This document shows positions 1 to 64,000 of a DNA stretch of 64,000 bases, piece after piece. Under the pieces are notes generated by a model, which worked only from the letters and a program-made list of their open reading frames with translations, had not been told where the DNA came from and made no database searches. Within the stretch, counting starts at the first letter, position 1, and each line of letters opens with the position of its first letter. The stretch covers positions 13,042,001-13,106,000 of the forward strand of contig NC_060110.1 in the NCBI RefSeq assembly GCF_021155765.1, read 5' to 3'. The translations under genes were made by a program, and so were the position numbers. The stretch is from Diprion similis. Its lineage: Eukaryota > Arthropoda > Insecta > Hymenoptera > Diprionidae.

Positions 1-3000
1 GCTTATCAAGTTGCATCATAATATTGGCAAGACTTTTTTCCTACGATCTCAAATCGAGCTATGTGCTGGAAATCGAAATTCGTGCTCGGAAGAATTGCAC
101 TAAATTTGAACAAGAAGTTTCATGATTGTTACAGCACATCGAAACACAATGCTCGTGATTTCGGTTGCCATACTAAACAATATATTTAGCGTTTGGAATA
201 ACCAAGTGACCTGATTGTAATAAATCTTGCAAGCACGCAGTGTTCCTGAGGATTGTATTTCAGTCGTGATTTCTCGATACATATTAGGGCGCTTCGTATG
301 TACAGCGACTTGTCAGAGAAAAATTAAGATTTACATTGAAGATTTACTTCAATGGAATTGCAAACTGACATGAAATGCAGCTTGTGCAGCGGAGGACGAA
401 ATGATAAGTAAGCATCAATACCGACCTAGTGGCACTATCACAGATAACAGATGTGCTTCATTTCCGAAGGAAATGAAATACTCGTAAATCTCGTTCGACA
501 CTGCTGAACTGAACCATTTATAAGAAAAAGGTCTCGGTACTTGGCGCGTGAAAATGATTTTTTCTTCTCTACTTACATATGTATTTTTGATCTCGTACGA
601 TCTGAGCCTAGAGTCTTATTATAATGCAATGAACACTATAATCGAAACCATTTGTCATATTGATACGTTATAGTGATGTGCATGGTCTTTACTATTTTAC
701 CACACTTTCAATGATAAATGAGCGCGAAATACCGGGTGCTTTTTGACAGTTGACAACGAGCAAATATTCACTTCATAAAATCTGACACTAGACTTACAAA
801 TAAAACTAACATTGCCTGCTAATTTACTCAACGCGCGAGATCTATTCATCTCTCAAATACATGGAAGAATTTTCAAACATCCAATGATCTGTTTAAAGAA
901 CTTCCTTTTGTAGGAATAACCGTGAGCAATTCTGATCTGAGTGTAATTACAGGCATATATGTAAAATATAAAGGTGAAGAATTTCAGTCAATTTTGCTGT
1001 AACTGTATAACAATACAGATTAGGTTATTTTGCAATTGTAATAAATCACCCGAAATAAGAATCCAAAGAAGAATAAATTATCGTATCATGAAGTTATAAT
1101 ACTCTCGAGTTTTGTTTTTGTTTTTTTTTCTAACAGAGTTTTTCCATAGGGAAAACAATTTATTCCGTGAAAATAAATAATATCAGCAATTCAACTGGTG
1201 AAAAATTTTTCCAACAGTTATAATTACTTCAAGTAATAGTATAACTGTGGGAGGAATTCATACCTTGACCGGGATAAGTATCGCAGAGAAGTTGTCCTAT
1301 CGGCTCGTTGGACCAACGACGACTGACGGCTCGTTCGGACCTTCTGTAAACTCAGATGATTTCATTCCGCCTTCTGACATACCCTCGCTTGATCTCATTA
1401 CCATATGAACTGTCTTCTTGCTTTACGCGAATTCATATTACGTAAACAATTATATACGGGGACAGAGACTGAAACGGTTCGTGACACGCACTGTGCAGAC
1501 TAATGCCTCTCCTTTCAATAATTCTCTTCCACAAATTGATAAACCAAGTTAGAGGACTGTTATCCTAATTATAAATTTGTGTGATCCTATCAGCGCAACG
1601 CAGCAGTTATATGTTGAACTGTCTGTCGCGTTACTTTTAAATCTGTAACATTAGGAATATATTCGATTTGGCGAAAAGTTTGGAAATCCCACATTGGCAC
1701 GTGAATTAAGGTCATGTTTCGCAGGAATAATAACAACACTTGCGACAACGTGATCTCTTATTCCATAAAGGATATTAAAAATTGATTATACTTGACTACA
1801 ATTCAAGTGCTTACTATCAGTTTGGTTGGAAGAAAAAAACTGAGGAGCAAAGATGGTTTATACAAGCTGAACCTTATGACGAGATTTGAACATTTTTTTC
1901 TCACGTATATTATGAAATGCATGGCAATTACTTGTTTAGGTTCAAACTCAAATTCGAAAATGTTGTTCGCATATATATTGTGATTTCAAGCATAGACATA
2001 TTCACACGATGAATTAGGATTTAGAAGTGATAGTTCATTCAATTAATATTTATTCCACCATGTAATTATATGATATCACAGTGAGTCTAGGAGGCTTTGC
2101 AACACTAAAAAATTTATAATAATTTTTTCGATATCTATGTGATACTGTTTAAAATTAACATCCTATACGGAAAAACTGCACAGGATTTTTCATTTTTTCA
2201 TCAATTATTATTCACTAGTTACAAGTGGATATTGTGCCCATGGAAAACGATTACCACACAACTATTATTGTATAATTCTATGCAGACTCAGAAATGATAA
2301 TCATGTAGAATAATTTTCGTAAGGCCCAGACCAAGAAAACGTCAGAAAGAGTACCATAAGTCGAAATATTGTCATCACGGCAGTGATTTCGCGTACATAT
2401 TGTGATCAGGAATAAAAAAATTATTTACATACCTATACGCATACGTAGTATGTAGGGTAGATTATTAAGGTAGACATCAAACAGTCGTTGGCGGCATGTA
2501 TTCAGTTTTTTGAACAATTCCCCAATATATCACCATAAAATTCAGCGATTGTGTTCCAATTCGTCTGCCTTATTCATCAATTTTCCTTACTTAAGTAACA
2601 ATATACAAATGAAGTATTATTAGTTGGTAGCAAGGTATATTATACTAAATGCAAAAAGTTACAATACGTGTCATGTTTGTTTAAACACGTGTTTTTTTTT
2701 TCATCATCTTAATTTTTCTTTTGTTATCGCAGTAACATTTCCACGGTCGTACACACTAACTGGCTCAAAGATGCCAAAAATAAAAAGGTATGCTCCAAAA
2801 AATTCACAACTTAATTACACCATCCTCTATTAATATTTATAACTATCATATTTGTTGAATTGTTTTTGTTTATTTTTATTTTTAATAATTACCTACTTGT
2901 GAAAAAAAACATTCATACTAAAAATTTGCAAATAGGTGATACGCACAAGTGCTTTTATGTAACAGTGGTTCAATTTAAGATCATTGATAAGACTGCTCAT

Positions 3001-6000
3001 CAGGGTTAGCAAATCCAGAGACTTTCTTTAACGAAACACCTGGTTTGTTATTTGTGGTAAACAAGCTCACCCGCACTTCGGTATTTAACGGTTGATTATA
3101 ATGACGACACCCCGATTGTCCGTGAATGAAAATACACATGCCATTCTTGTATCACTCTTTCTATACAGCAAAATAATCTAGTTTCTTTCATCCCCTATAT
3201 CAAAAACATTTCACATATCCGTTGTAATAACGCGAACAATTTTCACGTAAGCTTGTTTAGCGTAATGTACAAATCGGTTTACAATTATCGAGTAACTACT
3301 ACAGTTAATATCAATTTTACTATATACTTTGAATACAAAAAAAAAAAGAGAAATAAAAATACAATAATAATACGAATAATAAATTTGTAAATGTACTTAA
3401 TGTGCCGAGGTATAACAGTTTCGCGTAACCAGTTCTAAATACAGATCGTCGGACTTTCAACTATACTATGCAATGATTACAGATTTCTTCTTTAATAGAA
3501 ATGCTAAAAAATTAATTACGAAAATGTTTCAAGACCCGAACATGTATACATATTACAGTTACTCACAGGCGGGTTACACGAAACTGGTTTATCAGTCCAC
3601 CATTGAAGCACAGCATGTACACTGAGAAGTGAATTTAATTGTATGTATTTACTTGATCTAAATACACGTCAATTGAATCAAACACTGTATACTTAGACGG
3701 ATAATTTTTTACTGATTCAACAGATTGATTGTGTCGATTAAATTAACGAAATATTTTGCCAAGATCTATTACTTAATTATCACCTTTGCATGTTGGATCG
3801 CCTGAATTTTGTTCTTTAGCTAAACAAACTAATGAAATCAATTGAATATTTATTTGGCTAAAGTAAAAATGATCTATATCCAAAAAACAAAAATAGTTCA
3901 TCGACTGTCAACTAAATATTTTGTTCTTTAGATGAAACAATTCCAGAAAATGAATATTTGTGTGAAATGAAATCTCACGAAATCAAATAAGGTATATATG
4001 AAAAAGTAAATGCACATGTAGAAGTAAACCTTATTCCCAGTAAAGATCGAATTCAGTATAACAAGTTGGAAGAATTCTGTTAGAAAAAACCAAACGAGTT
4101 CAGTTTTAGATAGATATTTCGATGCTCATTTTTTCAGCCTCTGCTGCAGAAAACTACCTTTATTATTTGCATTATGATGCCCAATGGCCGAACGCTTGTC
4201 AATGTCAGTTAGGCCGCGATCTTTGATTACAAAAGAAATTCGTTTGTTCAATTTTATCTTTTAAGTAGTATTCACATTCAATGATTATAATCTTGACAGA
4301 CTGTTGGTGTAGCTGGCCTATGATGCAAATGCAATAAGTCATCAACTATGCTTCTCACTTATGCTGTTGTTTATGTATACACCTAAATGATAAAGCAACA
4401 GAAACGTACTTATTACGCAGTACCATGAATTATTGTGGATTTACTTGAACTTTCAGTACGTATAAATATGTACTTTGAAAATATTAATAATATTCTACAA
4501 TGAAATTATTATTCACAATTTAGTACGATATTCACTAGATTGTATGTTTGATAATTATTATTGATATCAATTTTTATAATTAATCATTCACTGTATCATG
4601 CCATTTTCATTACAGTTATACGCATACTAATGGTATCTCTGGTAATATTATAGTAAAATCAGTCCGTATGGACTATTAATTTAAAGAAAGAATGGAGAAC
4701 TTTGTTTCCTTAATTCACTCTCAGCCTTAAAATTGCAGAAACTTGTCGTCATTTACCATTTCTGTATAGTATCCGGTTAATGAGCTGTTTGTCAATCCGC
4801 ATCTCTGCCTGGATCCCTTCTTTGCGAGCAACAGTCTCTGACATGAAATCAGTTTGAAATAATAAGGATTGAAATTTGTTAAGACTATCAATTGAATAAT
4901 TCCACATTAGCAACTGATAGTTCTTCACTTATTTTAGAATCTGCCCTCAACAGAAGGCGATAATTGACATATCTTGGAGTTGTGACATCAGTTGCAACAT
5001 GCAGATTTTCAATCTTACATTCAATTTCAAAAATTATTTGTTATTTTGATATCATATACCAGTTTCAATATTCGTCAATACATAGTGCCAGTCGAAAAGT
5101 AATTAGGATTCCTGCAATGCAGAAATTTATGCAAAATTGCTTGTGTAGAAACGTTAAACGTTTACACTTTTTGGAATTTATTTCAATTTCCATATCTTAT
5201 TTTTTCGATTTTTTTGCCGAATTAAACACTGAAACCAAATGAAATAAGGTTCACGAAATACTTGCATTACGATGACTTTTATATAAGTGTAATCATAAAT
5301 AATTCCAAGAAAGAGAATTAAAACGTACTAAGCTAAAAAGTACTTAGATTAGAAGATATTTTTCCAGTATTTTAACACTTGACTGATCCATTAGACCGCA
5401 CGATGGAATCATATATAAAGTGATCAGAATTCGTTATTTGGCTAATTTTGCATACATAGCACCAATTCTGAACCACCACATTGTAATTGGCGTAACAAAT
5501 ATCAACATAGAGTAAAATATATGATTTGGAAGATTTTTTTGATGTACTGCATACATATCTATCGATGATTACACGCGGAAGCTATTCGATCCTTTTTTAG
5601 CGAATTCTGAACTCCCCCTCTGCTATGGCAGGACAAAACAATTGGAAGCAAAAGTGTAATGACGGCGTTATGTAGAGACGATATTTATGTTTCTATACTC
5701 AAATACCTAGTACTCTCAAATTACAGAATACACACCCTGCAGTTGCACACGGCATTTTCGGGACTTTGTACCAAGTTAATTCACAAAGCATATCAAACTA
5801 TAAGTGAAGTATTGTCTTTTTTATTTTTTCTTTACCAAAAAACAGTTGAAATTATGCACTTGTATCAAGAATAATAAATCACTTTCACACTCCACAGGTA
5901 TCGACAGTGTCGTTTAAGAGGCGAGTTGATAAACTAGTTTAGAAATTGATTTTGCCTCTCTTGCCGTAGTATTTTCAATATTCAAATAATTCACATGAAG

Positions 6001-7680
6001 TTCGATCATGTGGAGATTATTCAAGAGAAAATTTCATATTTACTTCCATTTCCATATCAAAATAATTATTTGTAAATGGTGCTAATATGAACAATCGTAG
6101 GACTGAGGGATAGTTCACTATAAACCATTATAGCAATCATCGATTGCAATTTTTGTATGAACCTAATTATTAAGCAAAGACCCTTTGACGAGAACAATCC
6201 AGACGGTCAACAATTTACTATTCTAGAAATTTTTATACAGTGAAACCCTTGATTCACACCTACTTGTCCAATACAATGTTGGTGTATTGTGAAAAGATTA
6301 ATAATAAAATACAAACGTACCCGATCTTGTCAAATAGAACAAATATAATTGCAAATTTGAAAAAAAATTATAAATTCAGTACAGCATTATTAATTTTACA
6401 CGATATATTTGACTTCGTAACGAGAGTACCAGACCTCTTTCTGACAATCTATAAATATTGATATTCTCATTTTACATGGTGTAGTATTTTCATGATTCTG
6501 CTTGAATTGAGAGGATATTGAAATTATACACAGTATAACGAGAAGTATGAGTAAAAATCTTCGACAATGACACGTATAGAAAATTTTTAGAAAATATCTT
6601 CCGGATATTTCAAATCAATCATCACTCTACTTCATTCCTTACTTTTAAATTTCCCCTAACTTTCGTCCAAAACTTTTTGTTAGAGTATAATTGCGCATAT
6701 TGAGATTACCAATTTAATTTTTGCTGTGTTCAGAATTTATTAATCGAATCATTCCACAGACTTAGTTCAATCGCTTCAGATGAGTCTCTGCCCGACAAAT
6801 ATTTCACGTAAATTTAAAGATATAAAAGTTATCATTAGTCTAATTCAGCAGAACTAGGAACGAAGTTACATAATTGGCAAATGTCAATCTCCTGTATCAA
6901 AGATATTGTATCAGAGTATTCGTAATTAGTGCGATCAAGTAAATAAAAAAGTAACAATATCTCACGAAATATGACACAACAACATCTCTTTTATGCACAA
7001 GATAACAAACAAAATATCATTCTACCACGATCCGAATTTCTGCGCATGTGTTTGCGAAAGAGTAACATTAACAAAACTATATACCATTAATTATACTGAG
7101 TGTCAAACTTCTATTTGTCTGTTTACGAAGGGAGTTAGCAAAACGTAGATACTTCAATACTGGGGACGAATCTGTTTGCAGAATTTTCCTACTACCCTAT
7201 ATTCTTGATACAACCATGAGTAAATTTGAAAATTGTGAAACCACTTTGTTTGTAGTGAACGTTTTCATGTCTCATGGTCAATTTTTAATGTGACATACTA
7301 CAACTTAAAACAAGATATCATATTCTTGCTCTATCCACTATTAAATATCATTCATTTGGTTAATTATTTTTTTCTTACATCGGATTTGAATGCAGTTTTT
7401 CTGAAACTTGACGGGGTACATGATTCTATGAATAGATTGGTATTCAGAGTAGAAGAAAGAACTAATAGATCTTTACGGTAAGTAGGTGGGGTATACATTT
7501 TTTCAGTTAGCTTTGTCCGGCTATTGTCTCTCACTACATACACGTCAGTCCTTTACGTTATTTGTCACGTTGTCTTGGAACTCGTGCAACCACATGGAAA
7601 TTTGTTAAAGCAACTGTTAACACTATAATCAATTTGGAGTAATGGATCATACGACGTTCAACAAATCTAACAATATAAAC
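1..7680. other. Gene-poor AT-rich flank
   Basis: No reading frame here resembles a known protein, and the open frames are short and AT-rich. One less AT-rich patch at about 1260-1450 could be a noncoding first exon of a minus-strand gene lying to the left: on the minus strand it ends in a good donor (AAG then GTATGAAT, boundary at 1264/1263). I see no transposon, tRNA or rRNA. The rin 3' UTR may extend into the right end of this stretch, but I could not pick a convincing poly(A) signal. Confidence 0.5.
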
Positions 7681-8034
7681 TACTCAAATTAATACTCGCA
7701 CATATTTCTCGATTTTCCACTTTATACAAAATCCTACAAGTGAATGGTTATCATATGGGTATGTATTTATATATGCATCTAAGAATAACCTCGAATAATT
7801 AAATCGCTTTATATACAATGCACTAAAACGCGTATAATATTGAACATAGGCAATGGGACACTTTTTCATATTTGGGCCTCGTTATGATCCAAAGTGAAAC
7901 TGTATCACTGATTCCATACATATCTCTCACAATAAATATTTTTAGCTATCGCACGACCTACAAAACACACTGGATACATGTGTTGAGTGTAACACCGAAG
8001 TTGGGCAGGATGCAACTTACAGCGTTTAGAACAT

Positions 8035-9337
8035 TTAACGACGATTCTGATAGTTGTGATTGCCTGGTTGTCTCATGCCACCCCCTCGGCCACCATCACC
8101 TCCACGTGAAAAGCTGCCACGACCGACTCGTGGCTGTCCGCTACCTCTTATCACACCACCTGGACCCCCTGAAAGGTAAATTACAGTATATTCTAATTGC
8201 AACCTTCTCCAAATTTTTGCAAATTTGTCTATATTCTGATTGTAAGTGTTCAAAGAGCAACATATATAATACCTGGTCCACGTTGCTGTTGGCCACCCAT
8301 TGGGCGTACTGAACCATCTCCAGTAGACGGCCTCCCACCTCCTCCTTCCATTGACATTCTTGGCCTAATTTTCTTCTCCTCCACATTCAACTTCGTGTGA
8401 TTTTCATCAGGGAAATGGATTGGCTGTAAATAAAAAGGATTTTAACGGAGATTTACCTTGTACGCGCTATTGAAGTTGCAATCCGATTTTCTTGATGTAA
8501 ATCAGCGATCAAAAACGAGATAGGTAAAGAAAATCCTCTCACCAAACTCTGTAGAACGTTTACGACAGACTGGTGGTCCTCAAACGTAATAAATCCGTAG
8601 TTGGGTACTCTGCTAGTATTGGATGTTCCATGGGGGGTTTTTCCTCTTTCGTTTTGTTTGCTGTGAACACGTAGATCAGCTACTGGGCCATATTGCTCGA
8701 ATAATTGCCGCAATTGGTCTTCTGAAGCATCCAAGGGAAGATTACCCAAAAATAATTGATGAGAATCGCCGTACTGAACTTGCCGGCCCCCGCGACGTTC
8801 ACCATCTGTGGTAAAATATTATCAATTTGTTAAACATGGAACTAGCTGCCTTATGATTCAATTCTACGTAAAGCCAACTACAAGTAGAAAAAAGCAAATT
8901 CAAACTCCTGAGGATAAATGGGACTCTTATTGATCGCTACCAACAATGCCAATCTGATTCTCAAAAACTGTAAACCTTTCAGGATTCACCATATTAAAAT
9001 GATAAACCAATGCCGAAAATGAATTGAAGAGAATTCTGAAATATTTCAAACGGTTGCTGCAAAGTGATGTCGAATAAACTATTTTAGCGTCAACATCACT
9101 AATTGTCGTTTAAACCCTTTTTTAATCAGAGATGTAATTTTCCGCTCAAAGAATTCGTTATAAGGTAAGGTTTTTTTTGCGGACTGGTCTCAACAAGTTT
9201 TTTAATGCTCCCGCTTCAATCGTAACTCGCAACTATAATCACCCCAGCCGTTGTCATCAGAGAAGGGGGGGCGGGATGGTCCCCTGCCCATACCTCGTTG
9301 CACAGGTCCTCCTCGTGGAGGCCGTTGTTGTTGTTGT

Positions 9338-9381
<44 letters not shown>

Positions 9382-12063
9382 TTGTTGTTGTGGTTGCTGT
9401 TGTTGATTTCCTCCGACGCTCCTATGAACCTGATGTTGATTGGAACTGACATTTGAAGGAGTGGAGAGAATAGGTCCAGCATTCACAGCAGGCACAGATA
9501 TGCGATCATCAAGACGTTGATGTGTGATGGGTGGCTATAACAAGATATAACAAATTATTTGAATGATCATAGATTATAGGTGTTGACTTTTTTTATTTTT
9601 TGCTGTTATTTATTATTCCAAAGAGTTTATAACTCACGGGTGACATGGACGCCTTAGGCGCTTGTGGGCTAGCCGAACCAGTTGCAGTGGCAAAAGATTT
9701 GACTAAATTTGCATAGGTTTTAGGTCCACTATTATTGGTGGTTGTGGTTGGCACTGGGACTTCCGGTTGAGAATCTGAAATCGAATGCTGTTCCAGTTCT
9801 ACTTCTAGCGGCTCCTGAGACTCCTCAACTGGAATTTGAGCTTCTTCTTTCACCTGCGGCTGTTGTTCAGGAACCACTTCGGGCTCTGGTTCCTGAACAA
9901 ATTGTTCCTGAGTTGCAGGTTCAGAAATGTACGTATGGGCATGCTGCTGCTGATTGATTAGAGGTGATTCATCATGAACAGAACCATTAATTGCCACTGG
10001 TTGCATGACCGGATGCACCTAAGCATTACCCAATAAATTTTTTTCATTGTTATGTTCGAAATATTAAAAAAAGTTACCTGATTAATTTTTGCTGAATTAT
10101 TTTTACGTTCCGAATGTTTACTTAAATTCTGTTATTATTGTTGGTTTCATTTGATAATTTGATTAAATATTAAATTGATTCAGCACATGTGTAAGGGGCA
10201 TTCAAAATTTGGAACTATAAATATTTAACGTTGAAAGTAGGGTTTACTTGTTACTTCTATTTCATTTTTGGAAAACTTGTGTAAAATATTAAAATGTATC
10301 AACTTCAGATAATATTTGGCGGTTACTGGAGCAACATCAAGTATCAACTCTAATTACAGCGATATTATACATCTGTTCAACTTCATCGCAATTTCTATCG
10401 TGAGATAGGGAAAATAGGTAATCCACGTTTTGATTGATGCAAGTAAAATTTTGCTGCATCTGAAGACCACAATCAATAAATAGAATTGACTATTGAGGAT
10501 CACACACCACAGTCAGACCTCCAATTTTCTGAGTTTCCCCCTGTTCCACGTAAAAATTCTGTACAGCCTGTCTATTGCAGGACGATAATAGACAAAATAA
10601 GTCACAATTAATTAAAACATGTGCAGGTAATCTTCATTGTGTATAGTTGAGTACCCCTGACATGTGTGAATACCAGTCAATAATAATGTTGTTATGTGTA
10701 TCAATTTTAAAACACAGCTTACGGGTTGTTGAGGTGGCGGGGCGTAGTATACGTGTTGTTGTTGCTGCTGAAGTTGCGGTTGTTGGCTTGGGATAATGGA
10801 AGCTGGACCTTGTGGCTCTGGAGGCGCAGTTGCGGGTGGTAATTGATGCCCTTGATTGGGTTGTTCATCCTCTTCCGGTTCTGAACGCACACCTTCTTCA
10901 GGTTCCCGTTCACCAACACCTTCACCTATACCTCCGTCACCACCTTCAACATCTCCTTCTTCCTCGTCAGGAAAACCAAGGTCTTGGTAACGAAAGATAT
11001 CATTGTGAACATAGTACTTCTTCGGTGCTTGCGCGGCCAAAACAAACGTTTGCGTGAAGCGACGCATCGGCTGTCCTGCATTAGACAGCTCTCCTGTCAC
11101 CTGTAATAATTATTACAATCAAATTATGTCATGATAGAGAATTGTTATAGAAATTTATCAATAATCTTACGTGGTAGCGTAATGATTGGTCAAACTTGTA
11201 TATTTTAGAACGATTATATACCTGTACAACAACACCGTTCCCAAGTGTAGCCTGTGAGTCAACTTGACTGATCTTTGCATGGCAGTCACGAAAATTCAGT
11301 TGTTGGATTTTTTGATGGATTTGCTTTTGACCAATAGCTGGATTTATTTCTCTGTTAGGAGCATCCAACCCGCCATGAACAAATGAAGAGTAATTGTTGT
11401 AGAACCTAATTAAGAAATTAGGTAAACGTCAGAATTCATATTCATATGGAGACGTAGCAGGGAGTAGGTTTTGTATAATACAAACCATATAGTTTATTGT
11501 AAGTTCAAAAAATTTGTAAGGATTTTTTTAAGAATGACATTATTTGAGTCTAAACTATAAATATTAAACTGTTTGGTTTTTTGTACTTGAAGTTATATTT
11601 CTCAACATGATTTTTATAATCCTATTTCTAAATTTTATTGGTACAACTTCGAGTGATATGAATATTTTCATTAAATTTTGGCCATGCCTGTTGAAAAATC
11701 TATACTGCTGTAGGGAGACTACTTTTTATGGAAAGAAATAGTGGTAATCGGACAGCAAAGATGAAGAATACTGAAATCATTATCTAAGTACTACAGCAGC
11801 AATAATTGACTCATGATAAACAAATCTGAACAATAATTCTTCAAAAAAAAGTATTGTGTAATGACTGAGTATTAATAGCAATAATAAATGAACACATTGT
11901 AATATGCAGGTATGCCTAACTGTTATCACACCAAATTATAGATGATTTATCAACATATAAAATACCTGTGCAGATGAGATGGGGCCTTGTTGAGCAAGGT
12001 ATAGTATTGTCGGACGAACTCGCGGCCGACAGATTGGGGCGTGGGGGATGCCTCCATGACCAT
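8035..12063 (-). CDS. rin: Rasputin / G3BP stress-granule protein
   Basis: Coding exons, in gene order on the minus strand: 12063-11966, 11405-11222, 11100-10723, 10018-9638, 9534-9243, 8805-8543, 8423-8273, 8168-8035. They sum to 1881 nt, or 626 residues. The start [15 protein letters not shown] and [15 protein letters not shown] is the conserved N-terminus of the G3BP NTF2-like domain (about residues 1-130), with the pocket phenylalanines at 16 and 34. An acidic stretch (about 135-185), a Gln/Pro/Glu-rich region and a polyQ run (about 391-415) follow. Then comes one RRM (about 460-550) with RNP2-like LFLGNLP and RNP1-like NYGFITFE, and a C-terminal RGG tail. G3BP family proteins nucleate stress granules, bind RNA, and use the NTF2-like dimer to bind FGDF-type partners such as Caprin and USP10. 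The least certain junction is the donor at 9243/9242 (TGGG then GTGATT), chosen because it keeps phase. The other seven exons are well supported. Confidence 0.93.
9324..9405 (-). repeat. rin: polyQ-coding CAA/CAG repeat in rin
   Basis: A mixed CAA/CAG tract of about 80 bp on the minus strand encodes an almost pure glutamine run between the Glu/Pro-rich region and the RRM of Rasputin. The mixed codons reduce slippage compared with a pure CAG tract, but length polymorphism is still likely. Confidence 0.9.
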
Positions 12064-13318
12064 TTCCTGTCCTACTCCTTGGCGTTATTTTCCGTCTTCG
12101 AGTATAAGTTATTATATAACAAAATTGATATTTTTCAGCAAAGTGATTACCTTGAGTACTTAGTGAGATGTCGGTGACAATTGGCAAGTCTTAGAAATAT
12201 TAAGGCAGGCAGATTTTCTGAAACAAAGAAGCAATATAATTAAAGTTAATGAGAAATTATTAAAAAAGGGATGATAGATTAACTGTAGAAATGTTCTACA
12301 TACAAATACTAAACTTTTGCCTAGGTTAAAATAGATTCAAAGACATCTCAGACACTAGAATATTTATACAAAATATGTTTTGCCTTTCATCAAATCTATT
12401 TGTCGGTCATTAGTCATCAGTCACGTTTGAAATTCTTGCAAAACAGATATTCATCAACAACAGTACGAAGTACATTGAATCTACTTCAATTCCGATCCAT
12501 ACATACTTCAGACAACTGATTCACAGAGTATGGTATAATCTATATGTAATAGAAGCAAATAGGAGTCATTCTCTTTGGAAGTGAATACATTTAAACATTT
12601 GGTTTGGAAGTTACACGAGGAGACACTGTTTTAAGCATAGCGTTCCAACCTTGATTGAATATCAAGCTTCAGGCGAAAGCCAAGGGGCATCAAACAACAA
12701 AATCATGATGGAATAGTGTATAGATGAATACTGAAAATTGATCATGAACCAGGTGAGAAAATAAAATTAAAACAACAGAAGGTGCATGAAATAAATTCAA
12801 ATTATATGGAATAATGGTAAATACAAAGACGTGTAGGTCGCATTATCAGAGGCGAGTAGAACATGTTAATTCAACTTCAGGAAAATTTTGTTCCCAAGTG
12901 ACGTTATCCGGATAGATTGGCTAGATCCAAATACCCGAATTAAACAAACAGCAAGATATTTCGCGAGGCGGACAATACATAAAAGCAGCGTCCTCCGAGC
13001 GGCGCTCTGTGGCGGGGCATGGCGATTAAATTCGTGGACATTTTGCGAAAATTTCCAAGGGCTATGGTGGAAAAAAAAGAAGAAATCGCTCACTTATAGT
13101 TGACAAATTTTTTTGAGTGATAAAAAAAAAATGCAGAGTATGTGAGGTTATACCATAGAGCGTGTAACGCTATGCTCAATTGAACCTACAAAGCCGGCAT
13201 GTCTAGGGCTATGGCATGTTAAACCACGCCGAAATTGTCTCAGTGCAAGGTCTTCCGAGATTCTGGTGCTGTTCTTAACGAGATATACACGAATTATCGG
13301 TCTAATTCAATGCTCACC

Positions 13319-13740
13319 TTCACAGATCTTGACGCGTTTCGTTACACTTAAGTTATACGGTAGTGTTAGGCTGGAAAAACTTCGATGAAACAAGGTTCAG
13401 TATGAATAATAACAGTTTACAATAATGTTAATTATAAAAACAGTTCGGTGTGGGCCCCTCAGAGTACCGTGGTGTCAGCACATGCACTGGATGCGCACGC
13501 GCGATTCGAGAAGCTTCGAACCCAAAGGCTTTGGGTGCTGCTTCGAGGCTAGCCGTGTTTTCAATCGTGTAGACCACACACATCAGAAACCCGGGAGGGT
13601 CGAACGGTTTGACTGGTTCCAAACAAACATGGCTGCATATTTCTGGCTAAAATATTCGACGTATTCTGCAAAATCTACGTGCGAAAGAAAACACATGAAT
13701 CGACCGCCTGATCCTGTAGAACAGGAGTGATTGTCGTCAC
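13319..13740 (-). promoter_or_regulatory. rin: Probable rin noncoding first exon and promoter
   Basis: This block is richer in CpG than its surroundings. On the minus strand it ends in a strong splice donor (GTGAAG then GTGAGCATT, boundary 13319/13318), and the rin start codon lies 1.26 kb further on at 12063. No coding exon of rin is missing, so a 5' UTR exon splicing to a site just above the ATG is the simplest reading. The transcription start is not resolved. A second GC-rich patch at about 12985-13035 could be an alternative promoter. This is inference from composition and the donor site only. Confidence 0.4.
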
Positions 13741-14332
13741 TTCTGATACCCTGATATTGTGCTGTAATTGCGGAAAATAAGCAAGAGAATATAACTATGA
13801 TTCAAATAGCTTTCCAAATATTATAGTTTTACGTCACTTACCAGGAAACACCAAATAATTTACCGCGCTAGCAGCTTTTGAAGAGACTACCTGAATTTGT
13901 TATAATTGTAGCGAATATTTTGAGGTGCTTGTGAATGCTGGCGAGGTTTATGTATGTCACATACATATATATACGTATTAAAACCACTAAACGCATATTT
14001 TATTCTAGTGGGTGAAATTCAAAAAATATAAAAATATTACACTTCGTATGGACGATTTTCAAAGTATGACTATAAGGTACAGCATTTAAATGGGGAACAG
14101 ATTGAACAGATTGACTGTGAAGTAGAATTGCCATACCTACAATTACCTGTTACCGATTTGTGTATCATGAGGTGGGATTCATGAGACAAACATCTTTCTT
14201 TTCATGTGATACACCGAATATCGCTATTTAAAATAAAAATAATGTGTAACATTACACTTGATGCAGGATGTCAAGGTAACACAGAAAGAATGAGGATGAA
14301 TAGACAGACAATTTATGTACACAAAATGAGTT

Positions 14333-14338
14333 TTTATT
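14333..14338 (-). terminator. sqd: Candidate poly(A) signal for the long sqd transcripts
   Basis: The minus strand reads AATAAA here, followed within about 30 nt by GU-rich sequence (TTTTGTGT, then TGTCTGTC), as expected of a cleavage and polyadenylation site. It lies about 1 kb past the stop of the 15.3-15.4 kb terminal exon and 2.2 kb past the 16.5 kb one. Another AATAAA on the minus strand at about 15973-15978 could serve the 16.5 kb exon. Confidence 0.4.
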
Positions 14339-15324
14339 TAATCCTATATCTTGTTTAACAATAAGAAAGCAATCTTTTTACAATCATTGTAAAAAGTACA
14401 TTGCCTGCTTACTTCGCTACCATAGCTTTTAAGTTTAGTTATAAACAAAATTAAAATAATCTTACTGTTAAAATGGTTGGACATGGTTGATTGCAACATG
14501 TCGGGATGCTCTCCAGCTCACAGAATGGGAGCGAACCTAATCTTGTTTTAAATCAATTTTTTTTTTCTTTTGTACAAAATGCAGTTTATTTCACAGTCTT
14601 CATTGGCTTGTTTTATCGATCATTTTATCATCAATTCCCATAATTAAACCAGTGTTATATGGTGTGTCCATATACTGATTGTGCACACACGCACACAAAA
14701 TTACCCGAAATCAGGACGTATGATCTTCAGTTTTGATTATTTAACGTTAAAACCGATCTATTTGCCAGTTATATAATAGTATAACTCGTTCTGCTGTCAA
14801 ATAGGACCGCTCAAGTAAGCATGTAGATTCCATTCAACAGCATTTATAAATTGAATTGATTCTGTATAATAAATACCTCGTATTAGATAAATTACCTTCA
14901 GATAAGATTTGCGGTTCCAATTTGCCTAATTATGTCACATACAACAGCCAAACTGCTTAGGGCTATGAGTACAATTGATATACATCATTTTATAATCCAT
15001 CGAATATTCAAAAAATGAAACCAGCATTGCAACATTTCAAGAATATGCGAAATCAGCGTCAGCACACATCTTTATATTAACTATAATACTTGACACCTGT
15101 GTAGAAATTAACTGCATCATTCGAGCGGTTTGTTCGCGCCTTGCTTTTACTTTTTTTCTGTCTTGTCAACTAATTATTAAATAATATTATCATTACCATT
15201 ACTATTATCATTATTATTAAGTGAAATACAAATTTATACAGAAGAGCTGGGCTATATTATGTTATTTTAATGATTTTATGTACTGCAGTATATTATGTTA
15301 ATATGGATGAACGCAAATGAGAAA

Positions 15325-15428
15325 CTATTGCTGTGGACTGTTTTTGATGGGTTGTTTGCGCTGTTGTTGACGGGGTTTAATGGAATGATGATTCGTCGAG
15401 TTGTGAGATTTGTTATAGGGCAGGAAAT
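15325..15428 (-). CDS. sqd: sqd alternative terminal coding exon (KPRQQQRKQP tail)
   Basis: The minus strand has an acceptor (TTTCAG then ATTTCC) at 15429/15428. In phase with the end of the 18.8 kb exon (one base carried over), the following frame encodes 34 residues starting DFLPYNKSHNS, continuing KPRQQQRKQPIKNSPQQ, and ends at TAG (15325-15327). The acceptor, matching phase and basic, Gln-rich composition make it a credible alternative last exon giving a 339-residue isoform. In other frames it is a meaningless short ORF. I do not recall an annotated orthologue for certain. Confidence 0.6.
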
Positions 15429-16533
15429 CTGAAACAAATGAAATAGCATGGTTAACAATAATTCAATGTGTCACGTTCATAAATACCAAAAAACCCTTGT
15501 GGCATAACACTACAATCTACCGTGCCATGTGAATGAATATGCTATCACGCTTTTGCATGCAATACTCGGTTGGTACCCTGACTCTGATTTTATAATGCTT
15601 CAATTCTGAAGCACGTGTTCTGTATTTTCCATCAACACTGTATCTCTGAACACCATCATTTCACCATTTTCGTTTGGGTGTATTACTGAACAAAATTAAG
15701 TTTCAAAGGAATGAGTCATCTGCGAACAGACATTTGGAGAATAGAGGAATCTGAGCAGGCCTGTAACCTTCAAAATGAAGATTTCGAAGTTTATCATGTA
15801 GGTGCAGCAGCAGAAAGAAATATTGTCATATTATGGATAAGTAAGAAATGATGTTGAAAATCTTATCTTCTAGCACAATGTCGTATTTCTTTTTTCTCTA
15901 TTTATCGTAATCTGTCAGTAATTCAACACTGTGACGGGTTACCATGAATGTCCAGCTCATAGAATTTGCGACTTTATTTAGAGCAAAATTTTGAACTAAC
16001 ATAATGCAGACATACAATGGCAAGCTATATTGAGGGTTCGAATATTGATTCATAAAAAAAAAAACCATACACTAGAGTCTGCGCTGATCCTGTATGTATG
16101 GATCAGAGGAATAATCTCGTTCCTCAAAATTTGTTAATGTAATTAACAAATTTATGAAAACGATTCATACACAGATATAATAACGGTCATATCAAGGGAA
16201 TTAGCGGACTATGCAGAGCTTGCAGACCCATTATTTTCAACCTTTCATGTCGAGTTATCTATTGATTTTTGAGCTTCAAAAAAGCATTTCCATCCACCTA
16301 TTCATTTATAATGCATGTTACTCTGGTTCATGATAGTTCGCGCAGCCTGTTAGGGCATCGTGAAAATTTGTTTTCTCATCCTACCTTGAATTGCTGGAAG
16401 ATTTGCATGTGACACTCCATAATTTTCTTCAATTTCTCAAACATCAAGGCATGAAATTGTAATGTACTAATTAAGAACACTCACCAGTGGTTACAATACA
16501 ATTTCTGCACTGTGGTTGCAACTTAAGATTTCC

Positions 16534-19500
16534 TTAGTAAGGTTGGTGCCTTTGGTTCTGGCGACCGCCACCCCTCTGCTTGCCGCCGTAGCCTGAGCCT
16601 CCTGAAACACACGCACGGCGCACTGTTAGCCCACGTGATTGGAACCCCTAAATCCTTCCACCGATCTCAGATATTTAGAAATCTATTCAACATTAATCTG
16701 GTTAACTCTACCACACGCACACAGTGACAACCAGTTGAACTAGAAAAAATAATGTTTACGAAAGAGGCTGGCACGATAATTAAAGGCAATAGAAATACTA
16801 CATAGAGGCTACAGGCTAAGGTAGTAAGCGTTCGGCTGTGTTCCTATTCCAGTGAGAATACTCTCCTCACTTGTACGATTTCTGGTCTTAAATGATTAAC
16901 TGAAATAAAATCGGAATTTTTAAAAAGAAATTACATACTTATGTTGCAACTGTAGGCACTCGTTCATACAGCTGTAGTCACATGTTGCATAAGAATGGAA
17001 TGACTAAAATGATTCTACATGAATTACACCAAAGAGCAGGTTGCCGTTCAAGTGTTTCGGCAAATTGACAATATTTCTAGTTGAATTAATGATTTGCTAC
17101 CTGAATTCAGGACAAAGTTATGATACTTTTCATCAATTTGTTATGGTTTCCTTTACTGTTGACAGAGCAGAAGATTCCAGGAACTTACAAGTTGCAAGTT
17201 TCAGTAATTCTTCCACTGGTAAAGGCACTGCTTTGATCTGTCTAAAAATTATTCATCTTTTCTGATCATTTTTACTGTGGATATGAGCCAACACTAGATG
17301 CAATGATTTTGAATGAACTGAAACTCAAAAGATGTATGGATAAAGGGCATGCAATCGTGAATATCATTGAAATCACAGAATCTAGAAATATTCAAGTACC
17401 TTGCAGGTCACCCTATCAAGCCTAAGTAAATATGTTAATTATTTGGCTCATAATTCTTAATCAAAAGACCAGAAACGTATATTCGGAATAGGTTGCTCCA
17501 TTGAAATGGAAACACAGGTTCGAGGGTACAGAACACAGGCAGAATTTAAAGTTTACTATGCTAACCAAGTTAATCGTGTCGTGAATATATCCCAAGCATT
17601 TTTTCTTTCATCAGATGGGATGTTTCAAAAATGAGGAAAAAATTTGTTTGATGCACGTCGAATGAATTGGAATCATACAAAGGATGGCAGTAAAAACTAA
17701 CTGGAATATAATGTTACAGTAAAATGGAAAATTCTTGATGAAAAAGTGATAGTGGAATGAGTATTTTCTGCCGAAAATGGCACGATATACAGATTCTTAC
17801 AGTAGAATTAACAGCTCTGTGTTAATTCTGTACAGATTTCATTTCACCTATTGGGCCACGGCGCATATTTACAACAGTATGTTCGCGTTTTGTTGTGTAA
17901 GTGAAACGTTTCACTAATTAAGTATTCTGAATTTGCATCAAAATACTTTTTCTGTAATAGTTTTCAAAATAATAAAATTAGAAATTGTATAAAAATCATA
18001 TTGCAATATAGGCCTTGGCATACATGATATACAGAGAACATTGGTGACGTGGACAAACTCATAGCTGATAGCAAAGTGTATGGAATCATTGTACATAGTC
18101 GTTTTCCTAATATTCTCTGTGTATTCATCTGAATGGAATAAATGAGTATATTGGTACGAATAGCACTGGTTTGGAATAGCTAGCAGTAACCACTGCATTG
18201 AGTTCCCTTAAAGCGCTTACTGTTTACTGAAGGTCCAGATAAGAATCAAGTGCAATACAAAATAATACTGGCAATTTAAATAGGTTGCTACCGATCACTT
18301 CGGTAAATAGTGAAAAATATTAAAATTGATCAAATGAATATTCATTTTCGTGTCATTGTTCTGTTTATACTCGTCGAATAACTTTGAATCTCATATTCTC
18401 ATTACTTTTGGCAAATTATCAATTTGCTAAATACACACAAACGGAAGTGCTTTCATTTAGTACAGCATACGACCGATAAAGCTGCCTTTACAGTAATTAT
18501 GGATCCGAAAATTGTATAGGCAGTATTGAGAATCGTCCACGTAGTTACAATATGACTTTCCAAATTATTTCGTAAATAGCAGCATAGCAATAGTTTTTAA
18601 TCGATCGAGTTGTTACAGATTGTGTTATTTGTAATGTGAATAAATTTCTCATATTATTTAGAGGCGGAGGAAAATATTAAGTGATAAAATTTTTGATTCA
18701 CGAGTGGGAAATGCTGAAAAACTACTTATTAGCAGGCACAAGGTTGGAGCAAGGAAATAAATCAATGAATGTCTCAACGGAATGAAGGAATTGAAAACAA
18801 TGAACAAAAAAGGAACGCTAAGGCGTACCTTTCCCCCGTGCACCACCGCGCCCACCACTGTAGCCACCATCGTAACTACCACCGCCATAGCCATAGCCGT
18901 CTGCATTTCATGGAACACACGGTATAAGTGATGCAGTCAGTATAGCCGTACTGTTCCAAAATTACTTTCAGCGCAATGTTCTCACAGTCAACGATTACGT
19001 AAATTTCAAATATTTGGTCATGGCCCTCTATCAATGATTTGACGGTGAATCTATTCACCAATATAATGTATTGTCAAGAACTTGCACGAAATAATGTGTC
19101 GATTTTTTCTCTATACGCGAATGCTAACAGATCACTGGAATAAAATTTCAGATTGAAAACGAGCCATATAATTTTTTGACTTTACAAACACGATTTTGAA
19201 TGTAAAGATTGATATTCATTGAAATAGTACAGTGATTTCCACAGACAAGCTGCAATTTACACAACACGCGATTTCAACACAAATTACTCGGGGGCATAAT
19301 GCCAATTTTCTTTCATTACGCAATCGTTTCCAAATACATTAACATCAAAATTATTTGTGATCCATTTGCAGGTCAATTGGTATTCTCTACACTGGTTTGG
19401 CTAAAGTGAAAGATCTGACATGCACTATTCTGGCATCACAAGGTCGATGAAAAACTAAAATGCTGGACTGTACTTTGAAATTCAAATTGATAAATACCTA

Positions 19501-22500
19501 TACTGTATTTATAAAGACCAGTAGATAAATAACTGAGATTCACACACAGAATCATCAGCCATAAATGTGACTGTCAGCATTTCAAGTAACTGTACAGCGT
19601 ACGTACTGAGAAAAAAGAATACCATCATCACGACTAATTATAAGTTTTCTCATCATGGATGCGATGCTCAAAACCAATCACTTGAATAAAATCCATGTTT
19701 TTCTCATAGCGCCGTGTGGTGTGCTGGTAGGTTTTCCATGTTTTTAAATGACTGTTTCATCAAGATGCAAATTCGAATACAATATACTATATGAGTATAG
19801 TAAACCATGAACATTCAATTTTCGTATGAAAATCAGCTGTTCATATGTTGTGACAAATTCAACTTATGGAAAAAGTTTAAGCTAATTGCAGATTCCCAGT
19901 TTTTCAATACTTTAAAAACGGACAAATTAGGGAAACCTCCTTAGTGCATACTTATTCTATAAGCCGAATTCGTCACTAATTGCTTTCCAACGTATAAAAA
20001 AAAAATATCGGATTTCATCAGGCAAGGATTCAATTCATTTCTCGAAATATGTTCCACGCCCAATTCGACTCATCTCATCTTTGTTTCTGATTGAATAGAA
20101 TGAAGATTACTCAAATGCTCATGTACCTATATAAAGTCACCGATAAGAAGCATCGCGAAAGGCTCATTCTAAGACAAAGCACGTAATTTGGCTAATTACT
20201 GCAATGAAATTACATGAAACGAAGAATTTCAAACAAAGACATGCAACGAAGGATCATGATAGGACCGAAAAGCAGGAACGAGGGGGTATACCATTTCGTA
20301 CTCCGTGTTATCCTGTACACTTTCTTTTTATATTTACCACATAATTGGTTTCATATATAATTATGTTACAGTGATTGCGTGGATTTGAAGTCAGTGAGTC
20401 TGCAGAATTTAAAGAAATTCTTTTGTACAAAACAATAAATTCTACTAATTCACTGACATCAATCAGTGAACGTATGAAAGATCGAATTTTTTTTTTCAAA
20501 TAAAGAAAATTCTACAACTTTTAAATGAAATGCTACTCTACATTAGTTTCAGAATGCATTTTTTTTCTGACAGGTTCTAAGAACACAACGAAACATCAAT
20601 TTTTCAATGCAACAAAAAATTGTACTAAGATTGAATCAATATCAAAAATAGTTGGAACAGCTCATCTGGCTTCACACTTTCACTGTTACATATTATATTC
20701 TCCTAGTGTATTGTTAATAAGTTATATATTCATTCATTTATAGCATATTAAGTAAATATATTATAACAAGGCATCAAAGAATATAACGTATATAAGATAT
20801 AAGTTAGTTGGTCACAGCGTAACACGATGGCTGATACCAGGGAAGTACATTAAAATGTTCAGTGTATGTTCTTGGCTCCAATCTCTTCAAGTATGTTCAA
20901 TACATAAACATTTCAATTGAATGTGTAAAGACGTGAAGATAAAGTAAATTTGAAAAAAAAGGAAAAAATTACCGTTTTTTTTAGAACTACAAAACGGAAC
21001 CAAAAGAATTAAATTTAAGTAATGAATATTTTAGTTCAGAAGTATTCGCAAAAAATGCGAACATAATTCAAATTTATGTGAACAGGCTCTTTATAGTAAA
21101 CTTGATTTGAGTTTTCTGAATGAGTGCGTGCGCTAAGGTGAAATACTTGAATATCTGGCAAAACAATTAGATTCAACAGTATTTAAAGGATTATAAACTC
21201 GAATAGCAGAGCAAAGTCTCATAGGGTTTTTTTCATTCAAAGTGTAAATATCCCATCTATATTCATTACAATATAGTCAATCGAACCCAAAACCATTTGC
21301 CTGTCTCAAGAGAGCACTATATACAGAGCAGACACATCAGCCATGTTGTTCCACCACCATTCGACATAAAAGTAGATTTCACGAACAGTACTAACAGGAC
21401 GGTGTTCTACGTAAGAGATCAATGTCGTAAATAACATTTAATAGGTAACCGCCGAAAGAAAAAAAAATATTAAAAGAAAAAAGAGAAAAAAAATTTGTCT
21501 TAAAATTTTACGATGAAAAAAAAACTTCCTTTTGTATACGCGCCATATTCAAGTCTGCATACATAGAATCATCCTGTTTAAAATCGTCTTAATATACAAG
21601 TTTCCTTCGTCTTAAAAATAGACCAACAATGGCGACTGCCGCGTATCTAGTGCTTCAATTAGTGGCCTGTCAGTTGCAAGAAGGAAAATCAATATATAAA
21701 TAAATATAAGTATGTCGTGTGTATAAAGAACTATGAAAGTTTTAGTAAAAATTTAATAGTCAATATTACCGTATCCACTGTAGTCGTAGCCACCATAACC
21801 GCCATAACCACCGCCATAATAGTCGTATCCACCTCCATAACCATCATAGCCACCTCCATATCCTCCCTGGCCGTAACCGCCGCCGTAACCGCCACCATAG
21901 CCGCCTTGACCCCAACCGCCTTGACCGCCAAATCCTCGGCCACGTCCCCCTCGACCTCCACGTCCGCCACGACCTCCAGCGCCGCTGCCGCGCATACCAC
22001 CCATCCCGTCGGGTTTGGGAGTAGCTTTCTTTACGTCAACCTACATCCAAGAAAATAATTCAATTTTATAAAGTTATGGTAAAATTCGTCATTTGCATTA
22101 TATGAAAAATATTCGTGCTTCCATCATGTTCACCAACATACTCCTTGGGGTGTGACATGATTGATACGATGTAATGATGAGCAAAGACGCATAAAACTGG
22201 AGGAAATATTGTAACCAGCTTTGTATATGATAACAAGACGGTTAGTGAAAAGTAAGCTCAGTTATCTTAACTGATCTCACGTGACAGTGCCATTCTGCCA
22301 TCCGAAGGTGTCCTAAGATATCTACATCATTGCTTACTTCAGGTTCAATGCATGAATATTTCTGATGAGGTCAGAATATGAAAGATAAGATAGGGTAACT
22401 ATCATAGGATCTAATTAAAAAAAAAAAAAAAAAAAATATTGTGAGGGAATTTAAGGTACTTATGTGTAATTGCAAATGATAATAGCAGGCTTGTTTAGTT

Positions 22501-25500
22501 TACAGTGACACATACCTCTTTTCCGTTAATAGTTTGTTTTGGTGTCTTCAATAGTTCATTTACTACTTGTTCCGATTCAAATGTGATGAAGCAGAACCCT
22601 TTCCTTTGGTTCTTTGTCTTATCAAACGGCATCTCTACTTCAACAATCTGCAAAAAATGGTATAAGAAAAACAATCAATACAAGTTGTGATAGCTTATTA
22701 AATCAATATTCTTCAAAAGCAGCTTTCTCGTCAGGTTTAAAAATAATCATCACATCAACTCAGTAGCAGAACTGACTAAAATGTTTTTGTCATCACAAAC
22801 TATCAAAATAAGCTAAATTCAAGAAAATATTCAGTAGTATCATCAAACAAAGGAGAAATAAAACTAAAACAAATAGGTCATTTGAGTCTCCAAGTGAAAT
22901 GGATATTAATAATAATCGTGGTATTTGGATGCCTACAAATCCATCATCAACAACATATTATTTTCTCACTATGATTTCGATGCTGAAGGCAGTCAACTAT
23001 TGTGGAAATACATTCACACGTGGAGTATCATGTTTATGAACGGTTTTGAACAATACTTCATATAAATACTTACAGAACCAAATTGGGAAAAGAAGTTTTT
23101 GATGTCGTCATCGGTCAGTTCTGTCGAAAGACCTCCAACAAAGATCTTTCCATGACGAGCTTTGGCTTTTTTGGGATCAACTTTTTTGTTGTTGATTACG
23201 TGATCACCAGCAGCCATGATCTAAAATAAAACAAATAGCGTTCGCATTAGACATTGCAGAGAGGAAAAAATTAAAACTTGACATTTCAAATAAAGCTCAG
23301 CTGCCAAATTGTCGTCACTTACACTCAGTAGCAGAACTGACATTTTTTGTATCATCACATTAACTAGTTATTTCATTGTGTCAAATATTGGAAAAGAATA
23401 TATGTTTCTTACGAACAGAATAGTTACCTTATCTAGCGATTCTGCTCTGGCAAAAACGATGAACGCGAATCCTCGAGACCGTCCGGTGTTCGGATCTGTC
23501 TTGACGTTGATACTTTCAATATCACCATATGAACCAAAGTGATCTCTTAGCTCCTCTGAAAATTGAATGGTAAATCAACATTGAAATTTGAGGTCTTGAG
23601 TCAATACATTATCATTATGTTAAAAGTTAAACTAGAATAAAAAGTACTCAGTATTTCTATAACAATCTCACGTAACAGTGCCATTCTGTTATCTGAAGGT
23701 GTCCTAAGATGAAACATCATTGTAAGCATAGTTTTTCTACCCAGTTAATGAAAATTTTGAGTCTGACTATAAGATGAGGCTCTAGACAACATGACTTTTA
23801 AAAACAACACATTAGAAACCACACTTACTGTCAGTAGTTTCCCAGCTGAGTCCTCCGACGAACAATTTTCTGCGAATGACAAAAATAGAAGACATTAAAT
23901 TAAATTAGTGAAAATTATTTATATTTACAACGTTCAAATTCGTTAACTTTGTAAACTGCTAAGGAATTTAACTTCATAGGGAATATTTTACAACATAAAT
24001 TGTTTCATGCTTGTGATATTTGGATGTCAGCAAATTCAAATATCTCCGCATACTGTGCAAAAAAAAGATCTGCAATGAAAATGATGAGAGGTACGTAGCA
24101 TAGCAGTATTCAGATAGTTATTTTTAAAATAGTAGCTTCGTCAATAATTAATATTGAAAGCCGCGTACCACCTGGATATGTAACTTTTACTGTGAAACAC
24201 ATTTTTATACAGTGCAGCATGTTGTATTATTTTTCCCCAAAAATGATTTCAGACAAATTTTCATCTATCACTCTTTTGTTTTTCGTACTTCTTTTCTTAT
24301 ATTTAGTTTAATTATTGTTCAAGCTACAAATTTTGTGATTACAGTAAAAATAATAAAAAGTTTCTATGTACCTATCATTGAGAGACTCCTGGTTCGCTCC
24401 ACCCGACCTGCAAAGCAATTCAATGATTTTATTTTACCAATGGAATTTTCAACTGTAGGTTTACTAGACTAAATGAAGCGAAGAATTTGTATTATATTTC
24501 CCATTTCTCAGATTGAAAAATGACTTGACATGAAAAGAAATGCTTCGACTTAACCCCTGGAAGTATCTAGAATAACTGTAAAAATGTTAATTTCTTTATT
24601 TTCAGTTTTACCAATTACTAGTTACATAATATACAAATTTGCATAGGGCTATTATCGGAAATGGGGTAATGGGCAACTTTTCAAAACAATACAACAAAAT
24701 AGAAAATTTATTATATATGTATTGTACGATGTTGATAATATATTTTTATATATAGAGGTATGGATATTTAATTTTAATGTTAGTATAGACAGCCGTAACA
24801 TAACTGTACAGGCTGCAATTTTGAATAAAGTTGTGTTTGGGTGAAAGAAGGAGGGAAAAATGGAAAAAATATTCCAATACCTAAGGCTATGTATATATCA
24901 TACGAACCTTGCATATATAGAATCAGTAGGTTTGCATTTGTTCAAAAGATAAAATATGAAAACAATTCGAGAATGCTGTTTTAGACGCATTTGAAATTTC
25001 ACATGTGCATTTGCCAATCGTGAAACTTCTTTAAAAGAAAAAAAAAAAAAGAAAAAAAAACTGCCTAGCAATGACGAAAAAAACTTGAGAAAAACACATG
25101 AAAAATAGTGTGCTGAGCGAAATTTTCACAACAGTCAGTGAAACCCGAGCAATACAGTTACAACTCCAGTTGACATACAGCTGCGCCTAAAGGAAACAAG
25201 ATTCAACTTTGCCAAGTTGGAACAAGACCGTTGATTAGCCCAAATAATTGACAATTGGTAGATAGGTACTGCAACTCGATTGAAAAGCTAAAAAAATTGT
25301 TTATCATTATTTAAATTATTATTTTTCATTGAGTCGTGATTATATATTTCTCTTTCTATTCAAATTAAAGTTGTGATATTTTATATCTCTCTTTCTCTCA
25401 GTGTGGTGATTATCTGTATCGATAATTTGTTTATATCATCTAGGGCTGGTGATAAATACCGTGGGCACCAGTCACTCGCCGGTACTCAGTTGTTGGTCGG

Positions 25501-27621
25501 GTCACGGTTAGCCAGTTGCGAGCCGCCCGCCATATTTGCACGCAGTCGATTGCCACCTGCAGACCAAGCCAGATAAACTGGGTTAATGGCATTTCGACCT
25601 ATCGAAGATGTTCACATTTTCCCTAGTGACTCTGTGCTTTGGTCACGCCCAAATTGTATTTGGAATTGACATCGGACTCGTTGAAATTGACATCAGATCA
25701 GATCATAATTGACTCTACGCGTGACCCAGCAGACAAGTGTGTGTGACTCTGATTCAATTTGACTCGACTCGACACAACTCGACTTCCAGTGCTTGTGCTG
25801 ATGTACTTGAACTTGACGTTGACTTCTCGCAATAATTGATAGAATTCAATTCTCAATGCCTCGTTCACTGATCCCAGGTAAGGATAATGGTCAATCGTTA
25901 AGTATTGACCAATCTGAATAGCGCTGCAAAAAATTGAGGAGATTCTCGGCTGGCCAAAAATGGAATCAAAAAAGTTACACTCTAAAAATATTACAATTAA
26001 TATCCATGTACAAATTTAGTAACAAACAAATTACAGATTCTTACTTATCATAATTAAGTACAACTATTAGTAGATAGAAGAAAATTAGAATTTACACAAA
26101 GTTACAATTTTCCATACAATAGTAAATCTCGTAAAAGCACAGTTATCAACTAATAAATTATCAATATCATCATATTTTATAGTTACCTTGATTTCATTTG
26201 TTAATGTGCAATTGTTTATTATTATTTTTTTTTTCAATTTACTACACAATTCAATATTCTGGAGCGCCGGCTGTCAGCCATATTTTTCTATATGTTCAAT
26301 ATTTTACTCGCGCCCCGCGACTTACACCGATTACTCAAATGTACAGGTAAGAGATTGTAACCTAACAATATTTGGCCTAATTCAAAAATCCTTACTTCTA
26401 ACATTTAAAAACAAATATCGTAAGAGGAAAGTACTTTTGATGGATCATTCAACAAAATCACATACTATCACTCATACCGTAGAGAATATCTAGATAATCA
26501 AACAAATATCAACCAGACCCGACAACAGAGTGAATGGTCGCATAATGCATTGTCAACTTCCGAGATTGTGCGATGGCGTAGACAAGAACAAGTGAGAAAT
26601 GAGAAAGTTGGACTCGTTTAATTAGCTAGATTCCATAAGTGAAAAGGTTACAACTTCTCTTCCTGTACACAAAAGACTTGAATAGATTAGAGTGTAGAAT
26701 GCTTACCCATAGTACAAATGTACCCCAAACTTTATAATTATTTGTGAATCCAAAGCTGTAGGGATGTAAGAGAACATTGGGCCTAAGGCCCAATAAATCA
26801 CCTTCAGAAATGATAGAAAAGGAAAAAAAATTACAATCTATTTACAGAACATCGCGCGCAAGAATTCAACTGCTAAATGCTGGAAATCATCCTGCTCAAG
26901 GTCCCGTTATGCTGAAAATGTAAAAGTTACGCCGCAAATTGATGTCCTTAAAAACTAATTTAACAAACAAATGATCATTACGTATAACAGTTATTTAAAC
27001 AATATTCTAGGCTATGTATTTAGAAGATAAGATGCGAGATCATAGCAGAAAATTGACGTACAGTTGTTCGCAACAAAGGAAACCCAAGCCAACTCCCCGC
27101 CATTTTAAGTGTGCGGGCGCGTCCGCGGCTTTAGCCGGCGACTCCATTTTTTTTTCGTTTATGTTTTCAACGTAAATTTACTTGCAAGTATGTAAAAATA
27201 ATCACCAAATAATATTCTGAAAACAATATACCATCGAATGGTGTGAACGGATTTAGAGGGAAATGCTCATGTAATGTAGATGCAACTGGATATTTTTTAA
27301 CAGCGTCGTGCAACCTGGAACTTCCCTCCATTTTGCTTTTCATCGATCACAAAATACAAACGACAGCGGGGTCTTTAACGACCCCACATCTAATGATAAT
27401 TGTTCAGCAGTTGCAACAAAGATTTAAGTTTGTAAGAAAAATAAACATTATGTGTTCTCCCTGGGTAACAGTGTTGTGTATTTTTGTCAAGTTTACCTGT
27501 CCTCCTGCGATTCCTGGCCATTTTCTGTAGCGTCACCGCCACCGTTTTCAGCATCACCATTCTGTTCGAAGCTCTGGTCCGCGATGTCTTCGCTGAAGTC
27601 CTTGTTCTCCTGATCGGCCAT
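16534..27621 (-). CDS. sqd: Squid hnRNP (hnRNP A/B-D type), main isoform
   Basis: Coding exons on the minus strand: 27621-27497, 23869-23829, 23555-23428, 23220-23074, 22647-22516, 22040-21770, 18900-18829, 16601-16534. They total 984 nt, 327 residues. The acidic N-terminus starts MADQENKDFSED. RRM1 (about 43-120) has RNP2 KLFVGGLSW and RNP1 RGFAFIVF; RRM2 (about 123-200) has RNP2 KIFVGGLS and RNP1 KGFCFITF. A Gly/Arg/Tyr-rich tail (about 200-310) ends in GRQNQRHQPY, the ending I associate with Drosophila Squid. Squid is a nuclear-cytoplasmic hnRNP known in flies for gurken mRNA localisation and splicing control. The first intron is 3.6 kb; introns 2-5 are short and each holds a snoRNA candidate; introns 6 and 7 are 2.9 and 2.2 kb. 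The first codon is set by the CpG-rich 5' end and by family resemblance. Confidence 0.94.
16602..18828 (-). other. sqd: sqd intron 7
   Basis: AT-rich intron between the last two exons of the main isoform. No additional exon with a matching phase was recognised, and no mobile element. Confidence 0.45.
18901..21752 (-). other. sqd: sqd intron 6
   Basis: AT-rich intron DNA between the Gly-rich exon and the 18.8-18.9 kb exon. It may include the 3' UTR of the short isoform at its upstream end (21.0-21.75 kb). I see no further coding exon or repeat element. A GTGATGA motif at about 19.63 kb with CTGA near 19.57 kb lacks a terminal stem and a recognisable guide. Confidence 0.5.
21753..22040 (-). 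CDS. sqd: sqd Gly-rich exon with read-through stop (short isoform end)
   Basis: This exon encodes the Gly/Tyr-rich auxiliary domain (GGYGGGYDGYGGGYDYYGGG and similar repeats). It can end in two ways. Spliced at 21770/21769 (TACG then GTAATATTG), it joins the 18.9 kb exon. Unspliced, the frame runs on for five residues (N-I-D-Y after the Gly) to TAA at 21753-21755, giving a 286-residue protein. The donor sits inside the short read-through coding sequence, so intron retention with nearby polyadenylation would decide the C-terminus. I found no clear AATAAA just downstream, which leaves the short form unproven. Confidence 0.65.
   Translation of the reverse strand, partial: VDVKKATPKPDGMGGMRGSGAGGRGGRGGRGGRGRGFGGQGGWGQGGYGGGYGGGYGQGGYGGGYDGYGGGYDYYGGGYGGYGGYDYSGYGNIDY
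22250..22339 (-). ncRNA. Box C/D snoRNA B' (SNORD58-like) in sqd intron 5
   Basis: On the minus strand a perfect 8-bp terminal stem (AAGTAAGC at 22339-22332 with GCTTACTT at 22257-22250) closes box C ATGATGT (22330-22324) and box D CTGA (22261-22258). A C'-like CGTGAGA lies at 22281-22275. The guide CTTAGGACACCT (22317-22306), just before a degenerate D', is complementary to the conserved 28S rRNA segment AGGTGTCCTAAG. This is the target segment I associate with the SNORD58 family (from memory). The last base of box C departs from the consensus. A shorter-stemmed copy lies at about 23648-23728. Confidence 0.8.
22726..22802 (-). ncRNA. Box C/D snoRNA A' (snR13/U15-like guide) in sqd intron 4
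   Basis: The minus strand has box C GTGATGA (22796-22790), guide GTCAGTTCTGCT (22775-22764 region), D' CTGA (22763-22760), an exact C' GTGATGA (22753-22747) and box D CTGA (22734-22731). Box D lies about 85 nt above the next exon, typical for intron-processed snoRNAs. The guide pairs with 28S AGCAGAACTGGC (one G-U pair). The fifth base before D' points to the A in AGCA, the site equivalent to the one guided by yeast snR13 and vertebrate U15, from memory. An outer AGCTT/AAGCT pairing could bring the ends together. Confidence 0.8.
23292..23363 (-). ncRNA. Box C/D snoRNA A (snR13/U15-like guide) in sqd intron 3
   Basis: This is a paralogue of the intron 4 element. It has box C GTGATGA (23358-23352), the same GTCAGTTCTGCTA guide, D' CTGA (23328-23325), C' GTGACGA (23318-23312) and box D CTGA (23300-23297), about 77 nt above the next exon. 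The outer flanks can pair (AAATAA with TTATTT). The two copies keep the D' guide almost unchanged but have diverged in the second guide region above D, so only the D' guide looks constrained. Confidence 0.78.
23640..23728 (-). ncRNA. Box C/D snoRNA B (SNORD58-like) in sqd intron 2
   Basis: This is a paralogue of the intron 5 element. It has box C ATGATGT (23720-23714), guide CTTAGGACACCT, a C'-like CGTGAGA and box D CTGA (23651-23648), about 93 nt above the next exon. The terminal stem is weaker than in the intron 5 copy. Between D' and C' the hairpin AACAG-AATGGCA-CTGTT is matched in the other copy by GGCAG-AATGGCA-CTGTC, with paired changes that keep the stem. Confidence 0.72.
23870..27496 (-). 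other. sqd: sqd first intron, with three CpG-rich islets
   Basis: A 3.6-kb intron. It is AT-rich except for three short CpG-rich islets at about 25450-25575, 26262-26335 and 27090-27150. Each islet has a GCCAT motif in a CGCCAT or AGCCAT context, the core bound by PHO/YY1 family factors. These could be intronic enhancers or alternative promoters; the sequence alone does not tell. Confidence 0.45.
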
Positions 27622-28030
27622 TGTGTATTGTTTATTTGGTTGTTATTTTAACGAAACGTTGATTCGACTTATAAACTACGCGAGGTAACACCACTTCACG
27701 TCCGCACCGCTCGGCTGCCGAATGGAGAAGACGGAATGGGGACAGGAAAATGGTGATTGTGCGTCATACGCGACGCGCAAGGTGTTCTGGGTATACGCTA
27801 GCCTCTCCCGACCAATCGAAAGCCTCCTATAGCAATTTCGTACGGAATAACTGGTCAATACTCTCCGCCGAAGGGGCATCCGTCCGAGGAGTGGGGAGAA
27901 GCTCAACCATGGAACCAATCAGATCACTTCTTTGTTCAAGCCAAGTAGTAGCATCATTTCCCAGGATTCCCGCGCATGCCAACGTTCGCCGAGCGGGAAA
28001 TCAATACAGCGTGGGTCCATCTCCCGCGCT
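27622..28030 (-). promoter_or_regulatory. sqd: sqd 5' UTR and promoter region
   Basis: This CpG-rich block directly precedes the sqd start codon (27621-27619) and contrasts with the AT-rich DNA on both sides. It probably contains the 5' UTR and core promoter. It lies about 1.1 kb from the start of the plus-strand EF-hand gene, so the two genes are divergent, with a MITE between them. No TATA box was identified with confidence. Confidence 0.5.
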
Positions 28031-28601
28031 ACGCATATTTTTTGTTCAACCCTCTTATCTCATATTTGCACAGGTGAACCATATAACTCGTGCAGGGAAA
28101 ACGAAAAGAAATGATCATCTTTTGCGGTTGGCTAGATAACTTTTGATTGCAGTTTCGTCAACTCCTACTCGAAATACGACAGGTTGTTTACTTATCTCAG
28201 TTATAGATCACGCGTCACCATTTCCGGTAATCGCTTTGGTGGCTGCAGCTACGACCGGCCGGCTAACACATAGCTTGTTTATCGCTTGAAATATTTAATG
28301 GTGTAAGCGTGGCCGCAAGCGTATTGCTAGGCGGACACAATTTTTTGTAACCATTGCGATCGTCTGTATCATATTATTTATTGCGAACGGTCACGTAGCC
28401 TTGCTAGCTCACTAAAACGTTCGCAACTATAGATCCAAATTATAAAAATATTTTTCCTTGTTTCCTAGAATAGTCTTGTATTGCTAAGCAGTTGTGAAAT
28501 GGTTGAACATTAAGTATATGATCCCTATCATTGCAATCATTTGCAATATCGCGTTACGCAGAGGAGCATTTTGTGCAACTTTACTCGACGTATTGTATGT
28601 A

Positions 28602-28846
28602 CAGTAATGTTCATTAATAGGTTCCCAGTGGCTGACTGTTTTTTGAAAACTGGAACGAGTTCTCTTCCTAATCCAGTTTTACATACCAATGAGAAACAAA
28701 CAAAACGTTGATCATAGACATGTTTACTATATAAATCGAATCTATCTAAAGAATATTTTCTATCTAAATATAAAGCAATACTCATCTTAGTGTTGATTCC
28801 AAAAAAATATAGGTACTCACTGGGAACTCACTAATGAACATTACTG
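28602..28846. mobile_element. Tc1/mariner-like MITE
   Basis: This 245-bp non-coding element is bounded by inverted repeats of about 30 bp. The left end reads CAGTAATGTTCATTA and continues GGTTCCCAGTG; the right end is its near-exact complement, ending GAACATTACTG. Both ends are flanked by TA, the target duplication typical of Tc1/mariner transposons, whose ends often begin CAGT. It has no transposase, so it would have moved by help from an autonomous relative. The ends are well preserved, suggesting a fairly young insertion. Confidence 0.75.
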
Positions 28847-29109
28847 TACTGAAAACTTGATTTTTCTTAACACATTTCTGAAATACATAGCCTACTAGAT
28901 GGGTTTCATATTTTTCTTAACAATCGATATCAATCTAGATATGTGTATGTGTGAATTGTGTCAAATAAAAGATTCGATGCGTAATTTTTTAAATAATTTC
29001 CCACGTGTTTTCCTCTCTAAAAGCCGGTATCTGTTGGAAGTGTCAAATTTCGCATATTTATATACAAATTTGAAAAATCCTGGTTAAGTAACAATTTTAT
29101 AATATCAAA

Positions 29110-29776
29110 ATGCCCGAAGGAACAAAGGTAATGCTGATTGATTTGTGCCATCGTCCCTGATCTATTAATTATTCTGAATTTCCCAATGTTCAATTGACTA
29201 GAATATTCAATTACAGAATTTAAAACTGCGTGATGTTTGGCGAACATGCAATAAAATTAGGGCTGCAATATTTCGGGTTGGGCTCAATCTTTGGGACTAT
29301 TACAAACCTTTGGATCCCAACAATAATAGCCTCCTCTCAGGTATAAATCCTCTTTGAATATATTTTAGTAGACGTCAGGGTATTAGGAAACCCAACCATA
29401 TAACCTCCCTCGTTTCGCACTACGTTTCCTAGTACTACTATGTACTACAGGGTGTCTCAAAGAATTCTACGCACTATACTTCGCATATTGTTCCTACGCG
29501 GATCAAATTATTTTATGCTAAAAGTACTTCACTCGAAAAAGCTTAATTGACGAAGAACCACGTATGTACAATGTCCTACCTCTTACATACACGTGAATTA
29601 CAGTATAGCACCGAGTGCTGCGAAATGTATTAGATTGTAATGAATCCGTGGTCTAATAATAAATACGAAGCGAGAACGTTTTAACACCCATGTACGTGTC
29701 ACGAATTTGTCGATTAGGGAACGGATTCGCAGAATACAAATATGCTACTTGTGTACAGGTACAATGTGGGAGTGGC

Positions 29777-29844
<68 letters not shown>

Positions 29845-32800
29845 ACTCACTAATCCTAATAGAGGATATAGAATACACATATATATGTACCTTAGCTGAC
29901 CATTAGCGGAATTGAAATTGGCAATCCATTTTATCGCATTTCCAAATTGCAAATAATTTGTACAAAAGTTATAAAATATAACTACAAGAGTTCATCAATG
30001 TTTTTTGTAATAATTTTTGCAGAATCAAAATTTGTCTCGGTTCTGGCAGGGCCTCTTCGAGGTCCTATCGGTCTATCGGATCAGGAAATTGGAGACTTGG
30101 CTGACTATTTCAGAGTTCAGGACGGCCGGATCCTGTACACGCAGTTTTGCCAAGTTATTCACGACAGTGGTGCGATATCAGATCACTCGTAATATGAAAA
30201 CATATCGAACCGTTCAAGATACAAGTAAACCTCCGAAGTAGCGGCCATCAATGAAATGCCTATTGTTCTAACAGGATTTTTTCTCATTCACTGTTATTTT
30301 TAGAACTCGGGTATTCAGAACGTAAGTTAGGCCGATGGATATAGCCGAGTCGTATAAATTTTGCCGAAGCGATTAGCGTTATTTTAAGAAAGCCCAGGTT
30401 TACCACTCAAATCCTCCGTCCCGTTATCCGTTACCCTATACCTGAGGTACATTCTCAACTCAAGAGTCTAGACACACGCGGGTAGATGCGCACCTCTACA
30501 CATTCAATCAGCAAAAAAATAATTTGTTTCTTACAAATTATACGATGCCAGATTTGATTGTATTCAGCTGCGTATTTATCATTCGAAATGATTCGATTAA
30601 CTGAGCTGTTACAAAAGAAATCGTACATATTAACCGCAAGTCAAAGCATTGTACTTATTAAGCCACTCAGCAATAAATCTCAGGTGAAAAGAGTGCTGTG
30701 GCTGATGACAATTACTGAACTTATAAATAAGAGAATTTAGATGAATGTGGTCCTAATAACGTTGATTGAATTTTAGCTTCATAGATATTACAAAGCCATT
30801 TTGATATAATGGAATACGGTTCTATAGCTCTTGGTTTCTGAATGACCTGCTTTTTGCTGTTGAGTTCAAATTAATTTCCTTCTGGCTGCACATTGCTGGC
30901 GATGAACAAAAAGATGATAAGTTTCCAAGCGATAATATTAACTATAAAACAGTGATCTATACACCTTCGTCAACTTCGAGATTATAGCTCTCTCCCCACG
31001 TGTCTATTGTTGGAGAGGACATTGCCTCCACTACCGGAAGTTTTTAAATATTTAAGCAAGCATGCCTGTACGCTGTACAAAAAATGTATTCGAACACAAA
31101 ATAGGCGAATATTGTCTCAGGATAATGTTTCCTTTGATCGAATAAAATTCAATTATCGAAATACACATTCCATCTAGACTAAAAATTATCATTCTCAATC
31201 ATATCAAATGAATGAACTCTGAACCGATCTATGAATGAAATCAAAGCGAATGAGATGCCACTAGAATAACATGTAAACTGACTTTGAGTATGTTTATTTT
31301 TCAATGTATTACGCACTTACGCTGTGATCCAGATTCGCGTAACGTCCAACCTAATCACTTTCACACGAATAACTTATTGGTTAAACATTGTAGTTCCTGA
31401 ATTTGGAAAAAATAAGTCACTAGTGACGGGATTAGAATGGGAAGATCCTATGCATGTAAACCGACTCAGTCACACCGAACACAGAAGGTTGTCGATCATC
31501 ATCACACAAATCGCAGTTCTCATCAACAAACGGAAACTGATCCTGCGACCTTATTTCCAAGACTACGAATTGGTATGTTAGAGAAAAACGTTTACTATGT
31601 GGCAAAAGTGTCGCGTAGTAAAAAAGCTAAAGCTAAAGGTTGAATAGTCTACAGCCAAGTCGTGACATTGCATACATCGTTGATAATATTATAAATTAAT
31701 GAAAGTGGCAGCTATCTCGCGTAACCTTGTCTCTTCCCCTGTTTTAGGTAGCAAAAAATGCTGGGACAGTGACCTTCGCCCATTTTGCAAGAGTCTTAAA
31801 CTTTCTGGGCATCGTGCTGGCTGCCGATGAGTTTAATTTGTTGGTAAAGAGATTTGTGAAGGACAGTTACACTGTGAATTACGTAGCTTTCGTCAAGGCA
31901 GTGGAGGATGCTCAGAACTACATGGACCAGCACGGGATGTTGGATTTGGGAGGCGTACGTTTATATCTCGATCACTGTTCGAATTTCCTTTTCCAGTCAA
32001 TACCGATAACTCCAGAATTTTGAGCCTGCAGAGATTTTTGCGCTATGCTGAAACTTTATGCCTATTTTCGACTGAACATCTTACAGAATTTATTGGATCA
32101 ATTTCCTGGAAGAATCATCACTGCAGAATTACCAAAATTGCCAAGGCCAGAGATAGGTCGGGTATTGCCAAGTGAAGTGTTCGAACGGCAATCTGTATTT
32201 CATCCTGTAATGGAAAAACGTAAAGAGTTAATGCCACTCAGGGAAGTCTTGCAAAGGGTTCAACGCCACGTCTTGGAGCACCGTATTCGTGTAAACGAAT
32301 TTTTCAAGGTATGAGATTTTAATCAAGATCTCATCCTCGGTCACAAATCTAAAGGCTAGCACTATGCAGTCTAAAGTACAACGCATATATCTTCTTACGG
32401 ATTATCATCAGCGCGAGGATCACTGTTTTTATTTATTTATTTATTTCTTTTTCTTGCAACATAGGATTTCGATCCCTTGAACTGTGGACGGGTAACAGTA
32501 TCACAATTCCGAAGGGCTCTTGATGGAATGCAAATATCAGCTATGGCCCGCCTGTACTTAGCTGAACCAGAAATCGAAAGCATTATTGCGTTCTATACCG
32601 ACTGCAATGATCCGGAGAGAGTTAACTGGCGGACGTTCGAAGATGACTTGGATCAAGGTAAGCTGGGTCTTCAAACATTATTAAATATCTGGCTTTAAAC
32701 ATACATAAAATTTTTATGGTTCGTCATTTTCTGAGGGGATATTTGTAACTACCCCACTGCCATTTGGATAAGGATTTACCTAGTTTCTTGCTTGAGTCAA

Positions 32801-34719
32801 GATTTGAGCCTAATTTCTACTGGTTTTCGTCCAATGTGTGTTGTGTAAAAGTTACCACTTGTTACAAACTGTATGCTTCCGTTGCATGTAGTGTTCACTG
32901 TCAAAGAACTGGATAAGCTTCCAACGTTGCGCATCGATCCCCCTCCCGCAGAGATAGCTGAATTGTGCAAAAGAGGACAGAAAGATTGGCAATGCGAGAA
33001 ACCATCTATACGAGAATTATGCGAAGCAGCTTTGCACCGCGTGAGGCGTCGAATAGAGGAGAGAGGAATCCTTCTGAAGCAGTTTTTCAAAGCTTACGAT
33101 GCGTAATGGCTTGAACTAACCAATGCAATGTTGTATTTTTGACAGTTCCAGTATACTTGACTGCAACTCGAGTTCGTTATTCGTAGGCATAATCACGGCC
33201 ACGTAACGAGGAGTCAACTCCGACAGACCATGACTACTGCTTGTATTCTTTTGTCCCGGGAGGAGGTGTACGCTCTGGAGCAGCGCTATAACGATGAGCT
33301 GGGTTTCAACTATTCATGGTTCATCAAAGAAATGGAAGCACTGCCCGAGGAAGTACCACTGTACTATGCGATGCTGGAAGAGAAGAAGTTGATCAATGCC
33401 GAGAAACCGCCGCCAAATCCGACTGGCGACGAGAGCAATATCGTACTAATCCTTGCGAAGATCAAGGCCAAGATTGTTCGAGAACGAATCGGGGTACGTT
33501 CTAATAGATCACTTTGCACAGTCACTAACTCACCGTGGTTTTATCTTCGTTTGTATCAAGCTTACATGTAATTTAGCGTAACGTTGATTATGAATTTTGC
33601 AAACAAAATGTATTTCATGTATGAGCAGCGAACGATTGCTTTTCAACCGAAATAATATGTGTGTATTACCAACGAAATTTAAAGAAAAAATCAACGATAT
33701 AGGAGAGTATAAATTATGTTAAAAATTGTAGATTGCGTAGAGAAAACTATTATTTGTAATATTCGATTTCATCCATCACTGTCTTTTGACAGGTCTTAGA
33801 ATTCTTGACATCGTTTGATCCACGCAGAGAGTTGATTATAGGAAGAGCAGATTTTATCCGAGGATTGGATCAGCTACGTTGCAATCTAAGTTGCCGAGAG
33901 ATTGAGACCATCTTTGAAGTCTTTAAAGCACCTCTCAGGTACATAAAATAAATAAACAATATAGGCATGGTGATTTCCATAGGGAATGAGTGCTTAAACG
34001 GATTTACAATAATTGAGTCGTCCTGTTTAAACAGATGTGCTTCCGTTTTTATGAAATTAGTTGATACACCTTCTAGCTGAATAGCAATACCTTATGAGTA
34101 ATTGGTTTCACCAGATCGAGGTAAGAGACGTATAAACATTGCCTTGAAATATTAAAATGCTTACAGACCACAATTTATCGAATACGCGAGATTTGCTGAA
34201 GCGGTCGAAGAGGCTGTAGCCACTGGATCTCTCGAACGAGCTCCACTTCTGGTACCCGTGCAACACTTGCCATCGACCGCGTGTACGAGAACGTTCCTCA
34301 ACTTCGAAGAGCGTCGGATCCTTGCGCAAGCGATGGACAAGTTATGTACGCAGAAGAATATGAATATGGAGGAAATATTTGCGGTGAGTGAATGTTTGAC
34401 CAGGTATGTGGTATGGCATAATCAAATTATAACACCTGTTCGAAACACTGCGATACCACCCCATCCGTCGATCATACATTATCTATCGTTTCGATTTGCA
34501 CAGGACTTTGATAAGGAAAATATCGGATCTGTGTCTCTGGATTGCTTGACGAAGGCTTTGTCGACGAGAAACATGCTACACATTGTAAGCAGTGTTGAAC
34601 TCGCAACAGTACATAAGTGTTTCGGCATCGAACGCGGTGGACGCTTGGAGTTTGATTACCGAGCGTTCTTAAGGGCACTGTACTTGTTACAAGAGAATAA
34701 AAGAACCAATCCAATATAA
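29110..34719 (+). CDS. Unnamed protein with six degenerate EF-hand-like repeats
   Basis: Twelve exons: 29110-29127, 29217-29340, 30023-30169, 31394-31572, 31748-31954, 32087-32308, 32465-32657, 32892-33102, 33187-33493, 33793-33938, 34167-34383, 34504-34719. They total 2187 nt, 728 residues, and all phases agree. The protein is built of about six units near residues 16-70, 141-195, 288-340, 415-480, 525-580 and 645-700. Each has a basic helix, then a pattern like FFKDFDPLNCGRVTVSQF, then a second helix. This is the EF-hand plan, but the loops lack the glutamate at position 12 and other acids, so most probably do not bind calcium. No signal peptide or membrane segment is evident. I cannot name the family. 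Large degenerate EF-hand proteins occur in cilia and axonemes, which is a guess at role. The six-codon first exon (MPEGTK) is the least certain part. Confidence 0.85.
29779..29843. repeat. (AT)n-(GT)n microsatellite
   Basis: A run of about 50 bp of AT dinucleotides passes into a short GT run, inside intron 2 of the EF-hand-repeat gene. It is non-coding. Confidence 0.95.
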
Positions 34720-34882
34720 AAATAAAAAAAAAAATGCAACACATTTGGTACAAATTCTAATTGCCTGGCGACATAACGTGTACCATGATTATTTGTAACT
34801 GTTTTGTCGGTGAAAATATTTTAAGAAAATACCATAAAATTTTTATGGTAATTCCGATTGTAATTTTTGTTGTACAAGCGTG

Positions 34883-34888
34883 AATAAA
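34883..34888 (+). terminator. Poly(A) signal of the EF-hand-repeat gene
   Basis: AATAAA lies 164 bases past the stop codon and is followed within 30-40 bases by a GU-rich stretch (TTGTTTGAAATGTT), giving a short, ordinary 3' UTR. Confidence 0.65.
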
Positions 34889-34919
34889 AATATTTTAAGT
34901 GAAACTATCACTGACTTGT

Positions 34920-36171
34920 TTGAAATGTTCGCCCGATTGTCGAAAGGGAAAATAAATTGTGTATTATACCGCAGTATGGTGCGAAATAAAATGTTGACAG
35001 TTGCTTTTCAGGACATTATTTTAAATAATTAGTATTTTCAAAGGGAAATGGATATTTTGAATCGAAAGATTTTCTTTGTTTAACTCATGCCATCAAAGTT
35101 CGAAAACATTGCACAGTCATTAATAACACGAAGGCACAAGTTTATACCTATGTATAAGTGCCCCGTTGAAACGCGCCTGGCAAATAGGCATCTGCCCTTA
35201 CACTGATGCGAATATGTAACTTACTAGGCGCATGCTTTATATTTAACCTACATACGGAGACTTTTTATGGATGCATAACACAGGGAATTAGAGATGGCTA
35301 AAATGTAAATGCCTAGATGTACGTCTATGAACAATTTGACCGCTTTTCAAGGGTGGTCGTAAGTCCAATAAAGTCCACAATATAAGTTTGCGAATATTAT
35401 GCCGTTTGATCTTGAAGTTATTTGGTTTCAAATCTGTGAATAGGGTCTTTTTGGTGAGTTTTGTAATATACGGTTAGTTAGTTCATCAATTTCAACTGCA
35501 AACAACAGTTCGTTGATGAAAGATTTTAACACATGGGGTTACGCATGCTTATAAGATGGTGCATAGAAGATGCACGGTATCGTCAATAAAGAAGTTACCT
35601 GTAGTTATGTGCTCGATTAACGCGGATGCGGGTTTTCGGAACGCTCGCTCTACCTGTGAATGATCTACCCCATCTACCCACGTCAACTTCTCGCCTTACC
35701 GGCGTCAACTAGCGATGACTTTGCGATCCTTCGGCTTACAGCATATACTACTAGAGGTGCTACCCGTGCCGTCAACCACGTGAAAACTGCAGCCGAAGTG
35801 ATGAAAGAGAGAGAGGGGATATACTCGTTACAGCCTGTCTCTCTCACCATCCATTTCATTGGCTGAGAGGAAACGCATCGGCCAAGCAGCTCTAGAGCGA
35901 GAGAGATATGCTGTAACGAATATGTCCTCTATCTCTCTCCCACTCCTCCGCCACACTTTCTGCAGACGCGAGGCCACCTTCAATAGTATATGCTCCATGT
36001 CCTTCGGCAAACAGTATAGTGTAATTATTGTCCGTTAGTGTGGCTACCGTGCTGACGAGGTCCGTTCGAGCTGGCAACCCTGTGCGCAGTACCGCTTCCG
36101 ACGTACCATCTTTCCCGTGAAGCAAGAGTGATTGTTTTCAACTTTAGTCTTATTTAACACAATTTTTATTA
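34920..36171. promoter_or_regulatory. Intergenic region and UBE2G1 promoter, with an inverted repeat
   Basis: About 1.2 kb between the EF-hand gene's 3' end and the E2 start codon. The first half is AT-rich with nothing recognisable. The right half (about 35640-36130) is more CpG-rich and probably holds the E2 promoter and 5' UTR. It contains an imperfect inverted repeat: GA-rich arms of about 42 bp at 35803-35843 and 35893-35937, centred on TCGTTACAGC and its complement. Confidence 0.5.
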
Positions 36172-39099
36172 ATGTCAGAGCCACAGTCCACGCTTCTACT
36201 AAGAAAACAGTTAGCAGGTACCCTAAATATTATTTGAATACATAAATGTAAGGCGTAAATGGTGAATTGTTCGTGAAAAATGCTTGGTCATTTTTAGCTA
36301 CGAAACGGTCGACCTCGCCAACACGGTCGATTCACATTTCTTTGTCAGTTGTGTCTGTCTGGGAATATCTTTAATTAAAATTCAACCAAGTACTGCGACG
36401 TACCCAAAATCTTTATCACAGATCCTATAAACTCCCGGCGTTGACTTGAGCGCAAAAATCAATAAAGTTACACCCGTGTACCCCCGTGAATAATGCTAAC
36501 CTAGCATTTCGTTTTCTACCAGAGAACGGCCCAGGCCATGCGCCTTGACGTGAAATGCGTCACGAAATTTACCGTCTGCTTATTTTTAGCCTTTGCATGC
36601 TCCACGTATTACGACGCGACCTTCTTCGTTTAAAAAAAACGCCATAATTGACTGGAATATCAGTTCCCAATACAAACAATTTTTTCTCTTTATTATCCTC
36701 TACCCGCTCCCCCCTTCTCCCGTCTCACAAGCACCTTGACAGGAGTCGACCAATTCACAAGGTTGGGTCAATCTCGGGAGAATACCTCTGATTATTATTA
36801 GCCTGCAGTGGTCCACGGAATCCACACAATCTGTTGAATATTCACTTTCTTTGTGACAACTCGCCGTAATTTCACTCTTTCGTCCGAAATTATGATTCTT
36901 TTCATATGAACATCGAAAATTGAAAACAAATAATTGGTTAGTTCGAGTACCGTAAATTTGACCAAACTTGTCATTTGTTAGAAACAAAATTTTGTCAATT
37001 TTAGGTAGTTTAATTGTGTTCACTTTACATTAACACTTGACTATATGTTCGTAATTATATTCCATTATTAACAATGCCCAAGTATCTGGTATCTGTGTAG
37101 GTTTGTAATTTGATACATTTAAAACTCGGTTTGGCAAGGATCTTAATGTATACACATCATTTAATTAATGGTCAATCACAACAAATTGAATTCTATTATG
37201 CGTGACAATTGATTTACGTATTAACCTGTTTGATTTGGAATTAAATTAGAGCACGCTGCCTTTGTATTTATTATAATGTATTCATGCAGCATTTGAAAAT
37301 AGACTATTCAATGTTTCATTCCAATTGAGCTAATTTTTGACTAAATTTGAACATGTGGTATGACAAAAATTCGGCTACAAATCTACGTGGGGTTTTAACT
37401 TCACCTCACATTGGTACAGTTTATAATAATTTTACTAACTTGTTGGCAGGTTATCTAAACATGCACTGCGTCTTCATATTCTCCTTACATTTGTGCTTCC
37501 GTATTCTCTGACTAACCATGAACCTGCTTCTCAGCATCCATATCTCTCAGCAAGAAAGCAGCTGCGTCATATGGAATTAAATCGATCTGTGCAAACTTCC
37601 ATTAGTTTGGTCCATTTATTGTCTTAAAAAAAATGACTAGTGCTTAAGTTGGATTAATTTTATATCTGAAGAAAAACTGTAATATTATCCTATGTTTGTT
37701 GACAATTTTCTGTCCATTTTCAGAATTAAATAAAAACCCAGTGGAAGGGTTTTCAGCAGGCCTCATAGATGATAATGACATATATCGATGGGAGGTGCTC
37801 ATCATTGGACCTCCGGATACATTATAGTAAGGATTAATTTAACTCATTTCCACTAAGTGGCTGAAGTTTTTAAATTTTTTCACCAATCACTCGTTGTTTA
37901 CTCTGTATCACCAACAATCAAATTAATATTGTTCTTTAGTTCAAACATTTTTGAAACATTATTTCTCAAATACCTTTTTTTTTGTATTTGTGATCTTTGA
38001 TAACAAATTACAAGATAAGGCAGCAAAGATTATTCAACTGCAAGACTATCTTATTTTTTATTTAATTATTTGTAATTTCTTATCTTTTATCTATTTGTGT
38101 CTTATACCGACTCTGCAAAATAGTACTTATCTTCACCGGGTAGATAAATAGATACATGTTAGCTTCATTGTCGACTCAAAATTATTTTTACTTGTATTTG
38201 CAAGTCCTAACGTCCAGGGAGTCGACATTTTTTACATTCCATCAGTCTAATTTGAGTACTCCTCTTGCTGCAATTCATTGCGAGGAAGAGTGACAATAAA
38301 TGAATAATATTTATTCTTGTCTCGTTTCAAGTGCATGATATGTGTGAATATATTCATTTTACAGCGAGGGTGGTTTCTTCAAAGCGCATTTACAATTTCC
38401 TAAAGAATATCCGCTGAGGCCGCCAAGGATGAAATTTATAACAGAAATATGGCATCCTAATAGTAAGTTGTTTCTATTTTTACTTTCAATATAGCTATCA
38501 GAATAAGTGTAACTTTATGGTATCATTTTCCCACCTGCAATGAAGATGCGTAGAGTAGCCAAACTGACTTTGAACTGTTTATCGAACTATGTAACTTGCA
38601 TGTTGAATTTGACTGTAATTAAGACAGGTATGTTTGTAATTTATTTCGACACGAAGATCAATGATGTTAAATATTCTCAAAAGCACGCGATTCAATCAAA
38701 TATCCAACATTTTTCAAATTTTAAATTCGTTTTGGTTTTTTTAACAGTCGAAAAGAATGGCGATGTGTGCATATCGATCCTTCATGAACCAGGCGATGAT
38801 AAGTGGGGTTATGAAAAAGCATCAGAGAGATGGCTGCCTGTTCACACAGTTGAAACAATTCTTATAAGTGTCATCAGCATGCTCGCTGATCCTAATGATG
38901 AAAGTCCGGCAAATGTTGATGCTGCTGTGAGTAATATCTTCTGACTGTGTGTAGATATTAATATTGTATTTAATACTGATAGTACTTGATTTCTAATGAA
39001 ATTTATCAATGTTTACAGAAAGAGTGGAGGGAAAGTTATACAGAGTTCAAGCGAAAGGTGGCAAGGTGTGTTCGAAAAAGCCAAGAAGAGTGTTTGTAG
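36172..39099 (+). CDS. Ube2g1: Ubiquitin-conjugating enzyme E2 G1 type (UBC7 family)
   Basis: Five exons: 36172-36217, 37724-37826, 38365-38462, 38748-38926, 39019-39099. Total 507 nt, 168 residues, against about 170 in vertebrate UBE2G1. The single UBC fold fills the protein. The N-terminal helix is [18 protein letters not shown], then [25 protein letters not shown], the HPN motif in EIWHPN, and the catalytic cysteine in [13 protein letters not shown]. Next is the family's extended acidic loop ([16 protein letters not shown]) and [11 protein letters not shown]; the tail ends [12 protein letters not shown]7-type E2s take ubiquitin from E1 and build Lys48-linked chains with E3 partners. The exon 3/4 junction makes Ile-Glu-Lys-Asn where vertebrates have Val-Asp-Lys-Asn. 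AATAAA at 39196-39201 could be the near poly(A) signal, and another is at 40189-40194. Confidence 0.95.
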
Positions 39100-39199
39100 G
39101 GGAAGAACGAATATTCAAACGGAAAGACTTATTTAATTCTGGTATGTCGTGTAATTTTAAAAAGTAAATTAATCAATATGAAATCAAAAATACGAAATA

Positions 39200-42100
39200 A
39201 ACACCAGATGGCCTAAAATACGTTATACATTTCCCCGACGTTACGATTATTCCGAGGTCTACCATAATCCCAAATTATTTTTGTTCAATGGCTGCAATTA
39301 ATTTTGGTCTTTAGGTAGTAAAATCAAAATCGTAGTTTCCGGACTTTACCGTTACATGACACTACCGTTGCATGTTTCATATCTGTAGGAAATAATGAGT
39401 AGTATAGTTTCAAATATTCTGATCTTATCCCAAGAACCATTCACCACATTTTAAACGATGATCAAGAATTCCTCATCCCTGTAAGCAGCATAGGTTCGCA
39501 AAAAAAAGTTGCCAATGTGATGAAAAAAAAAAAAAAAATACCGGTGCGTTTGTAACTTACCCTTGAGTCAAACACCCAGAATTATTTTACCATAATGTCC
39601 GATACGTTAAGTAGTGAATCATTTACATGGTTGGTCTGAAAACTTTTTGTCACTCATTTTTCAACGTGCATGATATTTTAGTGCCCTAGTTATTTATTAG
39701 TTAGTGAAATATGTTCATTTCCCAGAGTCCTTGATCTACAAAAAGTTCAAAAAGAAGTAGAGTTGAAGATTATTGACGAATTTGATTATATCCACAGGGA
39801 AACCACGCACTGTATGGCATAAAACCAAGCGAATCATGCGGATATTGGAACACAGTGCCACTGAATACGGATTAGAGCAAACCTGGGCGAGGTACTTCGC
39901 TAAGCTCTGTTGAGTCGCCGAACCATCAACAACGTACGATCCATCGACATGAAAAACATGAAAACACACATAGCTCACCTTTCACATGATGAACTAAAAC
40001 TGATTTACAAATATACATAATACAAATCATCTGTACCAATAATACCCTAATATTAATAGTGATTGTAAACTTAACCCCCCACCCCCCTGTTCCTCCTGCC
40101 CAGCACTCTGTAATTTAAAATATGTTTACGTTTATCACTCAACAATATTCCTTAGCGTCGTTTCGTATTTTCTTACTTTCGTATTATAAATAAATTTTTG
40201 TAAAGTCGAAAAAAAAAACAAAGAAGCAACAATCGTTGACGTAAGCCAGTGAAATACAATGTGAATTACATTTATATCATATTATTATAATTACCGATAC
40301 CAGACATATAACTGCGATTATATATATATATACATATATATACACTATGTGTGTGTATATATATATATACATATATATATATATGGATATATGATATAAA
40401 TTTTTGCCGAACCGTAAGTTGCCAAAATAACGAACGCTAGTTAGAGTAATGATAGTAATAACAATAATAATGGTAATTATTAGTTGAATTAATATTAAGT
40501 GCACACGTACATGCTGTGAAACATTGTACTCGCTCTTCGTCACTATGGTGGCCATTTCTCCCTCCCCACCTCTCCGACTTGCGGTTCTACTACAAAACTT
40601 AGGTTGAAATTGAAACAATTTTGTCCAACTATATATAATAATATTGTCAATTAAATTTTAAAACAATGAATTTTCACGACTTATCATTTTTTTTTTTTAC
40701 CTTTTTCTATTATACACATAGCTATCGTTCTGTACATTGTCGTATAAAAATCTGGTATTTATTACGAACGGTTTTCAAATGATCTGTGCTTATGTCATTG
40801 GAAGTAGTAGAAAAGTAGAACAATATGTGTTGTAATTATAATATTGAATCGGCGCAACTATAAACTGAACTGAAAAAGGGAGCCAGTAATGTTTTTATAA
40901 TTAAGACGATCCGTGGAGATGAATGTATAACATCGTTAAAGCAACGATTTGGCTAAATTGATAAATTAGACAAGTCCAAGATGAAATCTAATCAATCCGT
41001 TTACTAGTGGAACGAAGTAGGCTTTTCCTGACATATTGTACCGCTGATTTTGCTGCTATCAAGAGTTAATTACAGAATTCCAATACTGCATACAGAATGT
41101 TTGGATTTAACGGCAAAAGAACTTTTGAAGAGTGATCGAATTGAAAATCCTTGGAAACACAAACTAAGATTTAAAATGGTGAAATTATTGACTTGTAAGA
41201 TTTGTAACAAATCTATGAATAAACAATAAACTAGCCTACAACTAGCTAGCGAGTGTTAAACACGAGCATGTGATCGTTTCTTTGTTCGTCCTGTTGTGGA
41301 TTTTTTATTGAACGTCTTTGTCATACCCCTTACCTAATTTAATTTTTGAACAGCTTTTAAATTTGAAACGTGCAAAAATATCAGATGTTAAATTTTCCAT
41401 ACACTTTCAGTATGAATGATTGAGAAAATGTTCTCAATACAGTTATGAACAGCCAGAACCTTAAAAAATGTTTTGGACGCTGCAAAATTATCAAGATAAT
41501 ATGTAAAGCCCATGATGATTAATCGGGCAGCATGTCTTCAAGTATTGAACTGCTGCAGTAAAAAGTATAATCAATCAAATACGATCGCAGCGTTGGAATC
41601 AAGCACACTTCGGTTACCCTATGACGTCACTTTCTAATTGCAAGTGGAAAGTCCCCACCAGTTAGTTTCAACGTGAAATAATAAACAATCTATTCGCACA
41701 CTCTAGCTACGGATTGATGGTTAACGAATAGTGATGATCCTACAGGGGAAACAAAATTAATTTAACGAACATTTCATGTAATTATCGAAATACTCACCAA
41801 TCGTTTAATTACCTCCGAGGTATTATTTTGAGACCGAACGTGAATTTGTTATAATCATTTTGTTCGACAAGTGTATGAAAAATGTAGTTGTTTCGCAGAA
41901 GAAATCCACACGAATAGCGCAAGTAATTGTGTAAATGAGACGTATGTATTTGGTCGGAGTTTCTAAGTTCATGCAAAGATTTTGCAACACCGCGAAAACC
42001 AAGTATATGCACGCTTTGATAAGGAACAAGTTCTTATGTTTAATTAGACCACCGACTTATAAGATAAGCGGTGCAATTTTATTATAAAAAGACTTGTAAG

Positions 42101-45100
42101 TAATATAATATTATATTGTCATAAATGCCCTTGTTAAGAATTAAATTTGCACGAAACAATCGGTCGCGATCTAATCTCCGACGCAGAATCTTCAGGTTTG
42201 GCATTATCGAATGGCTTTCTATTTATATAGTACAATTACGATTATACCGCGGTTGGCAGCGTGTTTATATAAGGTATATTTATATTACGTACCTAGCAGT
42301 GATTGTAATCCAGTTATGTCACCTGTCGTTCTCTACACTTCCGATCCTTTGCCGGCTTTCTTCTGGCACTTCAATAATCTTACAACTGAATTTGAAACGA
42401 AAACTACAAGTTTCGCCTGGAACTAATATCGCGAATGACTGCCAGGTCTGTCAAATTCAAGTAACGTACAAGTAGAACGTAGTAGGATGGTAACTTGAGA
42501 TCTAAGAATAGAACGAAATTAAACTATTCTATGATCAGTGCAGGGTCAAGTATTAGCATTTGATATAAATAACAAAACTCGAGGTGAATTAGGTCGATAA
42601 GTGAAAAATTCGAAATTGAGATCTGGACCAAGGTGTTTGACAATCCGTGGATACAGTACGCAGGAAATGGTACAGAGGATCGGGAAAAAATTTAATTGGG
42701 TGTATTAATAATTTTGATACAGGCTTTTTAATTTAGAAATTCTTAAAAGGAGACAGTGATATGAGTAATATAATTATATATATATACAATGAAGAAAGTT
42801 TTTTACTTATGTTTTTGTGTCAAATGTGTGTGTGTGTGTATGTTTTTGAAATTGTGTATGAGCTTCGGTATGTGGCCGTCAACTAACAAAAATATTTTAA
42901 CTAAAATTACCTTGAAAACGGACAAGTAGAAAACCATATTTGATGTATATAATGCCATTTACCGCAATTGTTTAAACAACCTGTTTAAAGAAAGTATATT
43001 TTTTTTTCTCACAGGAACATCTTTTGTAGTTGCGAATAACTAGCCTCTCGTTATGAGATCAGTGAACGGTGTTCGATTTTAATTTTCAATTATAGGTACC
43101 TAATCGAAATCGAGTTTTCAGTTTCACGGAATGAACTCAATTTGAAAATTCGGCAATAGATTGTGTACGTGGAACACTGAATATACATAAACTTTTACAC
43201 GTAATTGCCTTACGATCTCGAAGAGCAAAAAGATTGCCATTTGAAAATCGTCATTACCTGCGCGTATATAACGATTACTTACAGTTTCCGGTCAATTCGT
43301 TGGCCACTAATTTATGTATTCCCTTTCAGAGTCTCGGATGGCCCCTTTGAATATCGAAAAATTCACTCGAATGAATGATTTTTAATTCGTAAATCATACT
43401 CAAAACAAAATTCTCAACTGCTCTGCAATATTTTGTATAATCAATAATTACAAATTTATTGCCAGATTATAACTTTTGGAAGATACAGGTATTATAAGTC
43501 CCGTTGCATTCGAGGAAATCTAGAGATTCTTAAATTATAGTATATCAATAAAATGTTTCGTATGTTTTCCATATTTTGTATACCTTATTTATTTCGTTTT
43601 TCTTGTATAATAATCATAATAGTACAATTTAAAACAATAGTGCTCGTGTATTTATGTAATGTACAGGATATCTTTAGAGGCTATAGTACAATTTAAAATG
43701 AAATAAAAATCATAAAACTATTAAGTATTTTAATACATTTTTTCCGCTACTGGATGACAGTGACAGTTCTTTTGATCGTATATCCGTGTATATCTCGTGA
43801 AGGGTATTTATATTTTTCTGAAGGTCTATCTACAATTTATTGTAAAATATTCATTAAGTTTACGATATGATTTTTCATGTTTCTATCGTAACGAATCCTA
43901 TGCATATTCATATTATGTATACGAATTTTTATATTACATCTTTATGAATTTTTGTTCTTTTAATTAAAAGCTGTACCGTTTAAATAATTAAAGCTATGAT
44001 CTACGTTCTAGCGATTATCTACAAAAACGTATAGTGTTATGCTGGATGAAGAAGAAACAATTATCGGCCGTTACAGTCAGCCGTCAAATACTCTTGGTGT
44101 CAATCAACGTATTGTAACTAGCAAGGACGATAGTAGAGCCCATTTATGCATTTTTATCTCGCTTCGCGTTCCGATTAATGCGGATAATCGTTCTTGGATA
44201 CATAGTAGACGGTTAATTGTTACCATTAAACGATCGATTAGAAATATTCGTAAAAAAATTTGAAACGGTAACCCAAATCGTATTTTAAATTGGCATGAAA
44301 AGCTCGCCGCGCCGTGGAGTATGATAAACAGAATAAAAGAACCAACTACCGTTTTATTTAGTTCAACAATGGATTTAAAAATGTCCAAGCATGAATTGAG
44401 TAAAATTGAACAGAAGTCGAGGATTTTCGAAATCCTTAACGCCAGTCACCGACGAAAAATTATTGTATGGCTCTTTTAGATGATTAATAGATGCAAATTA
44501 ATATTCAATTTGTTCTCCATTTCTAATTGTTTTCGTCAATTTCAAAAAATCCAATAATATATATATCGACCATGGAGAATTGAAAATGTATTAAGCTAAT
44601 TGAATTTAAATAATTTAGTTTGGTATTAGTGTTTTGAGATCGTGTACTTTTGCCGCTAGTTCAAAAATCGACAGCTGAAAATGCATTGGCAGATAAAATG
44701 TGAACGAATTAATCAAATATCGATCAATTGCTCGATCAGCTGTCGGTTTCTACGTTATATATATACACACACATATATATATATAACAGATTCTGGTTAT
44801 CAGTTAAGTTAGTACTAACTAACTATAACCGACTAACTAGATAACCATCTAAGTTACAAGTTTTACGTTAAATATATACATTGATATTCTACTATTCCGT
44901 AAGAAACTTAAATTGTAACGAAGGAAAAATGTCGATCACTGGTCTTTCTTTTGCAATGCCCTTGAAACGTTAGTGTCAGTTAAAATCTGATTTAATTACG
45001 GACTAGAATTTAATCATAGATTAATCGTAGCTTAATCTGGTAAATACTAGTTTGATTCGTAACTTCGGGAATAACTTTTTATCTCTTTTAATCATTTAGC

Positions 45101-45281
45101 AGGCATTATTATAACTGTAATTAATATTACTATTGTTATTACTACTTAATAACTATTATTATTAATATTATTATTCGCGTTGTTGCTAATTTATTTACTT
45201 ATTATCATTATTACTATTATTATGATTATTATTACTATTACTATTATTATTATTATTCTTGTTATTTTTATCATTATAATT

Positions 45282-45322
<41 letters not shown>

Positions 45323-47075
45323 TATTATTAATCATGTTGTTGTTGTTGTTGTTGCTGCTGTTTCTGTTGCTGTTGTGTTGCTGCTGTTATTGTTATTGTT
45401 GTTGTTGCTGTTGCTGTTACTCTTGCTGTTGTTGTTGTTATCATGATCATCATTATCATTATCATCATCAATATCCGTTATTATCTTAAATGTTGAGTTT
45501 GAATTTTTGTTCGTCGTGTGGTAGGCCTAGGGTGTGGATATACTGTATGTAATATTTATATAGAGTTTAATAATAATATGGTATAGTAATGTACAGGGAT
45601 TTGCGTTTAGTTTCATTTTGTACAATTATTTACATTTAGATAAGTCAAGAAACCACACTACCATTCCACGTGTACATCTCACTACCTCTCATCTCGAGGT
45701 TGAGAACCTCTGGCTCGCTTGTAAGCATGTAAGCTATATCACATTGGCTTCATAAGCCGTTCGTTTTCACAATAATAATTAATGATTCGATTACCACTTA
45801 CTATGATACGTAATTATAACGCAATTATAGCTATATCATTTTTAAAAATTGAAAATAAGAAGAGAAAGAAAAAGGGAGAAAGAGAAGTAAAAAGTCCCTT
45901 CCACGATTATTTACTTTTTGGCTACATCATTTATCATTACTTTATAATAATAATAGTAATAATAACAACAACAATAATAGTAATAATAATAATATTAATA
46001 ATAATAATAATAGTAATAAAATTGGTAACGGTCTCAAAAGATTTTTTTCATTACTTCTCATGATTTCTTTTCATAAATAGAGCGCTCAAAGCAAATATGA
46101 AATAAGAGAAATGAAATTTCAACCGAAAAAAACAGTCGTATCTGAAGAAATAACGTCAACAGCTTATACTATATATAATAAAAACGATAACATGAATCAC
46201 AATTACGTAATGATTTAGTTTAACTTAGTTAAAATTAATAATAATTTCATCTAATAACGTTACGGGAGATTGCACTGTGGTGCCCAAACTCTTTTTTGGA
46301 CAAAAGTTCGGATACATTGATTTCCTTTTCTTCTTTTTCTTACCTAAAAAGAGAATTGGTACTTATCATATACCTCATATATTATCGTAGGTAGAGCAGA
46401 TTGCCAAGTGCAAAGCGAATGGTTGACAGTTAAATGAGTTTCTATGCGCCGTGTGCAACGTTTGACGAACGTTTTGATGAACGCATATCGCGAATTAAAT
46501 TATTACCACACTCACTCGCTCTCGTTCCGTTCACTGTGCTAAAGAGTTTTTGATTCTGCTCTTTTTTCGGTGTGAATTCAGCCTCGTTCTTACTCTTTTT
46601 TGTCTCAATTTTCATTCTTACTTTTTCAGCAAGGTACAACCTGCGCCGGTAATACGGTAATGCCCTTATTATAGGCAGGAATCGGCTTAGCCGATATTCC
46701 TATCGTTGGCTTCTTTTTTATTTTCATTTTATTGTTTTTTTTTTTTTTTTGTTTTTATAGGATTTATCTAAACTATTTTTTTTTTTTTCTTATATATTTT
46801 ACTTCTTTTTTCTTCACTAAGATCACTTTTTGAAAAGCGTACATATTTTGGCAAGTCGATAACGACGATATTCACTGCACTTCACTTCACTCTATAATAC
46901 CTTGAATATCTTACTGATGAAGGAAAAAAAAGAAAAATAATTTAAGGAAGGAACGAAGGCCTGCGGGGGCGGAAGATACAAGGGAGTTTTGACATCCTTT
47001 TTCCATAATTCACATCCCATCAATATCCCACAGAGATCGTCATGATCTTGTTGCAATTCTTTAAGCCCCGTGCAA
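39200..47075. other. AT-rich region between UBE2G1 and cut, with probable cut 3' UTR
   Basis: No reading frame in these 7.9 kb resembles a protein. It holds TA/CA microsatellites (40319-40384, 42774-42842, 44757-44785), a 36-bp perfect-looking hairpin at 44795-44830, and a long trinucleotide array at 45120-45480. The right part, next to the cut stop codon, is probably cut 3' UTR, with T-rich tracts near 46700-46800. I could not fix its 3' end. Confidence 0.5.
45120..45480. repeat. Compound trinucleotide array (ATT, ATC, TTG, TGC)
   Basis: About 360 bp of blocks of ATT-like, then ATC, then TTG and TGC/TGT triplets, then ATC again. Open frames across it (poly-Ile, poly-Val, poly-Leu) are repeat artefacts. 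It lies downstream of cut, possibly within its 3' UTR or just past it. Confidence 0.9.
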
Positions 47076-50000
47076 TTAGTAATCCCACGTTTGATCCTCA
47101 GGCTCGTGTTTTACAACATCCTTAACGTTGTCCTCCTGCAGTGAATGCTGCTGCTGCAGTTGTTGTTGCTGCTGCTGCTGCTGTTGTTGTTGTTGATGAT
47201 GATGTTGCTGCTGTTGTTGCTGCTGTGGCTGCTGTGGCTGCTGCTGCAAACTGGGCTGTGCCGAAGGGGGTCGCGGCGATGTGATCGGACTGTGCTGACC
47301 AGACTTTGGACTGGGCATCGGACTGTCACTGTCCTGGAGGCCTTGCCCCGTTCCGGATGCGGACGAGGAGTCGCTCCCGGCGTCCTCCTCATATCTGTCT
47401 TGCACAGGGGTTGGTTCGACACGTACGGTTTCCTCGGCTTCTCGCTTAACTCCGTAGTCGTCCGTCTGCATAACGCAAACTCCGTTAATTATCACCTCGT
47501 CACCGGTCCTGGCGGGCTCCTGCCATTCGGGGTTCACCCATTGGGGCGCGGCCGGCTTTCTCCTGTTCGATCGGACTGTGGCCGGTGCCGGGGTCTCCGT
47601 TGGTTCCCGTTTTATGCTCCCCGCCGAACCGTCCGAGTCCTCGCTACCGGGGTTGCTCATCGCGTCGTCGCCGTCGTCGTCCTCGAACTCCTGATTCGGC
47701 TCCCGCTTCAAAGCCCCCATGGAGAGGTCCAGTCCCGAGCATTGCTCCTTTAGGGCATTGCCGACGAGGGCAACAAGGTTCGTGTTGAAGTACGGGGGAT
47801 ACGGAATCGGGACGTTCCCTAGGCCCAGCCTTTCCTTCTGGATCTCAAGTAGTCTTTGGTTGAGAAGTAGCCGGAACTGTACGGGGTCGAAGGGTTGACC
47901 CGGTTCCCTGGGGGACTGTGGTTCCTGGGGACCGTGAGAAGACTGCTGCTTCAGCCGCATTCTATGGTTGTGGAACCAGTTCGTTATCGTCCGCGACGAG
48001 AGGGCGAGTTCTGCGGCGAGGAATTCTATCGTCGCGACGTTCGGGTAGGGGTCAAGATTGAAGGCGAGTCTAAGGGCCTCTTTCTGCTCCTCGGAAAAGA
48101 GGACACGCTGTTTCTTCGCCGAGGCTGGACCGGGTCCGGGCGATGCCGCGTGGTAGAACTCGGCAGTGTCGTTGCTCGACGTGTCCGAACTGTTATCGTG
48201 ACCAGGGCCGCTATTCCGTCGTCTCTTGTTGGCCTCCCGTCGCTCGTTCTTCAGGGCCTGAAGCCGGTCAACGTTATGGGCGTCCGAGAGCCAGAGTTGC
48301 ATCCTTATGAACGGTTCACGTCCTTTTATGCTCAGCATATGCCAGGGCTTCGGTTTGCTCAGTAACTCACTTACGGAACCCTGAGACAGGCCGAGTACCG
48401 CCTCGCCGAATATTTTCTGCCCGATATTGTTGGCCAGAAGAGCTTCCTTGATCTTCGTCGTTATCGTCTGGGTATCGAGGTCTTGCGTCAAAGCCGCCAT
48501 CTCGTAAACACTTGGGGAAATGTGGGGATGAAGATTACGCAGCGGCGAAGGTGCCATTTGATGGTGAGGTGAGTGGAGGCTCATTTGCTGTTGTTTCTTC
48601 TGCAGTTCCTGCATCGTTAGCTGGGTATGAGGGTGGTGGGGAGCGGTGGGAGTGAGTATCATCGGCGGCGGTGGCTGCGGGTGCTGCGGATGCTGCGGAC
48701 TCTGCTGGGGAGGTCCAAGCTGCATTTGAGATTCCTGCTGATGTTGCGCCGCCGCCTGAGCTGCGGCCTGTGCGGCGGCTTGAGCTTTCGCTGCATTCTG
48801 GAGTTGCTCTTGCACGAGCTTAGTAGGCGGCATCGGTTTCATGGGGGTGCCGCAGGCTGTAAAGGAAAGTTTAGAAACGTTAGACGGGATTGAAAAAACG
48901 GAATGTCTGATCATAGCTCAAAAGCTCCTTGATAGGTGCGGTGCTTCAGGATTACCAAACAGTACCTTCGGTTCCACTCATCTATGATGCACCCAAACAC
49001 AGACAGTGCAAGCAAAACAGAAGTTGCTAAAAGTACGATGCATTGACTTAATGGAGATTCCGGTGGAATTTCGATAATATCGAGTTTTGCGTTTTTCAAA
49101 TTACCAAAAAAGATGTGATCAAAAATTCTTTCCAAGAAAATTTAGATTACGGTAGCAGGTGTCCTAAAGAAAAAATTTACATCGTTTGCGATGGAAGTGT
49201 ATGTGCAAGGAACCCCTGGCATCGGTACGCTGGAAATTTTCTGCCAAAAGCTAATAAATTGTACTACAGTTTGATTTTTATATCATTTCAGAGGCGTTTA
49301 CAGTTTTAAGGGGAATTTTCGTAAATGAATATGAGAAATATTTTCAATACACCGGCAATCCCCATAGTGATAGTTTCGACGTCTCGATAAGTGAGATTGA
49401 AAAACCGGCAGTGTTTGAGATCGCATAGGTGGTTGGATTCTGTTCAGTAAGCTATTGAGCTATGATTGGTGGAATAAAGTAACAAAACATCTATATTGAC
49501 CTGAGTTAAACTTACGAGGCAGGCCGCCGTAGCCGCCGGTCCTCATGAGCTTCTCCGGTGCGATTTTATACTGGCTAGCGACAAGCTTGTGCACCGCGTT
49601 ATCGTCCTCGAGGAACATCTTCATTCTAATGAACGGCTCGCGTCCTTTCTGCGTAAGCATATGCCAGGGCTTCGGCCTGGCCAAAAGATCCGACACCGAT
49701 CCTTGGGAGAGTCCGAGAACGGACTCGCCGAATAGACGCTGGGAAATCGAGTACTGGGAGAGCTGCTCCTTCACCTGTACAGAAATCTTGGCGATTCAGT
49801 CTCCAGAATAGGAATGAAAGTCCAACGCGAAAACTGTCGCGTACGTTTATTAAACAGTTACGGATGTATGACTTACCCTTTTGACGATGTCTTCTGTGTT
49901 CAGGTTGTTGTACATGTCGAACTGCTGCTGCGTTATCGGTGGTAAAACCGCCTTCAATGGTCTCTGATTCGGCGAATGGTGAGTCGGGGTGGACGGTTGG

Positions 50001-53000
50001 CTGATTAAGCTATTAGTTATGGACGCCATCCTCTGGAGCGGACTGGCCGCTGCCGCACCGGCAAACTCTTCGCTCGGCGTCATGGCTGGTGGTAATATCG
50101 AGTTGCCCAGAGGTGAACTCGCGCTGGAACCACCCGGGGTAGACTGGGGTCCGATAGATTGTTCCTGCTTGGGTCGGACCAGGGAGAAAGCGCTTCCCGC
50201 ATGTCTCATTGCCTCCTCCATCTTTTCCTTGTCTTCCTCCGACACTCCGTTCATCATTTTGGTCCGCGGGTCTACCTTGACCAGACTGAGGTCCTGGACA
50301 CCACCGCCATTCGTTGCGAGATGGTGCTGCTGGAGGGCCTGCTGCTGGAGAGCCAAGAGGCCCGGAAGTCCTGGCAGACCGGGAAGTCCGGCTAAGCCGG
50401 GATTTTGCCCGGGAGCAGAGTTGAGCTTTTGTAATTCGCGATGATACGCGTCGAGGGCAAGACGAATGTCATCCTGTGTGCGATCCATCCCCTGCATACC
50501 CTGGGCACCGCTGAAAAATGGAGGAAACATCGCACTGCGATTAATCGAGATTAAGTGCTGTCCTCATTGATGATCAATTTGGCACTGCTAGAGGGAAACT
50601 TATCGCGCATTCATCATGAACCCGGTAAGGACATTTTTAAAATCAGTTCAAGAAAAATGAATCTTAGCTTCGGCAAAATTTGGAAGATTGTCGGGAGATT
50701 TTAAGGTATTGTTGAATTGCTTTATCTAACTCTCAAAGCTGCACGTTTGCCGAGCTTGAAAAATGCTTAACAAAACAAATACAACTTTAATGATTTCCTG
50801 ATCTCTGTCGGTTTCTTTGAAATATTTGCAATACTATACGAAAGAAGGAAATATCGAATTTGATGTTGCAACTGTTTCGAAAAGCTATCCGGAGTGTGGA
50901 CGTAAGAGGAAAATGCTTATTCCGAAAAATCAGGTGATTAGAAATCCCACTAGTGGACGTAATAAAGTATCGAACAATAATAAGTAACAAGGTTGTTGGA
51001 CGTGTAGGAAGATACTAAAGTGAACTCATTGAGTAAATATTAATACTACATTACGTTTATACGATGTTGTTAAAACGCTCGAGATTTAGGGTGTTATATT
51101 TTTAGAAATATAATGGGTCCAACGGTGATGAGCACATTTAAAATTCCCGAGGCAGGTATGCAAGGAAACTATTAGCATTACGCGCATGTGTATAACTCAT
51201 AACCGTAAACCGAGAGGGATAGCAATAGCAATGAAAATGTGGAAGATAGAACAATGAACTAAAAAACGGTCTGTCGGATTGACGAACTCACCTCGATGGG
51301 AAGTCTCTGTGTCCGCGAAGATCGTCAACTCTACGTCCCATTAGCTTGGCCAGTTCCTCTTGATAGATCCTCACAACCTTCTCCTGGGGAATGTCGTCGT
51401 TTTCGTACTTCTTGAGCCTCCTATTTTGGCTGTCGATTCTCTCCTTGCTAAAGGGGCTAGGGCAGCCAACTCGATGCGGACTTTTGCTATCGGCATCGTT
51501 CGAGGTGTCGTGCTGCATCTGCAGGTGTCCGGACTCTGATAGCATGTGGGCCAATCGTTCGTCGCTCATGTCTTGAGGACCACCATCTTGGGGACCTCTA
51601 GCAAAGGTCGGCATTCCCTGTTCCTTGCCTGCAACACACTCTACGGGTAAGATACGACTTGCGATGCGTTCTCATTTCTTTCATCGGTTATATTGTACGA
51701 CGGCAGAATGCATATATATACTTATATGTATACAGGCAATAGGCATGTACATACATTGCTGGGTTTTTTCGTGTTTCGCACAAAGGATCTGGCATTTCGT
51801 GGATCTACTATTCATCCCTGCGAGATAAATTAATATCGGCCCTTCTCTAGTTTTTTTACCGCCTGTTTAAGTATCACGCAGAACACGCACGTAATCCATA
51901 GGTGGAAACTATACCTATAACCGATTCTGAGAGTTGTTGGGATCAAAAAAGAAAAGAAAGAAAAAGAAAAATAGACAAAGGAAGGACTAAGTAACGAAAA
52001 AAGTTATTTCTAAGCATTGAAACGACGATCAGTCCACGTCGAACTAGAACGAACACCGACCGAAATTATCCAAAAATAGAGGATGAAACCACTCGTTTCC
52101 TGGTAATCCGTGGGAGGTGGAAAAAAGGTGATATTAGAATAGTTATAATAGTCGTAGGTATAGCGGCAACAGAACCTGCAACATGAACGTCGTTGGAGAC
52201 GGACTGCAGGGGTGATGGTTATAGACGAATGTTATACGTTGAGAAAATGAGCGGCACATTGTATGGTTAGAAAAAGCCACATCGCGTGCAACGGGCAATG
52301 GCGGCATGATCATCTCGGCACGCAAGACAAAAATGTTAACAACACAGAACCGGCTGAGTGGTATGAGCGGACAATGTACGCCTGCACTCTTAGTCATTGT
52401 TCGACGTTGATCTTGCAACACTTGGTTGGCTATCGAAAAAGCAGCTCTGAATTCGGCGCCCTCGCTACAGACATGCACGTAATCAAAATTATATTCCACG
52501 ACAGGACGATGCTGCAACCTTTCACTTGAAAAAAAAAAAAAAATGGATCCTTTTTTAATAATATTATCCGAGAGTGTTAATTGTAGGCAGATTGTGCAGT
52601 AAAATAGTATATCCCAATAGAAAATTCACAGTAAATTATATGCAACCGCTTTCTTTTACTTAAAATTTTCCATATTTGCTACAACCTTGTATACGAACAG
52701 AGTCACACGTGACTCGGTTAACAATGTGCAGCGATTTCGCATGTAGACGACCAGACCGCTAATAATAACGTCACCCTCCCGCACATTGCCTCAAATTAGA
52801 GGCAGTTCGAGGGATTCAGGTATGATTCCCGTGTAGACGTATAGTCATCGGCGCCATTCGAAACAGAGAATCGCTGGCACCGCAGTCAAAGTCTTCTGGC
52901 ACGGAGTCAAGCGTTGCGACAATGCACCTACATACATATGCAGACCTATACGAATGTATATGCGATATTTTTTGCTCTGTTTGATTTCTGTACTGTCGCA

Positions 53001-56000
53001 TTACGGACGCGGTTACAGTAAAAATTCTGCGGCACGGTTTCCTCATCGTGATCGGATTCTGTACTTGAATTTCGGCAGTCAATCGATAGCTTTGCAATGG
53101 ATACGAAGCAGTGGCAGGGTCTTTTAAACCGGATACAGGAGGCGATCCAGGGATGCTTGATGCCAGAGACGACCCACGAGTCTTGTGATCAAACCGCGAA
53201 GCAATTAATATACTAACGTAAAATCAATAAAGCATCCCAGGATCCGGTGAAGCACCCATGATAATTAAAATATCCTCTTCTAGGCATCCCTCTCTTCGTC
53301 TTTCCCCCCTAACCGCGGTCTCCCCAATGCGAGAGTGTCTCGCACTACGTGTTTCTCCTCTAATTGACCAATCAGACGCCAAGATTTCGAGGGGATCAGC
53401 TGTCGATTGCTTTATACGTTTTTCAAATGCCAAGATGTGTATTCGGTTGTTAACGAGAAGACGATCCTCAATTTTTCAATACCCCCTCCCACTGCCAGAT
53501 TCATTCCATCATTATATTGTACAATCTTTAAAAGCAAGGGTCTTATATTCTCATAGATGTCACTGCAAACCACGATAATTTTTTCAAACAAAGTTACGAG
53601 ACCAATACTCGCGGATTGTACCCTTGTAATTGCACGGATCCAATCATCGGCCTCGTCGGTGAAAGTTGGAGCTTTTTTTGTCAACCTCGTTCAATCTTGA
53701 TAGTACGTTTTATAGTTTCGGTCGCGAACCGAACGGAACATATGATAGGGAAATTAAGCTGAATAACGAAAACGATGCGTGAGTCAGATTCGTTGGTGAA
53801 TGTGCGTGAACGAAAGAGTGGCCTCGTTCCCCTTGCTACCCCCCTAGCCCCACCGCCGCCGAGCTCTTTCATTTGTTTTTTATCGGAGAGAGCTAATATA
53901 CATATTTCAATGATAATAATAGCTTGGCCTGAGCCGATAAATAGCCTGTAGCGGAGGTATATATTTTTGAAAATACCTCAACTGTTTCGTGAACGATGTG
54001 ATTACGGCTAATAGGTCAACGCACAGTTTTATCCTGCCGACATGCACTTAATTTTCACTGATATATTGCGACCAAGGTATTATACCAGCTACTTTGTAGC
54101 TGTTAATACAGCGTGAGAAATTTTACACGAACATTCATTTTCACGCACATGCGTATCTGAGCCTCGCACGCAGTGAAGGGTTGCGTTTCTTTCTACTATT
54201 CAGAATTCACGTGATACTGTACACGACACGGTTTTTACGGAGGATTTTTGAAACCGGATGAGGAACGTAGCTGGTTCACGGTTGAACAATTTTAAGAAAT
54301 ATTCGGACCTATTGAGATAGCGTTTGGTGAGGTGAATTCGTTCTTTGACAACCCGCTGAATGAAAAACTGTTTCCAATACTATCGAAAGCCTGCAGTCTC
54401 TATAGGATATTTGAAACCTGGCTTCTTGTTTCTCTTTGGTACGATAAATGGCCAACTCTACACAAAAATGGACCTCGCGTTGATTATCAGCGCGGGTGAA
54501 GGGCGCAGACTTATCGAGGTGAAACGTCCGGCTACTTATTGGTGCATAAAATCAGCTGCCGTTGAGCATATCGAAACGGGGGTTCCCATGTGTGTTCCAT
54601 CGTCCGGGGCAGCGAAGTAGGCACGAAGTTGCGTGGGTGGCCAAGTCGACGGTGAATAGGGTCAGAGGTCGGGGCGGTTGGCGATCAAGGGTCACTTCCA
54701 TTACGCTGTTTCCTTCCGCGACCCTTTGGGCGCCGATCTGATTTACCGACCCGACGCCTCGACGTCGTGGCGTCCCGACGTTGCGACGCCCTCGGCGCGA
54801 ATTCCGAATCGCAAGCGGGCCGCGGTCAGGTTAGGAAAATTATCGAAATCCGCGTTGAATTAAACGCTCGTAAAACAGCGCGCTGCTGCGTCAACGGTCC
54901 AATTTTACACCGAGAGCGTCGGAAAGGTTCCCCGGAGTTTTTTGCCGTCATAAAAGTGGCGGTAGGTAGGTATATGTATATACATCGGTGGATATAACGG
55001 GTAAAAAACAAGCTCATTCGTCAGCGCGAAGCGCGCTTTTATCGCGACATCTAAACGCGACCGGCTGAGATACCGACAACGCATTGACGCGCGACCCCGA
55101 ACCTGTCACTCCGACAACTGCCATTGAATTAGTGAATTATGGAATTACTCAATTCCTGAATATTTTAAATGTGTTTTATCCGCGGCACATTACAGTGTAG
55201 CCCATACCTACACAACCGGACGGAGGAGGACGGTGGCATTGTTATTATCATATTCCTACCTACCGACATCCTTTTCAATTGATATTAATACCTGCTTGAA
55301 AAAAAATTGACAACCAAAGGCAACCTGTTGTTGCGGCAACAATGGGGCAATACCTACAGAATTAAATGGGACAAGCGTTCTCGGTCGATTCACTGCATGT
55401 GGCTCGCATTCGCAACTTGTGTACATGCATGTACACACAGGTATTATAAGCGTTATTATAACAGTGCCGTAGAGTCGGGCTGCATAACGGCCCGTTGATC
55501 TTATCGATTTACGTCGCCCGGTTGTCCCCTATTTTCTATGAGCTGCTCGGTGCAGCAATTATGCACACAACAACGGAAGACTCACGCCGCGAAAACAATC
55601 GGTATTTCTTAAGTCCGTGGTTGGATTCCCATGAAATTATAACAACTTTCGCAATCGAGTATATTATAGGTATTGTTCCCGCAGTCCGACGCGTTTATAA
55701 CGGCAGGATTTCACCCGCGCGCGCGCGAGCAGTGCGCATGGTGATTTGGTTTTTAGAATTGCCAAGCGTTCTGCACGGGTAAAAATTTCACGAGCGGGTG
55801 TAATTGGCGAGAAATGTCATTTACTTTCAGTCGTTGTCTTACTCACGTGACGCATCGTTGTTTTACTTTTCTCCTCATGTTTCTATTCCCGTATTTTTCC
55901 TTCCATTTTTTCTTCATTGACATGTTTTAAATGCGCGACGTGCCGCGCCGTTTCCTTTCGTCATCGCAAACTCGGCGAACCGTGCGGTAGGCGCTAGTTG

Positions 56001-57767
56001 TACTTAAAACTCGTCGGTATAATTACCATTGAAATGTGTAATATTTCTTTCTACGAAACTGTAGACGGCAGGCGAAGAGTTGAAAACGCGGTGTACGACC
56101 TCTTCGAGGGCCGCTGCAAAATAAGCGATAAGTGCAGCACCCGTAGAGACATGGATATAATTCTCTCGAAGAGTAAAGATATTGCAAATGTACCTACATG
56201 CACACCAGGTTCGTCTGTGCAGGTCTAGACGCGGGAATACACGGAGGTAGCATGTATAACGCGAGCTTTACACTCGTATTACCTTTGCCCACCTAGCGTA
56301 ACGAGTCGTTAGCAAAGATATTTAACGGGGAGGATCAACTTATCTTTTTATCGTTTTATCGCCGACCTTATATATGCTCCTTGAGCGGTGTTGCTGCCAC
56401 GGTAGGATGCCTTTCATGCGGAATAAAGGCGTTGATTTTTGCCCATAAATCACAACTGCTTATGGAAGTTTCAGACAAAGCTTCGAGTATATTTATCCCA
56501 TTGAGTCTTGCCTCATTGTATTTATAAACAGCCGGGAAGCACAAAACCTCCAATAATTAGCGATCAAAACAAGAGGGGGCCGCGAACTCCGGTGTTGCCT
56601 TTCCTCCTCCTTCGTCTTTGCCCTCTTCTTCGTCTACTTTCCCCGCTTATGCGGTACGCTAAGCACTTACTTGCAGGTGTTTGTGAAACAAATAAATTGC
56701 TACCTCGTAAAGTTCAGCTGTATAACATGGTAGTGACACCGGTTGCCGTTCCGTTGTAGTAAAAAAAAAAAAATTCCAAAATAAATAAATTAGGAAAATC
56801 TGTTACGTACTGTTACACAAAACACCGCAGAATTCGTTTAATTTCCAAAGAAACCGTTGCGGATGAAAGTGTGAAGAGAAAAATTGCTACAGGAACCCGA
56901 CAATGACGAAAATATAATAACATAAAGATGAAGAGGAATGTGGAATTGAGAGTGATGGCGGATCGTGACAACTTCCGTGCGAAACTAATAATTCCGCAAT
57001 TCAATGCAATCAACCAAAAGTGTAAATTACCTTTGGTAAATACAGACCGGCATCTCTGAATCTCTCGGATCCCTTTCTCCTCACCCCTTGCCCCCTACCG
57101 CCATGCTATTCCCAGGAGCTATTAGTCTAAACAATATGGCTGCCAAACGCAGCAAACAATCGATACCAGATAGGTACCGTTGGCTGCCTAATTTAATTAA
57201 GATAATTAATATTATTCATGGGAGAACGTTGGATTTCTAATTTAGGACAGCCCGCAATTACGAAGCGGGGAAAAAGGCGAATCCCGCCGGCATGCGGCAA
57301 AAGCCTCCATACATTGTTGTACATACCAGGTTATCGACGATTTCAAGATGTCACCGGGAAAATTTTCTCGCAATGCAAAGTACCTATACGAAAGGTATGC
57401 AGGTAAAGTTTCTCTACCGAAATTCTTTTACCCAGGTATAAGTTGAACGAAATTATGATATGTCTGACTGGTAGGAGATGCACAATTTCCTACAATATTT
57501 TTGGTGTGTCGAATTGAATTAGTTAGCGGCAGTTACTACATTCATTGTTAGTACGATGAAGTAAAATTAGAGCAGTGCATAGATAGAAGAAACTTGTACG
57601 ATAGCGTGGTCGATGGTAAAAGCATATAAAGTATGTGTTGTACCTTGTACGAATAAACGTGCGCATCCTATAGCTACAATTTTAGTTCCGTAGTCTAAAG
57701 TTCTCGCCATAATCACCTGGCCTTACTATCCTCCTTCGTATATCTCTCTTTCCTCTCAGTCTTCTCT

Positions 57768-57805
<38 letters not shown>

Positions 57806-60800
57806 GGAACCCTCCCTCCCCCCGCACTTTCTTTAGTCTCTTGGCCACGGACCACGCGCTCGCAAAGTTGGAAATTGGATAAGAAGACTCACCTTTTTTG
57901 GGGATGAGAGATTTGAGCAGCATGACGGCGTTGTCGTCGCAAGCCCAGCCATGCATCTTTCTATAGCTGTCTCTCCCCTTCTCCGTAAGCTTGTCCCACG
58001 GTTTTGGCTTGCTAAGCAGCTCGCTGACTGTCCCCTGGCTGAGACCAAGTACGTATTTGGCGAATAGCCTCTGCCCGATGTTGTGTATGGACAAGAGCTC
58101 CCGCACTCTCCTCGCAATGTGAAGGGTGTCGAGGTTCTGGGAGGCGTACTTGTCCATGTTGTACCGGAGCATCTCCTGGAGTCTAGCCTCCATCGGGTCG
58201 CCCTTCGGAATCAGCGACTCGCCGAGTCGTCCGGCCATGCCGGCTGCGCCGAGTTCGTCGGCGAACCGGAAGTGCGCCCTGTGATCGTCAAACCGAAACG
58301 GACTCTTGAGGGTGTCGAGGACACTGAGACCACCGCCGATGTTGTTGTTGGTCAGATGGTGGGAGTTGTTGTTGTTGTGGCAAGACTCCTCCACGGGACT
58401 CTTTGGCGGGATTCCGTTAATGGACGCGGGTGCGGGCTGCTGGTGCTGGTGCTGGTGCTGGTGCTCGACGACGGCGGGGGGCGGTTGAAGGCTGGCCGGT
58501 GAGGTCAGGCCGGCCGTCGAGGAGGGCGTCGGTGGTGCTGGGGTCTCCTGACCGGGAATTGGCGTCGGTGCTTTTTCCGAAGCATCCAGACCGCTACCCA
58601 GGGGGGTGTTTGACTTTGCCGGGGTGTTGGTTGAATCTGTCGGTGACGGAAGATGGTTTAACGAGGGCCCGTGTAACAGCTGAGGCTGGCTTTGCGAGAC
58701 TTGGGGATGCTGCTGACTCATGATAGACCTCTCCAGGGACCGCCTCCAGTTGGCGACGATCTCCTCACCGAGGAATGAGCCGAACGTCTCCACGTTTTGG
58801 AGCGGTGGATGGAACAGTAGGGAGGACGAAGAGGTCGCCGAAGAAGGGGTCGGGGTGGATCGGGTTGGGGTTGGTAGAGGTGGCGGCGGCGGCGGTGGTG
58901 GTGGGGGTGGCTGGGATGCCGAGGGAAGCGCGTTGCCGCCGTGGGGCGAGGCGGTCGCGGCTCGCTGCAGGGGGGAAGCGAGGCCACCTGCAAGCACCAA
59001 AAAGGGGCCCCATTTGGGTCAGCCAATCTACGAGCTCACCACCATGTCGAACAAATCTCTAACACATTAAGGTTACTGTCTCTCTTTCCGTTTACGTTCT
59101 CACGGACATCCCGTGGTGTCGTGTCTTCTGCGTAAAGTAAAGGATCGCGCCGATCGGCTGAACTTCCGCAAGCACAATCTGAATGGCAGTGCACGTATGT
59201 ATGCAGACTGTGCAGTGGGATCAAAGGAATTGTTTTATGTTCATACTCAATGATGGAAAACAAGAATTTATCCAAACACTCGATTGAAAGATAAATATTT
59301 CACGCATGATGGAGGATCATCGTACTATAGTGGTGCTTTTGTTTCATAGAATTGCGATAGTTTGAAGTTGAATCTGAGCGAACGTTGACAACAACGGATA
59401 GGATGCGTCGCGCATGGAAGAGGACTTTTGCGTTGGTAAGCACGTGCTGGTGCGTGGCTTCGACGTTTCGGGGTTTCAACTGTGGGGCGCAGGAACCCGG
59501 GGTGCCACAGGGACGAGGACGAGGATGAGGATCTGGTGGGCGTGGAGTATGGGTACGGAGACGGGGTGGTTTGAATCAGAAGGGTTGACGTTGCAGTATC
59601 TCTGCCTCTGTCTCTCTTCGCGTCCTGGATCGATTCATAATAAACTCGGTTTCGAAACAATGCCCCACGGGCAAATATTGCGTCCACAATTTACGTTGAA
59701 AGTTTCAAATTCGTTACGTTAGTACAGATACGTGGCAGACGTCCGACTCACAGATCTGCCCGAGTATGGTAAGAGTGCAGCCGAAGCATAAAAGAAACAC
59801 AGAGAGACAGAGAAAAGGAGAGTGAGAGAAAGGGGAAATTGGACGAAGAAGGAGAGAGAGAGAGCAAGAGAGAAAGGAAGAATCGAGCGATGGAAAGAGA
59901 GGCGGGATTCGTCGGCTGGGAGACACAAAAACGGGGAGGATCAGAACTGCCGAAAAGAGATGGAAGAAGAGATATAGATGGGAATGTACCGACGGACGGA
60001 GAATATGGGAGAGACAGATTGAGAATGAGACAGAAAGAGAGACAGAGGATAGTCAGTACACAACACAAGCAGGATTATTCTGAAAGCTTGTCGAGTATAG
60101 CTTGATGCCGTTTTTTAGCCTTAAGGTTTTAGTTTGTCGACCGAGCTTAGAGAATCAGGCCTGAAGATGAGAGCAGCAGCAATTAGCATTAGTAGCAATG
60201 ACCGATGCAAGGGATGGACCAGCGTATGTGATACGCCGTTAGGCTCGCTTCTAAATCTAAGCATTACATACATGATAAAAATTTGAGCGATTTGATCCGA
60301 GTGACTCGAGCTGTGTATACAATGATCGAAGGCGTTCTCGTCGACGACTAATAATTGTCGTACCAACGGTTGATCGAACGGGGTGAACAGATGCCGTTCG
60401 GAAATAAAATAATCCTTTCCGTATAATAACAGGTAGTTTCGAGACACGATTCCCCCAGGCTTGCAGAGCTAGGTATACATAGACAGATAAGGCAAGATGG
60501 GCGACGTTGCCCCTCGAGCTACGGTAAAAGAACGGCCGACTATATATGTAGGTATATGTATACGCACACGTACGTACGCAACCTGTTGCCCAATCACAAC
60601 TCAAACGTGACGATAGAGAATTTCTCGTGATACATAATGGAAACTTCGCTCTGGATGAGTCGACATTTGGTAATACTCTGTCATTATCCCGTTTAATTGT
60701 GCATGGAGTGGATGACGTGCTACCATTTCAAATAATGGCCGTTGGAATATGTGCAACGTGTATTCTCCTGCCGGCAATTCATCTGTTACTTAACAAAGGC

Positions 60801-61427
60801 ACAACAAGAAGACATTCGGAATACACCCTCCTCGATATCATTGAACGAAAATCATTCTGTGCAAAATCCATTTCACGCGTATACTTGAAACTTTTGAAGA
60901 TCAATCGGGATAATTTCAGATACCTTTCTCTTCTATTTCGATGTCATTATTATTATATCTATTGCACCCGAGATGAGGGACACAGGGGTTTGTTCGTCTG
61001 TTCGTTTATTCGCTCGCTCGCTGCCTCGTATAGGGAAAACTTGTCGTTCACGTGCTCGAGAAAAATATAGGATAAAATTAATGCGTAACTGCAGGGAAGG
61101 CAACTCACCGAGTGCGTCCGGCGTTGTGGGTGGTTTCAAGCTCTCCGTTTGCTGAAGAGCTTTCGTCCGCTCCAGAAGAAGATGTTCCAGGCTTTTGCCC
61201 GGTTCCCCGGTCGGGATTTGGGAGAAATCCACGGACCTCAGGATGCTGAGCTCCCGTTTGAGGTCGTCATAGTCTCTTTGTCTCTCGAGTCTAACTTCCA
61301 GTCTGTGTATGTGTTGTCTCCGTAGTTCCAGTTCCTCTTCCAGGCGGGCAGTGGCTTGGGCGCTGGTCTCTTGATGCCGTTGCAGGCTCTGCTGCAGTCT
61401 CGTAACCTCTTCGCTCAGCTGACTGAT
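47076..61427 (-). CDS. ct: Homeobox protein Cut (CUX), C-terminal 1474 residues
   Basis: Six exons on the minus strand: 61427-61109, 58987-57893, 51628-51292, 50510-49877, 49774-49516, 48856-47076. They total 4425 nt, or 1474 residues plus stop, all in phase. The first is a coiled-coil exon ([17 protein letters not shown], then [16 protein letters not shown] and [15 protein letters not shown]) matching the CUX coiled-coil region. Then come CUT1 at the end of the second exon, CUT2 across the fourth and fifth, and CUT3 plus a homeodomain in the last. Cut proteins are nuclear DNA-binding factors, often repressors, that fix cell fate in sense organs, wing margin and other tissues. The linkers are Gln/His/Pro-rich, and the last exon has an acidic tail with four Lys-x-Glu motifs. 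The first exon here starts in phase 0 from an acceptor, so N-terminal exons and the promoter lie beyond the right edge. Confidence 0.95.
47157..47250 (-). repeat. ct: polyQ/H-coding repeat near the Cut C-terminus
   Basis: A mixed CAG/CAA tract interrupted by CAT/CAC encodes Gln runs broken by four His residues, about 40 residues before the stop. The opposite strand shows a long Leu-rich ORF, which is an artefact of this repeat. Confidence 0.9.
47937..48116 (-). other. ct: Cut homeodomain
   Basis: Sixty residues from [19 protein letters not shown] to the recognition helix [17 protein letters not shown]. The recognition helix has the invariant W48, F49 and N51, and histidine at position 50, which marks the Cut class. 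It lies about 30 residues past CUT3 in the same exon, the arrangement shared by CUX proteins. Confidence 0.96.
48225..48479 (-). other. ct: CUT domain 3
   Basis: About 85 residues: [19 protein letters not shown], then [17 protein letters not shown] and [13 protein letters not shown]. GLSQGxVSxLLxKPKPW is the CUT signature of the DNA-contacting helices. CUT3 and the homeodomain usually bind DNA together. Confidence 0.95.
49540..49910 (-). other. ct: CUT domain 2, split by an intron
   Basis: The domain begins at the end of exon 50510-49877 ([11 protein letters not shown]) and continues in exon 49774-49516 ([19 protein letters not shown], then [19 protein letters not shown] and [17 protein letters not shown]). 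The 102-bp intron between them is in phase 0 and is the shortest in the gene. Confidence 0.93.
51629..57892 (-). promoter_or_regulatory. ct: Large cut intron between the CUT1 and linker exons
   Basis: This 6.3-kb intron holds no recognisable exon. It is patchy in composition: GC-rich blocks at about 53250-53400 and 54480-55100, and an AT-rich homeodomain-type site cluster at 57188-57218 (several TAAT cores). A nuclear-receptor-like direct repeat GGGTCA-g-AGGTCG lies at 54659-54671, with AAGGGTCA at 54687-54694. cut is known in flies for many distant enhancers, so intronic enhancers are plausible. This is inference. Confidence 0.4.
57771..57804. repeat. (CT)n microsatellite
   Basis: Seventeen CT units inside the cut intron, about 90 bp past the CUT1 exon donor. 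On the minus (transcribed) strand this is a GA repeat. Confidence 0.95.
57893..58150 (-). other. ct: CUT domain 1
   Basis: The end of exon 58987-57893 encodes [16 protein letters not shown], then [17 protein letters not shown] and [18 protein letters not shown]. The domain ends at the exon border, followed directly by a 6.3-kb intron. Upstream in the same exon are a proline run of about 11 residues and Ser/Thr/Pro-rich linker. Confidence 0.95.
58988..61108 (-). other. ct: cut intron between coiled-coil and CUT1 exons
   Basis: A 2.1-kb intron. It includes a strongly purine-rich plus-strand stretch at about 59778-60060 (GA-rich with GAGA cores). Its short open frames (Ser/Thr/Pro-rich at 59.3-59.7 kb; Leu/Ser-rich at 59.7-60.1 kb) look like composition artefacts, not exons. 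Confidence 0.5.
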
Positions 61428-64000
61428 CTGTAAGGTGATGGAAAAAAAGAGACACTTTAAGTCCAAGTCTCAACAAATGCGATTTAAGTGGTCTGACGAA
61501 CGGAAATTATGTACCGAAGGCTTCGCTGAAAGAATTAATGGCATTGATTCTCAAAGACATCGTAACAGCTGAGAAGCTTATACATACACAATTACACACA
61601 TATATACGTATTACGTATACACTACAGCGAGCGGTGTACTTTATCAATTTTATTGAGAATATACATCTAAAAGGTATAATACTCGAACCGGTAATTGCCT
61701 CTATATACCGAATGTAATTATCAGGGATTGAATTAAATAATACCTTCTCGATCGACTCCGATAAATACCCTCTCGGAGGGATTATTTCGTTATTAATTAT
61801 TTATTGGTTTTTCTCTCTTAATTGCTTCCGCTCTTATTCATGCCCTATCGACGTTTCTTTGACGACAAGTCGTTGTTTATTCAAGTAGGTTTATTAATGA
61901 CAAGAGTGAATTGATGATTCTCCGGGGTTTTAATGACGCTTTGTGCCAGCTACCGGTGCACGTAAGTTGTCGTTGTACCCGTTCTCGTTGTGATTGTTGT
62001 TGTTGTTGTTGTTGTTGTTGTTTGCGGCGGGGGATTCGCGAATATGATCAATTACGATAGACTACCGGATTCACGTTCGCATGTGTACGAGGGGTGCACC
62101 CCCGCACGAGGGGAACGGATGGAGGGTTTGCGGCGTGCACCGCGCTCAGGCAAGAGTGCATCAACGTAACGCGGTGCACTCGAGGACCCCACGAAGCACG
62201 TACCGAAGCCCGCGGTAAAAATGATCAAATGAACCGTGTTACTTTGAGGCTGCCACTGCCGAGCGATCGCTTTTTCACATCTGCAATACACGCCGCGCAC
62301 TTTCGCTAACAACCGATCACTTTGCAAACAAACACGCACTCATGCAAAACAGACTGCATTCACGCGGTTGGAAAAAGTATGCTAATTATTTTCAAAACTG
62401 CATAAATTTTGAATTCCATTTTTTTAATTGGGAAATGAAGATTTCACATTAAATTGAACGATCTCCTTTGATGTCATTTCAAGTACAGGCGAGTGCAAAA
62501 GTTTGCGTATTATACATGCAATCTCAATAAATGTTAGAAATTTGACGTATCTAATTAGTGGTTGAGACTTTGAGTTATAAATATTAAGACTTATGAATCT
62601 TCGTGAAATTTATCGTTCAGAGAAGTTAAATAAATGTTTCAAATCGAAGAGAAACTCTATGGGAACGTGTTCATTTCATAAACGGAAATCGACATTTTCA
62701 GAAAATACTTCCGACCATGCAAATTATAGCATGGAAACTGTAACGGATTTGCATGTTTCGTGTAAACTGTACACCTACGCGCATTCACTATTGCGAGTAG
62801 CAGTTTAATTAACGTAACTCCAAATCACGTGGCTGCCAGGATAGAGGTATACATATAACTCTGGCACAAATAATACGAGCATTCATCACCGTTGCACGCA
62901 CCATCCTCGAGCACACACCTCTAGACTTTAATATACGTGTGCACGAGTATAATTTACTCCGTAGGTTTAAAAGCTAGTGTGAAGTAAGTTACTCACCGAC
63001 TCAAACCTATGCCGACGTTATACGCGATATCGATTACAATTGACGAAGAAGACTCTCTCGCATCCAGTCGTATAAATGAAACAACGAATGTGAGGGGGAG
63101 AGAGAGTGAAATAGTATAAGAGTATAACACGCAGGTGATAACAAGTGAAGGTCACTGCATGAAGAGCAGGAATAAAGATTCAACTTTAAAATTTGCGAAT
63201 TTCTCCGATGCGGGGTCGGAAGTGGGGTGGGGGATTTTATTTGACATTCAACGTAAACCACTCGGTACAGATCGAGAGGGGTGTGCCGTATCGATGACAT
63301 TAACGGGTGAAGGGTGGTGTAAGAGCTCCGGTCTGATCCGTGCTGTTAAATTAAATGTCTTTGGCAGTTGGTAAAAACCGCAAAACGAAAGGTCCCCTGC
63401 AATTGTCCGGTGGAAATCTACCTTTTGATATAATTGCACAATTTAGCTAGGGTTTTCTCCCCGTTGTCCCAAACCTTGACGATACCGCTAACGCGAAATT
63501 TGTCAAAATTACGTTAGAGAAAGAGAAAGAGGGGTAGACAGAGAGGGATAACCGATCAGTGAAGTAGAGCCTAGCCAGGAGTAGACTTGAATTTTCTGGC
63601 CGCTTTTTCCATACCCATAGAAATAACCCACGATGAGAATCCGCACGAAACAAAACAAAGCGCAACACAATAAAGCGTCGTGTTGCTACTAGATGCGGTA
63701 TGGTCGGAGGGGGAGGGGGTGAAATTTTATTAGTAGGGGAAGTGACCGCCTCTTTTCTCTCGTATCCTCTCCCCTTTCTCTGCACCCCTCCTCGACGAGG
63801 ACATTTCCCCGCCCCAAGGAGTAAAAACAACGGAGAAGCCCGTGATCGATGGTGGTAGTGGTGAGTCGGGTGGGCAGCCGGACGGATGGACGCGGTGGAT
63901 GTGACTCAAAGGGGAAGAGTCGTGGTCCAGGCGAACCGAGTTGCGAGGCGGTGGTGGAGACGGGGGTGGAGGTGGAGGTGGAGGTGGCACGCACACACGT
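61428..64000 (-). other. ct: Upstream cut intron reaching the window edge
   Basis: No exon matching the cut N-terminal coiled coil was recognised. It contains a (TTG)n run at about 61993-62022, a CpG-rich patch at about 62080-62220, and a GGTGGA repeat at the right edge (63960-63990). The proline-rich minus-strand frames at 63.7-64.0 kb come from that repeat. Confidence 0.45.

Follow-up and report, generated by a model that had tools for sequence, protein, structure and literature searches.

Four consecutive introns of a putative insect-type squid/hnRNP A/B-D type gene each contain one box C/D small nucleolar RNA (snoRNA). The gene is on the minus strand of the window, the whole stretch of 64,000 nucleotides of Diprion similis DNA that was analysed. 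The identity of the elements as four box C/D snoRNAs belonging to two duplicated families is well supported. The locus is very probably explained by two SNORD38 and two SNORD58 paralogues, encoded in introns, that serve as 28S rRNA guides and were duplicated in cis. According to the general layout of box C/D snoRNAs, box C (RUGAUGA) is positioned near the 5' end of the molecule and box D (CUGA) near its 3' end, about 50–100 nucleotides apart. The elements are delimited here from the first base of box C to the last base of box D:

23648..23720, minus strand: B1, SNORD58-like box C/D snoRNA; box C ATGATGT 23720-23714, box D' CAGA 23695-23692, box D CTGA 23651-23648
23297..23358, minus strand: A1, SNORD38-like box C/D snoRNA; box C GTGATGA 23358-23352, box D' CTGA 23328-23325, box D CTGA 23300-23297
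22731..22796, minus strand: A2, SNORD38-like box C/D snoRNA; box C GTGATGA 22796-22790, box D' CTGA 22763-22760, box D CTGA 22734-22731
22258..22330, minus strand: B2, SNORD58-like box C/D snoRNA; box C ATGATGT 22330-22324, box D' CGGA 22304-22301, box D CTGA 22261-22258

Boxes C and D are both present in all four elements, with a C-to-D span of 62–73 nucleotides. The boxes and the comparison of the introns confirm the arrangement proposed in the first-pass annotation, in which four neighbouring introns carry one sense-strand C/D element apiece in the order B-A-A'-B'. The nested order carries little weight, because two pairs allow only three arrangements. Box D is CTGA throughout, and the RTGATGA-type box C described earlier is found in the A copies, but the ATGATGT of the two B copies is an imperfect version of it, and their D' boxes are likewise imperfect. 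The end of box D is 92, 76, 83, and 217 nucleotides from the 3' end of the intron in B1, A1, A2, and B2, respectively, which agrees with the previous estimate of about 77–93 nucleotides above the acceptor in three of the four.

The product of the host gene contains two RRMs (RRM_1, two stretches, E 3.2e-37) followed by a Gly-rich tail, as read directly from the translation, and its closest solved structure is hnRNP D-like (E 1.1e-53). We take the gene to be squid (sqd), the name given in the first-pass annotation, and a putative orthologue of Drosophila squid. The host coding exons and introns are:

21753..24407, minus strand: identified host coding exons (interrupted span; the first exon is not among them)
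23556..23828, minus strand: host intron of B1, 273 nucleotides, GT...AG
23221..23427, minus strand: host intron of A1, 207 nucleotides, GT...AG
22648..23073, minus strand: host intron of A2, 426 nucleotides, GT...AG
22041..22515, minus strand: host intron of B2, 475 nucleotides, GT...AG

The exon at approximately 24407–24372 has a preceding acceptor and, as judged by eye, no ATG, and therefore at least one exon is positioned upstream. The introns form a consecutive run, as had been stated, but because of the upstream exon their numbering as introns 2–5 may be one too low. A scan for C/D boxes with a guide, devised once the elements were known, was applied to both strands of the whole window. 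All four elements score at least 22, and five distinct guide boxes reach this score, namely these four and one at 32315; 40 Markov control windows contain 1.1 such boxes on average and never more than 4. At a score of at least 20, the host gene contains only the four elements and an alternative A2 box C at 22846, and the scan detected no further snoRNAs in the remaining sqd introns.

In the Rfam/Infernal check suggested in the first-pass annotation, all four elements match snoRNA families, in each case below the curated cut-off. Family A matches SNORD38 (RF00212) with 34.4 and 33.4 bits (gathering cut-off 44 bits), and family B matches SNORD58 (RF00151) with 26.7 and 24.2 bits (cut-off 42 bits); strand and position of the matches are as expected. 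A scan of the window at the gathering cut-offs gives 0 matches, and the locus is missed by the curated thresholds. The cmscan alignments show CAGUUCUGCUACUGA, which comprises the guide and the D' box, matched by both A copies, and UCUUAGGACACCUU by both B copies. Family A has this guide, the C, D', C', D layout and, by the +5 rule, a 28S adenosine target of the same kind in common with SNORD38 (U38; also sn1185, RF01157), but has weak terminal stems and is about 10 bits short of the cut-off. Family B has its guide and the same kind of 28S site in common with SNORD58 (U58a/b), but differs from it in the ATGATGT box C, in an extra 6-bp hairpin, conserved in both copies, that follows D' and precedes C', and in being 15–18 bits short of the cut-off. 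Weak matches to SNORD57 and ZEB2_AS1_2 that overlap the elements were set aside as probable chance matches; mir matches at about 29767–29893 are on or beside an AT/GT simple repeat.

Box C/D snoRNAs recognize rRNA through a complementarity of at least 9–10 nucleotides just upstream of box D or D', and the fifth nucleotide is methylated. The D' guides of all four elements form 12–13 contiguous pairs, including one or two G-U pairs, with the 28S rRNA of the same genome. In every element the duplex starts a single nucleotide away from box D', and the predicted target nucleotide does not differ between the copies of a family. By the +5 rule, the two A copies point to the bracketed A of AGC[A]GAACUGG in AGCAGAACUGG, a site whose human number we take to be A1858 (the U38 target), and the two B copies to the U of CAGG[U]GUCC in CAGGUGUCC. 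The target of family A occurs at three places in the genome and that of family B at two exact places; the three target places scanned with Rfam (L011, L019, and L020) are LSU rRNA. The four small RNAs, two copies each of two widespread guides, probably direct rRNA methylation. The predicted sites appear to be those given for chicken U38 and U58a/b, equated through the shared guides rather than through aligned rRNAs (PMC2653536). The chicken 28S sites for U58a/b are U-3682 and G-3683, and the yeast counterpart of U38 is snR61 (PMC2653536).

A search for a second guide before box D gave none in B2, A1, and A2. The candidate at box D of B1 forms 10 pairs with 28S rRNA, including one G-U pair, and because such a duplex was found in B1 only, the guide function is proposed only for the D' guides. 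A1 and A2 each have one extra duplex, at box-like GTGA and TTGA sites, directed to different rRNA places. The conserved hairpin of family B was also compared with rRNA, and this line was set aside; its longest Watson-Crick matches, given as raw lengths, are 7 nucleotides for the hairpin segments and 8 nucleotides for ACGTGAGAT.

The likeness between the introns was evaluated by local alignment of the six intron pairs, with 300 shuffles per pair. Two of the six pairs score above all their shuffles: B1/B2 with 91 (shuffles reach 31) and A1/A2 with 54 (shuffles reach 36). Beyond the element bodies, the best scores of the B1/B2 and A1/A2 introns are 19 and 29, inside the shuffle range. The earlier observation that the outer introns share one sequence and the inner two another, with the likeness limited to the snoRNA bodies, is thus upheld. 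B1 and B2 are identical in 9/9 columns of the box C segment, 18/19 of the guide and D', and 24/27 of the D'-C' hairpin plus C', whereas their linkers (0/4 and 5/11) and 5' flank (4/13) have drifted; the 3' flank is alike in 8/13 columns, and the drift does not extend to every flank. Similarly, A1 and A2 are identical in box C (7/7), guide and D' (17/17), and most of C' (6/7), but not in the linkers (6/13 and 3/6) and 5' flank (9/18). The conservation of boxes and guides next to diverged linkers suggests that both copies of each family have been maintained.

A search of the 269 Mb genome for box C combined with the guide identified each guide at exactly two places, both of them within the host gene, with one and zero matches of the reversed-pattern controls. 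When up to two mismatches were allowed across the whole genome, the family B guide had no further place, and the family A guide had one (L033), which lacks box C; the reversed patterns at this tolerance gave three matches versus two real ones in one search and one versus three in the other.

Boxes C and D of a box C/D snoRNA are typically flanked by a terminal stem (k-turn). B2 has a clear 8-bp terminal stem, AAGTAAGC/GCTTACTT, and 3.5% of shuffled flanks pair as well. The terminal pairing of B1 (3 bp, by eye), A1, and A2 is not distinct from that of shuffled flanks, which do as well in 21.5%, 22.5%, and 12% of cases, respectively. None of the four elements is unusually stable when folded (z −0.10, −1.36, 0.54, and −0.81). 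Both B copies retain the 6-bp hairpin (loop AAUGGCA), which is not part of the Rfam SNORD58 model, and one of its pairs has changed on both sides; this covariation is drawn from two sequences, and its shuffle control (240/500) is uninformative.

It is possible, but fairly unlikely, that each pair includes one decaying duplicate, which would leave only one SNORD38-like and one SNORD58-like snoRNA working. Such decay could account for the differences between A1 and A2 before box D and the weak terminal stems of both, for the short stem of B1 compared with that of B2, and for the unusually large distance of B2 from the acceptor. However, the two copies have the same or almost the same D' guides and boxes despite the drift of the linkers, and the pairing of the B hairpin was preserved through a two-sided change; a neutral duplicate of such age should not exhibit this pattern of conservation.

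It is very unlikely that the elements act mainly in cis on the squid pre-mRNA, as structures in its introns or as regulators of its splicing, rather than as rRNA guides. They do sit in introns of a gene for an RNA-binding protein, and cis functions of intronic snoRNAs have been reviewed (PMC11028025), but it is the C/D boxes and the 28S-complementary guides that are conserved, the +5 nucleotides fall at sites matching known guides, and intron-intron pairing is unnecessary as an explanation. Chance likeness or a shared mobile repeat is extremely improbable. Box motifs are common, and a fixed-spacing ATGATGA...CTGA pattern occurs at 210 places in the genome versus 70 for its reverse, but the B1/B2 and A1/A2 scores are far above those of shuffles, both families match Rfam snoRNAs, and each guide with box C is found at only two places, unlike a dispersed repeat.

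As paralogous guide snoRNAs, the four RNAs would be expressed as part of the hnRNP pre-mRNA, and each would presumably be released from its spliced and debranched intron. The freed snoRNAs would be bound by the C/D snoRNP proteins, which are fibrillarin, Nop56/58, and 15.5K, and the stretch before D' would direct 2'-O-methylation of the A (family A) or U (family B) in 28S rRNA. Each family most likely originated from an intragenic duplication into another intron of the host gene, old enough for the linkers and most flanks to have diverged around boxes and guides that were retained. A further reading, which we regard as quite doubtful, is that the gene is the sole genomic source of the SNORD38 and SNORD58 guides and ties two 28S methylations to the splicing of squid pre-mRNA, that duplicates in separate introns provide insurance against alternative splicing, and that the B hairpin has a role of its own.

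Several intronic snoRNAs per protein-coding gene, as observed here, are known from chicken RPS8, in which introns 2 and 3 hold U40/U46 and introns 4 and 5 hold U38 (PMC2653536), and from the Drosophila snoRNA clusters in lola, Arpc2, and dom (PMC13228274). RPS8 resembles family A in having two SNORD38 copies in adjacent introns of one host, and thus paralogues in neighbouring introns, and chicken RPL17, with U58 copies in introns 4–6 (PMC2653536), resembles family B in having several SNORD58 copies within one host. Since the chicken hosts contain such cis-duplicated copies, the D. similis elements are new members of known families with a known mode of duplication, and the host is the difference. 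The two families are in separate ribosomal-protein genes in chicken, U38 in RPS8 and U58 in RPL17, but together in one hnRNP gene here. The first-pass annotation had regarded an hnRNP gene hosting several snoRNAs in nested paralogue order as unusual and not known to have been described. The paired intronic copies are ordinary, as RPS8 and RPL17 demonstrate; for a squid or hnRNP A/B-type snoRNA host, no earlier description was found among the literature matches listed, a set outside which the Drosophila catalogues PMC11014333 and PMC1370813 fall, so that the claim of novelty is unproven. The understanding of how snoRNAs work is unchanged by the locus. It provides a clear case of host difference for two guide families, with no other genomic copy found in the exact and two-mismatch pattern searches, and it fits the view that snoRNAs relocate from one broadly expressed host gene to another (PMC3511168).

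Four successive introns of sqd, an hnRNP-type host gene on the minus strand of the window, each contain one box C/D snoRNA element. The elements form two families, the SNORD38-like family A (A1, A2) and the SNORD58-like family B (B1, B2), arranged in the order B1-A1-A2-B2.

Host introns of the four elements and hairpins of the family B copies (window positions)
23556-23828, minus strand, host intron of B1
23221-23427, minus strand, host intron of A1
22648-23073, minus strand, host intron of A2
22041-22515, minus strand, host intron of B2
23673-23691, minus strand, B1 hairpin between D' and C', loop AATGGCA
22282-22300, minus strand, B2 hairpin between D' and C', loop AATGGCA

The first-pass annotation had proposed one element per intron in two paired families, with similarity limited to the element bodies. 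Six pairwise comparisons of the introns bear this out. The observation was right: the first and fourth introns score 91 against at most 31 in 300 shuffles, and the second and third introns score 54 against at most 36. The other four pairs are not alike, and the best scores outside the matching stretches, 19 and 29, are at shuffle level.

The hand-joined exons of the host gene encode a stretch of 256 residues with RRM_1 in two stretches (E 3.2e-37), followed by a glycine-rich tail. The best solved relative of the protein is hnRNP D-like (E 1.1e-53). The name squid, taken from the first-pass label and from the Drosophila protein, is putative.

The window was searched against Rfam with permissive settings and, separately, at the gathering cut-off (44 bits for SNORD38, 42 bits for SNORD58). 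The Rfam check proposed in the first pass succeeded in part: permissive settings gave minus-strand family matches for all four elements, to SNORD38 for A2 (34.4 bits) and A1 (33.4 bits) and to SNORD58 for B2 (26.7 bits) and B1 (24.2 bits), but all four stay under the gathering score, and at that cut-off the window returned no hits. The guide segments, which precede the D' box, are identical letter for letter to those of the Rfam alignments (CAGUUCUGCUACUGA in family A, UCUUAGGACACCUU in family B). The four elements are real, well supported additions to known snoRNA families, and their host is unfamiliar.

Conservation between copies is concentrated in the boxes and guides. B1 and B2 are identical at 9/9 positions of the box C segment, 18/19 of the guide and D', 24/27 of the hairpin and C', and 5/6 of the box D segment, compared with 0/4 and 5/11 in the linkers and 4/13 and 8/13 in the 5' and 3' flanks. 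A1 and A2 share 7/7 positions of box C, 17/17 of the guide and D', and 6/7 of C', compared with 6/13 and 3/6 in the linkers and 9/18 in the 5' flank; after C' they share 11/35, over a stretch in which the D boxes of the two copies do not coincide in the alignment. The 6-bp hairpin of both B copies is absent from the SNORD58 model. It carries one two-sided and one one-sided change, and its pairing was matched by 240 of 500 shuffles, two sequences being too few for significance. No exact rRNA complement of these hairpin segments exceeds 7 nt. The folding energies of the four elements are ordinary (z -1.36 to 0.54).

Pairing was evaluated against 18S, 5.8S, and 28S rRNA pieces from the same genome. 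In all four elements, the stretch before D' pairs with 28S rRNA over 12-13 contiguous positions, including one or two G-U pairs, and the duplex starts one nucleotide from the D' box. The fifth nucleotide from D' faces the same 28S nucleotide in both copies of a family. The predicted nucleotide is the A in AGC[A]GAACUGG for family A and the U in CAGG[U]GUCC for family B, presumably human A1858 and U4197/G4198. Chicken U38 has a 28S A as its listed site, and for U58a/b a 28S U and the G after it are given (PMC2653536). We equate the predicted sites with these by way of the shared guides. The elements are putative methylation guides whose expression is predicted.

Family A target sites occur at three places in the genome, and those of family B at two exact places and three with one mismatch, one of which (L021) does not look rRNA-like by eye. 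The A target lies on 8-kb pieces of contigs C5, C9, and C20 (L011 2479-3026; L014, L015, L016), on which the B target was not found; the latter is on C14 and C34. On its opposite strand, the piece L011 gives a further LSU rRNA match. In this assembly, the rDNA copies encountered look broken or rearranged.

The whole genome (269,008,206 bases, 60 contigs) was searched by patterns, a method that passes over very common words. Box C with guide B, and box C with guide A and D', each occur at two places, all in the sqd gene (reversed-pattern controls 1 and 0, respectively). With two mismatches allowed in the 19-20 nt guide and D' segments, guide B had no further place in the genome (control 3) and guide A had one (L033; control 1), with no box C within 60 bases before the match. 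By this test the host gene appears to be the only source of both guides, although more diverged guides would escape it. TTAGG telomere arrays were present at two of three contig ends inspected, consistent with an insect.

The chance level was estimated by scanning both strands of the 64 kb for box C with at most one mismatch, D, D', and an 8-nt Watson-Crick guide core. Because it was designed after the elements were known, the scan serves as a check and does not count as blind discovery. At a score of at least 20, ten rows represented seven distinct guide boxes, compared with a mean of 3.2 and a maximum of 9 in 40 first-order Markov windows (distinct guide boxes recounted with the same seed). 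At a score of at least 22, there were five: one for each of the four elements and a further box at 32315; the Markov mean was 1.1 and the maximum 4, so that 0/40 windows reached five. Stronger evidence than the scan is that four hits lie one per intron within less than 2 kb, all in sense orientation and in two named families. The lone minus-strand match (box C AGGATGA at 32337, guide box at 32315, D' CTCA, 11 bp to 18S) is probably due to chance, because about 1.1 such matches are expected per 64 kb.

As is usual for intronic C/D snoRNAs, the host intron would likely be spliced and debranched, after which a snoRNP would assemble on the element and exonucleases would trim the RNA. The distance from the end of box D to the intron end is 92, 76, and 83 nt for B1, A1, and A2, respectively, and 217 nt for B2; in vertebrates the favoured spacing is about 70-90 nt. 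A terminal stem is clear only in B2, and this stem, the strongest of the four, may offset the longer distance.

It is common for paired copies to occupy neighbouring introns. Chicken RPS8 has U39/U55 in its first intron, U40/U46 in the second and third, and U38 in the fourth and fifth; U58 occupies introns 4-6 of chicken RPL17, with another copy in the first intron of that gene and two more elsewhere, in a second host; and almost all chicken snoRNA paralogues are attributed to intragenic duplication (PMC2653536). The nested order remarked on in the first pass is present; two pairs allow three arrangements, and the order calls for no explanation. As a kind these elements are known, and the suggested novelty would lie in the host. 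Intronic snoRNAs make up 95% of those expressed in Drosophila S2 cells, where lola, Arpc2, and dom carry clusters; the main text of that study does not mention "sqd" (PMC13228274), and the main texts of PMC4430873 and PMC5932544 mention neither "sqd" nor "squid". It has been argued that snoRNAs move from one broadly expressed host to another (PMC3511168). We did not find a squid host, or both families together in one hnRNP gene, in the literature searched; this is not proof of absence, because two Drosophila catalogues were outside the search. What may be new is the host and the meeting of SNORD38 and SNORD58 families in one hnRNP gene.

Elsewhere in the window, mir-1277, mir-3149, and other microRNA families match a long AT/GT simple repeat (29767-29893) with scores under the curated cut-offs. 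A further reading frame rich in Gly and Tyr, downstream of the sqd stop codon (18830-18903, minus strand), resembles by eye an alternative last exon, in line with the alternative 3' ends of Drosophila squid.
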